DNA of 64,000 bases from an uncultured cyanobacterium (lineage in GTDB: Bacteria > Cyanobacteriota > Cyanobacteriia > Cyanobacteriales > FACHB-T130): positions 1-64,000 of the forward strand of contig CAKZHE010000265.1 in NCBI GenBank assembly GCA_936920195.1. The letters run 5' to 3'. The notes beneath the pieces are model-generated. The model was not told where the DNA came from and did not search any database. It saw only the letters and a list, made by a program, of their open reading frames with translations. Below, piece by piece: positions 1 through 64,000 of the stretch (the stretch's first letter is position 1; every line of letters begins with the position of its first letter). Position numbers and translations under genes: made by a program.

Positions 1-1
1 A

Positions 2-109
2 TCTCGACTAGCACGAAACAACCTGGCTAATCTGCTTGGGGCGCTTTTGAACTCTGACATCAACTTTTACCTCATCACCGAAAAAGCGACGTATTTATTG
101 TATGAATAA
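2..109 (+). CDS. C-terminal end of an unidentified protein (cut by window edge)
   Basis: An open frame enters from the left edge and ends at a TAA at 107-109, giving about 35 residues with an ordinary soluble-protein composition, ending in ITEKATYLLYE. The fragment is too short for me to assign a family. The other two forward frames close quickly, which mildly favours this one. Confidence is low because only the tail is visible. Confidence 0.4.
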   Translation, partial: SRLARNNLANLLGALLNSDINFYLITEKATYLLYE

Positions 110-136
110 TATCACTCAAAAAGGCACAAAGTCAAC

Positions 137-190
137 AGCCTAGGCAGAGCCTCTTGGTATCGGTTCCCAGGCAGAGCCTAGGAACCAGTT
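137..190. repeat. Short palindromic intergenic repeat
   Basis: An imperfect hairpin lies at 162-186: GGTTCCCAGGC, a 3-nt loop AGA, then GCCTAGGAACC, with one mismatch in an 11-bp stem. A half copy of the same core (CCTAGGCAGAGCCT) sits just upstream at about 139-152. It lies between the partial gene at the left edge and the 3' end of the minus-strand lipoprotein gene. It resembles the short dispersed palindromes common between cyanobacterial genes. It has no T-run and is not a convincing terminator. Confidence 0.5.
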
Positions 191-214
191 AGGTAAGATC
201 AGACTGTTACCAAC

Positions 215-1177
215 TTAGTTAGTGGAGGGATTAGCGATCGCTGGCAAACCAGGCGATTCTGATGAAGCTACCTTACCTGGTTTTTTACTAGGAGAGGCTT
301 CGGGGGGATCTCCCACTCTTTTTGCTACTTCAATGCCATACTGCTCAAAAATTATGACTGGTACATTCCCGTTCATTTCCACTCGTTTCACCAGTAACTG
401 GGAGTTGGCAATGCGTGTTCCCACAGGCACATAAAAGGGGCTAGAAGAGTTAGGTAACTTGACAATTACCTGCGTTACCCCACCTACCTGCACCACGCCA
501 GTTACTTCAATACTTCTGGCTAACTCTGGTTCGGGAATGGTTGGTAACTCTGGTTTAAATGAAGGAGCCGTAGTTGGTTTGGGAGTTCCCGATGCTGTAG
601 TTGGTTTGGGAGTTCCCGATGCTGTAGTCGGTTTAGGAGTTCCCGATGCTGTAGTCGGTTTGGGAACTCCCGATACTGTAGTTGGCTTTGGAACTCTAGA
701 TGGTACAGATGCGATCGCCGGTTTCTTCGTTGGAGATTGGGGCAAAGCCGGAAGTACCGGAGGTCTTCTCGCCGCAGGGTTTGGCAAACTAGGCAATCCT
801 GGCTTTTTAACACTGGGCTTGCCGGGAAGTGATGATGGGGAAACTTCGATTTTCGGTTGGACTGGCAACAAAGCAAAGGGATCTTTCCGTCCTTTCGTGG
901 TTTCTTTCAGCCGCTCATCCGGGTTAGTTCCTTGAACTAAACCAGGTACTGCTACCACTGGGGCTGGTTGTTGAGCAATTAAAGGCTGTTGGGGAGCAGT
1001 AAAAGGTTGACTTTTCGCAGTGGGGGATGCTGTCGGAGAAGCACCTGGAGAAGCCGATGCCGATGGAGAAGCACCTGGAGAGGGACTTTGAGCTGTGGTT
1101 GATGGTGCATCTCCTCCACAACTTCCCAGGAAGAGAGCCATCGTCCCAATTAAAGCCATCACAGCAGGTTTATTCAT
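215..1177 (-). CDS. Proline-rich putative lipoprotein with 9-residue repeats
   Basis: A 320-residue protein of unknown function. The N-terminus is a lipoprotein-type signal: a short basic start, a hydrophobic stretch, then the lipobox LGSC at about residues 17-20, so it is probably lipid-anchored. Next comes a Ser/Ala/Pro-rich low-complexity stretch (about 25-75), a Pro-rich linker, and five copies of a PKPTTASGT-like nonapeptide (about 160-205). The last third looks folded: it contains IEVTGVVQVGGVTQVIVKL and FYVPVGTRI, like a small beta domain of the type seen in pilus-assembly or secretion accessory proteins, but I cannot name it. The start chosen is the only one that gives the signal peptide. 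Forward-strand open frames opposite it are by-products of the repeats. Confidence 0.75.
   Translation of the reverse strand: MNKPAVMALIGTMALFLGSCGGDAPSTTAQSPSPGASPSASASPGASPTASPTAKSQPFTAPQQPLIAQQPAPVVAVPGLVQGTNPDERLKETTKGRKDPFALLPVQPKIEVSPSSLPGKPSVKKPGLPSLPNPAARRPPVLPALPQSPTKKPAIASVPSRVPKPTTVSGVPKPTTASGTPKPTTASGTPKPTTASGTPKPTTAPSFKPELPTIPEPELARSIEVTGVVQVGGVTQVIVKLPNSSSPFYVPVGTRIANSQLLVKRVEMNGNVPVIIFEQYGIEVAKRVGDPPEASPSKKPGKVASSESPGLPAIANPSTN
571..699. repeat. 27-bp tandem repeat inside the lipoprotein gene
   Basis: Five in-frame 27-bp units begin at about 571, 598, 625, 652 and 679 and encode the PKPTTASGT-type nonapeptides. The first two units are identical and the outer ones diverge, as expected for expansion by slippage or unequal recombination. 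The repeat probably forms an extended spacer between the membrane anchor and the C-terminal domain. Confidence 0.8.
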
Positions 1178-1572
1178 AACGCCTTTACCCTATAGCTCCG
1201 CAGCATTTTAGTTATCAAACCATCCCGATCCCAACCAAGAGAGGGAGTAAATTTACACTTCAATTATAGCGCTGAAGCCAGTGGGTTTTACGGCGATTTC
1301 TATAATACCCTATAAAATTGGCAACGTAAAATAGCGGTCATCCCAGTCTCTGTAAAAATTCTTAATAAAATTTCTCATCAAATCAGTCTAATCTGACAAT
1401 TTAGCTACTTTATTGGGCGCAACGTAAAATTAGAGCTACGGGACTATGCCCAATCAAATAGTAGGGTTCGCTGAAAAGCCAGCGTTGTCAGCCTAAGCGT
1501 CAGCGTCTGGAGCCACCATCTGGCAGTTCAATACCCTAGACAGTTGACTTTGAAAACGTTGAGAAATTTAAA
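1178..1572. promoter_or_regulatory. Intergenic region upstream of heme oxygenase
   Basis: 395 bp between the divergent lipoprotein and heme oxygenase genes. It holds a TATAAT at 1311-1316 without a good -35 element, and a 12-nt direct repeat GCAACGTAAAAT at 1321-1332 and 1419-1430, 98 bp apart. The segment from about 1480 to 1540 has only short imperfect repeats (CAGCGT). Both upstream promoters must lie here, but none can be fixed by eye. Confidence 0.35.
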
Positions 1573-2289
1573 ATGAGCAGTAATTTAGCCACCAAGTTAC
1601 GCGAGGGAACCAAGAAAGCCCACACAATGGCTGAGAATGTGGGCTTTGTCAAATGCTTCTTGAAGGGAGTCGTCGAAAAGAACTCCTATCGGAAGCTAGT
1701 CGCCAATCTCTACTTCGTCTACTCTGCAATGGAAGAAGAGATGGAGCGCCTTCAGCAGCACCCCATTGTCTCCAAAATTTATTTTCCCCAGCTAAATCGG
1801 CAGCGGAGTTTGGAGCAAGACCTGGGCTTTTATTATGGCATTAACTGGCGGGACCAAATTGCCCCTTCTGAAGCTGCTAAAGCTTACATTGCCAGGATTA
1901 AAGAAGTTGGCGCAACTGCCCCAGAACTGCTGATTGCCCATTCTTACACCCGCTATCTGGGGGATCTCTCCGGCGGACAAATCCTGAAGGGGATTGCTCA
2001 ACGGGCAATGAATTTGGCAAATGGAGAAGGAACAGCTTTTTACGAGTTTAAAGATATTCCTGACGAAAAGGCATTCAAAGCCAACTATCGTCAAGCGATG
2101 AATGACCTGCCGATTGATGAAGCCCATGCCGATCTGATTGTAGAAGAAGCCAATGCTGCTTTTGGCATGAACATGAAGATGTTCAACGAATTGGAGGGCA
2201 ATCTGATCTTGGCAATTGGACAAATGCTGTTTAACTCAATTGTCCGTCGTCGGAGTGGTGGTAGTACAGAATTGGCTACGGCTGAGTAG
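1573..2289 (+). CDS. ho1: Heme oxygenase (biliverdin-producing)
   Basis: Ferredoxin-dependent heme oxygenase of 238 residues, the usual length for cyanobacterial HO1. It opens heme to biliverdin IXalpha, CO and iron, the first committed step toward phycocyanobilin for phycobilisomes and phytochromes. The proximal heme ligand is His17 in KKAHTMAENVGFVKCFLKG, and the glycine-rich distal helix reads YLGDLSGGQILKGIAQRAM at about 130-148. The ATG start gives the family N-terminus MSSNLATKLREGTKKAH. The protein is soluble and has no signal peptide. No bilin reductase gene lies beside it, so it appears to be a single-gene unit with its own upstream region. Confidence 0.97.
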   Translation: MSSNLATKLREGTKKAHTMAENVGFVKCFLKGVVEKNSYRKLVANLYFVYSAMEEEMERLQQHPIVSKIYFPQLNRQRSLEQDLGFYYGINWRDQIAPSEAAKAYIARIKEVGATAPELLIAHSYTRYLGDLSGGQILKGIAQRAMNLANGEGTAFYEFKDIPDEKAFKANYRQAMNDLPIDEAHADLIVEEANAAFGMNMKMFNELEGNLILAIGQMLFNSIVRRRSGGSTELATAE

Positions 2290-2311
2290 TCTCTTAATTA
2301 CGAATATTTCT

Positions 2312-2329
2312 GAAATGCGATCGCATTTC
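2312..2329. repeat. 18-bp perfect palindrome centred on HIP1, 3' of heme oxygenase
   Basis: GAAATGCGATCGCATTTC is a perfect palindrome with GCGATCGC at its centre, 22 bp after the heme oxygenase stop. It could fold in the transcript and protect or end it, but no T-run follows, so I do not call it a terminator. Confidence 0.5.
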
Positions 2330-2405
2330 TTCAGGACAATCCTGGAAACTGGGTGTTGGTAAGTTAACTATCATCTAGTTTCTAGGATTGTTTGGTGAAG
2401 AGCGA

Positions 2406-3296
2406 TTAATTTTGGGGAACTAATTTCGGCGTAGGCTTTTGAGCCGCAATACCTTTACTGTAAACTAGCCAGGTAAAGATGGCTACTCCCGCTTCTGTTC
2501 CCCCTAAGTCGTGTAGGATATGAAATAGGGCGTTGAAAGTTACTTGGGGATCGGTATAAGGATTGCCGCCAAATTTGTCCAAGAGAACAATAAAAGTTAG
2601 GTTGACTCCCACGGAAAAAATCGGCACAAAAATGATTTTCCAATCTTGCAGCACTTGATAGCCTCGATAAGTCAATACGGCAAAAACCAAAGTTAGGGCA
2701 ATGTAGATCGGAATCTTGAAACTATCGTTATCAGCTTTGTACCCCAAAGGATACAAAATTGAGACAATTAACAAACTGATGGCAAAGACAATATTGAGTA
2801 ACTTGGTGATATTGCTGGGAGTCTCCACTAAACCATCTGACCACAGAGCAAATGCTGAAATCAAGAAAAAGTAAAACATGAAATTCAGCATGGTAAAATC
2901 GTTTTGATAGTACCAGCACTGGGTAACGTGCCAACCGATTTCTGAAGCGATCGCCACCATAATAAATGCTAACCCTAGCTGGGAAGCAAAAATGGCTCTG
3001 GAGGGCAATCCTAAATTTTGCAAACCTTGATAAAAAATCCTCATTGCTAGAGGGATCAGGACAAAGGTGAGAACATGGGTAATAATTAATCCCAGTTTCC
3101 AACCGCCAGTAATACAGGTTCGCGGCAAATCAGTTCCGGGATCGGCAATTTCTGGCAAGATTGCCAAAACGTAACCAAATCCAGCTAAACCGATTAAGAA
3201 GCAGAGTCCAATAAAAACCAAATTGGCATTAAAAATCTTGCCATTGGTAGTTTCTTGCGGGTTTGACATAGGTTGAGTATTTGTTTGAAAGGACAT
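2406..3296 (-). CDS. Multi-pass membrane protein of unknown function
   Basis: 296 residues from the chosen ATG; a start 9 codons upstream and another 9 codons downstream are also possible. About eight hydrophobic segments are visible, beginning with LVFIGLCFLIGLAGFGYVLA. Conserved-looking loop residues include CITGGWKLG, EIGWHVTQCWYY and FHILHDLGGTEAG. I do not recognise the family. It has no signal peptide and no soluble domain. It is converging with heme oxygenase and is followed upstream by a MITE-like element. Confidence 0.7.
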   Translation of the reverse strand: MSFQTNTQPMSNPQETTNGKIFNANLVFIGLCFLIGLAGFGYVLAILPEIADPGTDLPRTCITGGWKLGLIITHVLTFVLIPLAMRIFYQGLQNLGLPSRAIFASQLGLAFIMVAIASEIGWHVTQCWYYQNDFTMLNFMFYFFLISAFALWSDGLVETPSNITKLLNIVFAISLLIVSILYPLGYKADNDSFKIPIYIALTLVFAVLTYRGYQVLQDWKIIFVPIFSVGVNLTFIVLLDKFGGNPYTDPQVTFNALFHILHDLGGTEAGVAIFTWLVYSKGIAAQKPTPKLVPQN

Positions 3297-3310
3297 AAAG
3301 CTTTGATGCC

Positions 3311-3421
3311 AGGGCTTAAGCAACTATCCTAGAAATAGGGGCAACCACGGGGGGATGGTTGTTGAGCTTGTCGAAACATTGCCCCTACCAAACGCTATAT
3401 ATAGATGGTCTGCTTAAGTCC
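3311..3421. mobile_element. MITE-like element, copy 1 (related to the one at 63.3 kb)
   Basis: A 111-bp non-coding element with imperfect terminal inverted repeats AGGGCTTAAGCA and TGCTTAAGTCC. Its reverse complement aligns with 63302-63390: both contain the terminal repeat, then CAGACCATCTA, GTAGGGGCAAT, CCCCCCGTGGTTGCCCCTAT and CTAGGATAGTTGC in the same order. This copy carries about 22 extra bases in the middle (containing GAGCTTGTCGAAAC). It lies between the membrane protein and natD and carries no gene, so it would need a transposase in trans. Confidence 0.7.
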
Positions 3422-3506
3422 GGGATGCTTTTTCCAATCATACTTTTATCAACCGATCTCTGCAAGCTTACTATGCCAAAAGCGATCGCCCTGCCAAATT
3501 CCCCAT

Positions 3507-4373
3507 TTACAAAGTGCCTTTAAACAAACCTTGGGGACGGACAAGTAAAATGAGTACCATGATTCCCAGCGCCACACCGAGTTTATATTCTGAACCCAAC
3601 CAGGGAACGCTAACTTCTTGGGCAATACCAATTACTAAAGCTCCAGCGATCGCACCATAGGGATTACCAATACCGCCCAAAATTACTGAAGCAAACATGG
3701 GTAGAATCAAAAACCAGCCCATATTTGGCCTAATTCCCGTAATTAAACCATACATTGCCCCACCCAAAGCCGTTAAACTTCCGGCAATAATCCAAGTCGA
3801 AATTACTACCCGCTCCACATTAATCCCCGATACGCGAGCTAAATCCAGATCGTCTGCCACCGCTCGCATCGCTTTGCCAATTTTGGTATTTTGTAACAAG
3901 AAATGCAGCGCCAAAATTGCTACCACGGCTAAACCCATGACAACAATGCGATAATAAGCCACCTTCACGCCAAAGATATCTAAGGCACTAGCCACTGGTA
4001 AATTGTAGGATTGGTTGCCGCTGCCCCAAATGAAAATAATTCCATAGCGGATAAACAAAGCTAGCCCAATCGAAATAATAATTAAAGTGGTAGAAGAGGC
4101 ACGGCGATCGCGCATCGGCGACCATAAAACCTTTTCGCCCAATAGCATCGCCCCCACCGTCGCCACCGCCCCCACCACCATTGACAGCCAAATATTCACC
4201 CCGCTAATATTAGCTAACCAGGTAAGATAAGCCCCCAAAGTCATAAAATCGCCGTGGGCAAAGTTGGACAATCGTAAAATGCCATAGGTGAGGGTTAATC
4301 CTACCGCAGCCAAGGCAATAATGCTGCCCACCGCCACCCCATTGACAATTAATTGAGCAGTTTGCAAATCCAT
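3507..4373 (-). CDS. natD: LivH-family ABC permease, NatD-like neutral amino-acid transporter
   Basis: 288-residue inner-membrane permease of the LivH family, which imports branched-chain or neutral amino acids with a LivM-type partner, two ATPases and a periplasmic binding protein. About eight hydrophobic helices are visible. Typical LivH motifs are GLTLTYGILRLSNFAHGDF near residue 25-43, and GLITGIRPNMGW and ILGGIGNPYGAIAGA in the C-terminal half, where the ATPase docks. The closest match I can recall is cyanobacterial NatD of the N-I system. No other subunit lies in the window, as is usual for the scattered nat genes of cyanobacteria. The assignment to the nat system, rather than another LivH paralogue, is from memory of the family. 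Confidence 0.82.
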   Translation of the reverse strand: MDLQTAQLIVNGVAVGSIIALAAVGLTLTYGILRLSNFAHGDFMTLGAYLTWLANISGVNIWLSMVVGAVATVGAMLLGEKVLWSPMRDRRASSTTLIIISIGLALFIRYGIIFIWGSGNQSYNLPVASALDIFGVKVAYYRIVVMGLAVVAILALHFLLQNTKIGKAMRAVADDLDLARVSGINVERVVISTWIIAGSLTALGGAMYGLITGIRPNMGWFLILPMFASVILGGIGNPYGAIAGALVIGIAQEVSVPWLGSEYKLGVALGIMVLILLVRPQGLFKGTL

Positions 4374-4556
4374 GCTTCCGCCATACTCCCAGATCTAAAG
4401 TTCTGCTAAAATGTTGTTTATGCGAAATTCAAAAATCAATCCTCAATCACTGTATAACATTTCCGGCTCGCCTCTCCCCCGATCTGAACAATCGTCAGGG
4501 TAGAAGAGGTGCAGAGAGCAAAGGCAGATTCCATAATATCAATAAAAATTTCATCC

Positions 4557-5429
4557 ATGAAAACTGATAGCATATTTTACAATATCTTTCAAGAATTTCC
4601 CTTTGTCTTCTTTACGCTCCTGGGCATACCAACCGACACTACCAATCAATATCAATTCACTTCCCAAGAAATCAAACAATTAGCCTTTCGGCTGGATGGT
4701 TTATTTCTGCCCACCATCGCCGATTCTCAACTACCTTTCTATATTGTCGAAGTTCAATTTCAACCAGATCCCAATCTTTATTATCGTCTATTCGCCGAAC
4801 TGTTCATCTATCTCCGACAATATCAACCGCCTCACCCTTGGCAATTAGTAGTCATTTACCCCAATCGCCAAACCGAAAGAGAAAATTCCCTCCATTTTCA
4901 ACCAATCCTCCAACTTCCTAACATCACCCGCATTTACGTCAATGAACTGATTCCACCAGCTACAGGATCTCTACCGATTAAACTACTGCAACTAATCATT
5001 GAGCCAGAAACCACTGCCCAAGATTTTGCCAGAGATCTAGCCAGACAAGCCCAAACGGAAATTGACAATATTACCGTTCGAGAAAGCTTTATCAACCTGC
5101 TAGAAACCATCATCGTGTACAAATTACCCCAAAAATCCAGAGAGGAAATTGCTGCCATGTTTAATCTTAGTGACTTAAAACAAACCAGATTCTATCAAGA
5201 TGTTTTTACTGAAGGTAAAGCCGAAGGTAAAGCCGAAGGTAAAGCCGAAGGTAAAGCCGAAGGTAAAGCCGAAGGTAAAGCTGAAGGTAAAGCTGAAGCT
5301 AAACAGCGAGAAAAAGCTTCAATTCTCAGAATGGCTAATCTAGGATTAGCCACAGAACAAATTGCTACAGTTTTAGATTTACCTCTGGCTGAAGTAGAAG
5401 CTACCATTGCCGAATCTCAACAAAATTAA
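4557..5429 (+). CDS. Rpn/DUF2887-family nuclease-like protein
   Basis: 290 residues from the ATG at 4557; a GTG at 4509 would add 16 residues of poor quality. The N-terminus (MKTDSIFYNIFQEFPFVFFTLLG) and the segment around LPFYIVEVQFQPDPNLYYRLFAELFIYL match the DUF2887/Rpn group, PD-(D/E)XK-like proteins very common in cyanobacteria and annotated as recombination-promoting nuclease or putative transposase. The acidic VEVQ motif is the likely active-site strand. The C-terminus has seven EGKA repeats followed by a helical segment resembling a small DNA-binding or dimerisation tail. These genes occur in many copies per genome and are not true transposases. The real function is unknown. Confidence 0.8.
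   Translation: MKTDSIFYNIFQEFPFVFFTLLGIPTDTTNQYQFTSQEIKQLAFRLDGLFLPTIADSQLPFYIVEVQFQPDPNLYYRLFAELFIYLRQYQPPHPWQLVVIYPNRQTERENSLHFQPILQLPNITRIYVNELIPPATGSLPIKLLQLIIEPETTAQDFARDLARQAQTEIDNITVRESFINLLETIIVYKLPQKSREEIAAMFNLSDLKQTRFYQDVFTEGKAEGKAEGKAEGKAEGKAEGKAEGKAEAKQREKASILRMANLGLATEQIATVLDLPLAEVEATIAESQQN
5211..5306. repeat. 12-bp tandem repeat coding for EGKA
   Basis: Seven units of GAAGGTAAAGCC (or GCT) begin at 5211 and every 12 bp to 5283, with a degenerate eighth (GAAGCTAAACAG). They encode a charged EGKA helix in the Rpn/DUF2887 protein. The near-perfect identity of the units suggests recent slippage, always in frame because the period is a multiple of three. Confidence 0.9.
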
Positions 5430-5497
5430 CTAAACTCAGACTAGACCTTAGCCCAGAATACACCAAAAAGTGATTGAGGTGCGCTATATAGTCCTGA

Positions 5498-6592
5498 CTA
5501 GGCGGTACAAATACCATATCTCGGCAATAAGTCGTGAATCACAAAGAATTGATGTGCCTTCAAAGCATCGTGAAATAACTTCCAATGGCTTTTTAAAAAC
5601 TCAGGATTGTAAGCTAGCTTGTTTCTATTTTCTTCATCTCCTTCAATCCCTAAAGCTGCATATTTCCAAGAATTTTGACCCCGGGCAGCGTAGGAAACTT
5701 GCGCGGCTCCAAAACTAAATATACCATCAGCGATCGCCTGCAACCATTTTTGGTGGCGATGCCTGCCTTTGTCATCAATAATAGTTTCTAAAAGAGTCCC
5801 AATAGTGGCTCGATCTTTTTCTGGCAATCCTGGGACTGTGGCATCAGGATCTTGCTGTAAATAACGCTGCATTGCTCGACACATTTGTTCGGCTGCTTCC
5901 AAAAAATCTTGCGGATTATCTCTGATAATCTTTTCCCCTCGTCCATTGGTATAACCCCACCGGAGAAAAGGCTTATCTGGATGGCTAAGAACTGCGCCAT
6001 GTCCTAGGGGCAAAGCTTCAGTAACAAAAAAATTAGTGACGCGATTTCTTAAATTTCGGTCTGGCTTGCCTTTGGCATTAACCAAATTTTTGGCTTCGTT
6101 AATCCGATGATTAACTCCCACAAAACCTTGATGCGCCCAAGTATCGGCATAAACGTGCATGGTAATCCCTAGGCGATACAATCCATAGGGGTCGGTTTGC
6201 CGTTGAATGCACTCCCGCACCATATCTTGAGCCACATAGCTATTGGGACGACAAATCAGTTTATTAATAAAAGAGCCTGCGGGATCTTGCCCCGCAGGTA
6301 GATAGTTGTTTCCCGGTAAAAAATGAAACGGAATCCAGACGTAATGATTAGCTAATTCCAGAAAATTGCGGTAATCTAGCATTTTGTGGGCAGAGCTAAT
6401 CCGACTATACATGGCTCCGTTATCGAAGTTAATTACCCCAGAATTAGTGGAATCATCAACATATTGGGCGCAGTAAGCCACAATACTTGCTTCTTCATGC
6501 TCAAAACCAGCGAGGCGGGCGATCGCGTAAGTTACCCCATGATGAAAGTCAATTTGCACGTTGGCGACTACAATAATAGTAGGAAAAACCAA
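5498..6592 (-). CDS. DUF6765-like protein
   Basis: 364-residue soluble protein. The N-terminal segment VQIDFHHGVTYAIARLAGF, followed by IVAYCAQYVDDSTNSG, and the later HVYADTWAHQGFVG resemble the DUF6765 family as I remember it. Conserved His and Asp residues in those motifs suggest a metal site of the kind seen in zinc-dependent phospholipase C or P1 nuclease folds, but that is inference. No signal peptide is clear. The function is unknown. The start is the first Met before the conserved block. Confidence 0.65.
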   Translation of the reverse strand: MVFPTIIVVANVQIDFHHGVTYAIARLAGFEHEEASIVAYCAQYVDDSTNSGVINFDNGAMYSRISSAHKMLDYRNFLELANHYVWIPFHFLPGNNYLPAGQDPAGSFINKLICRPNSYVAQDMVRECIQRQTDPYGLYRLGITMHVYADTWAHQGFVGVNHRINEAKNLVNAKGKPDRNLRNRVTNFFVTEALPLGHGAVLSHPDKPFLRWGYTNGRGEKIIRDNPQDFLEAAEQMCRAMQRYLQQDPDATVPGLPEKDRATIGTLLETIIDDKGRHRHQKWLQAIADGIFSFGAAQVSYAARGQNSWKYAALGIEGDEENRNKLAYNPEFLKSHWKLFHDALKAHQFFVIHDLLPRYGICTA

Positions 6593-6596
6593 GCAA

Positions 6597-6620
6597 GAGA
6601 GCGATCGCGCGATCGCTCTC
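6597..6620. repeat. 24-bp perfect palindrome made of two HIP1 octamers
   Basis: GAGA, two abutting GCGATCGC octamers, then TCTC form a perfect 24-bp palindrome, 5 bp upstream of the start codon of the DUF6765-like gene and downstream of the small membrane-protein gene on the same strand. It could form a hairpin covering the ribosome-binding region or act as a transcription boundary. Confidence 0.6.
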
Positions 6621-6678
6621 GGAAATTTTCTCTGGGTTTCTTGACAAACTTTCCAGAGTATTTCTACCTCCTTTTGGT

Positions 6679-6987
6679 TTAGCCTGCTTCTTCCGTTAGT
6701 CTCTGTCCGAGAGCTACTGTACTTGTCCGGGTGGTTTCAGTCTGTTCCAAGGGGACAAATTCAATGTGATTTAGCATTGTCGTCACAAAGGCAAACAGCA
6801 AAAATGGTAGCGACAGTACCAAAATTAGCCCCACAGTCAGGATGGCATATATTTGCCTGGTGGTACTCCATAAAGCCAGTGCTGAGGCTAGGCTGATAAA
6901 AATAACGATTAACCAAATGATGATTTGACCGTAAATATCGCCGAAAGTGAGCGTGCAGACCATCCGGTATCTTTGCAATTTATCCAT
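6679..6987 (-). CDS. Small two-helix membrane protein, unknown
   Basis: 102 residues with two hydrophobic helices (IIIWLIVIFISLASALALW and ILTVGLILVLSLPFLLFAFV) and polar ends. I recognise no family. It reads in the same direction as the DUF6765-like gene downstream, 86 bp apart. The start is supported by a plausible ribosome-binding site (GGGAGGA) a few bases upstream on the minus strand. Confidence 0.6.
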   Translation of the reverse strand: MDKLQRYRMVCTLTFGDIYGQIIIWLIVIFISLASALALWSTTRQIYAILTVGLILVLSLPFLLFAFVTTMLNHIEFVPLEQTETTRTSTVALGQRLTEEAG

Positions 6988-7118
6988 GACATTCCTCCCA
7001 ATCCTCTAAAGTTCTACATTAAGGTTTTGATGCAGTTTTGGCTAATTTCTCAATATTTTTACAAAGCTTGCAATAAATCTTTACATCTCCCGATTCCTTT
7101 TCCGGGAGTTGGACTGCT

Positions 7119-7763
7119 TCATTTATCTGGTAGACTGGCGATCGCCTCCACTAATTCCTCCGGTTGGTGAATCAAAAAATCTGGTTCCATTTTTGCCAAG
7201 GCTACAGGTAAATTAAAGCCCCAACCCACGGAAATCACCTTAATTTGAGTTTTTTTAGCAGCTTCAATATCTCTAGTTTCATCTCCCACATAAATTACAT
7301 CCTCTGGGCTAAAGTTTCCTTTCCTTAAGCAATTGGCAATTACCTTGCTTTTCCCAAAAATAGTTGTGCCAGAATAAACAAACTCAAATAAATCTTTCAA
7401 CCCATTGATTTCCAAGAAATCCATCACATTTTCTTCGGAATTAGATGTGATTATCCCCAAGATATGTCCTTGTTGGTTCAGTTTTATTAGTGCTTCTTTC
7501 ATCCCAGAAAAAGGAGATATATATTGAATTTGCTTGTTTAATTCTGTTTTGATCCTTCTGAGAATAAAAGGAACCTTAAAAATTGATATCCCAGATTGTT
7601 TAATAATTTGTCTGGGAGTTAATCCCTTTAATTCCTCAACTTCTTCCCGACTGACTCGCTTGTAACCAAATTCTTCCGCCGCTCCATTCGCAATGCCTAG
7701 GATGACATTGAGCGTATCGGCAACGGTGCCATCAAAATCAAAAATAATTACTTTTCCAGCCAT
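7119..7763 (-). CDS. HAD-family phosphatase (phosphoglycolate-phosphatase-like)
   Basis: 214 residues with the complete HAD set: nucleophile motif DFDGTVADT (Asp9, Asp11), motif II threonine or serine in IITSNSEEN, motif III lysine in IFGKSKV, and motif IV YVGDETRDIEAAK. The helical cap lies between motifs I and II, as in subfamily I enzymes such as Gph. The substrate cannot be told from sequence. It is divergently transcribed from the TIGR04376 gene with 77 bp between the starts. Confidence 0.88.
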   Translation of the reverse strand: MAGKVIIFDFDGTVADTLNVILGIANGAAEEFGYKRVSREEVEELKGLTPRQIIKQSGISIFKVPFILRRIKTELNKQIQYISPFSGMKEALIKLNQQGHILGIITSNSEENVMDFLEINGLKDLFEFVYSGTTIFGKSKVIANCLRKGNFSPEDVIYVGDETRDIEAAKKTQIKVISVGWGFNLPVALAKMEPDFLIHQPEELVEAIASLPDK

Positions 7764-7840
7764 TGTTCGGGTTTAAAGTAAATTTATTGTACTTTGGTAT
7801 TGCTAATATAGAAGCATATTTGAGCTAAGGAGCGCCGACG

Positions 7841-8410
7841 GTGGGTCTATTTGATGATGTCAGTCGGTTTTTAGAAACCCGCTTAGAAGAATTTCTGCGG
7901 AACAATCCTCATCTAGAGTTACAGGCGCTAGAGGAGCAGCTGCGGGAACAGGAGAAAGACGTACTGCGATTAATTATCGATCTGCAAAAACAAGAAAAAA
8001 CCTCCCAGGACAGTATTTTGGCAACAGCGGAAGAGATTAAACTGTGGCATAGTCGGATTGAAAAAGCCAAGGCAGCTGGCAAACTGGATTTAGCGCAAGC
8101 GGCTCAAGAACGAGAAGCCACCCTATTGCGACAAGGCAACCAACTCTGGGGGCAAATGCAAGGACTGAAGGCTAGAATTAAGCAGTCTAAGGATTTGCAG
8201 CAACAAATCCAAGCTCGCCAGCAGGAAGTTCGCATTAAGGCGGCACAAGTACAAACCGCCCGGGCTACTCCTAAGACTGATTGGGATACGACAGGATGGA
8301 ACCAGAGTAATGATGGCACTAAATTTAAGGACAAAACCCTAGAGGAGAAATTCCGGCGCTGGGAAGCAGAACAAGAGTTGGAGCGCATGAAGCGCGATTT
8401 GAATAAATAA
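7841..8410 (+). CDS. TIGR04376 family coiled-coil protein
   Basis: 189 residues beginning at a GTG preceded by TAAGGAG. The N-terminus MGLFDDVSRFLETRLEEFLRNNP and the long Gln/Glu/Lys-rich coiled coil (about 25-140) fit the cyanobacterial family TIGR04376, of unknown function. The C-terminal part has DWDTTGWNQSNDGTKFKDKTLEEKFRRWEAEQEL in pieces typical of the family. It is soluble and has no signal peptide. It converges with the small membrane protein gene 8 bp downstream. Confidence 0.85.
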   Translation: MGLFDDVSRFLETRLEEFLRNNPHLELQALEEQLREQEKDVLRLIIDLQKQEKTSQDSILATAEEIKLWHSRIEKAKAAGKLDLAQAAQEREATLLRQGNQLWGQMQGLKARIKQSKDLQQQIQARQQEVRIKAAQVQTARATPKTDWDTTGWNQSNDGTKFKDKTLEEKFRRWEAEQELERMKRDLNK

Positions 8411-8418
8411 AAGACAAT

Positions 8419-8724
8419 TTATTCACTTGGGTGGGAATGGGGGCGTTCAATGGTAAAGGAGATGCTGGAAGTTGAGCGCCCAGTGGCAGGAGTGGGCGGA
8501 AATTGAGATGGGGTATCCTGGGGGGCTGGTGGGGGCGCGATTGCCTCTGACTGTTTTTCGGTAGCCTGAAAGGGTAAGCTCGCCCAACCTTCGTAATTGG
8601 AAGCGATCGCCAAAAATGCTCCTCCTAGAATATAAACTGGCAGCGGCAGGGTAAAGTGTTTCGCCCACTGGTAAAGTTCGGCGATCGCAAATAAAACTAA
8701 AAAGCTGGCAATCCATACTTTCAT
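8419..8724 (-). CDS. Small membrane protein with proline-rich tail, unknown
   Basis: 101 residues: an N-terminal hydrophobic helix (VWIASFLVLFAIAELYQW), a second one (PVYILGGAFLAIASNYEGW), then a Pro/Ser/Thr-rich tail. It converges with the TIGR04376 gene. I recognise no family. The start follows an AGGTTTTT region that is a weak ribosome-binding site. Confidence 0.6.
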   Translation of the reverse strand: MKVWIASFLVLFAIAELYQWAKHFTLPLPVYILGGAFLAIASNYEGWASLPFQATEKQSEAIAPPPAPQDTPSQFPPTPATGRSTSSISFTIERPHSHPSE

Positions 8725-8853
8725 AAAAACCTCAAGTTATGATGCTGGCTTCTTCCCAGATTAATATAGCGCTAAATTTCTGGCAAAACAATCTTTTGAT
8801 TTAGGGACTCCAAATCATTTAGGATGGCAATGAATCGCTACCAATAGCTAAAA

Positions 8854-11229
8854 ATGCTTGTAGATCCCAATCCCAACTTAACTCCTGCTACTGCCACCGA
8901 AATATCCGTAGCAGAATTGCGATCGCAGGCGATGGAACGCCTCCGCCAAGGCTTGCGGGAGGGGCAACAAAGTATGGCAGATTGGCAGGGAGGAGAATTA
9001 GCTGTTTCGGCGGTTCCCGGCGCTGGAAAGTCCACTGGGATGGCAGTGGCGGCGGCGCTGGCGGTGGCAAGGTATCAACTCAATAGCAAGCGGCAATTAA
9101 TTGTGGTTACTTTTACCCGTTCGGCAGCCGCAAATATTAAAGCCAAAATTCGCTCCTGCTTGCGAGAATTATCTTTGCCAATTACGGGTTTTGCCGTCCA
9201 TACTTTACACGGGTTGGCGCTGAATATTGCCACTCGCCATCCGGAACTTTCGGGTTTGAACTTAGAAAATTCCACTTTGGTGACGATGAATCAAAGTCAC
9301 CGATTAATTCGCGATTGCGTAGAGCGCTGGATTGCCAATCACTATCGTCAGTATGTGGGATTGTTGGAGGGGGTGCAATTTGACGGGGAAGAGACAGAAA
9401 GATTGCGCCGCCAGTCGGTATTGCGAACTGAAGTGTTACCTAACTTGGCAAGTATTGTCATTCACGAAGCCAAAAGTTCTGGGTTGCTGCCAGGGGATTT
9501 GTGGCGGATGGCGGCAGAGACAATTGATAATTATGGAATTTTGGCGATCGCTGCCGGACTCTACGAACAATATCAATATTTGCTGCGATCGCGCAATTTA
9601 ATCGACTATGACGAAATGATTTTGGCAGCGTTGCGCGTCCTGCAAAATTCCAGCGCTCGCCAAATTTGGCAAAATCAAGTTTTCGCCGTCTTTGAAGATG
9701 AAGCTCAGGATTCTACCCCCCTGCAAACGGAATTATTAGAAATTCTAGCTACTAACTCATCAGCACCAGAGCAATATCCCTTAGTAAAAACCACCAATTT
9801 AGTCCGCGTAGGCGACCCCAATCAAGCGATTAATTCCACCTTTACTCCCGCCGATCCCATTTATTTTAGAAGATTTTGTCAAGAATGTGCCAATCAAAAT
9901 CTCTTAGCTACAATGGATCGGGCTGGACGCAGTTCGCCAATTATTATTGCGGCAGCTAATTTTGTTTTGGAATGGGTTAATCGTACCTACAGCGATGCAG
10001 AAAAAAAGCCCAAAGATAACCAAGAAACTGATAACTTAATTTCCAATTCCTTTTTCAGTCCCCAAGCCATTCGCCCTGTAGCTCCCGGAGATCCTCAAAC
10101 CGATGCCAATCCAGCACCGACTGGCAAAGGCTTAGAAATTTACACCCCCAAAGACATTTATCGCTCAATAGAATTAATTGGCGAACGAGTAATTGCCTTA
10201 TTTGCCCAAGAACCTTTAGGAGCCGCCGCAGTCTTAGTCCGAGAAAATCGCCAAGGACGGTTTATTGCCGAACAATTAAGTTATTTACAACGCCAACACA
10301 AAATTCCGGTTTATGAAGTTTCCGAAAGCGATCGCCATTCCCATGTTCCCGCAGAAATTTTAGCAATTCTCCAATTTATTGACCGTCCCCACTCCTCCGA
10401 TTATCTCAAAACCGCCTTAGAAACCTTAGTGCGCCGCCAATTAATTCCCACCCAAGATCTTAATGCTCTAATTACCGAACCAGAAAAATTTCTCTATCCT
10501 GGTCCCCTCGATCCTCCCCAAACTATTCCCGTGAAAAAGGCACAATATTACTGTTGCCGTTTGCTGCGCGCCAAATTAGAACTACCTTATTTTCACTTAA
10601 TTTCTTTCGTCGCCCTAACTTTAAAATATGACCAATCCGAATTAGCCACCGCCGAAAAATTAGCGGAAAGAATTGCCCAACAGGTGAGTACCAGCGGTTC
10701 CCTAGGAGCCGCCCTAAATGTGTTAAGAGAAATCGTCAGTTCCGAAAGATTTGAAGCCATTGATATCGAAGAAACAGAGGAGCGCTATACCAGACGAGGA
10801 CAACTAACAATTATTACTATGCACAAAGCCAAGGGATTAGACTGGGATTATGTATTTTTACCCTTCTTACACGAAGATAGCATTCCCGGTAGTCCTTGGG
10901 TTCCCACCGGAGCGCAGTTTCTGGGAGATTTTACCTTAGCAGATGTGGCGCGCGCGCAGATTCGCGCTCGTCTCCACGGACAACCCATTCCCGATCCGGC
11001 AACAGCTTGGGAGCAGGCAGCGCAATTGAAGACAGCAGAAGAGTTTCGGTTGCTGTATGTGGCAATGACGAGAGCCAAAAGATTGCTGTGGATGTCTGCC
11101 GAAGCGCGGGGACCATTCCGCTGGAATACCTTTAGCGATCGCCGGGGAGACAATTTACAGGAGAAAAAAGCCTGTCCAGTTCTACCTGCTTTAACCAAAC
11201 AATTTCCCCAATCAGCCATGAATAGTTAG
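8854..11229 (+). CDS. UvrD/Rep-like superfamily 1 DNA helicase
   Basis: 791-residue ATP-dependent 3'-5' helicase of the UvrD/PcrA group. Visible motifs: Walker A PGAGKST (55-61), motif Ia VVTFTRSAAANIKAKI, motif II DEAQDSTPLQ, motif III VGDPNQAIN, motif IV DRAGRSSPIIIAAANF, motif V TMHKAKGLDWDYVFLP and motif VI LLYVAMTRAKRLLW. The order and spacing are complete, so it should be active. It is longer than Rep and lacks a recognisable nuclease domain after motif VI, so it is not an AddA-type protein. It stands alone, without AddB or RecC-like partners. The likely role is DNA repair or clearing of replication blocks. Confidence 0.9.
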   Translation: MLVDPNPNLTPATATEISVAELRSQAMERLRQGLREGQQSMADWQGGELAVSAVPGAGKSTGMAVAAALAVARYQLNSKRQLIVVTFTRSAAANIKAKIRSCLRELSLPITGFAVHTLHGLALNIATRHPELSGLNLENSTLVTMNQSHRLIRDCVERWIANHYRQYVGLLEGVQFDGEETERLRRQSVLRTEVLPNLASIVIHEAKSSGLLPGDLWRMAAETIDNYGILAIAAGLYEQYQYLLRSRNLIDYDEMILAALRVLQNSSARQIWQNQVFAVFEDEAQDSTPLQTELLEILATNSSAPEQYPLVKTTNLVRVGDPNQAINSTFTPADPIYFRRFCQECANQNLLATMDRAGRSSPIIIAAANFVLEWVNRTYSDAEKKPKDNQETDNLISNSFFSPQAIRPVAPGDPQTDANPAPTGKGLEIYTPKDIYRSIELIGERVIALFAQEPLGAAAVLVRENRQGRFIAEQLSYLQRQHKIPVYEVSESDRHSHVPAEILAILQFIDRPHSSDYLKTALETLVRRQLIPTQDLNALITEPEKFLYPGPLDPPQTIPVKKAQYYCCRLLRAKLELPYFHLISFVALTLKYDQSELATAEKLAERIAQQVSTSGSLGAALNVLREIVSSERFEAIDIEETEERYTRRGQLTIITMHKAKGLDWDYVFLPFLHEDSIPGSPWVPTGAQFLGDFTLADVARAQIRARLHGQPIPDPATAWEQAAQLKTAEEFRLLYVAMTRAKRLLWMSAEARGPFRWNTFSDRRGDNLQEKKACPVLPALTKQFPQSAMNS

Positions 11230-11277
11230 AAATTTAAATGATACAAGACAATTATCAAAGATTAACTCTCACGAAAG

Positions 11278-11931
11278 TTATTGTAGGGATGTTTGCACCT
11301 GAGTCAAAAACCAAGCTCCCACCAATGTATTATCCATTTCGCGACTGCGCCGCAAACCTTCTTCCAGCAAGGCAATACTTAATCCTGGTAATATATCTGA
11401 CTCAACAATCCGTTGACTGCCACCATTAGCAATAATTCTAAAAGCAGTAATTTGCGTCTTTTTGACATTGACTACCCAATATTCCCTCACTCCCATTTCT
11501 TCATACAGAAGACGTTTTTCTCCTAAGTCGTCAGATAAAGAAGTGTCAGCCACTTCAATGACTAAATCTGGAGGTTGATTGGTATCTAAATTAACTACAG
11601 AGCTTCCTGTTGGCGCTAGTTTGACTCGTTCCCCAATGTAGTAAGAAGCATCTGGTTGTGCCTCTCTTAAACCTGGTTTCCGATAACTACAGTTAATCAA
11701 TAGTCTCATTGATATCGCTTTAGCAATACCAAATAAGTTGACTAATATGACAATAATTCCATTATTATCGGCATGGTCAGATCCAACTGGAGACATTTCA
11801 ATCCTCATCTCTTCGTTGTAATAGTAGCATTTAGCTTTTTCATATTCTGGCTTTTCAACTTCCTGAATATATTCATCCCAAGTTACTTGGAACCAGGTAT
11901 CAGTCGGTAGTTTTATTTGGAGCATATTCAT
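11278..11931 (-). CDS. Uma2 family (DUF820) restriction-endonuclease-like protein
   Basis: 217 residues with the PD-(D/E)XK-like core of Uma2 proteins: PPDLVIEVADTSLSDDLGEKR in segments, followed by YEEMGVREYWVVNV. These proteins are present in tens of copies in many cyanobacteria; their cellular role is unproven. The upstream part (FQVTWDEYIQEVE) is also typical. It converges with the helicase gene. It seems intact. Confidence 0.85.
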   Translation of the reverse strand: MNMLQIKLPTDTWFQVTWDEYIQEVEKPEYEKAKCYYYNEEMRIEMSPVGSDHADNNGIIVILVNLFGIAKAISMRLLINCSYRKPGLREAQPDASYYIGERVKLAPTGSSVVNLDTNQPPDLVIEVADTSLSDDLGEKRLLYEEMGVREYWVVNVKKTQITAFRIIANGGSQRIVESDILPGLSIALLEEGLRRSREMDNTLVGAWFLTQVQTSLQ

Positions 11932-11967
11932 AAATTACCTCGGAGATTGGCGGGGCGATCGCAGTAT

Positions 11968-14244
11968 TTAGCTTGTAGTTTGATTTTGCTGTCTCTTATA
12001 ACTAGAATATTGATAGTAGTAATGATAAGAATTAGTCGTGTAATTCTTGACTCCATTAGCAACTATCCCTAAGATTGGCGCACGAGAAATTCTTAATTCA
12101 TCTAATACTTGAGCTAAGGCAGAACGGTTTGTCCTGCCTAGTCCAACTACGACAAACATTCCATCAGCACGAGCAGCTAGTAATCTGGCATCTGCCAAAC
12201 CAATCATGGGAGGCGTATCAAAAATCACCAGATCGAAATTTGATTGAAATCCTTCGACTAAACTCTGCATTTTTTGTGATGATAGCAGTCTAGTAGGATC
12301 GGGAGGAATTTGTCCGGCAGTAATCACAAATAGACTGTCTTCCACCGGAGAATGTTGAATCAAGTCATCAACATTCATATCGCTAGAAATGGCATTGCTA
12401 AGACCCCAAACATTCGGTAAATCAGTTAATATATGCACTTGTGGTCTTCTCAAATCTGCATCTACTAATAGCACTCTCTGACCCATTGCAGCAGCGGCTT
12501 GGGCTAAATATGTTGCTACTGTGGATTTACCATCGGCGGGTAAAGATGAAGTCACTACCAAAGAACGAATTGGTCGATCTGGACTAAGAAAATACAAATT
12601 TGCGTGTAGTCCTCGAAAAGATTCTAAAAAGGGAGAAGCCGTATAATTAGACTGATTGAGCAAATAATTAGTTTGATTAGCTTCGACATTTTGAGTTTGC
12701 GGTTGTTTATGCGTCAGTTGTTTATTGAAAGGAATCATTCCTAAAACAGGCAGTTTAGTGCTATCTTTCAACTCTTCAGTAGAGTGAAACACATTATCTA
12801 GCTTGTCTGCCAAAAATGCGGCGGCGACACCTGCCAGTAACCCAGAAACTATACTCACAATCACGCCACGCGGTATATTAGGCGAGATCGGAATTCCCGG
12901 TTTTTGCGGTTCAGAAATCTGTTGCCAAGGTAATGTATTTCGGGCTGACTCAATTTGTAAGGCTTCCTGGACAGCTAGGAAGCGAGTTAAACTGTCGGTG
13001 GCTACCTGTAGTTCTCTCTGTAAATCTGTATACTGGCGAGCCACGATTGGCAGCTGTTTGATATCTTGATTGAGCAAGCCTTCAAATTGGGCGATCGCTG
13101 CATTGCGAATTTGCAATATTTGCAATTGACTTTCGGTTTGGATCAGTTGCTGGGTTAAAGCTACTCGGATGCTATTCGGAGAGGTGCTTTGAGGATTTAT
13201 ACTGCTATCAGCAGTGCGACTGCCGATGACTTGTTGTGCTTCTTCTCGCAGCAAGGGTAACAGGTTTTGCCGTTGTTCTTGTAATGTTTTTAGACTAGGA
13301 TTATCGGGCAAAAAACGGGCTGATTCAATGGCAATTTTGGTTTCTACTTCTTGCAGTTTAGCTAGCAATTGCTGGTAGCGAGGAGCTTCGCTCAGTGCTG
13401 ATGCTGTCATAGCTTCCTCTGGTGATAGTCCTAGCTGTTTTTGCAGATTGCTATAAAGCGATTGAGCTTCAGTAAGCTGGGTTTGAGTTTCTTGGCGCTG
13501 TTTGTTAATATCGTTCAACCGTGTAGAGAGGAGTTGTCCTTGAGTTTGGGGATCGAGGAGTTTGTATTCTTGCCTAAATTGTTGTAATTTGCCCTGAAGC
13601 TTATCAACTCGTTCCCGAAGTTTCGGCAGTTGGTCTTCGACAAACTGAATTCCTTGTTTAACACTAGTTTGTTGCTCTCGCGCTGAATATTTAATATAAC
13701 CGCTAGAGATTTGATCTAATACGAATTTGACTTTTTCTGGATCGGAATCTTGATAACGTACTTCTAGAATTTTGGTGTCTCCGATTCGGACAATTATCAA
13801 TTTACTTAGCAAATTACCATAATTAACCTCTGGATATTTTTCTTGAATTTTTTCGATAATTTGACCCATCAACTGGGGACTGGATAAAACTTTGATTTGA
13901 GTGGAATAATCCATTCTTTCTGATGCCCCACCACCATTAATTTTGCTCAGACTTTGGTTTAGTTCGTCAAATTTGTCCCCGCCCATGATTGGTCCAACTA
14001 AAAGTTGGAATCCACTTTGGTAAATGGGAATTTCTCGAAAAGTGTTCGCTGTCAATCCAGATGCCACCAAAACTCCTACTCCGGCAAATAGCAGCCAGCG
14101 GCGGCGCAAGAGGGCGATCGCTTTTGCCCCATCAAATCGCCCTTCATCTCCACTGGGCAGTCCGATGGCAGGGGCAGAAAATGATCCTTCTGGTTGGCTA
14201 TTCCGCTGGGGAATCGAAGGTTGAAAATCTTCTCTAGAATTCAT
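11968..14244 (-). CDS. Wzc-type polysaccharide co-polymerase with BY-kinase domain
   Basis: 758-residue inner-membrane protein that controls chain length and export of extracellular polysaccharide. It has two membrane helices (about 48-68 and 460-480), a Wzz-like periplasmic region with long coiled coils (about 190-440), then a cytoplasmic tyrosine autokinase: Walker A PADGKST near 566, Walker A' VLLVDADLRRP, and Walker B LVIFDTPPM. The C-terminal tail has seven tyrosines (NYTTNSYHYYYQYSSY), the autophosphorylated cluster of BY-kinases. It reads away from the GT4 gene at 14666; the Wza-like gene lies further on, also on the minus strand, so the three form the left end of the polysaccharide locus. 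Confidence 0.92.
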   Translation of the reverse strand: MNSREDFQPSIPQRNSQPEGSFSAPAIGLPSGDEGRFDGAKAIALLRRRWLLFAGVGVLVASGLTANTFREIPIYQSGFQLLVGPIMGGDKFDELNQSLSKINGGGASERMDYSTQIKVLSSPQLMGQIIEKIQEKYPEVNYGNLLSKLIIVRIGDTKILEVRYQDSDPEKVKFVLDQISSGYIKYSAREQQTSVKQGIQFVEDQLPKLRERVDKLQGKLQQFRQEYKLLDPQTQGQLLSTRLNDINKQRQETQTQLTEAQSLYSNLQKQLGLSPEEAMTASALSEAPRYQQLLAKLQEVETKIAIESARFLPDNPSLKTLQEQRQNLLPLLREEAQQVIGSRTADSSINPQSTSPNSIRVALTQQLIQTESQLQILQIRNAAIAQFEGLLNQDIKQLPIVARQYTDLQRELQVATDSLTRFLAVQEALQIESARNTLPWQQISEPQKPGIPISPNIPRGVIVSIVSGLLAGVAAAFLADKLDNVFHSTEELKDSTKLPVLGMIPFNKQLTHKQPQTQNVEANQTNYLLNQSNYTASPFLESFRGLHANLYFLSPDRPIRSLVVTSSLPADGKSTVATYLAQAAAAMGQRVLLVDADLRRPQVHILTDLPNVWGLSNAISSDMNVDDLIQHSPVEDSLFVITAGQIPPDPTRLLSSQKMQSLVEGFQSNFDLVIFDTPPMIGLADARLLAARADGMFVVVGLGRTNRSALAQVLDELRISRAPILGIVANGVKNYTTNSYHYYYQYSSYKRQQNQTTS

Positions 14245-14665
14245 TATTTCACTCCTGCTTCCTTAATAGGGGGTTTGACCCCTCGTATAGAGATAGAGAA
14301 ATATAGAGTATAATATAAGCAGTTACATATACTCCAACAAATCCTAGCTTTGTTTAGGGGGGAATAGTCTGGTGGAATATGAATAGATCTCATGTCTGGA
14401 TTTTGTGGGTTGCTTCTAGTTTAATTGTATTTAATTCTAGAAATTAGAATTTTAAATGGCCTTTGAGTGAATATTAGGGGAGGAAATTTTTTCAGATATC
14501 TCCTTTTGGTAGCTTTCTAGAGTTTATACTAAATTTACCCAAACTCTCGAATGCCGCACCATAGTAATATTACGAGGCGAATATTCTCCTAGCAATGTTA
14601 CTCGGTTGACACTGACCAGTAGTAGAAATTAAAGTGGAGAGCATTAGCTGAGGAAAACTGTTGAT
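14245..14665. promoter_or_regulatory. Divergent intergenic region at the left end of the polysaccharide locus
   Basis: 421 bp, AT-rich, between the divergent Wzc and GT4 genes. It holds a short hairpin GGGGGT-TTG-ACCCC (about 14269-14282) and a TATAAT at 14309-14314 on the plus strand without a matching -35. No open frame of interest was found. It must contain promoters for both directions; none can be fixed by eye. Confidence 0.35.
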
Positions 14666-15991
14666 ATGAGGAATACTAATAGTTGCAAAGGCTGTAAATT
14701 TGCCAGATTGTGTATTATTACGCAGTTTTACCCACCAGACTATGCAGCTACCGGACAATTAATTGAAGAATTGGCGAATCAGTTAGGGGAGATGGGGTTT
14801 GCAGTTGACATATTTACTGGGCAGCCCGGATATGCTTTCGATCAAGAATCTGCTCCAGCTAGAGAAAATTTAGGGGCGGTGTCAGTACAGCGATCGCGCT
14901 CTACTAGGATTTGGGCTAAACGACTGCGGGGGAAAGCAATTAGCGGCATATTATTCTGCTTGAGAGCGGGATTGCATTTGCTGAAAATCCTGCTCACCAG
15001 AGATAAAAAAACTGCTGGGAGCAATGTTTTAATTGTGACGACAGCCCCGCCATTCTTGCCAATATTAGGATATCTCGCTAATTTATGCTTTAATTTACCC
15101 TATATTTGCGTTTTGTACGATATATACCCAGACATTGCGGTGGAATTAAAGGTTGTTTCTGCCCAAAGTTGGTTAGTACGCGGTTGGAATCTGATTAATC
15201 GTGCCATTTGGAAACGGGCGATCAAAATTGTCGTCCTGAGCGACTCAATGAAAAATAGGGTAGCGGCAAAATGTCCAGAAATCGCGGATAAAATCGCGGT
15301 CATTCCCACTTGGGCAGATCCTAATTTGATCGTACCCATTCCCAAAGCGCAAAATTGGTTTGCTCAACAATTCAACATTGTTGATAAATTTACTGTCCTC
15401 TACTCTGGCAATATGGGTAGGTGTCACGATCTGGAGACAATTTTAGAAGCTGCCACCAGTTTACGCTCCGAACCAATTCAATTTGTCTTCATCGGTAACG
15501 GGGCTAATCGACCAGCATTTATTGAGAAAGTTAAGAATTTGGGGTTGGAAAATTGTCTGTTTTTACCTTACCAGGATAAAAAAGATCTCCCCTATTCGTT
15601 GACTGCTTGCGATCTATCTTTGGTCAGCATTAAGTCAGGAATGGAAGGTTTAGTTGTACCTAGTAAGTTTTATTCAGCTTTAGCGACAGGGCTACCTGTA
15701 GCGGTAATTTCTGGCAGCAATACCGATCTCTATCAGTTAGTCAAGAAGGCTAAATGCGGTGGAGCCTTTACTAATGGCAATAGCAGGGGTTTAGCTAATT
15801 TCATTCGCTACTTAGCTGCGGATAGGGAAGTTGCCCAACAGATGGGAAATTCTGGACGTTCTTATCTCCAGGAAAATTTTACCCTGGAAATTGTGGCAAA
15901 AAAATATGCCCAAATTCTGTGCAGTCCGGATTTAGAGCTAATCAATGTAAGAGAGCTAGCGAAAGATCCCAAATATGTTCAAGAAACCTAA
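14666..15991 (+). CDS. GT4-family glycosyltransferase (WcaI-like)
   Basis: 441-residue GT-B fold glycosyltransferase. The N-terminal acceptor domain begins CIITQFYPPDYAATGQLIEELA, typical of WcaI-like enzymes, and includes VTTAPPFLPILGYLANLC and YDIYPDIAVELKV. The C-terminal nucleotide-sugar domain shows VLYSGNMGRCHDLETILEAA and a variant of the EX7E region (GMEGLVVPSKFYSALATG). It would transfer a sugar to a lipid-linked intermediate at the cytoplasmic membrane face. Its last 36 bp overlap the 3' end of the convergent Wza-like gene. Confidence 0.88.
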   Translation: MRNTNSCKGCKFARLCIITQFYPPDYAATGQLIEELANQLGEMGFAVDIFTGQPGYAFDQESAPARENLGAVSVQRSRSTRIWAKRLRGKAISGILFCLRAGLHLLKILLTRDKKTAGSNVLIVTTAPPFLPILGYLANLCFNLPYICVLYDIYPDIAVELKVVSAQSWLVRGWNLINRAIWKRAIKIVVLSDSMKNRVAAKCPEIADKIAVIPTWADPNLIVPIPKAQNWFAQQFNIVDKFTVLYSGNMGRCHDLETILEAATSLRSEPIQFVFIGNGANRPAFIEKVKNLGLENCLFLPYQDKKDLPYSLTACDLSLVSIKSGMEGLVVPSKFYSALATGLPVAVISGSNTDLYQLVKKAKCGGAFTNGNSRGLANFIRYLAADREVAQQMGNSGRSYLQENFTLEIVAKKYAQILCSPDLELINVRELAKDPKYVQET

Positions 15992-17410
15992 ACCTCGCAA
16001 GAAGGGATTTAAAATTAATCCGAGAGTATCGCCAATTCCAGCTACATCAGAAGGCGTAACTACAACAATGTCATTCCTTTGTAAGATTGGGTTAGTGCGG
16101 TCATCTATACCGCGACTGAAATCGACCGCGATCGCCTGTTTGGAAACAGTACCATTTTCGTTGACATGAATCAAATCTACGGTAGTCCGAGCGCGTTCGT
16201 TAAAACCGCCAGCGGCGAGAATCGCCTGGTTTAAAGGTGTATTAGGCGGCACATCAATCGCCCCCGGTTTAGCAACTTCGCCAACTACACTAACTTTAAT
16301 TTTATCAGGAGAAAAACTAGCGTTGGCAATTTGAATTGCTTCGGCGGGATTAATTGCTACCGCTGTTGGCACGGCAATAGTATCGCCGTCTTGCAAGATG
16401 ATGTCTTGACTAATATCTCCGGTTTGCAATAATTGCCATATATCCACATTGATAATTTTTTCCGCACCAGATCGAGCTAGGCGGCGAATCTGAATTTGGC
16501 GAATATCAGCTTTGGGAGTAATGCCACCAGCAACTTGCAAGGCTCTGGTTAAGGTAGGTGGACTGCTTCCGGCACTACTAGATGTAGTTGTACCAGAATT
16601 ACCACCTTTGTCAGAACTGACAGGATAGGGACCGGGGCGAAATACTTCCCCAACTATGACTACTTTAATTGGTTCGGTAATTTTACCTGTAAAGTTAACT
16701 GTAGCTAATTGGCGATTTTCTGCTAAGTTAATGTCAGCAATAGTGGGTAGAAAAACTGTATCGCCATCTCGCAAGACAATGTTTTGCCGCAAGTCGCCAT
16801 TTTGGGATAATTCCCAAAGGTTAGCATCAATAATTTGGTCGGGACTACCTAACTGTTGCCGCCGCACCTGTACCCGCCGCAAATCGGCGCTTTGAGTTGT
16901 GCCTCCAGCTAGCTGAATTGCCTGGGTAATGGTAGGAAATTGCCTGCCGTCGGCGAGGGGGATGGTGTAGGCTCCAGGACGATTAATTTCCCCGGCAATG
17001 GCAATGGTGAGGGGACGGGCGGAGAGCAAACTAACTGTGAGAATGGGACGTTTAACGTAGCGAGCGTAACGTCCAGAAATTTCGGTGGCGGCTTGTTGCA
17101 GTGTCATCCCCTGGACTAGGATACCGCCGATGATGGGGAGATTGAGACTGCCATCAACTAAGACTTGATATTCGCCGTTATATTCGGGGACATCAACTAC
17201 GTCTAGGCGGATGCGATCGCCTGCTCCTAAAATATAGGCTGATTCTGCGCGAATCTCCCCCAAGGGCTGAGAGGAATTGGGGAAAATTGGCAATGTAATC
17301 GGGGTAATTTGAATTTTGGGGATCGTCGGCTCTTGGGCAAAAGATGGTAATGGGGCGATCGCTAAGGCTAGCAGAGTCAAACCACCGATTAATTGGGGAT
17401 TTTGGCGCAT
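15956..17410 (-). CDS. Wza-type polysaccharide export protein with SLBB domains
   Basis: 484 residues with a Sec signal peptide ending SFAQE near residue 27. A Poly_export domain (YILGAGDRIRLDVVDVPEYNG, then GSLNLPIIGGILVQGMTL) is followed by three SLBB-like domains, marked by IAGEINRPGAYTI, IVGEVFRPGPYPV and VVGEVAKPGAIDV, each with a following LADI- or TADI-like DIRQIQIRR segment. This is the outer-membrane/periplasmic channel partner of a Wzc kinase. No lipobox cysteine is visible, unlike E. coli Wza. The terminal hydrophobic end (NPFLRGLGFLNIFGIFR) may be an amphipathic membrane contact. Confidence 0.92.
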   Translation of the reverse strand: MRQNPQLIGGLTLLALAIAPLPSFAQEPTIPKIQITPITLPIFPNSSQPLGEIRAESAYILGAGDRIRLDVVDVPEYNGEYQVLVDGSLNLPIIGGILVQGMTLQQAATEISGRYARYVKRPILTVSLLSARPLTIAIAGEINRPGAYTIPLADGRQFPTITQAIQLAGGTTQSADLRRVQVRRQQLGSPDQIIDANLWELSQNGDLRQNIVLRDGDTVFLPTIADINLAENRQLATVNFTGKITEPIKVVIVGEVFRPGPYPVSSDKGGNSGTTTSSSAGSSPPTLTRALQVAGGITPKADIRQIQIRRLARSGAEKIINVDIWQLLQTGDISQDIILQDGDTIAVPTAVAINPAEAIQIANASFSPDKIKVSVVGEVAKPGAIDVPPNTPLNQAILAAGGFNERARTTVDLIHVNENGTVSKQAIAVDFSRGIDDRTNPILQRNDIVVVTPSDVAGIGDTLGLILNPFLRGLGFLNIFGIFR

Positions 17411-17896
17411 AGCAATTTTGTTGGCAAGAGGATTAAAATTCTAACTACAGCTAGAAGAAAGTAAATTGATTGACTATCCCGGATTAAGGTTGCCAGTCGA
17501 GATTAATCTTAATAGCCCTGCTGCTAGGGCTGATTTTTGCGACTCGATGGCAGAACCATTTTGGAACCATTTGTAATAGTCTGGGATTACCCAATTGTCC
17601 GCCTACCATTTTACCAAAAATAATTGGTTTAAAGCCCTGCCCTTTAGGGCATAAGAAGCTATACTAGAATCCTACGTTGTCGGGGCATCGACCGTTAGGT
17701 TAGGTGATGTAAGACGGGCTACGCCTGCTGTCACTGTTTGACCCTAGAATCCTCTGGGCTTTAGCCAGAGGAGTATGTCAAGGTCTTTGGGATATTTGGG
17801 GGTTTCTGAATTCTGTCCCCTTTTTCTCTCCTCCCATTGTGGCATCCCTGATTTTTTAATCTCAGCAAATAACCCTTCTGAACAGGAAGAATTATT
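17411..17896. repeat. Intergenic region with three small hairpin repeats
   Basis: 486 bp between the Wza-like gene and the outer-membrane protein gene. Three short stem-loops are visible: AGCCCT/AGGGCT at 17514-17531, GCCCT/AGGGC at 17634-17650, and CCTCTGG/CCAGAGG at 17751-17771. Their sequences resemble dispersed cyanobacterial palindromes. No credible gene is present; open frames on the minus strand extend from the downstream gene's shadow. Confidence 0.45.
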
Positions 17897-19237
17897 GTGT
17901 CAGTATTGCCAGTTTCCCAATTATTGCCTGAAGATACCCAAACAACTGCTCCCCCAAATACTAATTGGTGGCGCGGACGGGGAATAATTCTTTGTGCCTT
18001 AGCTATGGCGATCGCGCAGCACGATCCAGCTAGGGCATCGCAGTTAGCGGTTTTTGGTTCGCCGGGGACTGGAAAATTAACTATTGATTCGACTAAGTTG
18101 GGACAGTTCCAAGAGTTCCAACAGCGAAATATCATCATACCAGCGGCAGTAAGGGCGGCGATCGCGGCCTCTTCTACTCCCTCTAAACCAGGATTGAGCA
18201 ATCCCCCCCAAGATTCTCCCAAGCCAGCGGGATTGCCGAGAATTGAAAACCCAATCAGCGATCGCCCGGAAGTAAGGCAGAATTTCAACCCGATTCCAAC
18301 GGCTGCCGCGAGCGCTCGCCCGGAAGTACGTCAGAATTTCAACCCGATACCAACGGCTGCCACGAGCGATCGCCCGGAAGTAAGACCAAATCTCAACCCA
18401 ATGCCAACGGCTGCCGCGAGCGATCGCCCGGAAGTAAGACCAAATCTCAACCCGATGCCAACGACTGCCACGAGCGATCGCCTCCAAACTCCCCAAAGCG
18501 ATCAAATCACCCAGCAACCAGGAAACTTCCGACTGCCACTCCCCCCTGTCAGAGTTTGCCGCTACTGTTATACCACTGGCGGTTCCAGCATCAGTACCCC
18601 CACTGCCTTTGGCGCGCAAGGAGGAGATGGGTTTGTGGGGGCAAGCTATCAATCTAGAGCCAGGTTTACCAATACCAATGATGGCGGGGTGGGCGTGGGA
18701 TTTGGATTAGGGGAAAGAGAACAAGCCGTTGCCCTAGAAACTACAGTTAGCTCTTTTTCCACCTTCCGACAAGGATTTGGTACAAATGGCAGCGTTAGTT
18801 TCAAAATCCATCACCTCTTCCCAGATAAATTAGCGATCGCCCTAGGGGTAGAAAATGCCATTACCTGGGGCAATCCCGATGGTGGCAGAAGCGTTTATGG
18901 CGTAGTCACCAAAGTCTTCCAACTCAACGAAAATCTGGGAGAATCATTTAACTTTCTCACCCTTTCCGTCGGCTTGGGGGGTGGGCGATTTCGCTCCGAA
19001 AAAGATGTTACCAACCGCATCGGCTCCGTGAATATATTTGCTAGTACAGGGCTAAAAGTTGTTAACCAGCTATCCCTAATTGCCGAATGGACTGGTCAAA
19101 ATTTAAATTTTGGTGCTGCCATTACCCCCTTTCCCGATTTACCCCTTGTGATTACCCCCGCCCTTGCCGATTTAACTGGCTCTGCTGGCAATGGTACGAG
19201 GTTTATTTTGGGAGTTGGTTATGCTTTTTCTTTCTAA
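17897..19237 (+). CDS. Putative outer-membrane beta-barrel protein with 18-residue repeats
   Basis: 446 residues from a GTG start (a near ribosome-binding site AGGAAGAA lies upstream). A hydrophobic segment at about 28-48 ending ARASQ looks like a signal sequence preceded by an unusually long polar leader. Residues 121-192 are four 18-residue repeats (SDRPEVRQNFNPIPTAAA type). The C-terminal half is Gly-rich with alternating hydrophobic residues and ends in VGYAFSF, the terminal phenylalanine typical of outer-membrane beta strands. I do not recognise a family. Its position between the Wza and Wzm/Wzt genes suggests, but does not prove, a role in polysaccharide secretion. Confidence 0.7.
   Translation: MSVLPVSQLLPEDTQTTAPPNTNWWRGRGIILCALAMAIAQHDPARASQLAVFGSPGTGKLTIDSTKLGQFQEFQQRNIIIPAAVRAAIAASSTPSKPGLSNPPQDSPKPAGLPRIENPISDRPEVRQNFNPIPTAAASARPEVRQNFNPIPTAATSDRPEVRPNLNPMPTAAASDRPEVRPNLNPMPTTATSDRLQTPQSDQITQQPGNFRLPLPPVRVCRYCYTTGGSSISTPTAFGAQGGDGFVGASYQSRARFTNTNDGGVGVGFGLGEREQAVALETTVSSFSTFRQGFGTNGSVSFKIHHLFPDKLAIALGVENAITWGNPDGGRSVYGVVTKVFQLNENLGESFNFLTLSVGLGGGRFRSEKDVTNRIGSVNIFASTGLKVVNQLSLIAEWTGQNLNFGAAITPFPDLPLVITPALADLTGSAGNGTRFILGVGYAFSF
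18257..18472. repeat. 54-bp tandem repeat, each unit carrying a HIP1 site or its remnant
   Basis: Four 54-bp units encode the 18-residue repeats, with a fifth start at 18473. Units 1, 3, 4 and 5 begin with AGCGATCGC; unit 2 has GCGCTCGC instead, so one octamer has been lost or never formed. The repeat is a proline-rich spacer in the protein. Confidence 0.85.
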
Positions 19238-19263
19238 AAACTATCTTCGGGAGTGTCAAACCT

Positions 19264-19872
19264 ATGAACCTTAAACTGCTCTCTATTCTGGCAATTACCT
19301 CTCTGGCTGGGAGTGCGATCGCCCTCCCTACCCCCGCTCAAACTGGCAATGGCTCCGACATTACCGGAGCTATTGTCACTGGTAGCGATATCACTGGCGG
19401 CGGTTTTGCCCCCTTTGGCGGCTTTGGCGACCTATTTTTCAGTTCCAAAGAAGTTGGCGATGCTGTTAACATTGCTGCCGCATCCATCAATACCGAACTG
19501 GCTTCGCAAACCTTTCAAGTGGCTTCAACCAACAACCTAACTATTCCTCGTTCCATCCAAATTAAACAAAATTTAGTTAGCCTGCTGACAAATGCTGAAA
19601 ATGCCGATGCCAGTGCCATCCAACTACAAAACAGTCTAGAAAACATTCCTGGCGCTCCCGATCCTGCTGCCATCCGCAATCTAGTTTCTAGCTTAAAAGG
19701 ATTAACCGCCTCCGATAAAGTTAATCCCGCTCAGTTTGTCGCCGTCATTAACGCCTACAATGCCATCATCGATCGGAGCCACGATCAATTTCTGAACAAT
19801 ATGCCCGAAGAATTACGCACCGTGCAATCCGTATTATCCAGCTTGTTAACCGCTGCCTATAGCGCTAAATAA
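19264..19872 (+). CDS. Exported protein of unknown function
   Basis: 202 residues from the ATG at 19264, 26 bp after the outer-membrane protein gene; an upstream in-frame start would overlap that gene and lacks sense. A clear signal peptide (MNLKLLSILAITSLAGSAIA, cleaved near PTPAQT) is followed by a Gly/Ser-rich linker and an alpha-helical domain with many Ala, Asn and Leu. I recognise no family. It is probably co-transcribed with the upstream barrel protein and the Wzm permease 6 bp downstream. Confidence 0.7.
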   Translation: MNLKLLSILAITSLAGSAIALPTPAQTGNGSDITGAIVTGSDITGGGFAPFGGFGDLFFSSKEVGDAVNIAAASINTELASQTFQVASTNNLTIPRSIQIKQNLVSLLTNAENADASAIQLQNSLENIPGAPDPAAIRNLVSSLKGLTASDKVNPAQFVAVINAYNAIIDRSHDQFLNNMPEELRTVQSVLSSLLTAAYSAK

Positions 19873-19878
19873 AATTGC

Positions 19879-20712
19879 ATGGCCAAGCCAAATTCTCCCG
19901 AATTAATCATCGAAGCAGGGCGCACCGAAAGGCAATACTGGCAGGATCTTTGGCGCTATCGAGAACTATTTTATTTCCTCGCATGGCGCGATATCCTTGT
20001 CCGCTATAAACAAACCATCATTGGCATCGCCTGGGCATTAATTCGCCCCTTATTAACTATGCTGGTTTTTACGATTGTATTTGGCAACCTCGCCAAATTA
20101 CCATCAGAAGGTGCGCCCTATCCAATTATGGTCTTTGCCGGAATGTTGCCCTGGCAATTCTTTGCCAATGCTCTGGCAGAATGCAGCAACAGTTTAATTA
20201 GTAATAGCAATTTAATTTCCAAAGTCTATTTTCCCCGGTTAATTATCCCTGCCAGTGCCGTCATCGTCAGCTTTGTGGATTTTATGATTTCTGGCATCAT
20301 CTTACTAGGGCTAATGGCATGGTATAATTTTATCCCGACTTGGCGGATTATTACCTTACCGTTTTTTATTGCGATCGCCTTTGCCGCATCAATGGGAGCC
20401 GGATTATGGCTAGCCTCCCTCAACGTCAAATACCGGGACTTTCGTTACATCGTGCCATTTATCGTCCAATTTGGCTTGTATATCTCCCCTGTGGGATTTA
20501 GCAGCACCATTGTCCCCGAAAAGTGGCGATTACTATACTCTTTAAATCCCGTAGTTGGTGTCATTGACGGCTTTCGCTGGGCAATTTTAGGCGGCGAATC
20601 AAAAATCTATTTCCCCGGATTTTTACTTTCCCTAACCTTAGTAGGATTGATTCTAGGCACGGGGATATGGTACTTTCGTAAAACCGAAAAAACCTTTGCT
20701 GATGTTATTTAA
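19879..20712 (+). CDS. ABC-2 type polysaccharide export permease (Wzm/TagG-like)
   Basis: 277 residues, six hydrophobic helices. It begins with the cytoplasmic segment YRELFYFLAWRDILVRYKQTIIGIAWALIRPL, the diagnostic motif of Wzm/TagG/KpsM permeases. With the ATPase at 21360 it would move a lipid-linked polysaccharide across the inner membrane. Spacing of 6 bp to the exported protein gene before it suggests a shared transcript. Confidence 0.92.
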   Translation: MAKPNSPELIIEAGRTERQYWQDLWRYRELFYFLAWRDILVRYKQTIIGIAWALIRPLLTMLVFTIVFGNLAKLPSEGAPYPIMVFAGMLPWQFFANALAECSNSLISNSNLISKVYFPRLIIPASAVIVSFVDFMISGIILLGLMAWYNFIPTWRIITLPFFIAIAFAASMGAGLWLASLNVKYRDFRYIVPFIVQFGLYISPVGFSSTIVPEKWRLLYSLNPVVGVIDGFRWAILGGESKIYFPGFLLSLTLVGLILGTGIWYFRKTEKTFADVI

Positions 20713-20741
20713 TTTAGATTTCCTACCAGGAATGTTTCTGC

Positions 20742-20810
20742 ATGAAAAAAGTAGTAGATATTGCAAGCAATTGGTTAAATCAAGCAACAGAAAATCCAAT
20801 CGAAGAATAA
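20742..20810 (+). CDS. Possible 22-residue small ORF upstream of cysC
   Basis: ATG to TAA encodes MKKVVDIASNWLNQATENPI followed by two Glu. AGGA lies 10 bp upstream as a possible ribosome-binding site, and the stop is 7 bp before the cysC start. It could be translated as a coupling or leader peptide, or be the decayed start of a lost gene. Nothing else supports it. Confidence 0.25.
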   Translation: MKKVVDIASNWLNQATENPIEE

Positions 20811-20817
20811 GAAAAAC

Positions 20818-21372
20818 ATGGAACAATATGGCGTGACAGTATGGTTTACTGGTTTAAGTGGTGCAGGTAAGACCACTATTAGCTCAGAAGTAGCCAAGAT
20901 TCTCAGATCCCAAGGATATAAAGTTGAAATTTTAGACGGAGACACAATCCGCAAAAGTTTAACTAAGGATTTAGGTTTTAGCAGAGCCGACAGAGATGAA
21001 AATATTAGAAGGATTGGTTTTATTGCCAATCTGTTGACCAGGAACGGTATAATCGTTTTAGTCGCTGCTATCTCACCCTATCGTCAAGTCAGGGAAGAAG
21101 TGCGACAAACCATTGGCAACTTTGTGGAAGTGTATGTAAATGCTTCCATAGAAACTTGCGAAAAACGCGATGTCAAAGGACTGTACAAAAAATTCCGGGC
21201 TGGGGAAATTAAAGGTTTTACAGGAATTGACGATCCTTACGAATTCCCCCTCAATCCCGAAATAGAATGTCAAACAGAGCGCGAGAATTTAGAACAGAGT
21301 GTGGAGAAAATTATCAATAAAATTAAAGAACTACAGGTTAGCAATTCCTTGTCTTTAGGATGTCAGCCATGA
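20818..21372 (+). CDS. cysC: Adenylyl-sulfate (APS) kinase
   Basis: 184-residue kinase that phosphorylates adenosine 5'-phosphosulfate to PAPS. It has the P-loop GLSGAGKTT (12-20), then LDGDTIRKSLTKDLGFSRADRDENIRRIG in pieces, the APS-binding core, and VAAISPYR. The C-terminal FTGIDDPYEFP is the family's lid motif. Length is normal for stand-alone CysC. Its location inside a polysaccharide cluster that also has a sulfotransferase at 26.1 kb suggests it supplies PAPS for polymer sulfation rather than, or besides, assimilation. The 3' end overlaps the start of the ABC ATPase by 13 bp. Confidence 0.95.
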   Translation: MEQYGVTVWFTGLSGAGKTTISSEVAKILRSQGYKVEILDGDTIRKSLTKDLGFSRADRDENIRRIGFIANLLTRNGIIVLVAAISPYRQVREEVRQTIGNFVEVYVNASIETCEKRDVKGLYKKFRAGEIKGFTGIDDPYEFPLNPEIECQTERENLEQSVEKIINKIKELQVSNSLSLGCQP

Positions 21373-22655
21373 GCGATACTGTCATCCAGGTGGAAAACTT
21401 GGGTAAAAAATATATTATTGGACACCAGAAACCGGAAAATTATACAGCGTTACGGGATGTAATTGCTCATGGGGTTAAGTCTTTAGGGCAAAAATTGCTG
21501 CAACCTTTAGGTAAAAAAACTGCCGATCCAGCGTTTGAGGAATTTTGGGCGCTAAAGGATGTATCATTTGAAATTAAGCAGGGCGATCGCGTGGGCATCA
21601 TCGGACGCAACGGAGCCGGAAAATCCACCCTCTTAAAAATCCTCAGCCGGATTACAGAACCAAGCTGTGGTAGAATATCTATCAGAGGGCGAGTCGCTAG
21701 TCTCCTAGAAGTAGGTACAGGCTTTCACCCGGAACTTACTGGCAGAGAAAACATCTATCTAAATGGTGCTATTTTAGGTATGAGCAAAGTTGAGATCAAA
21801 AGGCAATTTGATGAAATTGTCGCCTTTGCCGAGGTAGAAAAGTTTCTCGATACGCCTGTAAAGCGTTATTCTTCCGGGATGTATGTGCGGTTAGCCTTTG
21901 CAGTAGCCGCCCATTTAGAACCAGAAATTTTAATTGTAGATGAAGTTTTAGCCGTTGGTGATGCTCAGTTTCAAAAGAAGTGTTTGGGAAAAATGGAAGA
22001 TGTATCAAAAGGAGGGAGAACAGTATTATTTGTGAGCCATCAAATGTCGGCAGTTACTCGGCTATGCGAAAAATGCTTATTATTAGATCGAGGAAATTTA
22101 AAATTAGATGGAGATGTTTATGCAGTGACTAACAAATATCTACAATCGGATTTAGGGACATCTGCCGAAAGATCTTGGTCAGATCCTAAAACAGCACCAG
22201 GTAATGATATTGTTAGATTAAAAGCAGTAAGAGTTGTTTCTAATGGTTCAATTACGGATACAATTGATATTAGTCATCCGGCAACAATAGAAATAGAATA
22301 TTGGAATTATGCCTCTGACAGCCAATTAATTTGTGGATTGGCTTTTCTAAATGAACAAGGCGTAATTCTATTTGTTTCTAACGATTTTAGTAGACAGACA
22401 AAATCGCTAGGCATATATAAATCTATGTGTGCGATCCCAGATAATTTGCTTGCAGAAGGTCAGGTGAAAGTATTAGTTCAGATTTGCAATGCTCAACACC
22501 TAGATGAGATTTACATTTTAGAACATGATGTTATTGCATTTCAAGTAGTAGATACTAAACGTTTAGAGACTTTAGCAGAAAAGTGGGGAGGGCATATTCC
22601 TGGCTTAATTCGACCACAGTTAAATTGGCAATCTTTATTATTACAAAGACTATGA
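21360..22655 (+). CDS. Polysaccharide ABC exporter ATPase with C-terminal binding domain (Wzt-like)
   Basis: 431 residues; start at 21360 or at the ATG three codons later. ABC ATPase domain with Walker A GRNGAGKST (82-90), the signature YSSGMYVRLAFA, Walker B EILIVDEVLAVGD and the H-loop FVSHQM. After about residue 250 a C-terminal beta-sandwich domain of Wzt_C type follows; in known Wzt proteins it recognises the modified end of the finished polymer. This argues that chain termination is by a terminal modification, with several methyltransferase genes nearby as candidates. Partner permease: 19879-20712. The stop overlaps the next start (ATGA). Confidence 0.93.
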   Translation: MSAMSDTVIQVENLGKKYIIGHQKPENYTALRDVIAHGVKSLGQKLLQPLGKKTADPAFEEFWALKDVSFEIKQGDRVGIIGRNGAGKSTLLKILSRITEPSCGRISIRGRVASLLEVGTGFHPELTGRENIYLNGAILGMSKVEIKRQFDEIVAFAEVEKFLDTPVKRYSSGMYVRLAFAVAAHLEPEILIVDEVLAVGDAQFQKKCLGKMEDVSKGGRTVLFVSHQMSAVTRLCEKCLLLDRGNLKLDGDVYAVTNKYLQSDLGTSAERSWSDPKTAPGNDIVRLKAVRVVSNGSITDTIDISHPATIEIEYWNYASDSQLICGLAFLNEQGVILFVSNDFSRQTKSLGIYKSMCAIPDNLLAEGQVKVLVQICNAQHLDEIYILEHDVIAFQVVDTKRLETLAEKWGGHIPGLIRPQLNWQSLLLQRL

Positions 22656-23281
22656 CAAAACCTAGAATAGCAAATTCTATTGCTCTAATTAAAAATATAA
22701 AGATTGCTAAATCTTTTTTCTTCAAACTTTTTTTAAAATTGAAATTGGTTGTTAATAAAATTATATTGTTTTTCATTGAAAACCTAGCAGAAGTCGAAGC
22801 CTCTCTATCAGAACCTAACTCACCAATATATATAAGGCGTTTGTATTTGCAAATAAGAAGAGTAAAGTATGGAAACAAAATATTTATCGGAAAAAATTTT
22901 ATCCTATTTAGATCGGATAACCTGATACTAGGAGAAAGATGTGCATTAGGCCACTGTGTAATAATTTCAAATCATGGTAAGATTGAAATAGGTGATGATT
23001 TTATTGGTGCTACGGGATTGCATATAAATTCTGGAACGCACAATCCAAAAACTCTAAAGCCTCAGTGTTTACCTATTGTTATTGGCAATCGAGTATGGTG
23101 TGGGATCGATGTAAAAATTCTGGCTGGAGTAACAATAGGAGATGATGTTGTAATAGGTGCGGGAAGTGTAGTTTGCAAAGATATTCCATCTAATTCAATT
23201 GCTGTTGGAGTTCCTGCTAAAGTTATCAAACCTTTAAATCGAGACTCTGAAACTTCAATTTGGACTTGGGTTGATAAATGA
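22652..23281 (+). CDS. Left-handed beta-helix acyltransferase (WbbJ/LbetaH type)
   Basis: 209 residues from the ATG at 22652, translationally coupled to the Wzt-like gene by an ATGA overlap. The C-terminal two thirds carries hexapeptide repeats: IEIGDDFIGATGLHI, PIVIGNRVWCGIDVKIL, VTIGDDVVIGAGSVV and IAVGVPAKVI, with HNPK as the likely active-site loop. Such enzymes acetylate sugars on surface polymers. The N-terminal 60 residues are hydrophobic and lysine-rich and may be a membrane contact. Confidence 0.88.
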   Translation: MTKPRIANSIALIKNIKIAKSFFFKLFLKLKLVVNKIILFFIENLAEVEASLSEPNSPIYIRRLYLQIRRVKYGNKIFIGKNFILFRSDNLILGERCALGHCVIISNHGKIEIGDDFIGATGLHINSGTHNPKTLKPQCLPIVIGNRVWCGIDVKILAGVTIGDDVVIGAGSVVCKDIPSNSIAVGVPAKVIKPLNRDSETSIWTWVDK

Positions 23282-23333
23282 AAAAAATAAATTTCGATAA
23301 CCCCTGTAACAATAAACACTAGACATCTCTAAA

Positions 23334-24317
23334 ATGAATTACAATTCTCTGCCCTCTCAATTTATTCAGCTTGTCTATGAGCAAGTTTTAAATCCTTCCT
23401 ATCAAACTCGATTTAGGGCATTAAAGACCAGATTTTTTAATAAATTATCGAGGATGATTTTAAAATTTGGCGATCCCCTTGTTAAATATAATATAGCTGG
23501 ATTTGACTTACTTATTCCTTTCTCTCATACATTACCTATTTTATTGAGAGAACATCTTTTATATGGTTCAAATTTGAGTAGAATAGCAAAATACATTAAA
23601 GACAAATATCAAAACCTAACATTTATAGATATTGGAGCTAATATAGGTGATTCCGTTGCCATTTTAAGAAAAGAAGCTGAATTTCCGATTTTATGTATAG
23701 AAGGCAATGATAAATTTTTCTCAATATTAGAAAAAAATGCCGCTCTATTTTCAGACATATGTATCGTTAAATCTTTCGTGGGAAAAGATAATCAAATTGT
23801 TAAAGAAACTAATATTGCAGAAGGTGGAGGTTCAGCTTATTTAATTAAAGATACAGGATCGCAGAATACAATTGAAATAAAAAAACTGTTAAATATATTA
23901 GAAGATTATCCATCATTCTTGCAGTCTAAAATGCTTAAAATTGACACTGATGGTTTTGATAATAATATTATTAGAGGTGCTGAAATTTTTATTTCAAAGA
24001 TAAAACCGGTGATATTTTTTGAATATAGCCCCTGGCATTTAACCCAACAGGGAGATGATGGACTTAGTATTTTTGATTATTTGAGAAATCATAATTATTT
24101 TGATTTATTAATTTACGATAATTTGGGATATCTTATGCTATCTGCCACAACCAACGACTCAAATCTATTAAAAGACTTGCATCTGTACTTCTTAAAGTTC
24201 TTAAGCAGAACTAAAGAGCGTTACTGTGATATTTGTGTCTTCCATAAAGAAGATACTGAGTTGTTTAATTTCATCAAACATGAAGAAGTTAGTTTTTTTA
24301 AATCTCTATCGCAATAA
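23334..24317 (+). CDS. FkbM-family methyltransferase, tandem copy 1
   Basis: 327 residues with an FkbM-type SAM fold: FIDIGANIGDSVAIL (motif I, DIGANIGD at 99-106), an acidic strand CIEGNDKFF, and the family hallmark LKIDTDGFDNNIIRGAE. Members O-methylate sugars and other small molecules. The gene following is a paralogue with the same length and matching segments in the same order, so the pair arose by local duplication. It is AT-rich, like the rest of the core. Confidence 0.87.
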   Translation: MNYNSLPSQFIQLVYEQVLNPSYQTRFRALKTRFFNKLSRMILKFGDPLVKYNIAGFDLLIPFSHTLPILLREHLLYGSNLSRIAKYIKDKYQNLTFIDIGANIGDSVAILRKEAEFPILCIEGNDKFFSILEKNAALFSDICIVKSFVGKDNQIVKETNIAEGGGSAYLIKDTGSQNTIEIKKLLNILEDYPSFLQSKMLKIDTDGFDNNIIRGAEIFISKIKPVIFFEYSPWHLTQQGDDGLSIFDYLRNHNYFDLLIYDNLGYLMLSATTNDSNLLKDLHLYFLKFLSRTKERYCDICVFHKEDTELFNFIKHEEVSFFKSLSQ

Positions 24318-24325
24318 AAATTGAT

Positions 24326-25294
24326 ATGACTTGCAATTTTCTTTTCTCTCAATTTATTCAATTTGTCTATGAACGAGTTTTAAATCCTTCCTATAAAACT
24401 CGACTAGATGCCTGGCAAACTAATTTTTGCGTCAAGTTATCTAAAACAATTTTAGAATTTAGCGATCCTTTGGTTCAATATAATATAGGTGGTTTTGATT
24501 TACTCATTCCTTTTTCTCATGCGTTACCAATTTTCTTCAAAAAACATCCTCTCTATTCTCTGAATCTTGGTAGAATTGCTAAATATGTACATCAAAAATA
24601 TAATAATCTATGCTTGATTGATATTGGTGCTAATATAGGTGATTCCGTTGCCATTTTGAGAAAAGAGGCTAAATTTCCTATTTTATGTATAGAGGGAGAT
24701 GACACATTCTTCCCGATTTTGGAAAGAAATGCTGTTTTATTTCCAGATGTATATACCGTTAAATCTTTTGTTGGCAAAGTTAATCAGAGAATCGGCGGAA
24801 ATTCTGTTAAAGATAGTGGCGGTTCAGCGTATTTAACCAGAGATGCCGGCTCAGAAAATACAATTGAAATAAAAAATTTACCAAATATATTAGACAGTTA
24901 TCCATCATTTTTAGAGTCTAAAATGCTTAAAATTGATACTGATGGCTTTGATTGTGAAATTATCAGAGGTTCTAGTGATTTTTTATTAAAAGCTAAACCG
25001 ATAATCTTTTTTGAATATAGTCCATTTCTCTTATCTCAACAAGGCGACGATGGACTTAGTATTTTCAGCTATCTGCAAAATCATGACTATTTTGATTTAT
25101 TAATTTATGATAATTTAGGATACTTACTGCTGTCTACAACAACTGACAATTTGAGTTTGTTGGAAGACCTACACCTATATTTTTTGAGCAAAAAATTAGA
25201 GCGTTATTGTGACATTTGTGCTTTTCATAAGGAAGATACGGAACTATTTAATTTTATCAAACATGAAGAAATTAATCTTTTAAAATCTCTATAG
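24326..25294 (+). CDS. FkbM-family methyltransferase, tandem copy 2
   Basis: 322 residues, 8 bp after copy 1. Motif I is LIDIGANIGDSVAILRKEA, followed by CIEGDDTFFPILERNA, and the hallmark is LKIDTDGFDCEIIRG. The shared block spanning DSVAILRKEA, YCDIC and FHKEDTELFNFIKHEE is nearly identical to copy 1, while the middle and N-terminus differ, which is the pattern of a duplicate free to change acceptor specificity. It seems intact. Confidence 0.87.
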   Translation: MTCNFLFSQFIQFVYERVLNPSYKTRLDAWQTNFCVKLSKTILEFSDPLVQYNIGGFDLLIPFSHALPIFFKKHPLYSLNLGRIAKYVHQKYNNLCLIDIGANIGDSVAILRKEAKFPILCIEGDDTFFPILERNAVLFPDVYTVKSFVGKVNQRIGGNSVKDSGGSAYLTRDAGSENTIEIKNLPNILDSYPSFLESKMLKIDTDGFDCEIIRGSSDFLLKAKPIIFFEYSPFLLSQQGDDGLSIFSYLQNHDYFDLLIYDNLGYLLLSTTTDNLSLLEDLHLYFLSKKLERYCDICAFHKEDTELFNFIKHEEINLLKSL

Positions 25295-25309
25295 TAATAA
25301 ATATTTGAC

Positions 25310-25918
25310 ATGAACTTTCTTAACCTTGGCTGCGGACAAAGATTTCATCCTGACTGGACTAATATAGATTTTAGTTCCACGAATGAAGGGGTAATTGCTC
25401 ATAATCTTAATCAGGGCATCCCCTTTCCTGATAATTTTTTTGATGTCGTTTATCATTCTCATGTTTTAGAACATTTCTCGAAAGCAGAAGCAGAATTATT
25501 CCTGAAAGAATGTTATCGAGTTTTACGTCCAAAAGGTATAATCAGGGTAGTTGTTCCTGACTTAGAAAATATTGCCAAAACTTATTTAACTGCTTTAGAA
25601 AAAATTGATTCTGGGGACTATGAATGGATAGCAAACTATGAATGGATATTATTAGAAATGTTCGATTAAACAGTGAGAAAATTATCAGGAGGAGACATGA
25701 AGAAGTATCTTTTGAAAGAAAGAATTGATAATCAAGAATTTGTAATCAATCGTATGGGTATAGAAGCAAAAAAAATAATTGAACTTGGCATAAAGTATAG
25801 ACAAAAACCTCATTCAATATCTTTACCAAAAAATAAATTAAAAGAGTTATTAAAGCATCTTTGCGAGCTTTTTCGCTATCCAAAATATCGTCGAGAAGTT
25901 TTAATTAAGAAGCAGTAA
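25310..25918 (+). pseudogene. SAM methyltransferase gene interrupted by an in-frame stop
   Basis: Reading frame 25310-25669 begins MNFLNLGCGQRFHPDWTNID and includes HSHVLEHFSKAEAELFLKEC and YRVLRPKGIIRVVVPDLE, a class I methyltransferase of the type found in polysaccharide clusters. It stops at TAA (25667-25669). The same frame continues directly with TVRKLSGGDMKKYLL, matching the expected sequence after a FDQTVR-like segment, so the TAA replaces a CAA glutamine codon. The joined frame is 202 residues and seems shortened at the C-terminus compared with relatives (no recognisable last third). The two pieces are therefore one broken gene, unless the stop is read through or is a sequencing error. 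Adjacent genes are intact. Confidence 0.75.
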
Positions 25919-26102
25919 ATAGGACTGTTTACAGACCTCATTCTCTTTTTATGGAGGGTGTTAAGTCTACTTAATTAACATAAACTTTCTTAGTTACATT
26001 TTTTACCCACTGCCATCTACTTTTTTTCCATGTCCAAGAAAATTTGTACCCATTGGTCAGATTTGTGTGGTATGCTAGTCGTATAAATTGAGGTTATAAA
26101 CT

Positions 26103-26897
26103 ATGTTAATTCATATTCACATTCCCAAAAATGCTGGTACTACTGTAGACTCAATTCTAAAAAGAAATTTTGGGGAACGTTATTATGACTTTTATACTGA
26201 CAGGAATGGAAAATTTTTAACTCAATCTGAATTCATTCAGTTAGTTAAAAAAATCCAACCTTATACTGATGTTCTTTCTGCACATGATATTCATCCTTTA
26301 GAGCAAGAAACATCTAAACAACTTGAATTGAACTACTTTACACTGATTCGACATCCAGTAGAACGAGCCAGGTCTTTATATTACCATGAAAGAAGAAATA
26401 CGGGAAAAAACCATATTTCTCAAAAATCATTTCACGAATATGTTCAAGAAAGATCAAAAGAAGATCGAGCAATTAGTAATTGGCAAACTTATAATATTGG
26501 CGGAGAGGCTGATTTTTTTAAAGCAAAGAAAATTTTGGATAATTTTGCTTTAGTCGGATTAGTTGAAAAATTTGATGAATCCCTTTTATTACTGCGTGAG
26601 AAATTTAAAAAAGGCTTAAATAAAAATAAGCTAATTAATCTGAATATTTTTTATCAACAGCAAAATATTTCTCAAAGCAAAATAGTAACTGAACCAATGG
26701 GAGAAGAAAAAACCTTAGAAAAACTGATAGAAATGAATCAGGAAGATTTACAGCTTTTTGAATATGCCTCTACTCGCTTAAATATAGAAATAAGTAAAAT
26801 TAATAACTTTCAAATCCAGAAAAATATCTTTCAAACCACTAATCTTCTGTATAATAGGGTCAATCAAATCAGATGGTCATTAAAATCTCTCAACTAA
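26103..26897 (+). CDS. Sulfotransferase (PAPS-dependent, polysaccharide type)
   Basis: 264 residues. The 5'-phosphosulfate loop HIPKNAGTT is at residues 6-13 and the 3'-phosphate motif LIRHPVERARSLYY at about 81-94, as in heparan-type sulfotransferases (Sulfotransfer_2). The sequence between has the alternating helix pattern of the family. No signal peptide or membrane segment is seen, so it would act in the cytoplasm on lipid-linked sugars. Together with cysC at 20.8 kb it gives the locus both PAPS synthesis and use. About 185 bp of non-coding DNA precede it. Confidence 0.88.
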   Translation: MLIHIHIPKNAGTTVDSILKRNFGERYYDFYTDRNGKFLTQSEFIQLVKKIQPYTDVLSAHDIHPLEQETSKQLELNYFTLIRHPVERARSLYYHERRNTGKNHISQKSFHEYVQERSKEDRAISNWQTYNIGGEADFFKAKKILDNFALVGLVEKFDESLLLLREKFKKGLNKNKLINLNIFYQQQNISQSKIVTEPMGEEKTLEKLIEMNQEDLQLFEYASTRLNIEISKINNFQIQKNIFQTTNLLYNRVNQIRWSLKSLN

Positions 26898-26907
26898 TTT
26901 TAGTTTA

Positions 26908-27834
26908 ATGTTTCCCGAATCGCCTAGAATTTCAATAGTTACTCCTTCATTTAACCAAGCTAAATTTTTGGAGCTAACTATCCAAAGCGTTCTCAACCAA
27001 AAATATCCCAATTTGGAGTATATTGTTGTTGATGGTGGCTCAAAGGACGAAAGTTTAGATATTATCAAAAAATATGAAAAGGATTTCTATTTTTGGTGTA
27101 GTGAATCAGATGATGGACAATACGATGCCATTAACCAGGGCTTTTATCATGCTACCGGAGAGATTATGGCATGGATAAATAGTGATGATATGTATTTGCC
27201 TTGGGCATTAAAGACTGTAGCTAGTATTTTTTCTCAGTTTCCTCAAGTAGAATGGCTAACTACAGCACAATTAGGTTTATGGGATGCCCAAGGGTTTTGT
27301 GTGGGGTTTTATCCTGTTGTTGGTTATAATAAAGAAGCTTTTCTCGATGGTGGCTATGTACCTTGGGGAAAAGATAAATTCGGGTTTTCTCTGGGTTGGA
27401 TTCAACAAGAATCAACTTTCTGGCGGCGTAGTTTGTGGGAGAAAGTAGGAGGGTATATTAATACTGAGTTTAAACTAGCTAGTGATTTTGATCTATGGTC
27501 GCGTTTTTATCTTCACGCCGATTTGTACGCGACAACTTCACCATTAGGAGGTTTTCGTCGTCATTGTGAACAAAAAACCAGTTTAAGTGCTGACTCTCGG
27601 TTACAACAATATATGACCGAAGTAGAACAATCTTTGGAGAATATGCGTCAATTGTCAAATTGGAAGACTAATCAAGCAAGAAAGTTATCAATACAGTTAA
27701 ATATTAATAAGCTTCCTAAAGTTAAACATTTTATTCAGTCAAAGTATGGTTATCTTGGTAAAAAGATTATTAGAAAAAATATCGATCAATTTGATGCTTC
27801 TTGGGAAATTCAAGAATATAAATTTTTACCATAA
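26908..27834 (+). CDS. GT2-family glycosyltransferase
   Basis: 308 residues, GT-A fold. Begins ISIVTPSFNQAKFLELTIQSV, followed by VVDGGSKDESLDIIKKYE and the metal-binding IMAWINSDDMYLP (DD at the DxD position). EQKTSLSADSRLQQYM near the C-terminal third may be the acceptor loop. It is 10 bp after the sulfotransferase gene, so the two are probably co-transcribed. Sugar donor and acceptor cannot be named. Confidence 0.9.
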   Translation: MFPESPRISIVTPSFNQAKFLELTIQSVLNQKYPNLEYIVVDGGSKDESLDIIKKYEKDFYFWCSESDDGQYDAINQGFYHATGEIMAWINSDDMYLPWALKTVASIFSQFPQVEWLTTAQLGLWDAQGFCVGFYPVVGYNKEAFLDGGYVPWGKDKFGFSLGWIQQESTFWRRSLWEKVGGYINTEFKLASDFDLWSRFYLHADLYATTSPLGGFRRHCEQKTSLSADSRLQQYMTEVEQSLENMRQLSNWKTNQARKLSIQLNINKLPKVKHFIQSKYGYLGKKIIRKNIDQFDASWEIQEYKFLP

Positions 27835-27858
27835 ACATTTAGATATTTGTTGTTGATT

Positions 27859-29091
27859 ATGAAAGTTTTACAAGTTAATTATAGCGATCATCTTCGTGGT
27901 GGCGGCAGTGCGATCGCCATGTATCGGCTTCACTTAGGCTTAAAAAAAGCAGGTGTTGACAGCAAAATATTATGCGGTAACAAAAGTCTTGATTCTGATG
28001 ATTCAGTCCAAATTAAGCGAAATTATCGTTTAGAGTCAACTTTAAAAAGCATTACTTCTCGATTAGGACTAAATGATATTCATTGTCATAGTTCGTTCAA
28101 AATCAAAGAAGAGCAAATTTATCAGGAAGCAGATGTCCTCAATTTCCATCTTATTCATAGTAACTTTTTTAATTATTTAGCTATTCCTAGCTTAACCAAA
28201 GAAAAACCTGCTGTATTCACTCTTCATGATATGTGGAGTATGACTGGACATTGCGCCTATAGCTATGATTGCGATCGCTGGAAAATTGGTTGTGGGAAAT
28301 GCCCTTACCCTAATACTCAGCCTGCTATTAATAGAGACAATTCTCACCTAGAATGGAAACTCAAAGAATGGGTTTATAATCATTCTAATTTAACGATTGT
28401 TGCTGATAGTCATTGGTTAACACAGAAAGCCAAAGCAAGTATCTTAAATAAATTTTCAATCCATCATATTCCCTATGGGCTAGATACTGATATTTATCAA
28501 CCTCTTAATTCTCAATTCTGTCGTAATTTATTAGGAATAGCTCCAGAAAAGAAAGTATTAATGTTTAGCGCTGTAGATCTGAAAGATTTACGAAAAGGAG
28601 GAGATTTATTAATCAAAGTCTTACAAAGCTTACCTAAATCCCTTAAAAACGAAGTCATACTCATGGTATTGGGTGAAGGTGGCGAAGCATTGGTCAAATC
28701 AGTTGATTTTCCTACAATGAATTTCGGTTATGTGAGTAGCGATCGCCTGAAAGCCATTCTTTATTCAGCGGCAGATTTATTCTTATTACCTTCTCGTGCA
28801 GAAGCCTTTGGTATAGTAGCCCAAGAAGCGGCCTCTTGTGGAATACCAACTGTTGCCTTTAATCTAGGTGGTATTCCTGATGTTGTTCGTCAAAATGTCA
28901 ATGGCTATCTAGCTAAAGCGGAAAATATTCAAGATTTTGCCCAAGGAATTATTCAATTATTAGAAGATGATAATTTAAGAAAAACAATGGGTTACTCTGG
29001 AAGGGAGATCGCCCTTTTGGAGTACCCATTAGAATTGCAAGCAAAACGATATATTGAACTATATGAACATCTATTATCCAAAAAAAGTTAA
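27859..29091 (+). CDS. GT4-family glycosyltransferase
   Basis: 410 residues from the ATG at 27859; a TTG 12 bp upstream is less likely. GT-B fold: N-terminal MKVLQVNYSDHLRGGGSAIAMYRLH, a cysteine-rich segment HCAYSYDCDRWKIGCGKCP of the kind seen in several exopolysaccharide GT4 enzymes, and the C-terminal donor-site helix LLPSRAEAFGIVAQEAAS with the EX7E pattern. The last 18 bp overlap the convergent gene at 29074. HIP1 octamers occur here although they are absent over long stretches on either side. Confidence 0.9.
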   Translation: MKVLQVNYSDHLRGGGSAIAMYRLHLGLKKAGVDSKILCGNKSLDSDDSVQIKRNYRLESTLKSITSRLGLNDIHCHSSFKIKEEQIYQEADVLNFHLIHSNFFNYLAIPSLTKEKPAVFTLHDMWSMTGHCAYSYDCDRWKIGCGKCPYPNTQPAINRDNSHLEWKLKEWVYNHSNLTIVADSHWLTQKAKASILNKFSIHHIPYGLDTDIYQPLNSQFCRNLLGIAPEKKVLMFSAVDLKDLRKGGDLLIKVLQSLPKSLKNEVILMVLGEGGEALVKSVDFPTMNFGYVSSDRLKAILYSAADLFLLPSRAEAFGIVAQEAASCGIPTVAFNLGGIPDVVRQNVNGYLAKAENIQDFAQGIIQLLEDDNLRKTMGYSGREIALLEYPLELQAKRYIELYEHLLSKKS

Positions 29092-29994
29092 TAATTTAGC
29101 GAATCTCGGATGAATAAGGAGATATTCTTCTTTCTTGATAGCTAATTCTCTCAAATAGTTATTTAACCCAAAAGCATCTTTTAAGAACTTTTTACGAAAG
29201 AAAGTCATAGGTTCTATATAATAACTAGAATTAGACATTAATGCTTTAATTCCAGCATAGTGAATTACCTTAGCTTCATTATTATCTAAAACTGGCTGTG
29301 AGTCCTCTATCAGAAAATGGTTTTTTAGCTCTTCTTGCTCGTAATCCTGTACGATAATTTGTATATCAGATTGTCCTAATCGAAAATTCCCCTTATCGGC
29401 TCCTAAAAACATCATAAAATTAAGAAAACCCATTTCACCTGGGAAGAACATTGTGGGATTGTTTAGTTGCAAATCTAGCATTTCAATGTATTGCTCTAAA
29501 GGAAATAAACCCCGTTTGGCAAGTATGACCCCCGTACAAACGTAATCACGATTTTGCCAGCTAAAATCAGGAAAATGCTGTCCAATTTTTTTCGTATCAA
29601 AAAACCATTTGTTAACATCAGTATCAGAATAAATAGTTTTTGGTTGATCAATGATTAAATCATACTGTTGAAAATTAGCATATTTTAAAATATCTCCCCA
29701 TACAATAGTATCTGCATCTAACAGTAGAAAATACTCAAAAGGACTTTCCCAAAAAGCAATCATTTTAGTAACACCGTACCCAAAGCTTCTCTGTCTGAGT
29801 ATTTTATTAGATACATTATTATGATTGATAATTTGAACTCCATAAGCTTTTTGCAAATCAGATACACTAAAAGTTCCATCAATCAGTAAACAAATAGGGA
29901 TATCTCCCAAAAAATAGCGGATACTGGCGCAACAAGCTTTAGTTGACCAATAATCACTTTTACAGCAGACAACGATAATACCAAAATTTTTCAT
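29074..29994 (-). CDS. Putative GT-A nucleotide-sugar transferase
   Basis: 306 residues. The N-terminus IIVVCCKSDYWSTKACCASIR and FLLLDADTIVWGDILK (acidic D-A-D motif) fit a GT-A sugar transferase of the GT8/GT32-like or unclassified group; VIHYAG later could complete the active site. Its overall identity is weaker than for the GT2 genes. It is one of two minus-strand genes inside an otherwise plus-strand core, together with the FkbM gene 32 bp upstream of its start, so the pair looks like an inserted or inverted block. Confidence 0.65.
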   Translation of the reverse strand: MKNFGIIVVCCKSDYWSTKACCASIRYFLGDIPICLLIDGTFSVSDLQKAYGVQIINHNNVSNKILRQRSFGYGVTKMIAFWESPFEYFLLLDADTIVWGDILKYANFQQYDLIIDQPKTIYSDTDVNKWFFDTKKIGQHFPDFSWQNRDYVCTGVILAKRGLFPLEQYIEMLDLQLNNPTMFFPGEMGFLNFMMFLGADKGNFRLGQSDIQIIVQDYEQEELKNHFLIEDSQPVLDNNEAKVIHYAGIKALMSNSSYYIEPMTFFRKKFLKDAFGLNNYLRELAIKKEEYLLIHPRFAKLLTFFG

Positions 29995-30026
29995 GATTTG
30001 AGTGAGAAAAGATTATTTACAGCAGT

Positions 30027-30815
30027 TTAGACTAGGTAAGCAATACTGTCTCCCGTTAGAAAAGAAATAACTTTATATTGTTTTTTTTCTAAAAATTTAA
30101 TACAATTTATTTTATCATTTATACTTAAATGTATATGTTCATACAAAATAATTGATGGCTTAATTTGATTGTAGTCGATGCTTTTAATTATTTCATAGTC
30201 ATATCCTTCTGTATCTATATGAAGAAAATCAATTTTGCTAACTTTATGTTTTTTTAATAGCTGTTCAATAGTCATACAAGACAATTTTTCTGATACGATA
30301 TAATTCTCAATGTCTGGAATTAATTTTTTATGCTTCAAGATATGTTCAATATCAAATGAACCTAGTCCTTTCGCCCAGATAGGAATATTATTTTCCTGGT
30401 AATCCGCCTGTTTAATATTAAGATAGTAAAAAAGTTTTTCCTTAATAGCTGAATTGTTGACAATAGCAACATTCTCAAGAATAATTTGGTTGAATTGTTT
30501 ATAGTTTTGTTGTAATTCCATAAAAAAAGTTTTTACTGGCTCAACACAAACTCCTTGCCATCTATACCGATTAATAAAAAAATAGATTGGATCGCCTGTT
30601 ACACCATCATTAGCCCCTATTTTTACAAAAAAAGTTTTATCATTTTCCAAAGGTTTCATTAAAGGTTTCATTAAAGATAATAAATTACTCGGATCAAGAA
30701 ACACTCTAAATTCAATAGGTAGTAAGGAATTTTCTATAAGCAACTTTTTACCTAAATTACTTTCAACAATGCTTCGTTTTATTTTTCTTATAAAAGACTT
30801 AATTGAATTTGCCAT
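30027..30815 (-). CDS. FkbM-family methyltransferase
   Basis: 262 residues: FFVKIGANDGVTGDPIYFFI (motif I), GVCVEPVKTFFMELQ (acidic binding strand) and FLHIDTEGYDYEIIKSID (family hallmark). It is the upstream gene of the minus-strand pair and divergent from the GT2 gene at 30867. Very AT-rich; no HIP1 site. Confidence 0.88.
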   Translation of the reverse strand: MANSIKSFIRKIKRSIVESNLGKKLLIENSLLPIEFRVFLDPSNLLSLMKPLMKPLENDKTFFVKIGANDGVTGDPIYFFINRYRWQGVCVEPVKTFFMELQQNYKQFNQIILENVAIVNNSAIKEKLFYYLNIKQADYQENNIPIWAKGLGSFDIEHILKHKKLIPDIENYIVSEKLSCMTIEQLLKKHKVSKIDFLHIDTEGYDYEIIKSIDYNQIKPSIILYEHIHLSINDKINCIKFLEKKQYKVISFLTGDSIAYLV

Positions 30816-30866
30816 TTATCGACTCACTATTAATATGGTAGTATAGCTGAATATTTTAAAATTGTG

Positions 30867-31709
30867 ATGAAACTAAATAACTTCTTCTTGAGCAAACAAG
30901 ACTTTCAACCACCGAAAGTTACTATTGTAACCCCTAGTTACAATCAAGGACAATACCTAGAAGCAACAATCCAGTCTGCTGTACGACAAGAATACCCATC
31001 CCTAGAATATATCATAATTGACGGTGGAAGTACCGATAATTCTGTAGAAATTATTAAAAAATATGAATCATTTCTAACCCATTGGGTGAGCGAGAAGGAC
31101 AATGGACAAAGTGATGCCCTGAATAAAGGATTTGCTAGAGCAACAGGGGATATCATGGGATGGCTCAATAGTGACGATCTGCTAGCGGAAGGGGCTTTAC
31201 ATTATCTGGCTCAAGCTTATCAATCTGGGTTACATTGGTGGACTGGAGGAGTATCCAGGATTTTGATTGACGATTCATTTATAGCTTACGATCCTCAAAA
31301 AGTCAAATCTGTTTCCTATCAAGAAATTCTTCATGCTAGAATTATTGTCGATCAGGTATCTACTTTCTGGACTCGCGAACTATGGCAAGAAACCGGAAGT
31401 TATATCAAAAATTTACACCTAGCTATGGATTATGAATTGTGGTTGCGTTTTGCTAAAATCACTCCATCTACCCCCATCCATCAAACTTTGGGTATTTTCC
31501 GCAATCATCAAGATGCGAAAACAGGAACAACAGACAATTATCGGTTATATTTAGAAGAGTGCGACCAAGTTAGAAAGACTATTTATGATAAAATTGGATA
31601 TAACCCCTGGATCAAAAACTTATTAATCGCTTATTGGACAAGATCTGCTTCAGCTAGACGAAGTGACTGGAAAAGTTGGATTGGCAGAAGACCCATGCCT
31701 TATGTGTAA
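30867..31709 (+). CDS. GT2-family glycosyltransferase
   Basis: 280 residues from the ATG at 30867; a GTG one codon earlier is equally in frame. GT-A core: VTIVTPSYNQGQYLEATIQSA, IDGGSTDNSVEIIKKYE and the metal motif GWLNSDDLLAEGA. It is close in sequence to the GT2 gene at 26908, sharing the PSYNQ/PSFNQ, DGGS and NSDD segments. It probably starts a new transcript, being divergent from the minus-strand pair. Confidence 0.9.
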   Translation: MKLNNFFLSKQDFQPPKVTIVTPSYNQGQYLEATIQSAVRQEYPSLEYIIIDGGSTDNSVEIIKKYESFLTHWVSEKDNGQSDALNKGFARATGDIMGWLNSDDLLAEGALHYLAQAYQSGLHWWTGGVSRILIDDSFIAYDPQKVKSVSYQEILHARIIVDQVSTFWTRELWQETGSYIKNLHLAMDYELWLRFAKITPSTPIHQTLGIFRNHQDAKTGTTDNYRLYLEECDQVRKTIYDKIGYNPWIKNLLIAYWTRSASARRSDWKSWIGRRPMPYV

Positions 31710-31738
31710 TATCTAACATTTTATTTTTGTCAAAAACA

Positions 31739-32797
31739 ATGAATAGCCCTTTAGTTACGACAATCATTGATACATACAACCACGAGAAATTCATTGAAAA
31801 AGCGATTAGGAGCGTTCTTGAACAAGAGCTAGATGGCTATAATCTAGAAATTATCGTGATTGATGATGGTTCTACAGATAACACTCCTGAAATTATTAAA
31901 AATTTTATTCCGAGAGTCCGTTATATTCGTAAAAATAACGGTGGACAAGCAACCGCTTTTAATGTTAGTATTCCTGAAGCACAAGGAGAAATAATTGCTT
32001 TTTTAGATGGAGATGACTGGTGGGAAAAAAATAAACTGAAAACCGTGTTAGAAGTATTAGCACAAAAGCCGCAAATTGGCGCGGTGGGACATGGTATTAT
32101 TGAAATGTATGCTGATGGAAAAGAACATTTAGTTGCAGCCAGTCAGCCCTTGGAAATTCATCTACAAAACAAATCATCTGCGTTGGTTTTTCGAGATATT
32201 AAATGTTTGCTGGGGACAAGTCGTTTTACCGCTAGAAAAACTATCTTAGCACAAATTTTACCGATTCCCGAACAATTAACTGTAGAAGCAGATGAATATA
32301 TGTTTACTATCGCAGCAACTCTATCCCCAGTGGTAGTGATCCAACAAGCATTAACCTATTATCGACTGCATGGAGGAAATTTATATCAAATTCAAAATTA
32401 CGATCGAACTAAATTATGGCGAAAATATCAAGTTTTAGCGGGATTAATTCAAAAATTACCTCCAAAACTAACTGAATTGGGACTTCACAAAGAAGTCATA
32501 GATATTCTGATCGCTCCCATTTGGGTAGAAGCCGAACGTTTACGTCTTTCAATGCAAGGGGGAACTCCCTGGCAAACTTTTATAGTTGAGCAAGCCGCCT
32601 ATAATTTATCCCAAGGTAAAGGCAATAAAATAAAGACGCTCAAACATTACTTCTTCAAAAATCTAGTTTTTGCTTTGGCATTATTGATGACTCCACAGTT
32701 GTTCTATCAAATCAGAAGTAAATATGCTGCGATCAATAATTCTCAGAAGAAAACACTGGATAAAACTCAAACCTTTATTAACTTAACTGGCAGTTAA
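31739..32797 (+). CDS. GT2-family glycosyltransferase
   Basis: 352 residues from the ATG at 31739; earlier in-frame starts overlap the previous gene. Core motifs: VTTIIDTYNHEKFIEKAIRSV, VIDDGSTDNTPEIIKNF and FLDGDDWWEKNKL. The C-terminal 100 residues hold an amphipathic or hydrophobic helix (FFKNLVFALALLMTPQLFYQI) that may sit at the membrane, as in several polysaccharide glycosyltransferases. Confidence 0.88.
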   Translation: MNSPLVTTIIDTYNHEKFIEKAIRSVLEQELDGYNLEIIVIDDGSTDNTPEIIKNFIPRVRYIRKNNGGQATAFNVSIPEAQGEIIAFLDGDDWWEKNKLKTVLEVLAQKPQIGAVGHGIIEMYADGKEHLVAASQPLEIHLQNKSSALVFRDIKCLLGTSRFTARKTILAQILPIPEQLTVEADEYMFTIAATLSPVVVIQQALTYYRLHGGNLYQIQNYDRTKLWRKYQVLAGLIQKLPPKLTELGLHKEVIDILIAPIWVEAERLRLSMQGGTPWQTFIVEQAAYNLSQGKGNKIKTLKHYFFKNLVFALALLMTPQLFYQIRSKYAAINNSQKKTLDKTQTFINLTGS

Positions 32798-32829
32798 GTT
32801 AACATCTTAAAAAACCTTGTTCTAATTAA

Positions 32830-34506
32830 ATGAAAGAAAAAATGCTGACTCTAGGAATAAATTATCAAGGATTGCATGATTCCTCTGCGTGTATTATGCG
32901 AGATGGAAAAATCTTATTTGCGACAGCAGAGGAAAGGGTAAGTAGGATTAAACATGATAGTAGGTTTCCAGTTAACGCTATTAAAGCCTGTTTAGATTAT
33001 GCCAAAGTTCAACCTGATGAATTAGACTATATTTGCTTTGGTTGGCCTAGGGCAGAACAGGCTTATTTTTACGAAACCAAATCATTTCTGACAGGTAAAC
33101 TCAAATCTGACTGGTTTGGCTCAACACTATCATTTACAAGAAATTGGTTTCAGAAAGGGGGTATGAACCAATTTAAAAATGCTTTTGGTTCAACTTCTGC
33201 AACTGTTATTCAGGTCGATCATCATTTGGCTCATGCAATTAGTGCGTATGCTTTTTCTGGTTTTAAAGAGGCAACAATAGTTATTATAGATGGCAGCGGT
33301 GCATGGGAAACAACCTCAATTTGGTATGGACATGATGGCAAACTAGATCCTGTATTAACTATACCTTGGCCTAATTCTTTGGGTCTATTTTATGCTGAGT
33401 TTACTCATTATTTAGGTTTCCAAAAATATAGCGATGAATGGAAAGTTATGGGATTGGCTCCCTATGGACAACCAGGTATTGATTTATCAAATTTCATTCG
33501 GATAGATTCTCCCTATTGGGTAGATGGTAAGGGATTATTGGGCGATCGCTACGATGATGTGTCAGCAATTAGTCGGGTACTGGGGGATAAAAGAGAACCA
33601 GAAAGCAAGATTGAACAACGACATCAAGATATTGCTTATGCTGTTCAAGAAGCTTGCGAGCAATGTATGCTACAAGTCGTAAAAATGGCAATTGAAAAAA
33701 CAGGGTGCCGCAACTTATGTTTAGCAGGAGGAGTTGCACTTAATTCTAAAGCAAATGGTAAAATTTTCACTTCTGGTTTAGTAGACCAAATTTTTATCCA
33801 ACCAGCTGCCAGTGATGATGGTACAGCTTTAGGTGCAGCACTATTCCCTTATTTAAAAATCGATGGGAAATTGCCAATGACTACTATGCGAAATGCTTAT
33901 TTAGGACATGAATTTAGCGATCGGCATATTGAACAGTTGTTGAAAACCTATAAACTCCGTTATACCCATTTAGATAATCCTGCCGAAACAGCAGCCGAAA
34001 TGTTAGTTGAAAGTAAGATTATCGGATGGTTTCAAGGACGAATGGAATTTGGGCCTCGGGCATTAGGTAATCGTTCTATTTTATCCGATCCTCGACAACC
34101 AGAGATGAAAGATAAGGTCAATGATGCAGTTAAGTTTCGTGAATCTTGGCGACCATTTGCACCATCAATATTAGCAGAGTCAGTTGGAGATTATCTAGAA
34201 AATGTAAAAGATTCACCCTTTATGATTCTCACTGACCAAGTTAAAGCAGATAAACAGTCGATAATCCCAGCAATTACTCATGTTGATGGTAGTGCGCGTC
34301 CGCAAACTGTAGAAAAAGAAATTAATCCTTTATATTGGCAATTAATTAAAGCCTTTGAACAGAAAACGGGTGTCCCTGTGGTGATGAACACTTCTTTCAA
34401 TTTAAGGGGAGAAGCAATAGTGTGTACTCCAGCCGAAGCAATCAGAACGTTTATGACTTCCGGGATGGACGCTTTATTTTTGGGCAGCTATATATTAGAA
34501 AAGTGA
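32830..34506 (+). CDS. NodU/CmcH-family carbamoyltransferase
   Basis: 558 residues; start at 32830 or at the ATG 12 bp later. N-terminal domain with LGINYQGLHDSSACIMRDG and VDHHLAHAISAYAFSGF, then the actin-like ATP fold with CLAGGVALNSKANGKI, and the C-terminal Carbam_trans_C domain with EFGPRALGNRSILSDPR and VVMNTSFNLRGEAIVCTPAEAI. The family transfers a carbamoyl group from carbamoyl phosphate through a carbamoyl-adenylate to a hydroxyl, as in Nod factors and some antibiotics. Here a sugar hydroxyl of the polymer or its precursor is the likely acceptor. Intact. Confidence 0.93.
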   Translation: MKEKMLTLGINYQGLHDSSACIMRDGKILFATAEERVSRIKHDSRFPVNAIKACLDYAKVQPDELDYICFGWPRAEQAYFYETKSFLTGKLKSDWFGSTLSFTRNWFQKGGMNQFKNAFGSTSATVIQVDHHLAHAISAYAFSGFKEATIVIIDGSGAWETTSIWYGHDGKLDPVLTIPWPNSLGLFYAEFTHYLGFQKYSDEWKVMGLAPYGQPGIDLSNFIRIDSPYWVDGKGLLGDRYDDVSAISRVLGDKREPESKIEQRHQDIAYAVQEACEQCMLQVVKMAIEKTGCRNLCLAGGVALNSKANGKIFTSGLVDQIFIQPAASDDGTALGAALFPYLKIDGKLPMTTMRNAYLGHEFSDRHIEQLLKTYKLRYTHLDNPAETAAEMLVESKIIGWFQGRMEFGPRALGNRSILSDPRQPEMKDKVNDAVKFRESWRPFAPSILAESVGDYLENVKDSPFMILTDQVKADKQSIIPAITHVDGSARPQTVEKEINPLYWQLIKAFEQKTGVPVVMNTSFNLRGEAIVCTPAEAIRTFMTSGMDALFLGSYILEK

Positions 34507-34590
34507 TTTTTGATATCCTTATCTACTAACTAAAGCAGTATCAAAGCCACTAGCAAATCATCAAATGGAATTGTCAATTAGGAGAAGATT

Positions 34591-35223
34591 ATGCCAAAAA
34601 TGTATGTACCCTATATCAAAGAAACTTGGAGTGCATTTAAATTCAAGCACCCCATATTCCAGTTAATTGGTCTTCGAGGTATAATTGCCGGACACACTGA
34701 AACCGAGGAAAAACTGCTAAAAAAGTATGCTAAAGGTTGCAAAAATGTAGTTGAGATAGGTATAGCCGAAGGAGCTTCTGCGGGTGAACTCAGACCTGTT
34801 ATAGATCAAAATGCTACTCTTTACCTAATTGATCCTTTTCTATCAGGACGTATTCCATATCTTAGTTTTACTAAAATGGTTGCTCATCGCTACGTCGGCA
34901 TTTCCAATAACGCTAGTGTCTGCTGGATAGAAGACTTTAGCTATAATGCTGTAAAGACATGGAATAAAACAATCGACTTTTTGTTTATTGATGGCGACCA
35001 CTCTTATGAAGCTTGTTTGCGAGATTGGACAGAATGGAGTCCATTTATAGTCAAAGGTGGAATTGTCGCTTTTCATGATGGTAGGATTTTTGCTGGTGGT
35101 TGGACAACTGAAAATACAGGATCGGTTATGGTTGTAAACGATCTATTTAGAAATCAATATAATCCAGATTGGCAAATTGTGGATGAAGCAGATTCTGTTG
35201 TGGTGGTAAAAAGAATTAATTAG
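34591..35223 (+). CDS. Class I SAM methyltransferase (Methyltransf_24/CmcI-like)
   Basis: 210 residues: VVEIGIAEGASAGELRPVI (SAM motif I), YLIDPFLSG and FLFIDGDHSYEACLRDW with FHDGRIF, the metal-binding DGDH...HD pattern of catechol- or CmcI-like methyltransferases. An AGGAGA site precedes the ATG by about 8 bp. The neighbouring carbamoyltransferase and methyltransferase genes echo the cephamycin CmcH/CmcI pairing, but here a sugar target is likely. Confidence 0.8.
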   Translation: MPKMYVPYIKETWSAFKFKHPIFQLIGLRGIIAGHTETEEKLLKKYAKGCKNVVEIGIAEGASAGELRPVIDQNATLYLIDPFLSGRIPYLSFTKMVAHRYVGISNNASVCWIEDFSYNAVKTWNKTIDFLFIDGDHSYEACLRDWTEWSPFIVKGGIVAFHDGRIFAGGWTTENTGSVMVVNDLFRNQYNPDWQIVDEADSVVVVKRIN

Positions 35224-35250
35224 ATGAGATTTAAAAGGACTAACTAGGTT

Positions 35251-35991
35251 ATGGACAACACGAAGCTGAATAATTCGGATGATTATGACCAATGGCACAA
35301 CACTGTTCACGGTCAAGAAAATTTAGCAAATATTAAGCTCGAACAATGGCACATAAATGCCTTGAGTTTATCGCCTGATCTGAAGGGCTTAAAAGTTCTA
35401 GAAGTTGGTTGTGGGGTAGGTGATTTTGCCATTCACTTATCAACACAACAAGCCAAAGTAACCGCTGTAGATTTTTCCACAAAAGCAATTGAATTAGCTG
35501 TTCAAAAATCAAAATTGCAAACTAACTCTGTCCAGTTTCAAGTTGCTGATGCTCAATCGCTACCATTTGAGAACAATTCCTTTGATATACTATTCTCTTG
35601 TGAATGCTTAGAACACGTCCCAGATCCAAAACTGGTATTAGCTGAATTTCAAAGAGTTTTGAAACCTGCGGGCAAGCTTGTACTTACCACTGAAAATTAT
35701 TCAAATGCTATGGTGCTATACTGGTTGGCTTGTTGGCTTCGCAAACAGCCTTTTAACAGTGGGGAGTATGTGCAACCAATTGAACACTTTTTTTTGTATT
35801 GGAATGTCAGGAGTATGATTAATATATCTGGATTTCGAGTAGAAAAAATAATTGGTTCCCATCATGTATTTCTAATGCTGCCCAGATTGCATCCTCACAC
35901 CTTTGTAAAAGAAAAATTTGAAAATCCTCTAGCCGCATCAGTTTTTCGTCCATTGGCTCGACATATGGCATTTGCCGCAGTTAAAAAATAG
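35251..35991 (+). CDS. Class I SAM methyltransferase (Methyltransf_11 type)
   Basis: 246 residues with VLEVGCGVGDFAIHLS (motif I), VTAVDFSTKAIELAV, FDILFSCECLEHVPDP and RVLKPAGKLVLTTENYS, the full small-molecule methyltransferase core. The C-terminal half has hydrophobic stretches (AMVLYWLACWLRKQ) like UbiE/Coq5-type or polymer-modifying enzymes. Spacing to both neighbours is short, consistent with one transcript. Confidence 0.85.
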   Translation: MDNTKLNNSDDYDQWHNTVHGQENLANIKLEQWHINALSLSPDLKGLKVLEVGCGVGDFAIHLSTQQAKVTAVDFSTKAIELAVQKSKLQTNSVQFQVADAQSLPFENNSFDILFSCECLEHVPDPKLVLAEFQRVLKPAGKLVLTTENYSNAMVLYWLACWLRKQPFNSGEYVQPIEHFFLYWNVRSMINISGFRVEKIIGSHHVFLMLPRLHPHTFVKEKFENPLAASVFRPLARHMAFAAVKK

Positions 35992-36001
35992 GTAAATATA
36001 A

Positions 36002-37087
36002 ATGAAAAAAATTATTTTTCATGTAGCTGAAGTAGCGTTATCTCAGCAATCTGGCATGGGTAGGGTAGCATGGCACTGGAAAAATGAGTTTGAACAGCGC
36101 GGATACGATTTCGTACACATTGGCCCAGCAGAGGTTGGCTCTCTGTTGCACAAGGGATTATTTCCTAATGCAGCATATCAAACATATAAGCGATGTGGAC
36201 GAGTTGCTTCATTATTGCTAGTCCATGAACCTGCCTCTGGAGCGTTTATAAATCAGGACGTTCCTACTGTCGTTTTCAGTCATGGGGTAGAAAGAAGAGC
36301 CTGGAACTTAGCTTTAAATGGAAAAGACGGAACAAATAAAAAAATTAGTTGGCGAACAAAAGTTTTTTTTCCACTCTGGAGACTACGCCAATGCGATTTG
36401 GGCTTACGAAAGGCGGTAAAACTTCTATTGATCAATGAAGAAGATAGGGTATTTACTGAAAAATATTATCACCGAAAATCCCAAGATATTTATGTTTTCA
36501 AAAACGGAATAAATAAATTAACATTAAATGAAATTATTCAGCCTAAAGATCAAATAACCGTAGGATTTTTAGGCTCCTGGATAGAAAGAAAAGGAATTAG
36601 AACACTGGTCGAAGCTGCTCAAATTTTATATGAACAAGGTTGGCGATTGAATTGGCTTTTAGCTGGCACTAACGTTGATAGTGAGTCAGTTTTAAAATTT
36701 TTTCCCAGTAATTTGCATTCTTCTGTAGAGATAATACAGTGTTTTGATCCAGAAAATGAGGAGAGTATTTTAGCTCGTTGCAATATTTTTGTTTTACCTA
36801 GTTTTTTCGAGGGGCAATCCTTGGCACTACTTCAAGCTATGGCAGCGGGAAGATGCTGCATAACTACAAATTGCTGCGGTCAGCGAGATCTAATTCAAAA
36901 CGGCGATAATGGATTACTTTATGAACCAGGTAATGCCTGTGAATTAGCATTTTTGATTGAGCAATGTTTAAAAGATGAACAATTAAGATTAAATTTGGGT
37001 AGAAATGCTAAACTATTGGTTAAAGATAGAAGCTGGAAAACTGTATCAGATGAAGTAGTAGATCAAATAGAAAAGGTATTGCTTTAA
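36002..37087 (+). CDS. GT4-family glycosyltransferase
   Basis: 361 residues, GT-B fold. N-terminus begins IIFHVAEVALSQQSGMGRVAWHW. The donor domain has VGFLGSWIERKGIRTLVEAAQ and FVLPSFFEGQSLALLQAMAAG (EX7E pattern with the second position as Gln/Leu variants), then NGLLYEPGNA. It starts 10 bp after the methyltransferase gene. Confidence 0.88.
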   Translation: MKKIIFHVAEVALSQQSGMGRVAWHWKNEFEQRGYDFVHIGPAEVGSLLHKGLFPNAAYQTYKRCGRVASLLLVHEPASGAFINQDVPTVVFSHGVERRAWNLALNGKDGTNKKISWRTKVFFPLWRLRQCDLGLRKAVKLLLINEEDRVFTEKYYHRKSQDIYVFKNGINKLTLNEIIQPKDQITVGFLGSWIERKGIRTLVEAAQILYEQGWRLNWLLAGTNVDSESVLKFFPSNLHSSVEIIQCFDPENEESILARCNIFVLPSFFEGQSLALLQAMAAGRCCITTNCCGQRDLIQNGDNGLLYEPGNACELAFLIEQCLKDEQLRLNLGRNAKLLVKDRSWKTVSDEVVDQIEKVLL

Positions 37088-37107
37088 TAGCAAAGTAGTG
37101 TTAATTT

Positions 37108-38229
37108 ATGATTGAAATAGTGAATCTCTCTAGCAATAATCCTAAGATCGCTCAAATTGTTCCCCAACTGCCGCCAGCCATCAACGGGGTGGGAGATTAT
37201 GCTTTGAATTTAGCTTGTCAGTTGCGTCAAGATTGGGGAATAGAAACGAACTTTATTGTTGGCGATACTCATTGGCAAGGAGCGAATACAATTGAAGGTT
37301 TTGCCGTTCAAAAGATTGTCGATTATTCTTCAAAGAGATTATCACTACTTTTATTGAATCAATCATCTTTACAGATTCCAGTTTTACTTCATTATGTAGG
37401 TTATGGGTATGCCAAAAGAGGTTATCCAGTTTGGTTAATAGAAGGCTTAAGAAACTGGAAAGCAAATAATGATAATTCCCATTTTGTAACAATGTTTCAT
37501 GAAATTTATGCTTCTTCTAAAAAACCTTGGGAAAGTTCTTTTTGGTTATCCCCACTCCAAAAAAACTTAGCTGTGCAACTCGCAAAATTGAGCGATCGCT
37601 GCCTAACCAGCAAGCAACTATACGCCGAAATTCTGTATAATTTAAGTGGAGGCAAGCATACTCAAATTCCCACCCTTCCCGTATTTTCTAACATCGGAGA
37701 GCCAGAGCAAATACCACCGTTGGCAGATCGTCATCGACGGATGATAGTTTTTGGAAGTGTGAGCAATCGGCGACGGGTTTATCAAGAATCTTTAACAGAA
37801 TTGATCCATGCTTGCAAACTATTGGAAATTGAGGAAATCTGGGATATTGGCTCATCAACCGGGTTGAAATTATCCACAGTTAACGGTTTGCCTGTACTGG
37901 AAATGGGTAAGCAGCCTGCCCCAGAAATTAGCAAAATTATGTTAAATTCTCTAGCAGGTTTTTTAAATTATCACCCCGACTTTTTAGGAAGATCGACTAT
38001 CTTTGCTAGTTACTGCGCTCATGGGTTGTTGCCTGTCAGTGCCAAAGGGAGTAAATTACCCGTAGATGGGATAGAATTAGGAAAGCACTACTGGATGCCT
38101 AATCTTGACGAAGTGCCAGGAGAGCTTAAAGCTAGCGCGATCGCTAACCATGCTTACTCATGGTATCAAACTCATAATCTATCAGTACAAGCCCAGATTT
38201 TTAGCTCAAATTTGTTTAGCAATTTCTAA
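37108..38229 (+). CDS. Probable GT-B glycosyltransferase
   Basis: 373 residues. The N-terminus AQIVPQLPPAINGVGDYALNLA is the typical start of a GT4 acceptor domain and MIVFGSVSNRRRVYQESLTELI the start of the second Rossmann domain. The usual EX7E stretch is not clear; the closest segment is LNYHPDFLGRSTIFASYCAHG, so the enzyme is a divergent member or has lost donor-site residues. It is encoded between a clear GT4 and a clear GT2 gene. Confidence 0.7.
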   Translation: MIEIVNLSSNNPKIAQIVPQLPPAINGVGDYALNLACQLRQDWGIETNFIVGDTHWQGANTIEGFAVQKIVDYSSKRLSLLLLNQSSLQIPVLLHYVGYGYAKRGYPVWLIEGLRNWKANNDNSHFVTMFHEIYASSKKPWESSFWLSPLQKNLAVQLAKLSDRCLTSKQLYAEILYNLSGGKHTQIPTLPVFSNIGEPEQIPPLADRHRRMIVFGSVSNRRRVYQESLTELIHACKLLEIEEIWDIGSSTGLKLSTVNGLPVLEMGKQPAPEISKIMLNSLAGFLNYHPDFLGRSTIFASYCAHGLLPVSAKGSKLPVDGIELGKHYWMPNLDEVPGELKASAIANHAYSWYQTHNLSVQAQIFSSNLFSNF

Positions 38230-38252
38230 GCAAACAGGAGGATTAGACTTTA

Positions 38253-39227
38253 GTGAAAAATACCATCGAACTAGCAGTAATTATTAACTCTTTCAACAGG
38301 CTGATACTGCTGCGCGATGCACTAAACTCGATCGCTGGTGTAGTTACTCAAGCTCCAATAAAAGCAGCAATTATTATTTTTGAAGCTGGTTCTACTGACG
38401 GCAGTGTTGAATTTATTAAAAACTTTTCAGAAAATACTCTAGAACCTGAGATTATTTGCCTCTCGCCTTCTGAGGATGTCAATCGATCTTTTAGCGCTGG
38501 CTGCAATTATGTCGTAGAATTTGCCGCCCAAATTTTTCCTAATCTTAAATATTGTTTGTTTTTCGAGACAGATAACTTTATCACCAATCAATCAGCCCTA
38601 CCCCTAGCAATTAAACTTTTAGAACAAGAGGAAAAATTTGGAGCCGTTGGCTTTACCGTTGAAAAATATAATGGTGAAAAAACTGGCTTTGGGGCTTGCT
38701 TTCCCACACCGCTATCTTTCATTATCGGACAGCAGCTTTCTCAAAAGCTAGGTTTGAGAAAAATGTCAATTAAGCAGTGGTTCCCCTTTTCAGAAAGTAG
38801 TTATGCTTTCAGCGATATAGTTTTTACCAGTCCGCTTTTAGTCAGATATGCTGCATGGCAGTCTACAGGAGGAATGGATACAGAAAAATTTCCCTACTCA
38901 GATTGTGACAGCGATTGGTGTTGGACAGCTGACAAAAAAGGTTGGCAGTTAGTAGTTTTAGATCTGCCAGGAGTAATTCATGACAATAAAATGCAATCAT
39001 CAACATGGTCTGCAAATCGGGTAATTAATTTCCATCAAGCCAGATTTCGGTTATTATTAAAGCACAGGGGTCAGTGGATAATTTTCCTCAAGCCACTGCT
39101 ATTTGTCAGGCACTGCCTAGAGTTCTGTATGCTAATATTCATTTCACTATGGTCAGAACGAGCAAAAAAATCTCTCAACCAACGCAAAACGCTAACTAAA
39201 ACTGTCTTTAAAGGATATGAGGCGTGA
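38253..39227 (+). CDS. GT2-family glycosyltransferase
   Basis: 324 residues from a GTG preceded by AGGAGG (about 10 bp), which settles the start. Core segments: LAVIINSFNRLILLRDALNSI, FEAGSTDGSVEFIKNF and CLFFETDNFITNQSAL. The last acidic pair is ETDN rather than DxD. A hydrophobic helix (IIFLKPLLFVRHCLEFCMLIF) near the C-terminus suggests membrane association. The stop overlaps the start of the next gene (GTGATG). Confidence 0.85.
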   Translation: MKNTIELAVIINSFNRLILLRDALNSIAGVVTQAPIKAAIIIFEAGSTDGSVEFIKNFSENTLEPEIICLSPSEDVNRSFSAGCNYVVEFAAQIFPNLKYCLFFETDNFITNQSALPLAIKLLEQEEKFGAVGFTVEKYNGEKTGFGACFPTPLSFIIGQQLSQKLGLRKMSIKQWFPFSESSYAFSDIVFTSPLLVRYAAWQSTGGMDTEKFPYSDCDSDWCWTADKKGWQLVVLDLPGVIHDNKMQSSTWSANRVINFHQARFRLLLKHRGQWIIFLKPLLFVRHCLEFCMLIFISLWSERAKKSLNQRKTLTKTVFKGYEA

Positions 39228-40090
39228 TGGCGATGCAAAAACTAATAAATGCTGTCGGCTGGAAAATGAAGCAAAAATATTCTCAAATGAGATCTCGTCT
39301 AGGCGGAGGATATTATATTTGGCAGCTGGAAAATGGAATTAATTTTATCTCTCGCACAGGCGATGCTTTTTCCCATGTACTTTATGTCTGCAAAGGCCAT
39401 GAAAAAGTTGAAATGAATTGGTGTCGGCGCTGGATTAAACTTGGTAATACAGGTCAGTCATTAATCGATTGTGGAGCTAATATTGGTTATTTTTCAGCAG
39501 TTCTAGCCCAAGCTTGTTCTCTAAATCAGATATTAGCCATTGAAGGAAATCAGCACATAGCCAACTTATGCCAAGAAAATTTGAATCTCTTGGGAATCAA
39601 AAATGTCAAAGTAGTTCAAGCAATTCTTTCTGAAAATCTCAATGATAAGTGCATAATTCCCGATTTGCCTGGGAGAGAACCGTGGCAGCAAGCAGTAAAA
39701 GTTGATTCTGCTGCCGATGCTTTCTACACAAACACTTTGGATAATCTAGTTAAAGAATATAATATTCAGCCAAGTCTGGTTAAAATTGATTGTGAGGGGT
39801 TTGAAACATTTATTCTCAAGGGGGCAACTTCTTTGCTTAGTTCTCTCCGACCAACTTTAATGATTGAATGCAATGACAGAGCCTTAGAACAAGCGGGAAG
39901 CAGCCGAGACGATCTCTTTAATCTGTTACAATCATTTAATTACAAATTATTCTGTCTGGCTAGTTTTAGCGGTGAATATACTTTTGGGGCAGGGTGCGAT
40001 CGCACCTTTCCCTCCTTAGAATTTAATTTTGCCGCTATACCGAATGATGAGGCGAATCTGACTCGATGGAATCAGTCACTATTAACCTAA
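39224..40090 (+). CDS. FkbM-family methyltransferase
   Basis: 288 residues; GTG at 39224 and ATG at 39227 are both in frame, and the latter overlaps the previous stop by one base. SAM motif I SLIDCGANIGYFSAVLAQ, then LAIEGNQHIANLCQENL, and the hallmark VKIDCEGFETFILKGA. It is translationally coupled to the GT2 gene before it, hinting at modification of the sugar that GT2 adds. Confidence 0.88.
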   Translation: MMAMQKLINAVGWKMKQKYSQMRSRLGGGYYIWQLENGINFISRTGDAFSHVLYVCKGHEKVEMNWCRRWIKLGNTGQSLIDCGANIGYFSAVLAQACSLNQILAIEGNQHIANLCQENLNLLGIKNVKVVQAILSENLNDKCIIPDLPGREPWQQAVKVDSAADAFYTNTLDNLVKEYNIQPSLVKIDCEGFETFILKGATSLLSSLRPTLMIECNDRALEQAGSSRDDLFNLLQSFNYKLFCLASFSGEYTFGAGCDRTFPSLEFNFAAIPNDEANLTRWNQSLLT

Positions 40091-40110
40091 ATTAATGAAC
40101 GAGAAAAATC

Positions 40111-40902
40111 ATGATCTGGCAATTCATTTTTAAACAATTAATTTATTGGGGTCATCGTCTAGCAAATTTAGGCTATTTATTAGCTTACCCATCTTACGCA
40201 AAAGTTAGAGGAGGTAGGGGCAGTGCTGAAATTTATCAACTACTTAATAAAAAATGGTTCACTAAAACAGAAATTAAGCTAGTAATAGATGTAGGGGCAA
40301 ATGAGGGACAGTTTATTAGGACTTCTTTAGCATTAATGCCCAACACCGCAATATTAGCATTTGAGCCTAATCCAATCAGTGTACAAAATTTACTGCAAAA
40401 AGCTAATTGGAATACAGAACAAGTAAAAATTTTTTCCTTAGCACTTGGAAGTTCTCAAGATAATTTATTATTAAATGTTAGTAAATTTTCTCCAGCATCT
40501 TCATTGCTAAAAAATAGTGAAAGACTAAATCAAGAATTTCCAGATTTACTGACTGAAAAAATTGTTGATGTAAAAATAAACCGCTTAGATAATATTCTAA
40601 AAGAATTAGACATTCCTTTATGCGATCAATCATTATTAATAAAAATTGATGTTCAAGGATTTGAACTGGAGGTTTTGAAAGGGGCAAATACAATATTTGA
40701 AAAAATTGCCGTAATTATCTGTGAAGTTAACTTGTCTCTTCTTTATGAAAATCAATCCAATTTTGATGAAATTATTGGTTTTTTATATCTAAATAATTTT
40801 AGATTGATTGATATAGGTCAGCCAATTCGTTCTCGGTTTAACGAAGAAATTTTATATGTTGACTTGGCTTTTATTAGCAACAAAATAATTTTTAACAAAT
40901 AA
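40111..40902 (+). CDS. FkbM-family methyltransferase
   Basis: 263 residues: VIDVGANEGQFIRTSLAL (motif I), ILAFEPNPISVQNL, and IKIDVQGFELEVLKGA, the DVQGFE hallmark of FkbM. It is the fifth member in the locus and diverges clearly from the tandem pair at 23-25 kb. The ATG at 40111 follows a weak AGAAA ribosome-binding region. Confidence 0.88.
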   Translation: MIWQFIFKQLIYWGHRLANLGYLLAYPSYAKVRGGRGSAEIYQLLNKKWFTKTEIKLVIDVGANEGQFIRTSLALMPNTAILAFEPNPISVQNLLQKANWNTEQVKIFSLALGSSQDNLLLNVSKFSPASSLLKNSERLNQEFPDLLTEKIVDVKINRLDNILKELDIPLCDQSLLIKIDVQGFELEVLKGANTIFEKIAVIICEVNLSLLYENQSNFDEIIGFLYLNNFRLIDIGQPIRSRFNEEILYVDLAFISNKIIFNK

Positions 40903-40920
40903 ACTTAAATTCGTAAAAGC

Positions 40921-41928
40921 ATGAAAATTCTGATTTATTCTCCTATGTTTTATCCCAGTATTGGAGGTTTAGAAACAGTTGTTTCTATTCTAGCCCACGA
41001 ATTTGTTGCTCAGGGACATGAGGTAAAGTTAGTTTCACAAATTCCAGCTACAGATAATAAATACTTTCCCTTTGAAATTATCCGTCAGCCTAACCCAATG
41101 CAACTCCTTAATTTAACTCGTTGGTGCGATGTTTACTTCCAACCAAACATTAGTTTGAAGGGAATTTGGCAATTGCTTATTACCCCTAAACCTTGGGTAG
41201 TAGTACATCAATCTTGGTACTCTCGTACAGATGGTAGTTTAGGTTGGCAAGACCATTTAAAACATTTTTTCCTTCGGTTTGCTACTGGCATTTCAGTCAG
41301 TCAAGCTGTTGCGAATCATGTTTCTACCCCATCAGTAGTTATTCCCAATTCTTATCGCGAAGATATCTTTTATGAAATGCCAGAGATTAAACGAGAAAAG
41401 AATCTGGTTTTTTTGGGACGATTAGTGTCCGATAAGGGAGTAGATTTACTGTTCAATGCTTTAGCTAATTTGAAAATTTTAGGGCTAACTCCAAAATTGA
41501 CAATAATAGGTCAAGGACCAGAAGAATCTAAGCTCCGCCAACAGGTAAAGGAATTAAATATAGCTAATCAAGTAAATTTTGTGGGGGCAAAAGTTGCACA
41601 GGAATTAGTCGAGTTACTGAATGCTCATCAAATTATGGTAGTTCCGTCACTCTGGCAAGAACCATTTGGGATTGTGGCACTAGAAGGAATTGCCTGTGGC
41701 TGTGTTGTAGTTGGTTCCGAGGGAGGAGGTTTAAAAGATGCGATTGGTTCCTGTGGAGTAACTTTTCCGAATGGAGATGTAGAGGCATTAACAAATAGGC
41801 TAGTTGATTTATTGACCAATCCTGAAAAAATGACTATTTACCGAGCAAATGCAGAATCCCATTTATCAAAACATCAACCATCAGCTATAGCCCAGGCATA
41901 TTTACAAATATTTGAGAGGGCAATCTAG
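40921..41928 (+). CDS. GT4-family glycosyltransferase
   Basis: 335 residues, GT-B fold. MKILIYSPMFYPSIGGLETVVSILA is the standard GT4 opening; the donor domain contains VFLGRLVSDKGVDLLFNALAN and VPSLWQEPFGIVALEGIACG with the complete EX7E motif. Its TAG stop overlaps the GTG start of the polymerase gene by one base. Confidence 0.92.
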   Translation: MKILIYSPMFYPSIGGLETVVSILAHEFVAQGHEVKLVSQIPATDNKYFPFEIIRQPNPMQLLNLTRWCDVYFQPNISLKGIWQLLITPKPWVVVHQSWYSRTDGSLGWQDHLKHFFLRFATGISVSQAVANHVSTPSVVIPNSYREDIFYEMPEIKREKNLVFLGRLVSDKGVDLLFNALANLKILGLTPKLTIIGQGPEESKLRQQVKELNIANQVNFVGAKVAQELVELLNAHQIMVVPSLWQEPFGIVALEGIACGCVVVGSEGGGLKDAIGSCGVTFPNGDVEALTNRLVDLLTNPEKMTIYRANAESHLSKHQPSAIAQAYLQIFERAI

Positions 41929-43334
41929 TGGAAATATTAGGCGCTTTGTTAGTAATTATTATCATAGTTTACATTTCATCCTTAAACTGGTGCAGGACTA
42001 TTAAAGCAGTTTTTTTACTGTTAGTGATTGAAGGAGCGTTGAGAAAATGGGTATTGCCTCAAGCCAGTGAAATGCTCTATTTTTTGAAAGATATAGTCCT
42101 TCTAGGTGCTTATATTGGTTATTTTTCTGTTGGTAGAAATAAAAGGAAAATATCTATTAAAAATGATTACTTCAAAATAATAATTTTTATGGTGGCAGCA
42201 TGGACTTTATTTCAAGTATTTAATCCTAGCTTGGGATCGCCAATTGTCGGATTTTTTGGACTGAGAGGGTATTTATTTTATCTCCCATTAATGTGGATGA
42301 TTCCAGTCATGTTTCAATCCCAAAATGAATTATACAATTTTTTGCGATCGCATCTTTTATTAACCATTCCCGTAGGCATATTAGGCATTGCTCAATTCTT
42401 TGCTCCTGCTAATAGTCCTTTGAATGTTTATGCACCGGGAGCGGTGACTAGCGTGGCTGTATTTGGTGCAGCACAAGCAGCAAGAGTTACTGGGACTTTT
42501 TCTTACCTCAGTGGTTATAGTGTATATTTGATTGTAGTTTTTGCTTTCATTGTAGCCATTATGACCACTCAACAGTCAAAAAAGTGGCAAGTTATATCTA
42601 TTATAGAATTATTATTAATTACAGTTAATTCATTTATGACTGGTTCTCGCGGAGTAATTTTGACGGGGATTTTATTTTTGCTAAGTTATATCATCATAAA
42701 AATAGTATTTTATCCAACTAAAATTTGGCGATTGGTGCAAAGATTTTCACTACCGATTGTGATTGTGGCGATTGCTGCTACCCTTTGGTTTCAGCCCGCA
42801 ATTGATGCCTTTGTACAACGCACAACGGCGAACAAGGATGTACCTGGGCGCATTACAGGGAGTTTTACTGAGATTTTTGAGTTTACCAAATATAAAGATT
42901 TAGATGGCTATGGCACAGGGGCAACTCACCAAGCCTTACCTGCACTGCGAAAAGCATTAAATTTGCCCTCTGGAGAAGTAATTTCGGTTTACTATGAATC
43001 AGAAATGGGTAGAATAGCATTGGAGCTAGGTCCAATCGGCTTTTTTATTTGGTATGGATTGAGAGTTTTTATCTTAATTGGACTTGGGAATGTTTTTTTG
43101 AAACTCAAAAGTCCTTTTCTTAAAGAATTAGCACTTTCTGCCTTTCTGATTCAAGCCATTCAAATTAATAGTCAATTAGTTACCCACCACACATTTTCAG
43201 TTTATTATTGGTTCCTAAGTAGCTTTATCTTTCTGTTACCGCACCTGGAACAGATAGAAAATTGGCATCGAAAACAACAATTATTGCCACCAGATGAAAA
43301 ATCCCCGTATTTCCCTAATTCATCCCACCAGTAA
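41928..43334 (+). CDS. O-antigen polymerase/ligase-like membrane protein (Wzy/WaaL type)
   Basis: 468 residues starting at a GTG that overlaps the preceding stop. About ten to twelve hydrophobic helices, with a large loop between late helices (around GRITGSFTEIFEFTKYKDLDGYGTG, in parts) as in Wzy/WaaL proteins. The segment MTGSRGVILTGILFL is typical of the Wzy_C/O-antigen ligase family. It would polymerise lipid-linked repeat units in the periplasm. Its presence next to Wzc/Wza genes fits a Wzy-dependent route; no flippase (Wzx) was recognised. Confidence 0.82.
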   Translation: MEILGALLVIIIIVYISSLNWCRTIKAVFLLLVIEGALRKWVLPQASEMLYFLKDIVLLGAYIGYFSVGRNKRKISIKNDYFKIIIFMVAAWTLFQVFNPSLGSPIVGFFGLRGYLFYLPLMWMIPVMFQSQNELYNFLRSHLLLTIPVGILGIAQFFAPANSPLNVYAPGAVTSVAVFGAAQAARVTGTFSYLSGYSVYLIVVFAFIVAIMTTQQSKKWQVISIIELLLITVNSFMTGSRGVILTGILFLLSYIIIKIVFYPTKIWRLVQRFSLPIVIVAIAATLWFQPAIDAFVQRTTANKDVPGRITGSFTEIFEFTKYKDLDGYGTGATHQALPALRKALNLPSGEVISVYYESEMGRIALELGPIGFFIWYGLRVFILIGLGNVFLKLKSPFLKELALSAFLIQAIQINSQLVTHHTFSVYYWFLSSFIFLLPHLEQIENWHRKQQLLPPDEKSPYFPNSSHQ

Positions 43335-44562
43335 TCCCTTCGCTCGCAATGCTGCCCTAGCGTTATCAGAAAGGGGTTTACTACAGGAAATCATCACCAC
43401 CACTGCTTATAATCCCCATGCGCCTGTAGCTAGGTATTTAAATTTACTTCCCCAGAAAATTAGCAATCGGATTGCCAATGAATTAGGCAGGCGAACTTGG
43501 ATTCCGCCCAATCATGTTGCTATCCAAACACATCCCTGGAAAGAAGCTATTCGAGTGGCTTTATGCCAAACTGGTTTAAGTTCCTATCTTGGCTTGGGTA
43601 AACAAGGCCCAATTGATTGGGTTTATACTTCCCTAGATCGTCATGTTGCCCAACATCATCTCGATAATATTGATGCTGTTTATGCTTACGAAGATGGAGC
43701 CGCTAGCACGTTTGAAACTGCCAAACCAAGAGGAATTGTTTGTTTATACGATTTGCCGATTCTTTTTTATCGCATGAGTCGAGATATTCAATTAGAAGAA
43801 GCAGAACGGTTTCCAGAATTATTTTCAGCATTGCAGGCGGCTAAAGAACCAAATTGGAAAATTGAGCGCAAAGAGCAGGAAATACAACTAGCAGATCATA
43901 TATTTGTGGCTTCTTCGATTACCAAACAATCTTTATTAAATGTGGGAATTCAACCTGAAAAAATTAGCGTTATTCCCTACGGAGCGCCGATTGAATATTT
44001 TCAGCCTCAGTCTAAACAGGATAGTAACTTTAGAGCCTTATTTGTGGGGCGCGTTGGGCCGCGAAAAGGCGTTCATTACTTATTGCAAGCTTGGAAGGAG
44101 TTAAAATTAGCTGATGCGGAGTTATTATTAGTAGGTATTCAGGAATTTCCGGAGAAATGGTTGGCTCAATATACCGATATTTTCCGTCATATTTCCTCTG
44201 TTCCTCATACCTCATTAAATCAATACTACAGTTCGGCAAATGTTTTAGTATTTCCTTCTTTAATCGAGGGGTTTGGATTAGTGCTAGTGGAAGCAATGGC
44301 TTGTGGCATTCCGGTGATTACCACCCCCCATACCGCAGGTTTAGATATTCTTACTGATGGGGTGGAAGGTTTTATTATTCCGATTCGGGATGTAGAAGCG
44401 TTGAAAACAAAACTAGAATGGTGTTACCAGCATCCCCAAGAGTTAGCCGAAATGGGAAAAGCTGCTCGTCGTAAAGCTGAGGAATTAACATGGAATTTAT
44501 ATCGACAGAGATTAGCTAGTCAGGTAGAGAATATTCTGAGAATTAAAAAAGATGGCAGTTAG
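43294..44562 (+). CDS. GT4-family glycosyltransferase
   Basis: 422 residues; it overlaps the polymerase gene by 41 bp, so they are likely co-transcribed. N-terminal ISLIHPTSNPFARNAALALSE, second domain ALFVGRVGPRKGVHYLLQAWK and donor helix FPSLIEGFGLVLVEAMACG with the full EX7E motif, then TTPHTAGLDIL. It is a complete and ordinary GT4 enzyme. Confidence 0.92.
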   Translation: MKNPRISLIHPTSNPFARNAALALSERGLLQEIITTTAYNPHAPVARYLNLLPQKISNRIANELGRRTWIPPNHVAIQTHPWKEAIRVALCQTGLSSYLGLGKQGPIDWVYTSLDRHVAQHHLDNIDAVYAYEDGAASTFETAKPRGIVCLYDLPILFYRMSRDIQLEEAERFPELFSALQAAKEPNWKIERKEQEIQLADHIFVASSITKQSLLNVGIQPEKISVIPYGAPIEYFQPQSKQDSNFRALFVGRVGPRKGVHYLLQAWKELKLADAELLLVGIQEFPEKWLAQYTDIFRHISSVPHTSLNQYYSSANVLVFPSLIEGFGLVLVEAMACGIPVITTPHTAGLDILTDGVEGFIIPIRDVEALKTKLEWCYQHPQELAEMGKAARRKAEELTWNLYRQRLASQVENILRIKKDGS

Positions 44563-44640
44563 ATTTAATTGGCAAACTGCCCTCGCCCAACTTCGCCTAT
44601 CCATTAGTCAGATCTTTCTTCCCCAATCGAGTTATCCAAT

Positions 44641-45432
44641 ATGTTCAAGCGCCCAATCGTGATTGCCAATGCTTTATTCTCGACTTACTATGCCTATATG
44701 CTGGAATATCGGGCAGAAATAATTTTTTGGGCATTGTCTGGTAGTTTGCCCCTGATTTTGATGGGTGTTTGGATGAAAGCCGCTACCAGCGGACAATTTT
44801 CCCTTTCCCCAATAGATTTTGCGCGCTATTTTCTAGCCGCTTTTTTTGTCCGCCAAATGAATGCTGTTTGGGTAATTTGGGAAGTTGAAATAGATATCTT
44901 GCAAGGTAAATTATCGCCTAGACTTTTGCAGCCGCTAGATCCGGCATGGCATTATTTTATGGCTCATCTAGCAGAACGAATTAGTCGATTGCCCTTTGTG
45001 ATGGGATTGTTTGTACTATTTTTTGCTCTTTATCCGGCTGCCTTTTGGATACCAAGTGCAGTGAATTTCTCGCTGGGAATGTTAGCGATCGCTTTATCCT
45101 TTATTTTACGATTTCTGATTCAATATACCTTTGCGGCGATCGCTTTTTGGTTAGAACAAGCATCAGCGATTGAGCAATTTTGGACTTTGCTCTATTTATT
45201 TCTGTCTGGGGTGATTGCCCCCCTAGCCATGTTTCCACCTCAATTACAAGATATTTTGCTATTTACCCCCTTTCCTTATCTAGTCAATTTTCCCGCTGTG
45301 ATTTTGGTGGGAATGCCTGTGAATATTGCACAGGGATTGTTAATTATGTTATTGTGGACGGGAATATTTTTGACCATCAATCGCTGGTTGTGGCGACAGG
45401 GATTAAAAAAGTATTCTGGTATGGGAGCATAG
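44641..45432 (+). CDS. ABC-2 family permease (pfam06182-like)
   Basis: 263 residues with six hydrophobic segments. The sequence YYAYMLEYRAEIIFWALSGSLP and IWEVEIDILQGKLSPRLLQPL is characteristic of the ABC-2 permease family formerly called DUF990. Such proteins work in pairs with a separate ATPase; the related permease lies at 45805 but no ATPase is beside them. The known members export drugs, lipids or bacteriocins; the substrate here is unknown. Confidence 0.87.
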   Translation: MFKRPIVIANALFSTYYAYMLEYRAEIIFWALSGSLPLILMGVWMKAATSGQFSLSPIDFARYFLAAFFVRQMNAVWVIWEVEIDILQGKLSPRLLQPLDPAWHYFMAHLAERISRLPFVMGLFVLFFALYPAAFWIPSAVNFSLGMLAIALSFILRFLIQYTFAAIAFWLEQASAIEQFWTLLYLFLSGVIAPLAMFPPQLQDILLFTPFPYLVNFPAVILVGMPVNIAQGLLIMLLWTGIFLTINRWLWRQGLKKYSGMGA

Positions 45433-45462
45433 GAAGTTTAGGGTAGTACCAAAGGATGATTG

Positions 45463-45777
45463 ATGATTACATTCATTAACATTTTTACCGTTTTACCAGA
45501 AAGGCAACAAGATGCCTTGGAAGCTATCCAGCAAGTATATGTAGAAGTGGTGAGTTGCCAACCGGGATTTATTTCTGCTAAACTGCTGGTTAGCAAAGAT
45601 GGCATTAGAGTAACAGCGATCGCTACTTGGGAAACTGAAGCTGATTTGCACGTCTTGAGGCACAACCCCAAATTTAAGGATTTACACAATTCTGAATTTT
45701 ATCGCAAAATTGTGTCTAATGAACCTCGCGTTTATAACAGTGTTTTAGAAATCTCAAAGCGCGAACCAAATAACTAA
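45463..45777 (+). CDS. ABM-domain protein (antibiotic biosynthesis monooxygenase-like)
   Basis: 104 residues, ferredoxin-like fold: MITFINIFTVLPERQQDALEAIQ, CQPGFISAKLLVSKDGIRVTA and ATWETEADLHVLRHNPKF. ABM proteins act as small heme- or quinol-modifying oxygenases or as structural domains. It lies between two permease genes with about 30 bp on each side. Its function here is unclear. Confidence 0.82.
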   Translation: MITFINIFTVLPERQQDALEAIQQVYVEVVSCQPGFISAKLLVSKDGIRVTAIATWETEADLHVLRHNPKFKDLHNSEFYRKIVSNEPRVYNSVLEISKREPNN

Positions 45778-45804
45778 AAATTCCAATACTTATTGGCATT
45801 AACC

Positions 45805-46587
45805 ATGAAAAAATATTGGCAAGTTTTAATTCTGTTTTGGACTACGGCGATCGCCGCCCAAATGGAATATCGTCTTAACTTTTTAATCACAGCAGTTTCT
45901 AGTGTGGGAGGAATAGTTGGCAGCATATTTGGACTTTCTTTATTTTACCACAATGGCTATACTTTTCCTGGCTGGTCTTGGGAACAAGCAATTATTGTCC
46001 TCGGCATTTTTACGATTTTAGAAGGATTTTCTCAAACCTTTCTTTCTCCTAATCTTAACCGCATTGTCACCCTAGTTCAGGAAGGCACTTTAGACTTTGT
46101 ATTGCTCAAACCCATTAGCAGTCAATTTTGGTTGTCTGTGCGTTCTATTTCTCTTTGGGGATTAGCAGATGTGCTAGTGGGAATTGCCGTAATTATCTAT
46201 GCTGGCAGGCAAATAGAGATTCAACTTAGCAATTATTTCTTGAGTATTTTCCCCTTAGCTTTTGGTTTAATTATTCTTTATAGTTTGTGGTTCATCCTTG
46301 GAGCAACTAGCGTTTGGTTTGTGAAAATTGCCAATGTTACCGAAGTATTGCGAGGCTTATTAGAAGCGGGAAAATTTCCGGCGATCGCCTATCCCGCCGC
46401 CTATCGTTTTTTCTTTACTTTCGTGATTCCAGTTACCTTTCTGACTACCATCCCTGCGGAAACTTTATTGGGGCGAGGCAATATTTTTTGGATTGCAGGT
46501 TCAGGAGTTTTATCAATGTTCATGTTACTAGGTTCCCAGTTATTTTGGCGGTTTGCATTGCGCTTTTATACCAGTGCTTCTAGTTAA
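45805..46587 (+). CDS. ABC-2 family permease (pfam06182-like), second subunit
   Basis: 260 residues from the ATG at 45805; an upstream TTG four codons earlier is less likely. Six hydrophobic segments; YWQVLILFWTTAIAAQMEYRLNFLIT and VTLVQEGTLDFVLLKPISSQFWLS match the same DUF990-type family as 44641. The two permeases could form a heterodimer. The ATPase must be elsewhere or be borrowed. Confidence 0.87.
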   Translation: MKKYWQVLILFWTTAIAAQMEYRLNFLITAVSSVGGIVGSIFGLSLFYHNGYTFPGWSWEQAIIVLGIFTILEGFSQTFLSPNLNRIVTLVQEGTLDFVLLKPISSQFWLSVRSISLWGLADVLVGIAVIIYAGRQIEIQLSNYFLSIFPLAFGLIILYSLWFILGATSVWFVKIANVTEVLRGLLEAGKFPAIAYPAAYRFFFTFVIPVTFLTTIPAETLLGRGNIFWIAGSGVLSMFMLLGSQLFWRFALRFYTSASS

Positions 46588-46640
46588 TATTGAAAGTGCG
46601 AACCAGATGATATCAAGCGAGTTTACATAGAGGTGGCAAT

Positions 46641-47927
46641 TTGACTAAACTATTCCCACAGCGGCTGACAGGTTTCTCCCTAGCGAGCCTTTACACAACA
46701 AGTTCTAGCATCTGCGTGTGGATGCTCGCCTCCACTTTCTCGCCCTCCCCCGCTGTTAGTCAAGCCGCCTTTTGTCCGCCTTCTCCTTCCGCAGTACCAC
46801 CAACCAATAATATTCCCGGTTCTATCCCCAATTTTAGTCCCTACCTGCCCCCAACTAATATCCCTTCACTGCCGCCTAGTAGTGCCATCCAGACAACTGC
46901 TCCATCATCTGTACCCCAGCCCGCTGCGCCCCCAGTCAACTTACCGAGTAATGTAGATCTATCTGCCACTACTTCCAACCAATTAAGTCGCTATCGTTTA
47001 GGGGTAGGAGACGCTATTTCCATCTTTGTACAGCGCTTTCCCGATCTAAACTTTCAAGGTCAAATTAACCAAGAAGGGAATGTAATTACCCCCCTGCTAG
47101 GCTCCGTCTCCCTGACTGGATTAACTTTAGAAGAAGCTCAAGAAAAAATTCGCTGCGAATTAAATCGCTATATCATCGATCCCAAAGTTACTCTCAACCT
47201 GGTTTCCTTACGACAAGCCCAAGTTACCATTGCCGGAGAAGTTCAAACTCCTGGCTTTTACATTTTCCCCCCCGGAGCGCAACTTTCCGCTGCCCTCTTT
47301 TCCTCCGGTGGCACGACTTCCCTCGCTGATTTGCGGAAAGTTTTAGTTCGTCGCCGCCTGATTGATGGTTCAACCGTTCAACAATCCTTTGATTTATTTA
47401 CCCCCCTGCAAAATGGCGATGCCATCCCGGATTTGCGGTTGCAGGATGGGGATGCCATCATCGTTTCCAAACTGGAAATTGGCACAGAGAAAGACTACAA
47501 TCGTAATCTGGTGGCTCGTTCCACCATCTCCCAGCGATTCATCAATATTCGAGTTTTAAGCTATTCTGGGGGAGGGATGGGTCGAATTCAGCTACAGAAC
47601 GGCAGTACCTTTGTGGATGCGCTGACAGCTATTTCCCCCAATCCCGATACGACTAATCTAGACGAAATTGCTTTAATCCGCTTTGATCCTCAACAGGGCA
47701 AAGCAGTGACTCAGTACCTGAATGCGAAAAGCGCTCTGTTAGGTGATATCTCCCATAATATCCCCCTGCAAGATAATGATGTGATTGTGGTTGGGCGGAA
47801 TTTGATTGCTCGGATTAGCTACGCCCTGAATATTTTTACTCAACCTTTTCGAGATGTTCTGGGGTTTCTACTATTTTTTGATTCTTTACGGAATAATGCC
47901 GGATCTTTGTTTGGCCCAACTCGTTAA
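46641..47927 (+). CDS. Wza-type polysaccharide export protein, second copy
   Basis: 428 residues from a TTG preceded by AGAGGTGG, which supports this start. An N-terminal hydrophobic segment (about 10-33) and a Pro/Ser-rich linker are followed by a Poly_export domain (YRLGVGDAISIFVQRFPDLN, GNVITPLLGSVSLTGLTL) and SLBB-like domains (VTIAGEVQTPGFYIFPPGAQ, then FINIRVLSYSGGGMG). The C-terminus ends in amphipathic segments (AGSLFGPTR), like the copy at 15956. It is 42 bp before the second Wzc gene and is distinct from the left-end copy in sequence and linker. Confidence 0.92.
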   Translation: MTKLFPQRLTGFSLASLYTTSSSICVWMLASTFSPSPAVSQAAFCPPSPSAVPPTNNIPGSIPNFSPYLPPTNIPSLPPSSAIQTTAPSSVPQPAAPPVNLPSNVDLSATTSNQLSRYRLGVGDAISIFVQRFPDLNFQGQINQEGNVITPLLGSVSLTGLTLEEAQEKIRCELNRYIIDPKVTLNLVSLRQAQVTIAGEVQTPGFYIFPPGAQLSAALFSSGGTTSLADLRKVLVRRRLIDGSTVQQSFDLFTPLQNGDAIPDLRLQDGDAIIVSKLEIGTEKDYNRNLVARSTISQRFINIRVLSYSGGGMGRIQLQNGSTFVDALTAISPNPDTTNLDEIALIRFDPQQGKAVTQYLNAKSALLGDISHNIPLQDNDVIVVGRNLIARISYALNIFTQPFRDVLGFLLFFDSLRNNAGSLFGPTR

Positions 47928-47969
47928 AACTCTCAAAAATCAACATCAATTAATTACTAGCCAGAAATT

Positions 47970-50177
47970 ATGACTCTACCAATTGTGAAACGCTACTTAA
48001 TTGCCTTGAATAGACACAAATTAGTGGCGATCGCTAGTTTTGTGACAGTGCTAGGCATATCCGGTGTAGTGGCTATTCTACCAGCCCCGCCTAAAGTTTA
48101 TACCGCCGAAGGCAGATTATCCTACAATCGCCCCATTGCCCCATTTTCCACTACGGGAGAACAAATTCAAACCCAAGGACAGCAACTAAGTAAGGAAGTG
48201 CTACTGAATGAAAATGTGATTAAACTGGTTTCAGAACAGGTCAAAATTCCTCCCAAAACCTTAGTGAAAAAAGCCGACGTTGCCCCAGTCATGCCAAAAC
48301 AGGATAGGGCAGCGGGTGGAGGAGCCAGACAATCCAATACTCCCCTGTTTTTTCAGGTAACTTATATTGACGATAATCCCAAGCTGGCAGAAACGGCGGT
48401 GGCGGCTTTGATGCAGGCAATGGTAGAACAAAGCCGTTTAATTAATACTACGCGCACTCGCTCCATTATTGAAGCGATTAACAAGGCTTTGCCCCCGGTG
48501 CAAAAGCAACTCCGGGAAGCCGAAGAGAAATTAGAGAAATATATTCGGACGGAAGGACCGGGAATTGTGGCAGCGCAGGATGGTACGCTCCAAAGTGGGA
48601 TTATCAGCGCTCAACAGCAGCAACGGCAAATTCAGATGACGCTGGGGGGAATTGAAACCCAAATGCGGAGTTTGGAACAGAAATTGGGTTTGACTCCAGA
48701 AGAAGCTTACACTTCTTCGGCGCTGAGTGCCGATCCAATTATTGCTAGCTTGCGATCGCAGATTCTCCAAAATGAAACCCAGTTAGAAATTCTCCGCCGG
48801 GATTTGCGAGAAGAACATCCGACTATTATTGACTTGCGGAAAAAACAACAAGCCTACGAGCAGTTACTTCAGCAGCGAGCCAGCGAAGTAATTGGCGGTA
48901 ACGGTGTTGCCGCTCCTTTACCCGCTCAAATTCGCCAAAATAGTAGTTTAGATCCGGCGCGGCAACAATTGGCAGCTAATCTGGTAAGTTTGCAAACCCA
49001 ACGGGATACCCTTCGACAACAATTAGTGGCAACTATCCAGGCAGAAAAGCAGTTGCGCCAGGAATATGCCGTACTACCAAACAAACAGTTAGAGCAGGCA
49101 CGGTTGCAACAACAACTACAAATTCAACAAACCCTCTACGGCAAGATGCAAGCAGCCTTAGCGGATGCAAAACAGGCGAATTTGGAAACTGTCACCAGCT
49201 TAAGTATTGCCCAATTACCCAGAGTCAAAGATGATTCTAAGCCCAAACTGAGTATGGTAATTGCTCTGGGAGCAGGCGCGGGAGTTGGCTTATTGGTAGC
49301 TGGCGGGTTGATTTTCTTCCTGTCTACCTTGGATGGCACTTTGCATACTTTAGAAGAAGTCCGCACTCTGTTACAACAGCGGGAAGTATTGGTGTTGGGG
49401 GATTTACCTTGGGTAAATATTTTTGATCCCGTGACAGGGGAAAACCCCATTTTGTTACAACCAGATTCGATCTACGCTCCATTTTACGAACGTTTCCGCA
49501 GCAACTTGCGCCGGAGTGGGGATGGCACAATCAAAGTAGTCTTATTTACCAGTACCGAAGCTGGAGAAGGGAAGACTGTCAGCGCTTATAATTTAGCGAT
49601 CGCTTCTGCTTTAGCTGGTAAACGGACTTTGTTAATTGAAGGAGACTTGCGATCGCCTTCCCAATCCAAATTACTCAAAGTCGCCGCCGATCCCTATATC
49701 AGTTTAGAACCTTTACGTTACTACGGTAGCAGCAGCGAATATATCCACCTAGTTCCAGATATTCACAATCTTTACCTCATTCCCAGCCCGGGCAGTCAAC
49801 CCCAGGCAGCGGCGATTCTGGAATCTAGCGAAATGCGGCGATTATTGGCAGATGTGCGGGGGCGATTCGATCTCGTCGTCATTGACACTCCCGCCTTAAG
49901 TGAATGTAATGATGCCCTGCTTTTAGAACCCTACAGCGATGGAATTATCCTCGTAACTCGCCCCGGTTATACCCAAGGTAATATGCTCTCTGAAGCCATC
50001 GATCAGTTAACGGAAGCCGAAGTACCGCTCTTGGGAGCAATTATTAATGGGATTGAAGTTCCAGCGGCTTTAGTGGCGATGTCGATGGGAGTGGCGAGCC
50101 AGATATCTGAAGCCGCTGAAACACCTGCCGCTGAAAAGGTTGCCGAGTCAGCACCCAGAGCGAGCATTAAATTGTAG
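47970..50177 (+). CDS. Wzc-type co-polymerase, second copy, without tyrosine tail
   Basis: 735 residues: N-terminal helix (VAIASFVTVLGISGVVAIL), a Wzz-like coiled-coil periplasmic part (about 130-400), a second helix (MVIALGAGAGVGLLVAGGLIFFL), then a P-loop domain with STEAGEGKT, LLIEGDLRSPS and LVVIDTPALSE. Compared with 11968, Walker A' has E where D is typical (EGDLR against DADLR), and the C-terminal tail (SEAAETPAAEKVAESAPRAS) has no tyrosine. It may be a non-phosphorylated chain-length regulator, or be regulated by the first kinase. Followed by a 378-bp gap. Confidence 0.92.
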   Translation: MTLPIVKRYLIALNRHKLVAIASFVTVLGISGVVAILPAPPKVYTAEGRLSYNRPIAPFSTTGEQIQTQGQQLSKEVLLNENVIKLVSEQVKIPPKTLVKKADVAPVMPKQDRAAGGGARQSNTPLFFQVTYIDDNPKLAETAVAALMQAMVEQSRLINTTRTRSIIEAINKALPPVQKQLREAEEKLEKYIRTEGPGIVAAQDGTLQSGIISAQQQQRQIQMTLGGIETQMRSLEQKLGLTPEEAYTSSALSADPIIASLRSQILQNETQLEILRRDLREEHPTIIDLRKKQQAYEQLLQQRASEVIGGNGVAAPLPAQIRQNSSLDPARQQLAANLVSLQTQRDTLRQQLVATIQAEKQLRQEYAVLPNKQLEQARLQQQLQIQQTLYGKMQAALADAKQANLETVTSLSIAQLPRVKDDSKPKLSMVIALGAGAGVGLLVAGGLIFFLSTLDGTLHTLEEVRTLLQQREVLVLGDLPWVNIFDPVTGENPILLQPDSIYAPFYERFRSNLRRSGDGTIKVVLFTSTEAGEGKTVSAYNLAIASALAGKRTLLIEGDLRSPSQSKLLKVAADPYISLEPLRYYGSSSEYIHLVPDIHNLYLIPSPGSQPQAAAILESSEMRRLLADVRGRFDLVVIDTPALSECNDALLLEPYSDGIILVTRPGYTQGNMLSEAIDQLTEAEVPLLGAIINGIEVPAALVAMSMGVASQISEAAETPAAEKVAESAPRASIKL

Positions 50178-50555
50178 GCATCTATGATTTAAATAATTGT
50201 TTAGTGGTTTTGTAAAAAAGTATAAATATTTTAGCAACCGATCCATTGTGGCGATATAATTAGCGCAATCAATCTATTTTTATCGTGGATAGGCTTTTGT
50301 AGGAGATTGGCATTATTATCAGGCTGTCATCTTTACTTGTCTTGCAAAGCTAGTTTTCCTAGAAATATTAGCTATCGTCTATCTCCTATGCCTAATGCAA
50401 GTTTGCCAAAATCTCCTAACGCCCATTAGGAGATCGTCAGCATAGTTTTTTTATTCCCGACTTGGGGCGATCTCATCTCAATTGAGACAATTGACTACAA
50501 GCGTCTACGTTAGCACTAAAGTACCTGTTTGCATTTACCAAGGTGAACAAAACTA
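50178..50555. promoter_or_regulatory. Intergenic region upstream of the COP23 gene
   Basis: 378 bp. Two inverted repeats are visible: ATCTCCTAA-6-TTAGGAGAT at 50411-50434 (a perfect 9-bp stem) and the palindrome TCTCAATTGAGA at 50476-50487. AAGGTG lies 9 bp before the COP23 ATG. No open frame of interest was seen. The inverted repeats may be regulator sites of the COP23 promoter; nothing shows which. Confidence 0.4.
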
Positions 50556-51131
50556 ATGAAACGACAATCATTGACGACTTTTCTGACGGCATCAGCAGTT
50601 GCCCTGGGTGCAACTGTAACCCTCAATCAACCCAGCCAAGCCCAAACCGCACGGGGCTTTTATTGCGATAGTTCCAACAATACCCCAGTGACGATGTATC
50701 AAAATGCCCAAGGCAATACCGAGCCTTGGATTAAGTGGACTTCCAATTACTTTACTGATTCTGGTTACAGTCCCGCGACTCGCTGCCAAGAAGTGAGCGG
50801 ACGGTTAGAAACCTATCGTCGGAACAAACAGCTGAAGTTTATTACTGTCGGCAGAATGAATGGGCAAAACGTGGTTTGCACAGCTAGTCAAGTCAATGGT
50901 CGCTGCGAAGGTCTGATATTTACCCTCAAACCCCGCGAAGATGCTGTCCGAACTCTGAATAATCTTTTAGCTTGGCGGGAAGGACAAGCTGGTGCGCCTT
51001 CTTTAAGCGAAAGTGGTGCAGTACCTTATATCGATGTGAGCGGAAGACTTGGGGAAGAGGGGAGCAGTACAGGATCTCCTAATGTCCAGCCACCTTCCCA
51101 ACCTAACCAAGGCGGTATGCGCGAACTTTAA
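50556..51131 (+). CDS. COP23 domain-containing exported protein
   Basis: 191 residues. Signal peptide MKRQSLTTFLTASAVALGAT to about residue 30 (QAQTA). The mature part begins RGFYCDSSNNTPVTMYQNAQ and carries CQEVSGRLETYRRNKQLKF and VVCTASQVNGRCEGLIFTL, the cysteine and loop pattern of COP23 (named from a circadian-oscillating 23-kDa protein of Cyanothece). Its activity is not established. It is followed by two exported trypsin-like proteases on the same strand. Confidence 0.85.
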   Translation: MKRQSLTTFLTASAVALGATVTLNQPSQAQTARGFYCDSSNNTPVTMYQNAQGNTEPWIKWTSNYFTDSGYSPATRCQEVSGRLETYRRNKQLKFITVGRMNGQNVVCTASQVNGRCEGLIFTLKPREDAVRTLNNLLAWREGQAGAPSLSESGAVPYIDVSGRLGEEGSSTGSPNVQPPSQPNQGGMREL

Positions 51132-51169
51132 AAAATATTCCCACCTTTGCTCCGGCACTGGCAACTGTA

Positions 51170-51955
51170 ATGCTCAGAAATGCGATCGCCATAATTTCTT
51201 TACAACTGGGACTGTGGGCGAGTTTTGCCACCTTTAATTTACTTGATGGGGGCAGCATCCTTGCCCAATCAGTCCCCGTTGATTCTGTAATCCAGAGTGC
51301 CGATCTTCAAAGGTTGGCACAACAGACAACTGTGCGGATCTTCACTGCTGGTGCTTCTGGTTCTGGGGCAATCGTGCAGCGTCAAGGACAAACCTATACG
51401 GTGCTAACTAGCTGGCACGTCCTGGCTTTTAGCGACGAGCATACCATCGTTACTCCTGACGGTCGGCGTTGGACACCTTTGCGACAGCCGAGGCAACTGG
51501 GGAATACGGATTTAGCCATCACTCAATTTCGCAGTTCTGCCGCTTATCAAGTGGCGCGAATTAGCACTGAGCCAGTACAGGTGGGAGAACAGGTATTTGC
51601 CGCTGGATTCCCCATGTATCAGGGAAGGACTTTAGAAACTACTTTCGATCTAGGTATCCGAGCCTTTCGATTTACCAGGGGCGAAGTGTCGTTGCTACCA
51701 ACCAAAGCTTTGGCTCAAGGCTATCGTTTGGGCTACACCAACGATATTGCCGTGGGCATGAGTGGCGGCCCAATTTTTAATTCCCAAGGTTTGTTGATTG
51801 GAATTAATGGTCGAATTAAAAACCGCGATCCAGATTTTGGAGTATATGGATTTGAGGACGGTACGGAACCATCCCCAGCCTTGTTAGAGCAGATGGTGAG
51901 TTCCAGTTGGGGAATTCCCATTAGTACCTATTTACAATTTGTTTCTCGTCGCTAA
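51170..51955 (+). CDS. Exported trypsin-like serine protease, copy 1
   Basis: 261 residues. A signal peptide ends near AQS (residue 34). Catalytic triad: His83 in LTSWHVLAF, Asp114 in NTDLAITQF and Ser198 in GMSGGPIFN, arranged as in S1C/HtrA-like proteases without a PDZ domain. It lies 38 bp after COP23 and 11 bp before a second protease of the same type, so the three are likely one unit acting in the periplasm or envelope. Confidence 0.88.
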   Translation: MLRNAIAIISLQLGLWASFATFNLLDGGSILAQSVPVDSVIQSADLQRLAQQTTVRIFTAGASGSGAIVQRQGQTYTVLTSWHVLAFSDEHTIVTPDGRRWTPLRQPRQLGNTDLAITQFRSSAAYQVARISTEPVQVGEQVFAAGFPMYQGRTLETTFDLGIRAFRFTRGEVSLLPTKALAQGYRLGYTNDIAVGMSGGPIFNSQGLLIGINGRIKNRDPDFGVYGFEDGTEPSPALLEQMVSSSWGIPISTYLQFVSRR

Positions 51956-51966
51956 GGAGTTTAATT

Positions 51967-52869
51967 ATGAGTTTTTCCAAGTTTAATGGGCTTCCGGCTT
52001 TCCTAGTAGGAACGGCGACTGTTGCGGCAATTGTTATTAGCCAACCAGCCTCAGCAAAGACGGCGAAAGAAGTAGCACAGATTGCTGTTCCGACTACTGT
52101 CAGAATTGATACTTCGGCTGGTGTTGATAAGGGCGGTTCGGGGGTAATTATTGCTAGAGATGGCAATACCTATACGGTGCTGACTGCTCATCATGTAGTT
52201 GCCAACCAAGCTCAGGAATACAAGATTTATACCAGTCAGAAAAAAACTTATACTGTCCAAGCAATTCAAAGTTTGCAGAAAGGCGAGAAAGATCCAGATT
52301 TAGCCATTGTTAAGTTTGAAAGTCCAGAAGAATATCCAGTCGCCCCCTTGAGCAATTCCGACGATGCTTCCATTGGTTCAGGAATTTATATTTCTGGTTA
52401 TCCAATGTCGATTGAAGTTAGCGGGGAACGGGAATATGAGTTTACCGCTGGACAAGTTACTAGTCGTCCTGACAGTCGTCCCCAAGGGTATACTTTGCGC
52501 TATGACGCGGTGACGCGGCGGGGAATGAGTGGCGGACCAGTGTTTGATGTTAATGGTCGTGTAGTAGGCATTCACGGACAAGGCGATCGCGATGGCGTGG
52601 TCAAAAATGAGTCAGCAGGAGGCGGACAAACTGAGATTAAAACAGGTTTTAATGCGGCAATACCTGTAAATACATTTAAATCTTTAATTGCCCAAGCGGG
52701 AATTAATATTCCTTTGCAAGTGGATAATACCCCAGCGGAAAATGTTGTGGCAACTCAACCTACCCGCCAAGATGTAAGAAGTTGGGCTGATGACTTTGCT
52801 CTAGGTCTTGGTTTGGGGCTGCTGCGGCAAGTTATTCCCATTCCAAGTATTCCCGGTTTGCCATTTTAA
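51967..52869 (+). CDS. Exported trypsin-like serine protease, copy 2
   Basis: 300 residues with signal peptide cleaved near ASA-K31. Triad: His76 in LTAHHVVAN, Asp111 in DPDLAIVKF and Ser188 in GMSGGPVFD. About 40 residues longer than copy 1 at the C-terminus (QPTRQDVRSWADDFALGLGL). An AGGAG site precedes the ATG. The two proteases are not near-identical, so this is an old duplication or two recruited paralogues. Confidence 0.88.
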   Translation: MSFSKFNGLPAFLVGTATVAAIVISQPASAKTAKEVAQIAVPTTVRIDTSAGVDKGGSGVIIARDGNTYTVLTAHHVVANQAQEYKIYTSQKKTYTVQAIQSLQKGEKDPDLAIVKFESPEEYPVAPLSNSDDASIGSGIYISGYPMSIEVSGEREYEFTAGQVTSRPDSRPQGYTLRYDAVTRRGMSGGPVFDVNGRVVGIHGQGDRDGVVKNESAGGGQTEIKTGFNAAIPVNTFKSLIAQAGINIPLQVDNTPAENVVATQPTRQDVRSWADDFALGLGLGLLRQVIPIPSIPGLPF

Positions 52870-53040
52870 GGGTTGAGAGCGATCGCCCTAGGGCGTGTTT
52901 GCCAACCTTCCGATCCCCCCTTAAAAAGTAGGTGGATCTCCCCAAAGTAAGTAGGTGGTCATAAATAAAAGACTATACGCAAAAGTTCGTAGTTGGGCTT
53001 CAGCCCCAATCCGGAGGGCTGAAGCTAGGCTGTTGACTTT
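52870..53040. repeat. Intergenic palindromes downstream of the protease genes
   Basis: A palindrome CGCCCTAGGGCG at 52884-52895 and a hairpin CTTCAGCCC/GGGCTGAAG at 52998-53024 with a 9-nt loop are visible. They resemble dispersed cyanobacterial repeats. Neither is followed by a T-run. Confidence 0.45.
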
Positions 53041-53076
53041 GTGCCATTTGATATTCTTCATCCCTTCAGAACAGAA

Positions 53077-53388
53077 ATGAAAAGACCATTGCCTGGTAAT
53101 TTACCTGGATTAGGTAATGTAGTTTCTCATACAGAATTACTAGAACCTTCTGTCCCTGTAACACTTTTGATGTGGTTTGGTCTAGGATCGGGAGCAGCAG
53201 TCAGTGCTTGGAACTGTTTAGCTAACACCCCTCAAATTGATAATCCAAATAGTAGTGTGCTGGGATTGCTACCACTTTATGCTCATTTAATGCCTAACTA
53301 CTTAGGAGAAGGGTCTTCAGATGTTTTCCCTAAAATTTTACAAGCACTGATAGATCTCCAACAATCTATATCAAAAGAAAAAAGTTAG
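53077..53388 (+). CDS. Small protein of unknown function
   Basis: 103 residues from the ATG at 53077; a GTG 36 bp upstream would add 12 residues. It has a mixed composition with a possible hydrophobic segment (VTLLMWFGLGSGAAVSAWNCL) and no recognised motif. It sits between repeat-rich regions and may be a remnant of a larger gene. The composition and length are only mildly supportive of a real gene. Confidence 0.4.
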   Translation: MKRPLPGNLPGLGNVVSHTELLEPSVPVTLLMWFGLGSGAAVSAWNCLANTPQIDNPNSSVLGLLPLYAHLMPNYLGEGSSDVFPKILQALIDLQQSISKEKS

Positions 53389-53405
53389 CAACTGCTTGAA
53401 TTTCA

Positions 53406-53869
53406 GTGTATAGGGCGGGTTTAGATCATTTGTTGGTGGGTATCAAAGATCTAAGTTAACCCGCCCCTACCCGAATGGGAAAATATTGAATAAAATCCGT
53501 AGGGGCGGGTTTAGCAATAACTTTTGATACCCACCAATAACCTAAATAAACCCGCCCCGCACACCTATCGAGCCAGTCAGTTAATGGTAAAATTGAGGGT
53601 GTATGGGGCGGGTTTAGATCATTTTTCGGTAGACATCAAAGATCTGAGTTAACCCGCCCCTACCCGAATGGAAAAATATTGAATAAAATCCGTAGGGGCG
53701 GGTTTGGCGATAACTTTTGATACCCACCAATAACCTAAATAAACCCGCCCCCCAGCCCATCGAGCCAGTCAATTAATGGTAAAATTGGAGGTGTATGGGG
53801 CGGGTTTAGATCATTGGTCTGTGGGCATCAAAGATCTGCGTTAACCCGCCCCTACCCGAATGGGAAAAT
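53406..53869. repeat. Tandem BIME-like array of GGGGCGGGTTTA palindromes
   Basis: About 2.4 tandem copies of a 192-193-bp unit start at 53406, 53599 and 53791. Each complete unit has two hairpins in inverted order. Hairpin A pairs GGGCGGGTT with AACCCGCCC (53413-53421/53458-53466) with inner TTAGATC/GATCTAA. Hairpin B pairs GGGGCGGGTTTA with TAAACCCGCCCC (53502-53513/53547-53558). The loop of A contains GGTGGGTATCAAA and the loop of B its complement TTTGATACCCACC, so B is an inverted relative of A, as in bacterial interspersed mosaic elements. The array ends about 40 bp before a REP-associated transposase gene. Confidence 0.85.
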
Positions 53870-53906
53870 GCCATATAATTGTGATGTGGCATTGTTGACA
53901 AAAACC

Positions 53907-54425
53907 ATGAAATACAATCCGGATATCCACAATCGTCGCTCTATTCGTCTACCAGGATATGATTATAGCCAACCAGGTGCATATTTTGTGACAATTTGTA
54001 TTTGGCAACGTGAATGTTTATTAAGTGAAATTCAAGACGGAAATATTCTATTAAGCAATTATGGTGAAGCCGTCAATTTTAATTGGTTGAATCTGATCAG
54101 AGTCTATCCTCATATTGAATTAGATTCTTTTGTAATTATGCCCAATCATATTCATGGAATTATTATCATAAAAAGTCAAAATAAAAATCATAGTCTATCC
54201 GAAATTGTGAGATGCTTCAAAACATTTTCTGCCCGTCGGATCAATCAACTACGTTCTGTGACAGGAATACCTGTATGGCAAAGAGGTTATTATGAACATA
54301 TTATTCGTAACCAAACAGGATTATCTAAAATTCAGGAATATATTATCAACAATCCCTATAATTGGGAAAGCGACGAAATATACCCATCCTCAAAACAAAC
54401 ATTTTCAGCTACAATTAGCCAATAG
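53907..54425 (+). CDS. REP-associated tyrosine transposase (RAYT, Y1_Tnp family)
   Basis: 172 residues from the ATG at 53907; earlier in-frame starts extend into the repeat array. Key residues: the metal-binding HxH as HIH in MPNHIHGIII (His81, His83) and the catalytic tyrosine in WQRGYYEHIIRN (Tyr128 or Tyr129), with IQEYIINNPYNW near the end. RAYT proteins nick and rejoin single-stranded DNA at REP hairpins. The immediately adjacent inverted GGGGCGGGTTTA array is its probable substrate. There is no second ORF and no terminal IS structure, consistent with a domesticated single-copy RAYT. Its 3' end is part of a 60-bp repeat. Confidence 0.87.
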   Translation: MKYNPDIHNRRSIRLPGYDYSQPGAYFVTICIWQRECLLSEIQDGNILLSNYGEAVNFNWLNLIRVYPHIELDSFVIMPNHIHGIIIIKSQNKNHSLSEIVRCFKTFSARRINQLRSVTGIPVWQRGYYEHIIRNQTGLSKIQEYIINNPYNWESDEIYPSSKQTFSATISQ

Positions 54426-54457
54426 AATCAGGCACGAAAGTAGATTAGGACGACTCC
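54399..54457. repeat. 60-bp direct repeat, copy A, before the CAP gene
   Basis: This copy starts with AAACATTTTCAGCTACAATT and includes AAAGTAGATTAGGA. It overlaps the 3' end of the RAYT gene and stops about 10 bp before the CAP-gene ATG. Copy B (55908-55965) has the same first 22 bp and the same second block and lies in the same place relative to the next gene's ATG. In one frame both copies encode a similar peptide (KHFQLQL, then SRLGRL). Confidence 0.75.
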
Positions 54458-54467
54458 GAGGTAATTT

Positions 54468-55793
54468 ATGCGACAAATTCAATTTCTGACAGCGATCGCT
54501 CTCTCTATTGGTTGTATTTCCAGCAGCGCGATCGCCTTCCCCGCCCATCGCCCTCAACAAATTGCTCAAAGTGAATGTCGCGGACAGCAAATATTAGAAG
54601 CACAAACCTGTGTTGGAGATGACATAGAATCAGAGGAAGAAAAACTGTATCAATTGATTAACGAGTATCGCGCTCAAAACGGACTTCCCCCGATACCCAT
54701 ATCCAAATCTTTAAGTCTAGTAGCTAACCGTCACGTTCTCGATTTAGCAGAAAACATTGGTTCGCTAACGCATGGTTGGAGTGACTGCCCTTACAGTGGG
54801 AGTGATAGTAATACTTGGGACTGTATGTGGTCAGCCCCACAAAGATTCAAAACAGCCTATCCTGGTAGAGGTTACGAAAATGCTCATGGGGGTTCGCGAG
54901 GATATAAAGCATCCGCAGAATCAGCCTTGAGAAGTTGGCAAGGCAGTCAACCTCATAATGCCGTAATTCTTAATCAAGGTTTATGGAAAGATAGTCAATG
55001 GAATGCACTAGGAATAGGGATTTATCAAGGATATGCAGTTTTATGGTTTGGGGAAGAATCCGATCCCGCTAATACAACCAGCGCGATCGCTTTCCCTAAC
55101 CCTCGCAATCAACAAATGGCTGGCAATATGACCAACTCAACTTTAATCGCTCAAGCCAATCTTTCTCAGTTGGAACAGGGCGTAATTGACGAAATTAATC
55201 GAGTCCGAACAAATCCCACAGATTATGTAGCAGTCCTAGAAGAATGGCGAGCCAAATTTGAAGGCGATCGCGTTAAAATAGGTAACAACTTCTACCTGCA
55301 AACCCAAGAAGGAGTTAGAGCCGTTGATGAAGCCATTCAAGTATTGCGTTCAACTCGCCCTTTACCTCCCCTGAGTACATCTCAAGGTATGTCTTTAGCA
55401 GCCAAAGACCACGTTAACGATCAAGGTCCCAAAGGGAATATTGGTCATAATGGCAGCGATGGTAGCGATCCAGGAACCCGAATCAAACGCTATGGCTCCT
55501 TTGGATCTAGTTACTATTATGGTGAAAACATCAGTTACGGCATGGACAATGCGCGAACCGTGGTCATGCAGTTAATTATTGATGATGGAGTTCCCAGTCG
55601 CGGACACAGAGAAAACATTCTCAAACCAGAATTTCAATCAGCCGGAGTGGGTTGCGGCGCTCACGCTCAATATCAAACAATGTGCGTGATTGACTTTGCT
55701 CAAGGTTACATCGAAAGAGGCAGTACAAGTCAGAGTTCGCCAAATTCTAATAGAAGAGATCGCCGCCATCGCCACCCTTTACCAACTCGATAG
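54468..55793 (+). CDS. Exported protein with two CAP (SCP/PR-1) domains
   Basis: 441 residues. A signal peptide (MRQIQFLTAIALSIGCISSS) is cleaved near AIAFPAH. The first CAP domain runs about 58-200 (YQLINEYRAQNGLPPIPISK, SLTHGWSDC, WFGEESDP) and the second about 235-420 (VIDEINRVRTNPTDYVAVLEE, GPKGNIGHNG, GENISYG, GHRENILKPEF, VGCGAHAQYQTMCVIDFAQG). Bacterial CAP proteins are extracellular; their activity is mostly unknown, and the domain has a conserved His/Glu/His cavity. Two different CAP units in one chain are less common than single ones. Confidence 0.9.
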   Translation: MRQIQFLTAIALSIGCISSSAIAFPAHRPQQIAQSECRGQQILEAQTCVGDDIESEEEKLYQLINEYRAQNGLPPIPISKSLSLVANRHVLDLAENIGSLTHGWSDCPYSGSDSNTWDCMWSAPQRFKTAYPGRGYENAHGGSRGYKASAESALRSWQGSQPHNAVILNQGLWKDSQWNALGIGIYQGYAVLWFGEESDPANTTSAIAFPNPRNQQMAGNMTNSTLIAQANLSQLEQGVIDEINRVRTNPTDYVAVLEEWRAKFEGDRVKIGNNFYLQTQEGVRAVDEAIQVLRSTRPLPPLSTSQGMSLAAKDHVNDQGPKGNIGHNGSDGSDPGTRIKRYGSFGSSYYYGENISYGMDNARTVVMQLIIDDGVPSRGHRENILKPEFQSAGVGCGAHAQYQTMCVIDFAQGYIERGSTSQSSPNSNRRDRRHRHPLPTR

Positions 55794-55907
55794 ACATTCA
55801 CTATTTTAGTTTCAGTTGAGGCGATCGCAGGGCTTGGGAATAGCGCGATCGCCTTTTTCATAACTAGACAGAACATTTGACTGTAGATTCGGTCAATGAC
55901 GATCGCT

Positions 55908-55965
55908 TCAAACATTTTCAGCTACAATTAGTAAATACGATCGGGTGGAAAAGTAGATTAGGAAG
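55908..55965. repeat. 60-bp direct repeat, copy B, before the coiled-coil gene
   Basis: Second copy of the element at 54399-54457. The block AAACATTTTCAGCTACAATT and the block AAGTAGATTAGGA are shared in order and spacing, with scattered differences between. The copy lies 10 bp before the ATG of the coiled-coil gene. Together with copy A it brackets the CAP gene. Confidence 0.75.
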
Positions 55966-55975
55966 ATTACTGGTT

Positions 55976-56242
55976 ATGACAGACAGACTAGATCGAATTG
56001 AAGCAGCGATAGAAGCCAATGCAGCCCAAATCCAAACCAATTCAGCAGCGATCGCCGAACTGCGTACCACGGTGAATTCATTGGTACAGGTTGTAGAAAT
56101 TCATCAGCGCAATCACGAAGTCAGTCAACGCAACTTTGAAGCCAGCCAACGCACTTTTGAAGCGATTATGAACGAAATTCGAGGGCTGCGGACAGAAAGC
56201 CAACGGATATTGGAACATTTATTTGGTCAAGAAGAAAATTGA
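55976..56242 (+). CDS. Small coiled-coil protein
   Basis: 88 residues from the ATG at 55976; the frame is open upstream to 55877, where it runs into the repeated leader. The sequence is an almost continuous heptad pattern (RIEAAIEANAAQIQTNSAAI, then NHEVSQRNFEASQRTFEAIM, and GLRTESQRILEHLFGQEE). It has no signal peptide and no known domain beyond coiled coil. Such short proteins are frequent in cyanobacteria and of unknown role. Confidence 0.65.
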   Translation: MTDRLDRIEAAIEANAAQIQTNSAAIAELRTTVNSLVQVVEIHQRNHEVSQRNFEASQRTFEAIMNEIRGLRTESQRILEHLFGQEEN

Positions 56243-56301
56243 GGGTGGATGTCTTGGGTACGCTAGGCGATCGCCTTCAATAACGCTACAGAAATGCTAT
56301 T

Positions 56302-58806
56302 CTACTTTTTAGGCGATCGCCAATCTTGAATCGCCTTTTCAGGCCACATCCAATTATTACTCAACTTATCCGGTTGGAAATTTACTGGATCGTCTGCCAT
56401 CACCTTTTGACGCAATTTCAAAGATTCATTTAGCAGACTTTTTTTCTTATCTTCAGGTTGAGTTTGGGCTAATTGTTGCAAACCTAGGGACAACCCCGCA
56501 TAGGTAGTTAAAGTATCTTTATTAGAAGCGATCGCCGTCGGATTTTTCTTTTGTTCGCTCTTGGCTAAGGCATCAAACCAAACTTGAATGGCTCGGTCAT
56601 ATTTGCCCTCAGCATAATAGGCAAAACCCAAAGCATTGCGATAACTAATAATATCGGGAGCGGTGGCGATCGCTTGTTCCCAATAGCGTCGAGCATCGTC
56701 TAAACTATAGTCTTTATTACCCCTTTGAATTGATTCCCAAGCCAAACGCCCCCGCAAAAAATTAATTGTGGGATGATCGATCTGCTGTTTTGGGACTGCT
56801 TCTAAAGCCGCTCTGCCCTGGGATAGCGCCCCTCGGTTAAACAGTTCTTCTACCGCTGACTTCCCCGCCACCAAATCCCCTTGGGTAAAGCGCTCAATTG
56901 CTAAAGCAGTCAAGGAAGAAGTATCAACTTTAGGTAAATTAGAACTGACAGGAGAGGGAGAAACATTAGTTAAAGGTGGCACTGCAGCCGATTCCACAGG
57001 TTGCGGCTGGCGATTTTGAAATCCCCACACTCCTAACAGGGCAACAGCCGCGATCGTAGTCAGGCCAAAAACTCCCCATAATAAAGGGGAAACCCGCTCA
57101 TTGCGCCGCCAATCTCTAAATAATGAGGTGGAAGGATTTAATAGCTGCGTCTTCCCTTGCCCAGGGCTGCGTGGGCGAGCCGGGGAAGGGGCGCTCAAAG
57201 CAACTGCCCGTGGTGGAGCGGAAGACGAATCTGAGTCCATTGGATCGCAGGGTAATGAAGCCCCTGATTCTCCCTTGGGAGATTGATTGGGTGGCGATTC
57301 TGCACCCTTTAAACCATTAAATTCCTTGGTTCCTGGAAAATTTGCTGGGGGAATTCCAGTATCGCTAGCTGGTAGCTGGCGAAACAAATCTGCAATCAAT
57401 GCCGCCGCTTCCGGATCTGACTCCTCTGATTCAAAATTACCAGGATCTCCTGCTTCCGCCCAGATCCCACTGCCAAAACCATTGAGGGCATCGGTGGGGA
57501 GCAAGATGGAACCGTTGGGATAATTGCGGGAATTAAACTTAGAAACGGCTAATTCTGGGTAAAAAGCGTCCTCTTCTTCCTCTACCCAAAAAGCTTCTTC
57601 GGGATTTGGTACTGCGAGAGCGGCGGTTAATTCTATTTCCCGGTCATTTTGGGACAGAAAGCCGTCAAATTCTGATTGCAGATAGAGGACAGGCAAAGCC
57701 CAATATAATTGGTTCGATCCATAGGCCGAAATTAGCCCTTGGCGAGCGCGGCTCAAACTCAAGTCAATCGGGTAGCCTTGATTGAGGTTGCGATAGAACA
57801 ATCTAGTTAGGGTGAGGGCAACTTCATCGGGAATCCTTTCTGCCATTGCTAATACGCTGGGAATGCCCCGTTTAATTAAGGCTTGAGCGAGGTTATCTTG
57901 TCCGCTGGCAGAAGTTTGTGCTGGGGCGCTATAGGCTCCCCGACAGGAATTGAGCAGGGCAATTTGGACTCCATTATTGGCTAAGAGTCCTGCCAAATCG
58001 TCGCCACTTAAGGTTTCTGTCAGGCCAGTTTTGCCGCTGACTAGATAGAGGCCGCCGCCTGCCTCTCCAGCACTGCTGTGACCGGAATAATGAAAAATCT
58101 GATACTGCCCCATTTCTAAGGCTTGGGTGAGTTGTTCTCGACCGGGCTGTTCGAGGATTTTTAGTTGGATGGTAGACAAACCATTACTGGCGCGGCTGCG
58201 GAGTTCGGCTTGCAGATGTTGGGCTTCTTGCTTTAAGGCCAAACTTTCGCGATCGCTGGGAGCCGCGATCGCCATTAAAATCTTTAAAGGTTGATTTTCT
58301 CCAAAGAAACTTTCTAGGGGGGGGAAGCGCTTTTCGGCAATTTGATAGCGGGAAAAAGCCACATCTGCCCCGGTAGCCAAAGGGCGATCGCCATCGTGGA
58401 GAACTTCCCAAGGCAGGCGGGGCAAGCGATTGCCCTTCAATCCCAACCGCAAACGCAATACTAAACGTTGATTTTCGGCGATCGCTTGGGCGCGAATCCA
58501 GCTATCGCGCAAGCTGCCATGAAACAAAGCATGATAAAGTTGTTGACCAAGGGCAACCAAATTCGGTGGGGATTGAGTTGATAAAGCTTCCGGCGATCGC
58601 TTTCCCGAAGTATCCCCTTGCAGCAACTCAAATAAAGGATCGTTCATCAGTTGCCGCGACTGGGCTAACCAATCATCCACAGGCCATTTTACCTGTTCCT
58701 CTGCCAACGGCACTCCCGGCGCAACTCGTTCCAGGCGCACCAAATACTGATCTTGCTCCCCTAGGGGAGTGACGGAAATATGAAATTCCTGGGCTAATGA
58801 GGCCAT
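56302..58806 (-). CDS. CHAT-domain (caspase-like) protein with membrane helix and TPR repeats
   Basis: 834 residues. N-terminal domain (1-130), then a CHAT protease domain (about 130-380) with His243 in FHYSGHSSAGEAGGG and Cys288 in IALLNSCRGAYS, the expected catalytic pair. A long acidic, Pro/Ser-rich linker (about 385-570) leads to one membrane helix (LLWGVFGLTTIAAVALLGVW, about 575-594) and then C-terminal TPR-like repeats (about 630-800, with YYAEGKYDRAIQVWFDALA). The protease part is probably on the cytosolic side and the TPR part across the membrane, or the reverse; orientation cannot be settled. A substrate is not known. Related CHAT proteins act in stress and immune pathways. Confidence 0.9.
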   Translation of the reverse strand: MASLAQEFHISVTPLGEQDQYLVRLERVAPGVPLAEEQVKWPVDDWLAQSRQLMNDPLFELLQGDTSGKRSPEALSTQSPPNLVALGQQLYHALFHGSLRDSWIRAQAIAENQRLVLRLRLGLKGNRLPRLPWEVLHDGDRPLATGADVAFSRYQIAEKRFPPLESFFGENQPLKILMAIAAPSDRESLALKQEAQHLQAELRSRASNGLSTIQLKILEQPGREQLTQALEMGQYQIFHYSGHSSAGEAGGGLYLVSGKTGLTETLSGDDLAGLLANNGVQIALLNSCRGAYSAPAQTSASGQDNLAQALIKRGIPSVLAMAERIPDEVALTLTRLFYRNLNQGYPIDLSLSRARQGLISAYGSNQLYWALPVLYLQSEFDGFLSQNDREIELTAALAVPNPEEAFWVEEEEDAFYPELAVSKFNSRNYPNGSILLPTDALNGFGSGIWAEAGDPGNFESEESDPEAAALIADLFRQLPASDTGIPPANFPGTKEFNGLKGAESPPNQSPKGESGASLPCDPMDSDSSSAPPRAVALSAPSPARPRSPGQGKTQLLNPSTSLFRDWRRNERVSPLLWGVFGLTTIAAVALLGVWGFQNRQPQPVESAAVPPLTNVSPSPVSSNLPKVDTSSLTALAIERFTQGDLVAGKSAVEELFNRGALSQGRAALEAVPKQQIDHPTINFLRGRLAWESIQRGNKDYSLDDARRYWEQAIATAPDIISYRNALGFAYYAEGKYDRAIQVWFDALAKSEQKKNPTAIASNKDTLTTYAGLSLGLQQLAQTQPEDKKKSLLNESLKLRQKVMADDPVNFQPDKLSNNWMWPEKAIQDWRSPKK

Positions 58807-59286
58807 AAGATTTTACTTTATTCGGAAACTTAACAACTTTTTCTACCTACGGGAAGATGTCTAGGCTGCTATAGTCTTAGATTGTAACAACCCGATTAAA
58901 GTTTCACTACAGGGCAAAGGTGGTTGGGATCGCTTCTGAACTTCCTATCGCCTGCAAGCTAACTTTTTTCCAATATTCCTCAATCTGGCAATGAATCGAT
59001 CTTTGATTGGTGGTCAGATTTCTGCTTCCTCCCATCCGGCGCTAGGAGAGGGATGGGGAGATGGGGAGATGGGGTGATAGGGAGATGGGGTGATAGGGTG
59101 ATATGGAGGGCGATCGCTCCAAAGCAGGTATTATGGGGGCGGAGGATAAAATCAAAATCGACTTTTCTGTTTTAAGATCGATGGTTAAGTTGCAAAAGCT
59201 CCTAGAATATTTCGCTTCCCTATCAATTCCGCCTAGCTTCTCAAATTACCACTGATTTTTTATTGGTTTTTCATTCCTTAGACGCG
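58807..59286. repeat. Intergenic region with an octamer tandem repeat
   Basis: 480 bp between the CHAT gene and the DUF29 gene. It contains a perfect eight-base tandem repeat of seven units at 59052-59107 (GATGGGGA, GATGGGGT, GATAGGGA, GATAGGGT types, ending GATATGGA), and a HIP1 site at 59110. Other parts hold no gene I can support. The repeat is a good length-polymorphism marker. Confidence 0.75.
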
Positions 59287-59730
59287 CTATATCATGTTTT
59301 TTTCTTCAGGCAAAAACTCAGGCGCGAAAATTTCTGTTAAGTTGTAGGGACAGATTTCTGGAAATGAAGACAATCCAGTTTCTCGTTCTGCACTAATGGT
59401 CGCAAGTTGATAAGTTTTCTCTAGTGTATCAGTTAATAGAGCGCTCAGACTAGGATTTTCTTTGAGCAATCTTTCTAGGCGTAAGCGTTGCTCTTTAACG
59501 GTTAGCTGCCAACTGCGGGAACGTAAATTAGGCTGAAATTGCCATTTCAGTAAGTGCATTATCAATACTTCTAATCTACTTTCTAATTCCCGTTTTTCAG
59601 CCCGTCCCATATCTGCAATTTCTTCAGCAATATGATGCCAATCAATTTGATGAAATTGTTTGGTTTTTAGCAGTTGTGATTGCTGTTGCGTCCAAGCATA
59701 AAAATCATTTTCGTAGGTAGATAAATTCAT
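59287..59730 (-). CDS. DUF29-family protein
   Basis: 147 residues from the ATG at 59730; a Met 13 codons upstream is in frame but the domain begins at MNLSTYENDFYAWTQQQSQLL. IDWHHIAEEIADMGRAEKREL and RSWQLTVKEQRLRLERLLKENPSL are the DUF29 signatures. These small proteins are numerous in cyanobacteria and unknown in function. Confidence 0.85.
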   Translation of the reverse strand: MNLSTYENDFYAWTQQQSQLLKTKQFHQIDWHHIAEEIADMGRAEKRELESRLEVLIMHLLKWQFQPNLRSRSWQLTVKEQRLRLERLLKENPSLSALLTDTLEKTYQLATISAERETGLSSFPEICPYNLTEIFAPEFLPEEKNMI

Positions 59731-59817
59731 AATTGGAGAAGTCAAGCTATATATGGGGGCGAATGCCATTCACCCCTACTAAACCTGAAAGCGTTGCCTA
59801 AATCCCGGCAAAGACTA

Positions 59818-61137
59818 TTACACTTCCTTCGGCTTTAACAAAATCTCCCGTTCGCTAATTGCCATCGCATGAGCCGGAAACCCTTCATAGGTAGCTAAAG
59901 TGTGGGTAGTTTTCTTTAATCTATCAAACCCTTCTGGAGTCAAATAACCAATTCCCGAACGCTTGAGAAAATCAAACACTGATACGGCTGAATAGGAGCG
60001 CGCAAAACCCCCTGTAGGCAGAATCGCATTGACTCCCAAGCAATAATTGGCAGTGGGAATGGGCGTATAAGCACCCAGAAGAATTTCGCCAGCATTTTTA
60101 ATTTTTCCTAAAATGCTAAAAGGTTCCTTGATTAAGATCTCCAAGTGTTCCGGGGCATAATCATTTAGAAAATCAATTGATTCTTCTAAACTTTCCGTTA
60201 ATAAAATGCCGCCGTAGGACGATAAACCTTTCTCGCAAAATTCCCTGCGCCAATCTGGGAGCCGCTTCAAATAATCAGCAAGAAACTCAATTGCTTTTAG
60301 GGCAAAGGATTCGCTATGAGTTAATAACAACGCTGCGGATTCTGGCCCATGTTCGGCTTCAATTAATAAATCCAAGGCTGCTAATTGAGGATCGGTAGTT
60401 TCATCGGTCAAAATAATTGATTCGCTAGGACCTGCGGGCAATCCTACATCAACCGTACCATATAATAACCGTTTGGCTGCCGAACCATAAACATTGCAAG
60501 GCCCGGTAATTTTATCCACCTTGGGAATTGTTTCTGTCCCCAGAGCCATCGATGCGATCGCCTGGATACCTCCTAGTTTATACACATCTTTCACCCCTGC
60601 CATCTCTGCAGCAACTAGGGAAGCAGGTTCGACATTGCCATCTTTATCGGGAGGGGTACAAACAATCACTCTGGGAACCTTTGCCACCATTGTTGGTACT
60701 GCCAACATCAACATCACGGAAGGGAAAGCACCTTTTCCTCGTGGCACATATAACCCGGCGCTGGCAATGGGAGTCACCTTTTCCCCGGCAAAAACTCCCG
60801 GCTGAATCTCCGCCAATTGGATTTCTTCCGGCATCTGGCGCTGGTGAACTTCCTTGATATTAGCAAAAGCTTGGGCGATCGCGGCCTTAATTTCTGGTTC
60901 AATGGCCTGGTGCGCTGCGGCAAACTCTGCCTCAGTCACCTTAAGATTATTAATTTCTGCCCCAGCATAGTCAAACTTGCGGACATATTCCAGCACCCCC
61001 GCATCGCCATGCTGTTTAATCTTGTCAATTACCTCTTTCGCAATCGAGAGGGCATTTTCAATATCTAACTCAGCTCGTCTTTTTAACGCCGCCACTTCCT
61101 CCCGCGTCATGGTTGCCAGTCGGAGAATCCTCGTCAT
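59818..61137 (-). CDS. hisD: Histidinol dehydrogenase
   Basis: 439 residues, the normal length. It oxidises L-histidinol to L-histidine in two NAD+-dependent steps with zinc. Visible motifs: ITGPCNVYGSAAKRLLYG, VDVGLPAGPSESIILTDE, LLIEAEHGPESAALLLT, and the zinc and catalytic region YAPEHLEILIKEP with IPTANYCLGVNAILPTGG. The ATG is preceded by GAGGAGGA, 6 bp away, which decides the start. No other his genes are beside it, as is common in cyanobacteria. Confidence 0.96.
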   Translation of the reverse strand: MTRILRLATMTREEVAALKRRAELDIENALSIAKEVIDKIKQHGDAGVLEYVRKFDYAGAEINNLKVTEAEFAAAHQAIEPEIKAAIAQAFANIKEVHQRQMPEEIQLAEIQPGVFAGEKVTPIASAGLYVPRGKGAFPSVMLMLAVPTMVAKVPRVIVCTPPDKDGNVEPASLVAAEMAGVKDVYKLGGIQAIASMALGTETIPKVDKITGPCNVYGSAAKRLLYGTVDVGLPAGPSESIILTDETTDPQLAALDLLIEAEHGPESAALLLTHSESFALKAIEFLADYLKRLPDWRREFCEKGLSSYGGILLTESLEESIDFLNDYAPEHLEILIKEPFSILGKIKNAGEILLGAYTPIPTANYCLGVNAILPTGGFARSYSAVSVFDFLKRSGIGYLTPEGFDRLKKTTHTLATYEGFPAHAMAISEREILLKPKEV

Positions 61138-61224
61138 ATCTTCCTCCTCGAATAAATCTTCAGGAACTCAGATTTTCCCCTAGTATCGCCAAATTAGCAA
61201 CAGCCGCAGAAACTCAGCCTCAAC

Positions 61225-63225
61225 CTAATTATCCCAAAAATAGCCTTTTTCCACCGTTGTATAGCGATCGCCTGGATGATATTTTAGCAGATAGGAACGG
61301 GCGATCGCCTCCAATTCTCCTAATCGCTCAAATTCCATTTGCCCAATTTCTGTATCTGTAGAGAGTAAAATCACTTGATGACTAGCATAGGGAAAATAGC
61401 GCTCGACTAAATTTTGGCGATGGGAAGAATCTAACCTCCCCAAAGGGGTATCAATTACCACAGGTAATTTTCGCCCTGAAACTCGCGCCAAACCCCATAA
61501 AAAAGCAATAGCTAATAATTGCTTTTCCCCCGCTGATAGTCGATGTTTAGGTAAAATTTTCCCATCCGGATCGTATAGAGAAATCCTAAAAGTTTCGGTA
61601 TCAATTGCCAGACGATGAACTAAATCCGACTTGTGCAACAAATAGCGAAAACATTCTGTCACCTCCAACTCTAATTTATTCAACTTCTTCAAAGTCAACT
61701 TTTCTCGAAATAACTTTAAAGTGACTTGCACCTTGGCAATGGAAGTAATAATATGCTGATTGCTTTTCAATTTTAAGTTTTCTGCGGCATACTCTGCCAA
61801 ATCCTTTTTAGTTTTTGCGATCGCTTTTTGCAATTCATCGCAGCGGCGTTGGGCAATTTCACAGTCAGCTTTAGTTTTAAAAAACTCTTTTTGGGCAACT
61901 TTAACCAAATTTTCTAATTCTTGATAATCTTCCGGTGCGGCTGCCGTGGCGATTTGCCGTTCTAGCGCATCAATATCAACTTCTAACTTTTCCAGTTCCG
62001 CTAACTTTCCCGTTGCCTTGGTGACATCTCCAGGAATAACTAACTTCAACAACTCGTCTAATTGAGTTAATTGTTCTGCTTCTGCCAATAACCAAGAACT
62101 TTCATTAGTCGCAATTTCCTTTTCTAAGTCTTGGTTTTCAGCTTGCAAAAAACCTTGGATTTTGGCAACTTTCTCAACCGAAAATGCTTGTTCAGTAATA
62201 TAATTAATTAAACGGCGATCGCGCTCTTGCAAAACCCGCCAAGCTGCCTTAGCTTCCTGATGTCTCTGCTCCTTAATTCCTTGTCCTTGCGCTTGTACCA
62301 GTAATGGGGAAATTAACGCCAAGGGTAAACTTTCCGCTGCCAACTCCTTCAGATCTTTTTGGACAATTTCGGCTCGTTCCTGCAACTCCCGTTGTTGAGT
62401 TTCTAAAAGAGTGCGATCGCGAGCAACTTTCCCCCCTTCGGCTACAAATTGATTTAAAGCCTGTTGATACTTTGCTTCTGCCAAAATTACCTGTTCATTC
62501 AAACCTGTCAATTCGTCATTTGCCGCTACCAAATCAGCTTCTTGCTGGTTCAACTTTTGTTCGATTTCTGCCAAAGTCAGCAACTCTTTAGCACTAGCTG
62601 TTTCCTTCCGTTTCCGATTTGCCAAAATTTCTAAATCCTGCCCCAGACGTTCTGATAATTCCAACCCTAATAGGGATTGAATAGCTTGGACAACCACCGG
62701 AGGAGGAACTTCTTGTTCTGCCAATTCTTTAACCTGTTCCCCATCAAACAGAAACAAATTAGAAATGCCTATCGGCAGCAAGTTTTCAATATATTGATCC
62801 CACGTATTTGTCAATGCTTCATCCTTCCATCCATCAGCATCGCCATATTCTAATATTCCCAAAGTATCCTTGCCCTCTTTAGGATTAGCTTCCCAATATC
62901 TGACAATTTTGAACTTTTTTAAATCCCCATCTTCAATAATCTCAAAACTTAATTCAATCCGAGTTTGTGCCACGGGAGAAGCACTACGATTAACTGACTG
63001 AGCCAGAAAATCACTATAGCTCAAATTGCCCCGCGTAGAACACTGAGCGCGAGCGCCGTACAAAGCCAGCCGAATCGCATCAATTAAAGTAGTTTTTCCA
63101 CCGCCATTCATCCCCCCAAAAAGGATAATTGGGCAGATATTACCATCAATTTCAGGATCGAGATTAATTACTTGCCGACCGACATAGGGACCAAAGTTTT
63201 CAATAATGAGTTCGCGGAAAATCAT
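61225..63225 (-). CDS. dndD: DndD-like SMC-type ATPase (DNA phosphorothioation family)
   Basis: 666 residues. N-terminal MIFRELIIENFGPYVGRQVI and GGMNGGGKTTLIDAIRLALY (Walker A at 37-46), followed by IGISNLFLFDGEQVKELA, as in DndD. A long coiled coil spans about 215-520. The C-terminal half of the ATPase has HRLSAGEKQLLAIAFLWGLA, then LPVVIDTPLGRLDSSHRQNL (Walker B and D-loop). In DND systems DndD acts with DndA-C-E in sulfur modification of DNA backbones. No dndB, dndC or dndE gene is adjacent, so this may be an orphan, a paralogue with other work, or part of a scattered system. Confidence 0.85.
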   Translation of the reverse strand: MIFRELIIENFGPYVGRQVINLDPEIDGNICPIILFGGMNGGGKTTLIDAIRLALYGARAQCSTRGNLSYSDFLAQSVNRSASPVAQTRIELSFEIIEDGDLKKFKIVRYWEANPKEGKDTLGILEYGDADGWKDEALTNTWDQYIENLLPIGISNLFLFDGEQVKELAEQEVPPPVVVQAIQSLLGLELSERLGQDLEILANRKRKETASAKELLTLAEIEQKLNQQEADLVAANDELTGLNEQVILAEAKYQQALNQFVAEGGKVARDRTLLETQQRELQERAEIVQKDLKELAAESLPLALISPLLVQAQGQGIKEQRHQEAKAAWRVLQERDRRLINYITEQAFSVEKVAKIQGFLQAENQDLEKEIATNESSWLLAEAEQLTQLDELLKLVIPGDVTKATGKLAELEKLEVDIDALERQIATAAAPEDYQELENLVKVAQKEFFKTKADCEIAQRRCDELQKAIAKTKKDLAEYAAENLKLKSNQHIITSIAKVQVTLKLFREKLTLKKLNKLELEVTECFRYLLHKSDLVHRLAIDTETFRISLYDPDGKILPKHRLSAGEKQLLAIAFLWGLARVSGRKLPVVIDTPLGRLDSSHRQNLVERYFPYASHQVILLSTDTEIGQMEFERLGELEAIARSYLLKYHPGDRYTTVEKGYFWDN

Positions 63226-63301
63226 GCGGGTAACGTATGGTTTTATGATGGGATTGAGTGGGTTTCATTTAAAAATAGTTGAACATTGAGTTTATTCCTA
63301 C

Positions 63302-63390
63302 AGGACTTACGCAGACCATCTACATATAGTGTTTTGTAGGGGCAATCCCCCCGTGGTTGCCCCTATTCCTAGGATAGTTGCGTAAGTCCT
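63302..63390. mobile_element. MITE-like element, copy 2 (related to the one at 3.3 kb)
   Basis: 89-bp element with perfect 12-bp terminal inverted repeats AGGACTTACGCA (63302-63313) and TGCGTAAGTCCT (63379-63390), and an inner inverted pair GGGGCAA/TTGCCCC. It matches the element at 3311-3421 in opposite orientation but lacks that copy's middle insert. It lies between dndD and argG and has no coding potential. Confidence 0.75.
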
Positions 63391-63419
63391 ATTCTAGATG
63401 GGGAAACTACGAAGGAGAA

Positions 63420-63469
63420 TAAAAAAGGCGATCGCTCTCTACTTTAATCTTAAAATCAAGAGCGATCGC
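63420..63469 (-). terminator. argG: Rho-independent-type terminator of argG, built from HIP1 sites
   Basis: On the minus strand, 18 bp after the argG stop: an 11-bp stem GCGATCGCTCT (63428-63438) with AGAGCGATCGC (63459-63469), a 20-nt loop, then a T-run (CCTTTTTTATTC in the transcript direction). Stem plus T-run in the right place make this the best terminator in the window. Confidence 0.75.
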
Positions 63470-63487
63470 TTCTTGCCTACCTAATTA

Positions 63488-64000
63488 TCAACGATTTTTG
63501 TCTGACCACAGACGAGTAGGCAAACCCCAAACATAGATAAAGCCTTCAGCAGCTTTGTGATCGAAAGTGTCTTCGGCTCCATAGGTAGCCAAATCGTGAC
63601 TGTAGATGGAATTTTCTGATTTCCGTCCGACAATATTGGCATTACCTTTAAACAATTTCAGCCGTACCGTTCCCGATACCTGCTTTTGGGTTTCCTGAAT
63701 AAAGCCATCTAAAGCAGCTTTCAAAGGACTGTACCACAAACCGTTATAAATTAACTGGCTGTAGGTTTCTTCCAAACCCCGTTTGTATTGGGTAACATCT
63801 CTTGTCAGCGTTAAACTTTCCAAATCCCGGTGAGCGTGAATTAAAACTAACAAAGCTGGGGTTTCGTAGATTTCCCGTGACTTAATGCCCACCAAGCGAT
63901 TTTCAATCATATCAATCCGTCCGATGCCGTGTCTGCCGACAATTTGATTTAGTTGTAAAATCAACTGCACCGGATCGATAGCATTGCCATTCAAGGCTAC
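63488..64000 (-). CDS. argG: Argininosuccinate synthase, C-terminal part (cut by window edge)
   Basis: About 170 residues visible; the frame runs out of the right edge, so the start is outside and the first Met in view is internal. Family segments: [21 protein letters not shown] in parts, [41 protein letters not shown] and [14 protein letters not shown] at the end. The enzyme joins citrulline and aspartate with ATP in arginine synthesis. The final stop at 63488 is followed by a terminator. Confidence 0.93.

Follow-up and report, generated by a model that had tools for sequence, protein, structure and literature searches.

A dndD gene between argG and hisD in a cyanobacterium: probable ATPase of a scattered DNA phosphorothioation set

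The gene at positions 61225–63225 of the window (i.e., the whole stretch of 64,000 nucleotides of contig C265 analysed here) encodes a real DndD and, as judged from sequence comparisons, is probably the ATPase of a DNA phosphorothioation (Dnd) set whose members are scattered. The lone dndD is probably no orphan, because its partners are found dispersed through the same genome, as they are in several related bacteria; an ancestral cluster was likely broken up, while purifying selection preserved its parts, which come together at the protein level.

The dndD gene and its surroundings

The features of the window to which the following description refers are:

59818–61137, minus strand: hisD, histidinol dehydrogenase (TIGR00069, 464 bits), downstream neighbour of dndD, 87-bp gap
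61225–63225, minus strand: dndD, ABC-type ATPase of 666 amino acids, DndD equivalog, without CxC motif
63302–63390, no strand assigned: palindromic element of 89 bp between argG and dndD, its 12-bp terminal inverted repeats (AGGACTTACGCA) being exact
63423–63474, no strand assigned: imperfect inverted repeat with 25-nt arms, 80% complementary, two GCGATCGC octamers, then a T run on the minus strand
63488–64000, minus strand: argG, C-terminal part, continuing beyond the window end (PF20979, 243 bits; NF001770), upstream neighbour of dndD, 262-bp gap

In a profile search the dndD product matches TIGR03185, the DndD equivalog, with 650.1 bits (cut-off 245.85), the alignment extending over residues 1–663 of the protein and 1–650 of the 650 positions of the profile, and contains the ATPase motifs GGMNGGGKTT, LSAGEKQ and VVIDTPLGRLDS, which we take to be Walker A, signature and Walker B, respectively; the initial annotation, which had recognized the N- and C-terminal ATPase parts of DndD, is borne out on this point. 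A CxC motif is absent from the 666 residues. Among the PADLOC models PbeC ranks first (914 bits) and DndD second (766 bits); the name DndD was retained over PbeC because PMC10853773, in its available text, defines PbeC as having a CxC hook and DndD as lacking it, and PbeC, considered as a name by virtue of this top match, was dropped for a full-length DndD equivalog without CxC. A search of solved structures yielded three weak Rad50 matches for the window DndD and no match for either DndC or DndE.

That hisD and argG flank dndD and that no dnd gene adjoins it had been noticed earlier; both flanks are confirmed and the DndC, DndE and DndB matches of the genome lie on other contigs. The gene following hisD encodes a DUF29 protein, and a CHAT-domain protein with weak TPR matches is encoded at 56302–58806. 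Neither the C-terminal part of argG nor hisD was seen beside dndD in the relatives' loci examined, many of which comprise only ~1.5 kb on each side.

The 89-bp palindromic element, whose DNA fold z-score is −5.4, appears to be MITE-like. Within 148 kb of the own genome, near-identical 87-bp cores of this element occur on C231 (L014:15271–15357), ~3.5 kb beyond the dndB-like gene described below, and on C61 (L007, C61:29064). The element could have acted as a mediator of rearrangement, but its presence beside dndD on one side only and the fact that its copies are not rare count against this role. One 12-bp terminal repeat is found also on C171 (L046:7494–7505), and the assembly break at the end of this contig may be due to the repeat, since only 63 bases separate the two. 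As to the imperfect inverted repeat at 63423–63474, whose octamers, presumably HIP1, suggest a cyanobacterial source, it may function as the transcription terminator of argG; dndD, being separated from argG by this T-run repeat and by the 89-bp element, may have a transcription start of its own. Consensus scans of the region found promoters at chance level (10 vs 9.1 expected) and terminators no more often than by chance (3 vs 5.1 expected) and listed neither the 89-bp element nor the 63423–63474 repeat, the latter being absent from the terminator output as well.

Dnd partners and their separation in the same genome

The genome from which the window derives (G000) comprises 5.70 Mb in 326 contigs, is 95% complete with a contamination estimate of 0.07%, and encodes DndC, DndD and DndE. 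Whole-genome searches gave a single match for DndC, on contig C231 (704 bits), and a single match for DndE, on contig C9 (PF08870, 147 bits; TIGR03184, 132 bits). The DndB search likewise gave a single match, on C231, beside dndC and divergent to it; this DndB-like protein scores 47 bits with PF14072 (cut-off 29) and 177 bits with TIGR03187 DGQHR (cut-off 59) and has no PADLOC DndB match at 1e-5, the DndB label being weak. The gene adjoining it, at L014:11859–13136, is presumably TnpB-like. On C9, dndE is directly followed by the gene of a dnd-associated methyltransferase (TIGR04096, 723 bits), and upstream of dndE a tandem of GmrSD_N and RiboL-PSP-HEPN genes is present (L015:1410–3729), the first of which matches PADLOC NsnA with 227 bits and which perhaps constitutes an extra defence pair.

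Thus, among the four partners whose search had been proposed in the initial annotation (dndA, B, C and E), C and E are found and B is represented by a B-like protein, whereas no DndA over the cut-off (480) is encoded in the genome; the three matches to the DndA model, at 325–449 bits, are probably IscS/NifS-like. The DptH profile (TIGR03237) of the DndFGH restriction module had no match in any of 40 genomes, its control also having matched nowhere.

A second DndD over the cut-off was not found in the genome, and a protein search with the window protein returned no second copy. Only a DndD-like paralogue on C171 was seen, at 175 bits vs the cut-off of 246, so that a second dndD elsewhere in the genome was dismissed; a complete dnd operon having its own dndD, which the initial annotation had named as evidence against its reading, was looked for and not found. 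With DndC, DndE, the DndB-like protein and the methyltransferase on other contigs and no other DndD over the cut-off, the earlier suggestion that the gene might be part of a dispersed set is supported.

The C171 paralogue has a CLC motif at 338, scores 1,112 bits with PADLOC PbeC and is paired with a restriction-type helicase (TIGR04095, 646 bits), a family defined, in the available text of PMC3226654 (2011), by phylogenetic profile as a phosphorothioation-dependent restriction enzyme. This PbeC-like ATPase with its PbeA-like helicase, found near dnd genes in several relatives, resembles the PbeABCD systems of the CxC-clade ABC ATPases as presented in the text available of PMC10853773. Unlike in those systems, the helicase (L046:2949–4532) is matched by the PADLOC PbeA models only from ~residue 244 on, and the ATPase concerned is the paralogue, not the window gene. 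The N-terminal part of the helicase, without PbeA match, is called nuclease in what is accessible of the same paper. Directly before PbeC is the gene of a small protein (L046:2421–2828) with ~50 conserved residues, a candidate PbeB, likewise present in eight loci of seven relatives. A dnd_assoc_4 gene (TIGR04062) is located near PbeC in several relatives, but the stretches of the own genome that were examined do not contain it.

Could the separation be an artefact of assembly or the product of a contaminant contig? The number of contigs and the small size of two of them (C9 and C171, ~7.5 kb each) might suggest so, but this explanation is extremely improbable. Indeed, a contig break cannot explain the separation because dndD lies 60–61 kb from either end of C265 and the sole DndC and DndE matches are on other contigs, and it is on this distance to the contig ends that the artefact was rejected; furthermore, the ends of C231 are ~11.4 and 47.4 kb away from dndC, the contamination estimate is low, and two relatives show the same separation within contigs of chromosome size, C, D and E being 0.9–3.3 Mb apart in G014 and 0.27–1.4 Mb apart in G017. 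On contigs of this size the D–E distance amounts to 947 kb in G014, 767 kb in G016 and 1,129 kb in G017.

Co-occurrence, probable break-up and descent across the order

In a sample of 40 genomes of the same order, own genome included, DndD is over the cut-off in 34, DndC in 33 and DndE in 32. All three are present in 30 genomes, none in five (G012, G015, G026, G034 and G035, G015 being 86% and G034 61% complete) and a subset in the remaining five, namely C+D in G007 and G009, D+E in G023 and G031, and C in G033. The co-occurrence of the three proteins, with kinship among the 40 genomes ignored, corresponds to Fisher p values of 0.0002 (C/D), 0.0015 (C/E) and 0.000007 (D/E), and their pairwise distances, in 31 sets and again ignoring kinship, are correlated with r of 0.73 (D–E), 0.65 (C–D) and 0.52 (C–E). 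In one genome (G002, contamination estimate 4%) two C-D-E sets are found on different contigs (L049 and L060).

These data bear on the other option left by the initial annotation, namely that of an orphan ATPase. An orphan or repurposed DndD would work alone or with other DNA-repair proteins in a Rad50/SbcC-like fashion, the distant dndC and dndE being unrelated survivors. The solitary position of dndD beside housekeeping genes, the distant Rad50 similarity and the two genomes having C and D without a DndE match are in keeping with such a premise, which is nevertheless decidedly unlikely in view of the equivalog-level score of the protein and of the joint occurrence of DndD with DndC and DndE, there being not a single case among the 40 genomes in which DndD over the cut-off is accompanied by neither of them. 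The orphan DndD was rejected, partner genes having been found in the same genome.

With "near" set by us at 8 kb, the 33 sets from 32 genomes are sorted into 16 with all genes near (15 genomes), eight with only E apart, two with only C apart, five with all genes apart (G000, G014, G017, G027 and G039) and two without DndE match; in the latter C and D are near in G007 and on different contigs in G009, where both are within ~2.2 kb of contig ends, which makes the separation of C from D uncertain. Of the eight genomes in which C and D are separated, seven have a DndE, as do 23 of the 24 in which they are near; scattering is unlinked to loss of DndE.

As regards D and E, in the 32 genomes having both the two genes are near in 18 (G031 being placed by hand) and apart in 13 (the own genome and 12 relatives), while G023, with only a partial D, was left unplaced. 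Eleven of these 13 separations are firmly beyond 8 kb, among them those of G003 and G005, in which D and E are 15–18 kb from each other on the same contig. The other two are G028, in which the two genes are at contig ends and would be 1.5 kb apart if the contigs abut, a case scored apart and omitted from the tree counts, and G038, in which abutting contigs would give the minimum distance of 6.5 kb, a case scored apart and retained. At least 10 near/apart changes are required by the DndD tree, which has 31 rows, and at least 11 by the DndC tree, which has 30; the all-apart state requires a minimum of 5 on either tree, these being rough counts because they rest on gene trees with many open forks and do not represent a species-tree test.

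By mapping the own proteins onto the loci of relatives, many of which have these genes in close proximity, the following order, probably the ancestral one, could be pieced together: helicase – small protein – PbeC ... B<>C – D – E – methyltransferase. Among the example loci L053 is without B, L060 without methyltransferase, and L052 and L059 without helicase in the stretch examined. Of this order the own genome retains the sub-blocks B<>C, E–methyltransferase and helicase–small protein–PbeC, with D alone; G039, which retains PbeC with B<>C, and E–methyltransferase, also has D alone, i.e., the same break points. In L053 (G018) the gene just before dndC (L053:10308–11288) scores 102 bits, below the cut-off of 180, with NF045808, a phosphorothioated-DNA-binding restriction endonuclease family.

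The best BLASTP bit scores are obtained with G003 and G005, belonging to the same family as the own genome, for D and E, and with G003 for C. In the DndD tree the window protein belongs to a 99* set together with G003, G005 and five others; the seven family-f1 rows of this tree do not form one clade, the starred branches forcing at least two changes, and in the DndC and DndE trees the protein of the own genome is in no starred set. Furthermore, G003 and G005 are 98–99% alike in D and E vs 82% in C, which suggests gene exchange. Strictly vertical descent is not supported; taken together, the BLASTP, tree and G003/G005 results lead us to infer an inherited cluster that was broken up, with some gene exchange among relatives.

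Selection, function and meaning of the scattered genes

Each of the five all-apart genomes encodes DndC and DndD with intact motifs. The dN/dS of the window dndD is 0.10–0.16 (2 of 6 pairs unsaturated), that of the own dndC 0.07–0.16 and that of the own dndE 0.12–0.20 (5 of 6 pairs unsaturated in both cases), the corresponding values for D in three pairs of relatives having C and D near being 0.11–0.14. The mean identity of the all-apart proteins vs the rest is 0.671 vs 0.694 for C, 0.539 vs 0.578 for D and 0.684 vs 0.743 for E. Decaying sets are present in G033 (L141), where DndC is truncated and DndD represented by a piece of 63 residues, and in G023 (L142), with a partial DndD and no DndC.

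Truncated or missing members such as these, together with the slightly lower likeness to the rest of the proteins of the five all-apart genomes, would fit a broken-up cluster en route to loss, whose parts persist after DNA modification has ended. This is unlikely for the own genome, in which full-length frames, intact motifs and low dN/dS are maintained at synonymous distances near saturation, although the selection recorded could predate the break-up.

In what is accessible of the literature, an IscS-DndC-DndD-DndE complex at about 1:1:1:1 has been described (PMC4611135), and IscS can stand in for DndA (PMC8569181; PMC3519819). If the scattered genes do form a Dnd set, the ancestral cluster would have been disrupted between C and D and between D and E, with its parts remaining under selection, and gene order would be dispensable for the Dnd machine: DndC, DndD and DndE made from separate genes would assemble after translation into the same complex as known, an IscS-kind cysteine desulfurase would pass sulfur to DndC, DndE and DndD would find and open the site with ATP, and sulfur would take the place of a non-bridging oxygen, just as Dnd systems already characterized do it. 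What the own genome has in common with the canonical dndBCDE operons are family-level scores for DndC, DndD and DndE, and for the DndB-like protein whose label is weak, as well as the DndC and DndD motifs; unlike in these operons, its genes are distributed over several contigs, dndD being alone between argG and hisD, and there is no DndA over the cut-off.

Split arrangements of cyanobacterial dnd genes have been reported before. According to the available text of Jian et al. 2021, they occur in various configurations, with incomplete clusters and disordered operon structure (PMC8569181), while a Microcoleus paper, as far as accessible, describes a distance of at least 40 kb between dndBC and dndDE, which are on different contigs, and in a figure legend assigns dndD and dndE of a toxic strain to different contigs (PMC8546630); in the cyanobacteria compared by Frangeul et al. 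2008, dndC-D-E were still clustered despite low synteny (PMC2442094, text in part). Unlike in the published split cases, C, D and E are placed here singly, across 32 genomes belonging to a single order and in some cases on contigs of chromosome size. In a literature search confined to papers without their supplementary files, such as that with the configurations figure of Jian et al., no paper was found that counts separated DndD–DndE pairs in cyanobacteria.

The DndD–DndE gene dyad is given as universal in the available text of PMC10853773, and the D–E separation found here, with DndE on C9 and dndD on C265, conflicts with it; in our reading, the flaw is in the rule and not in the DndD membership of the gene. 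What was already known is thus the existence of split cyanobacterial dnd arrangements, and what is added here is that D and E are separated even within contigs of chromosome size and that their separation recurs.

Outside this order, Dnd has a sporadic occurrence and is mobile as an island. For this cyanobacterial order one may tentatively envisage, as a possibility less well founded than the membership of the window gene in a Dnd set, a resident, near-core chromosomal system with a housekeeping DNA-maintenance or regulatory role, which does not need linkage and in which the D–E pair was split many times, its parts being retained together. Should the scattered dnd genes still modify DNA, annotation based on operons would mislabel many cyanobacteria as "incomplete" or "orphan" with respect to phosphorothioation, and the rule of an always-linked DndD–DndE pair would have to go. 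The genomes in which C, D and E are widely separated lend themselves, as a natural experiment, to asking whether Dnd, a mobile defence, has become resident.
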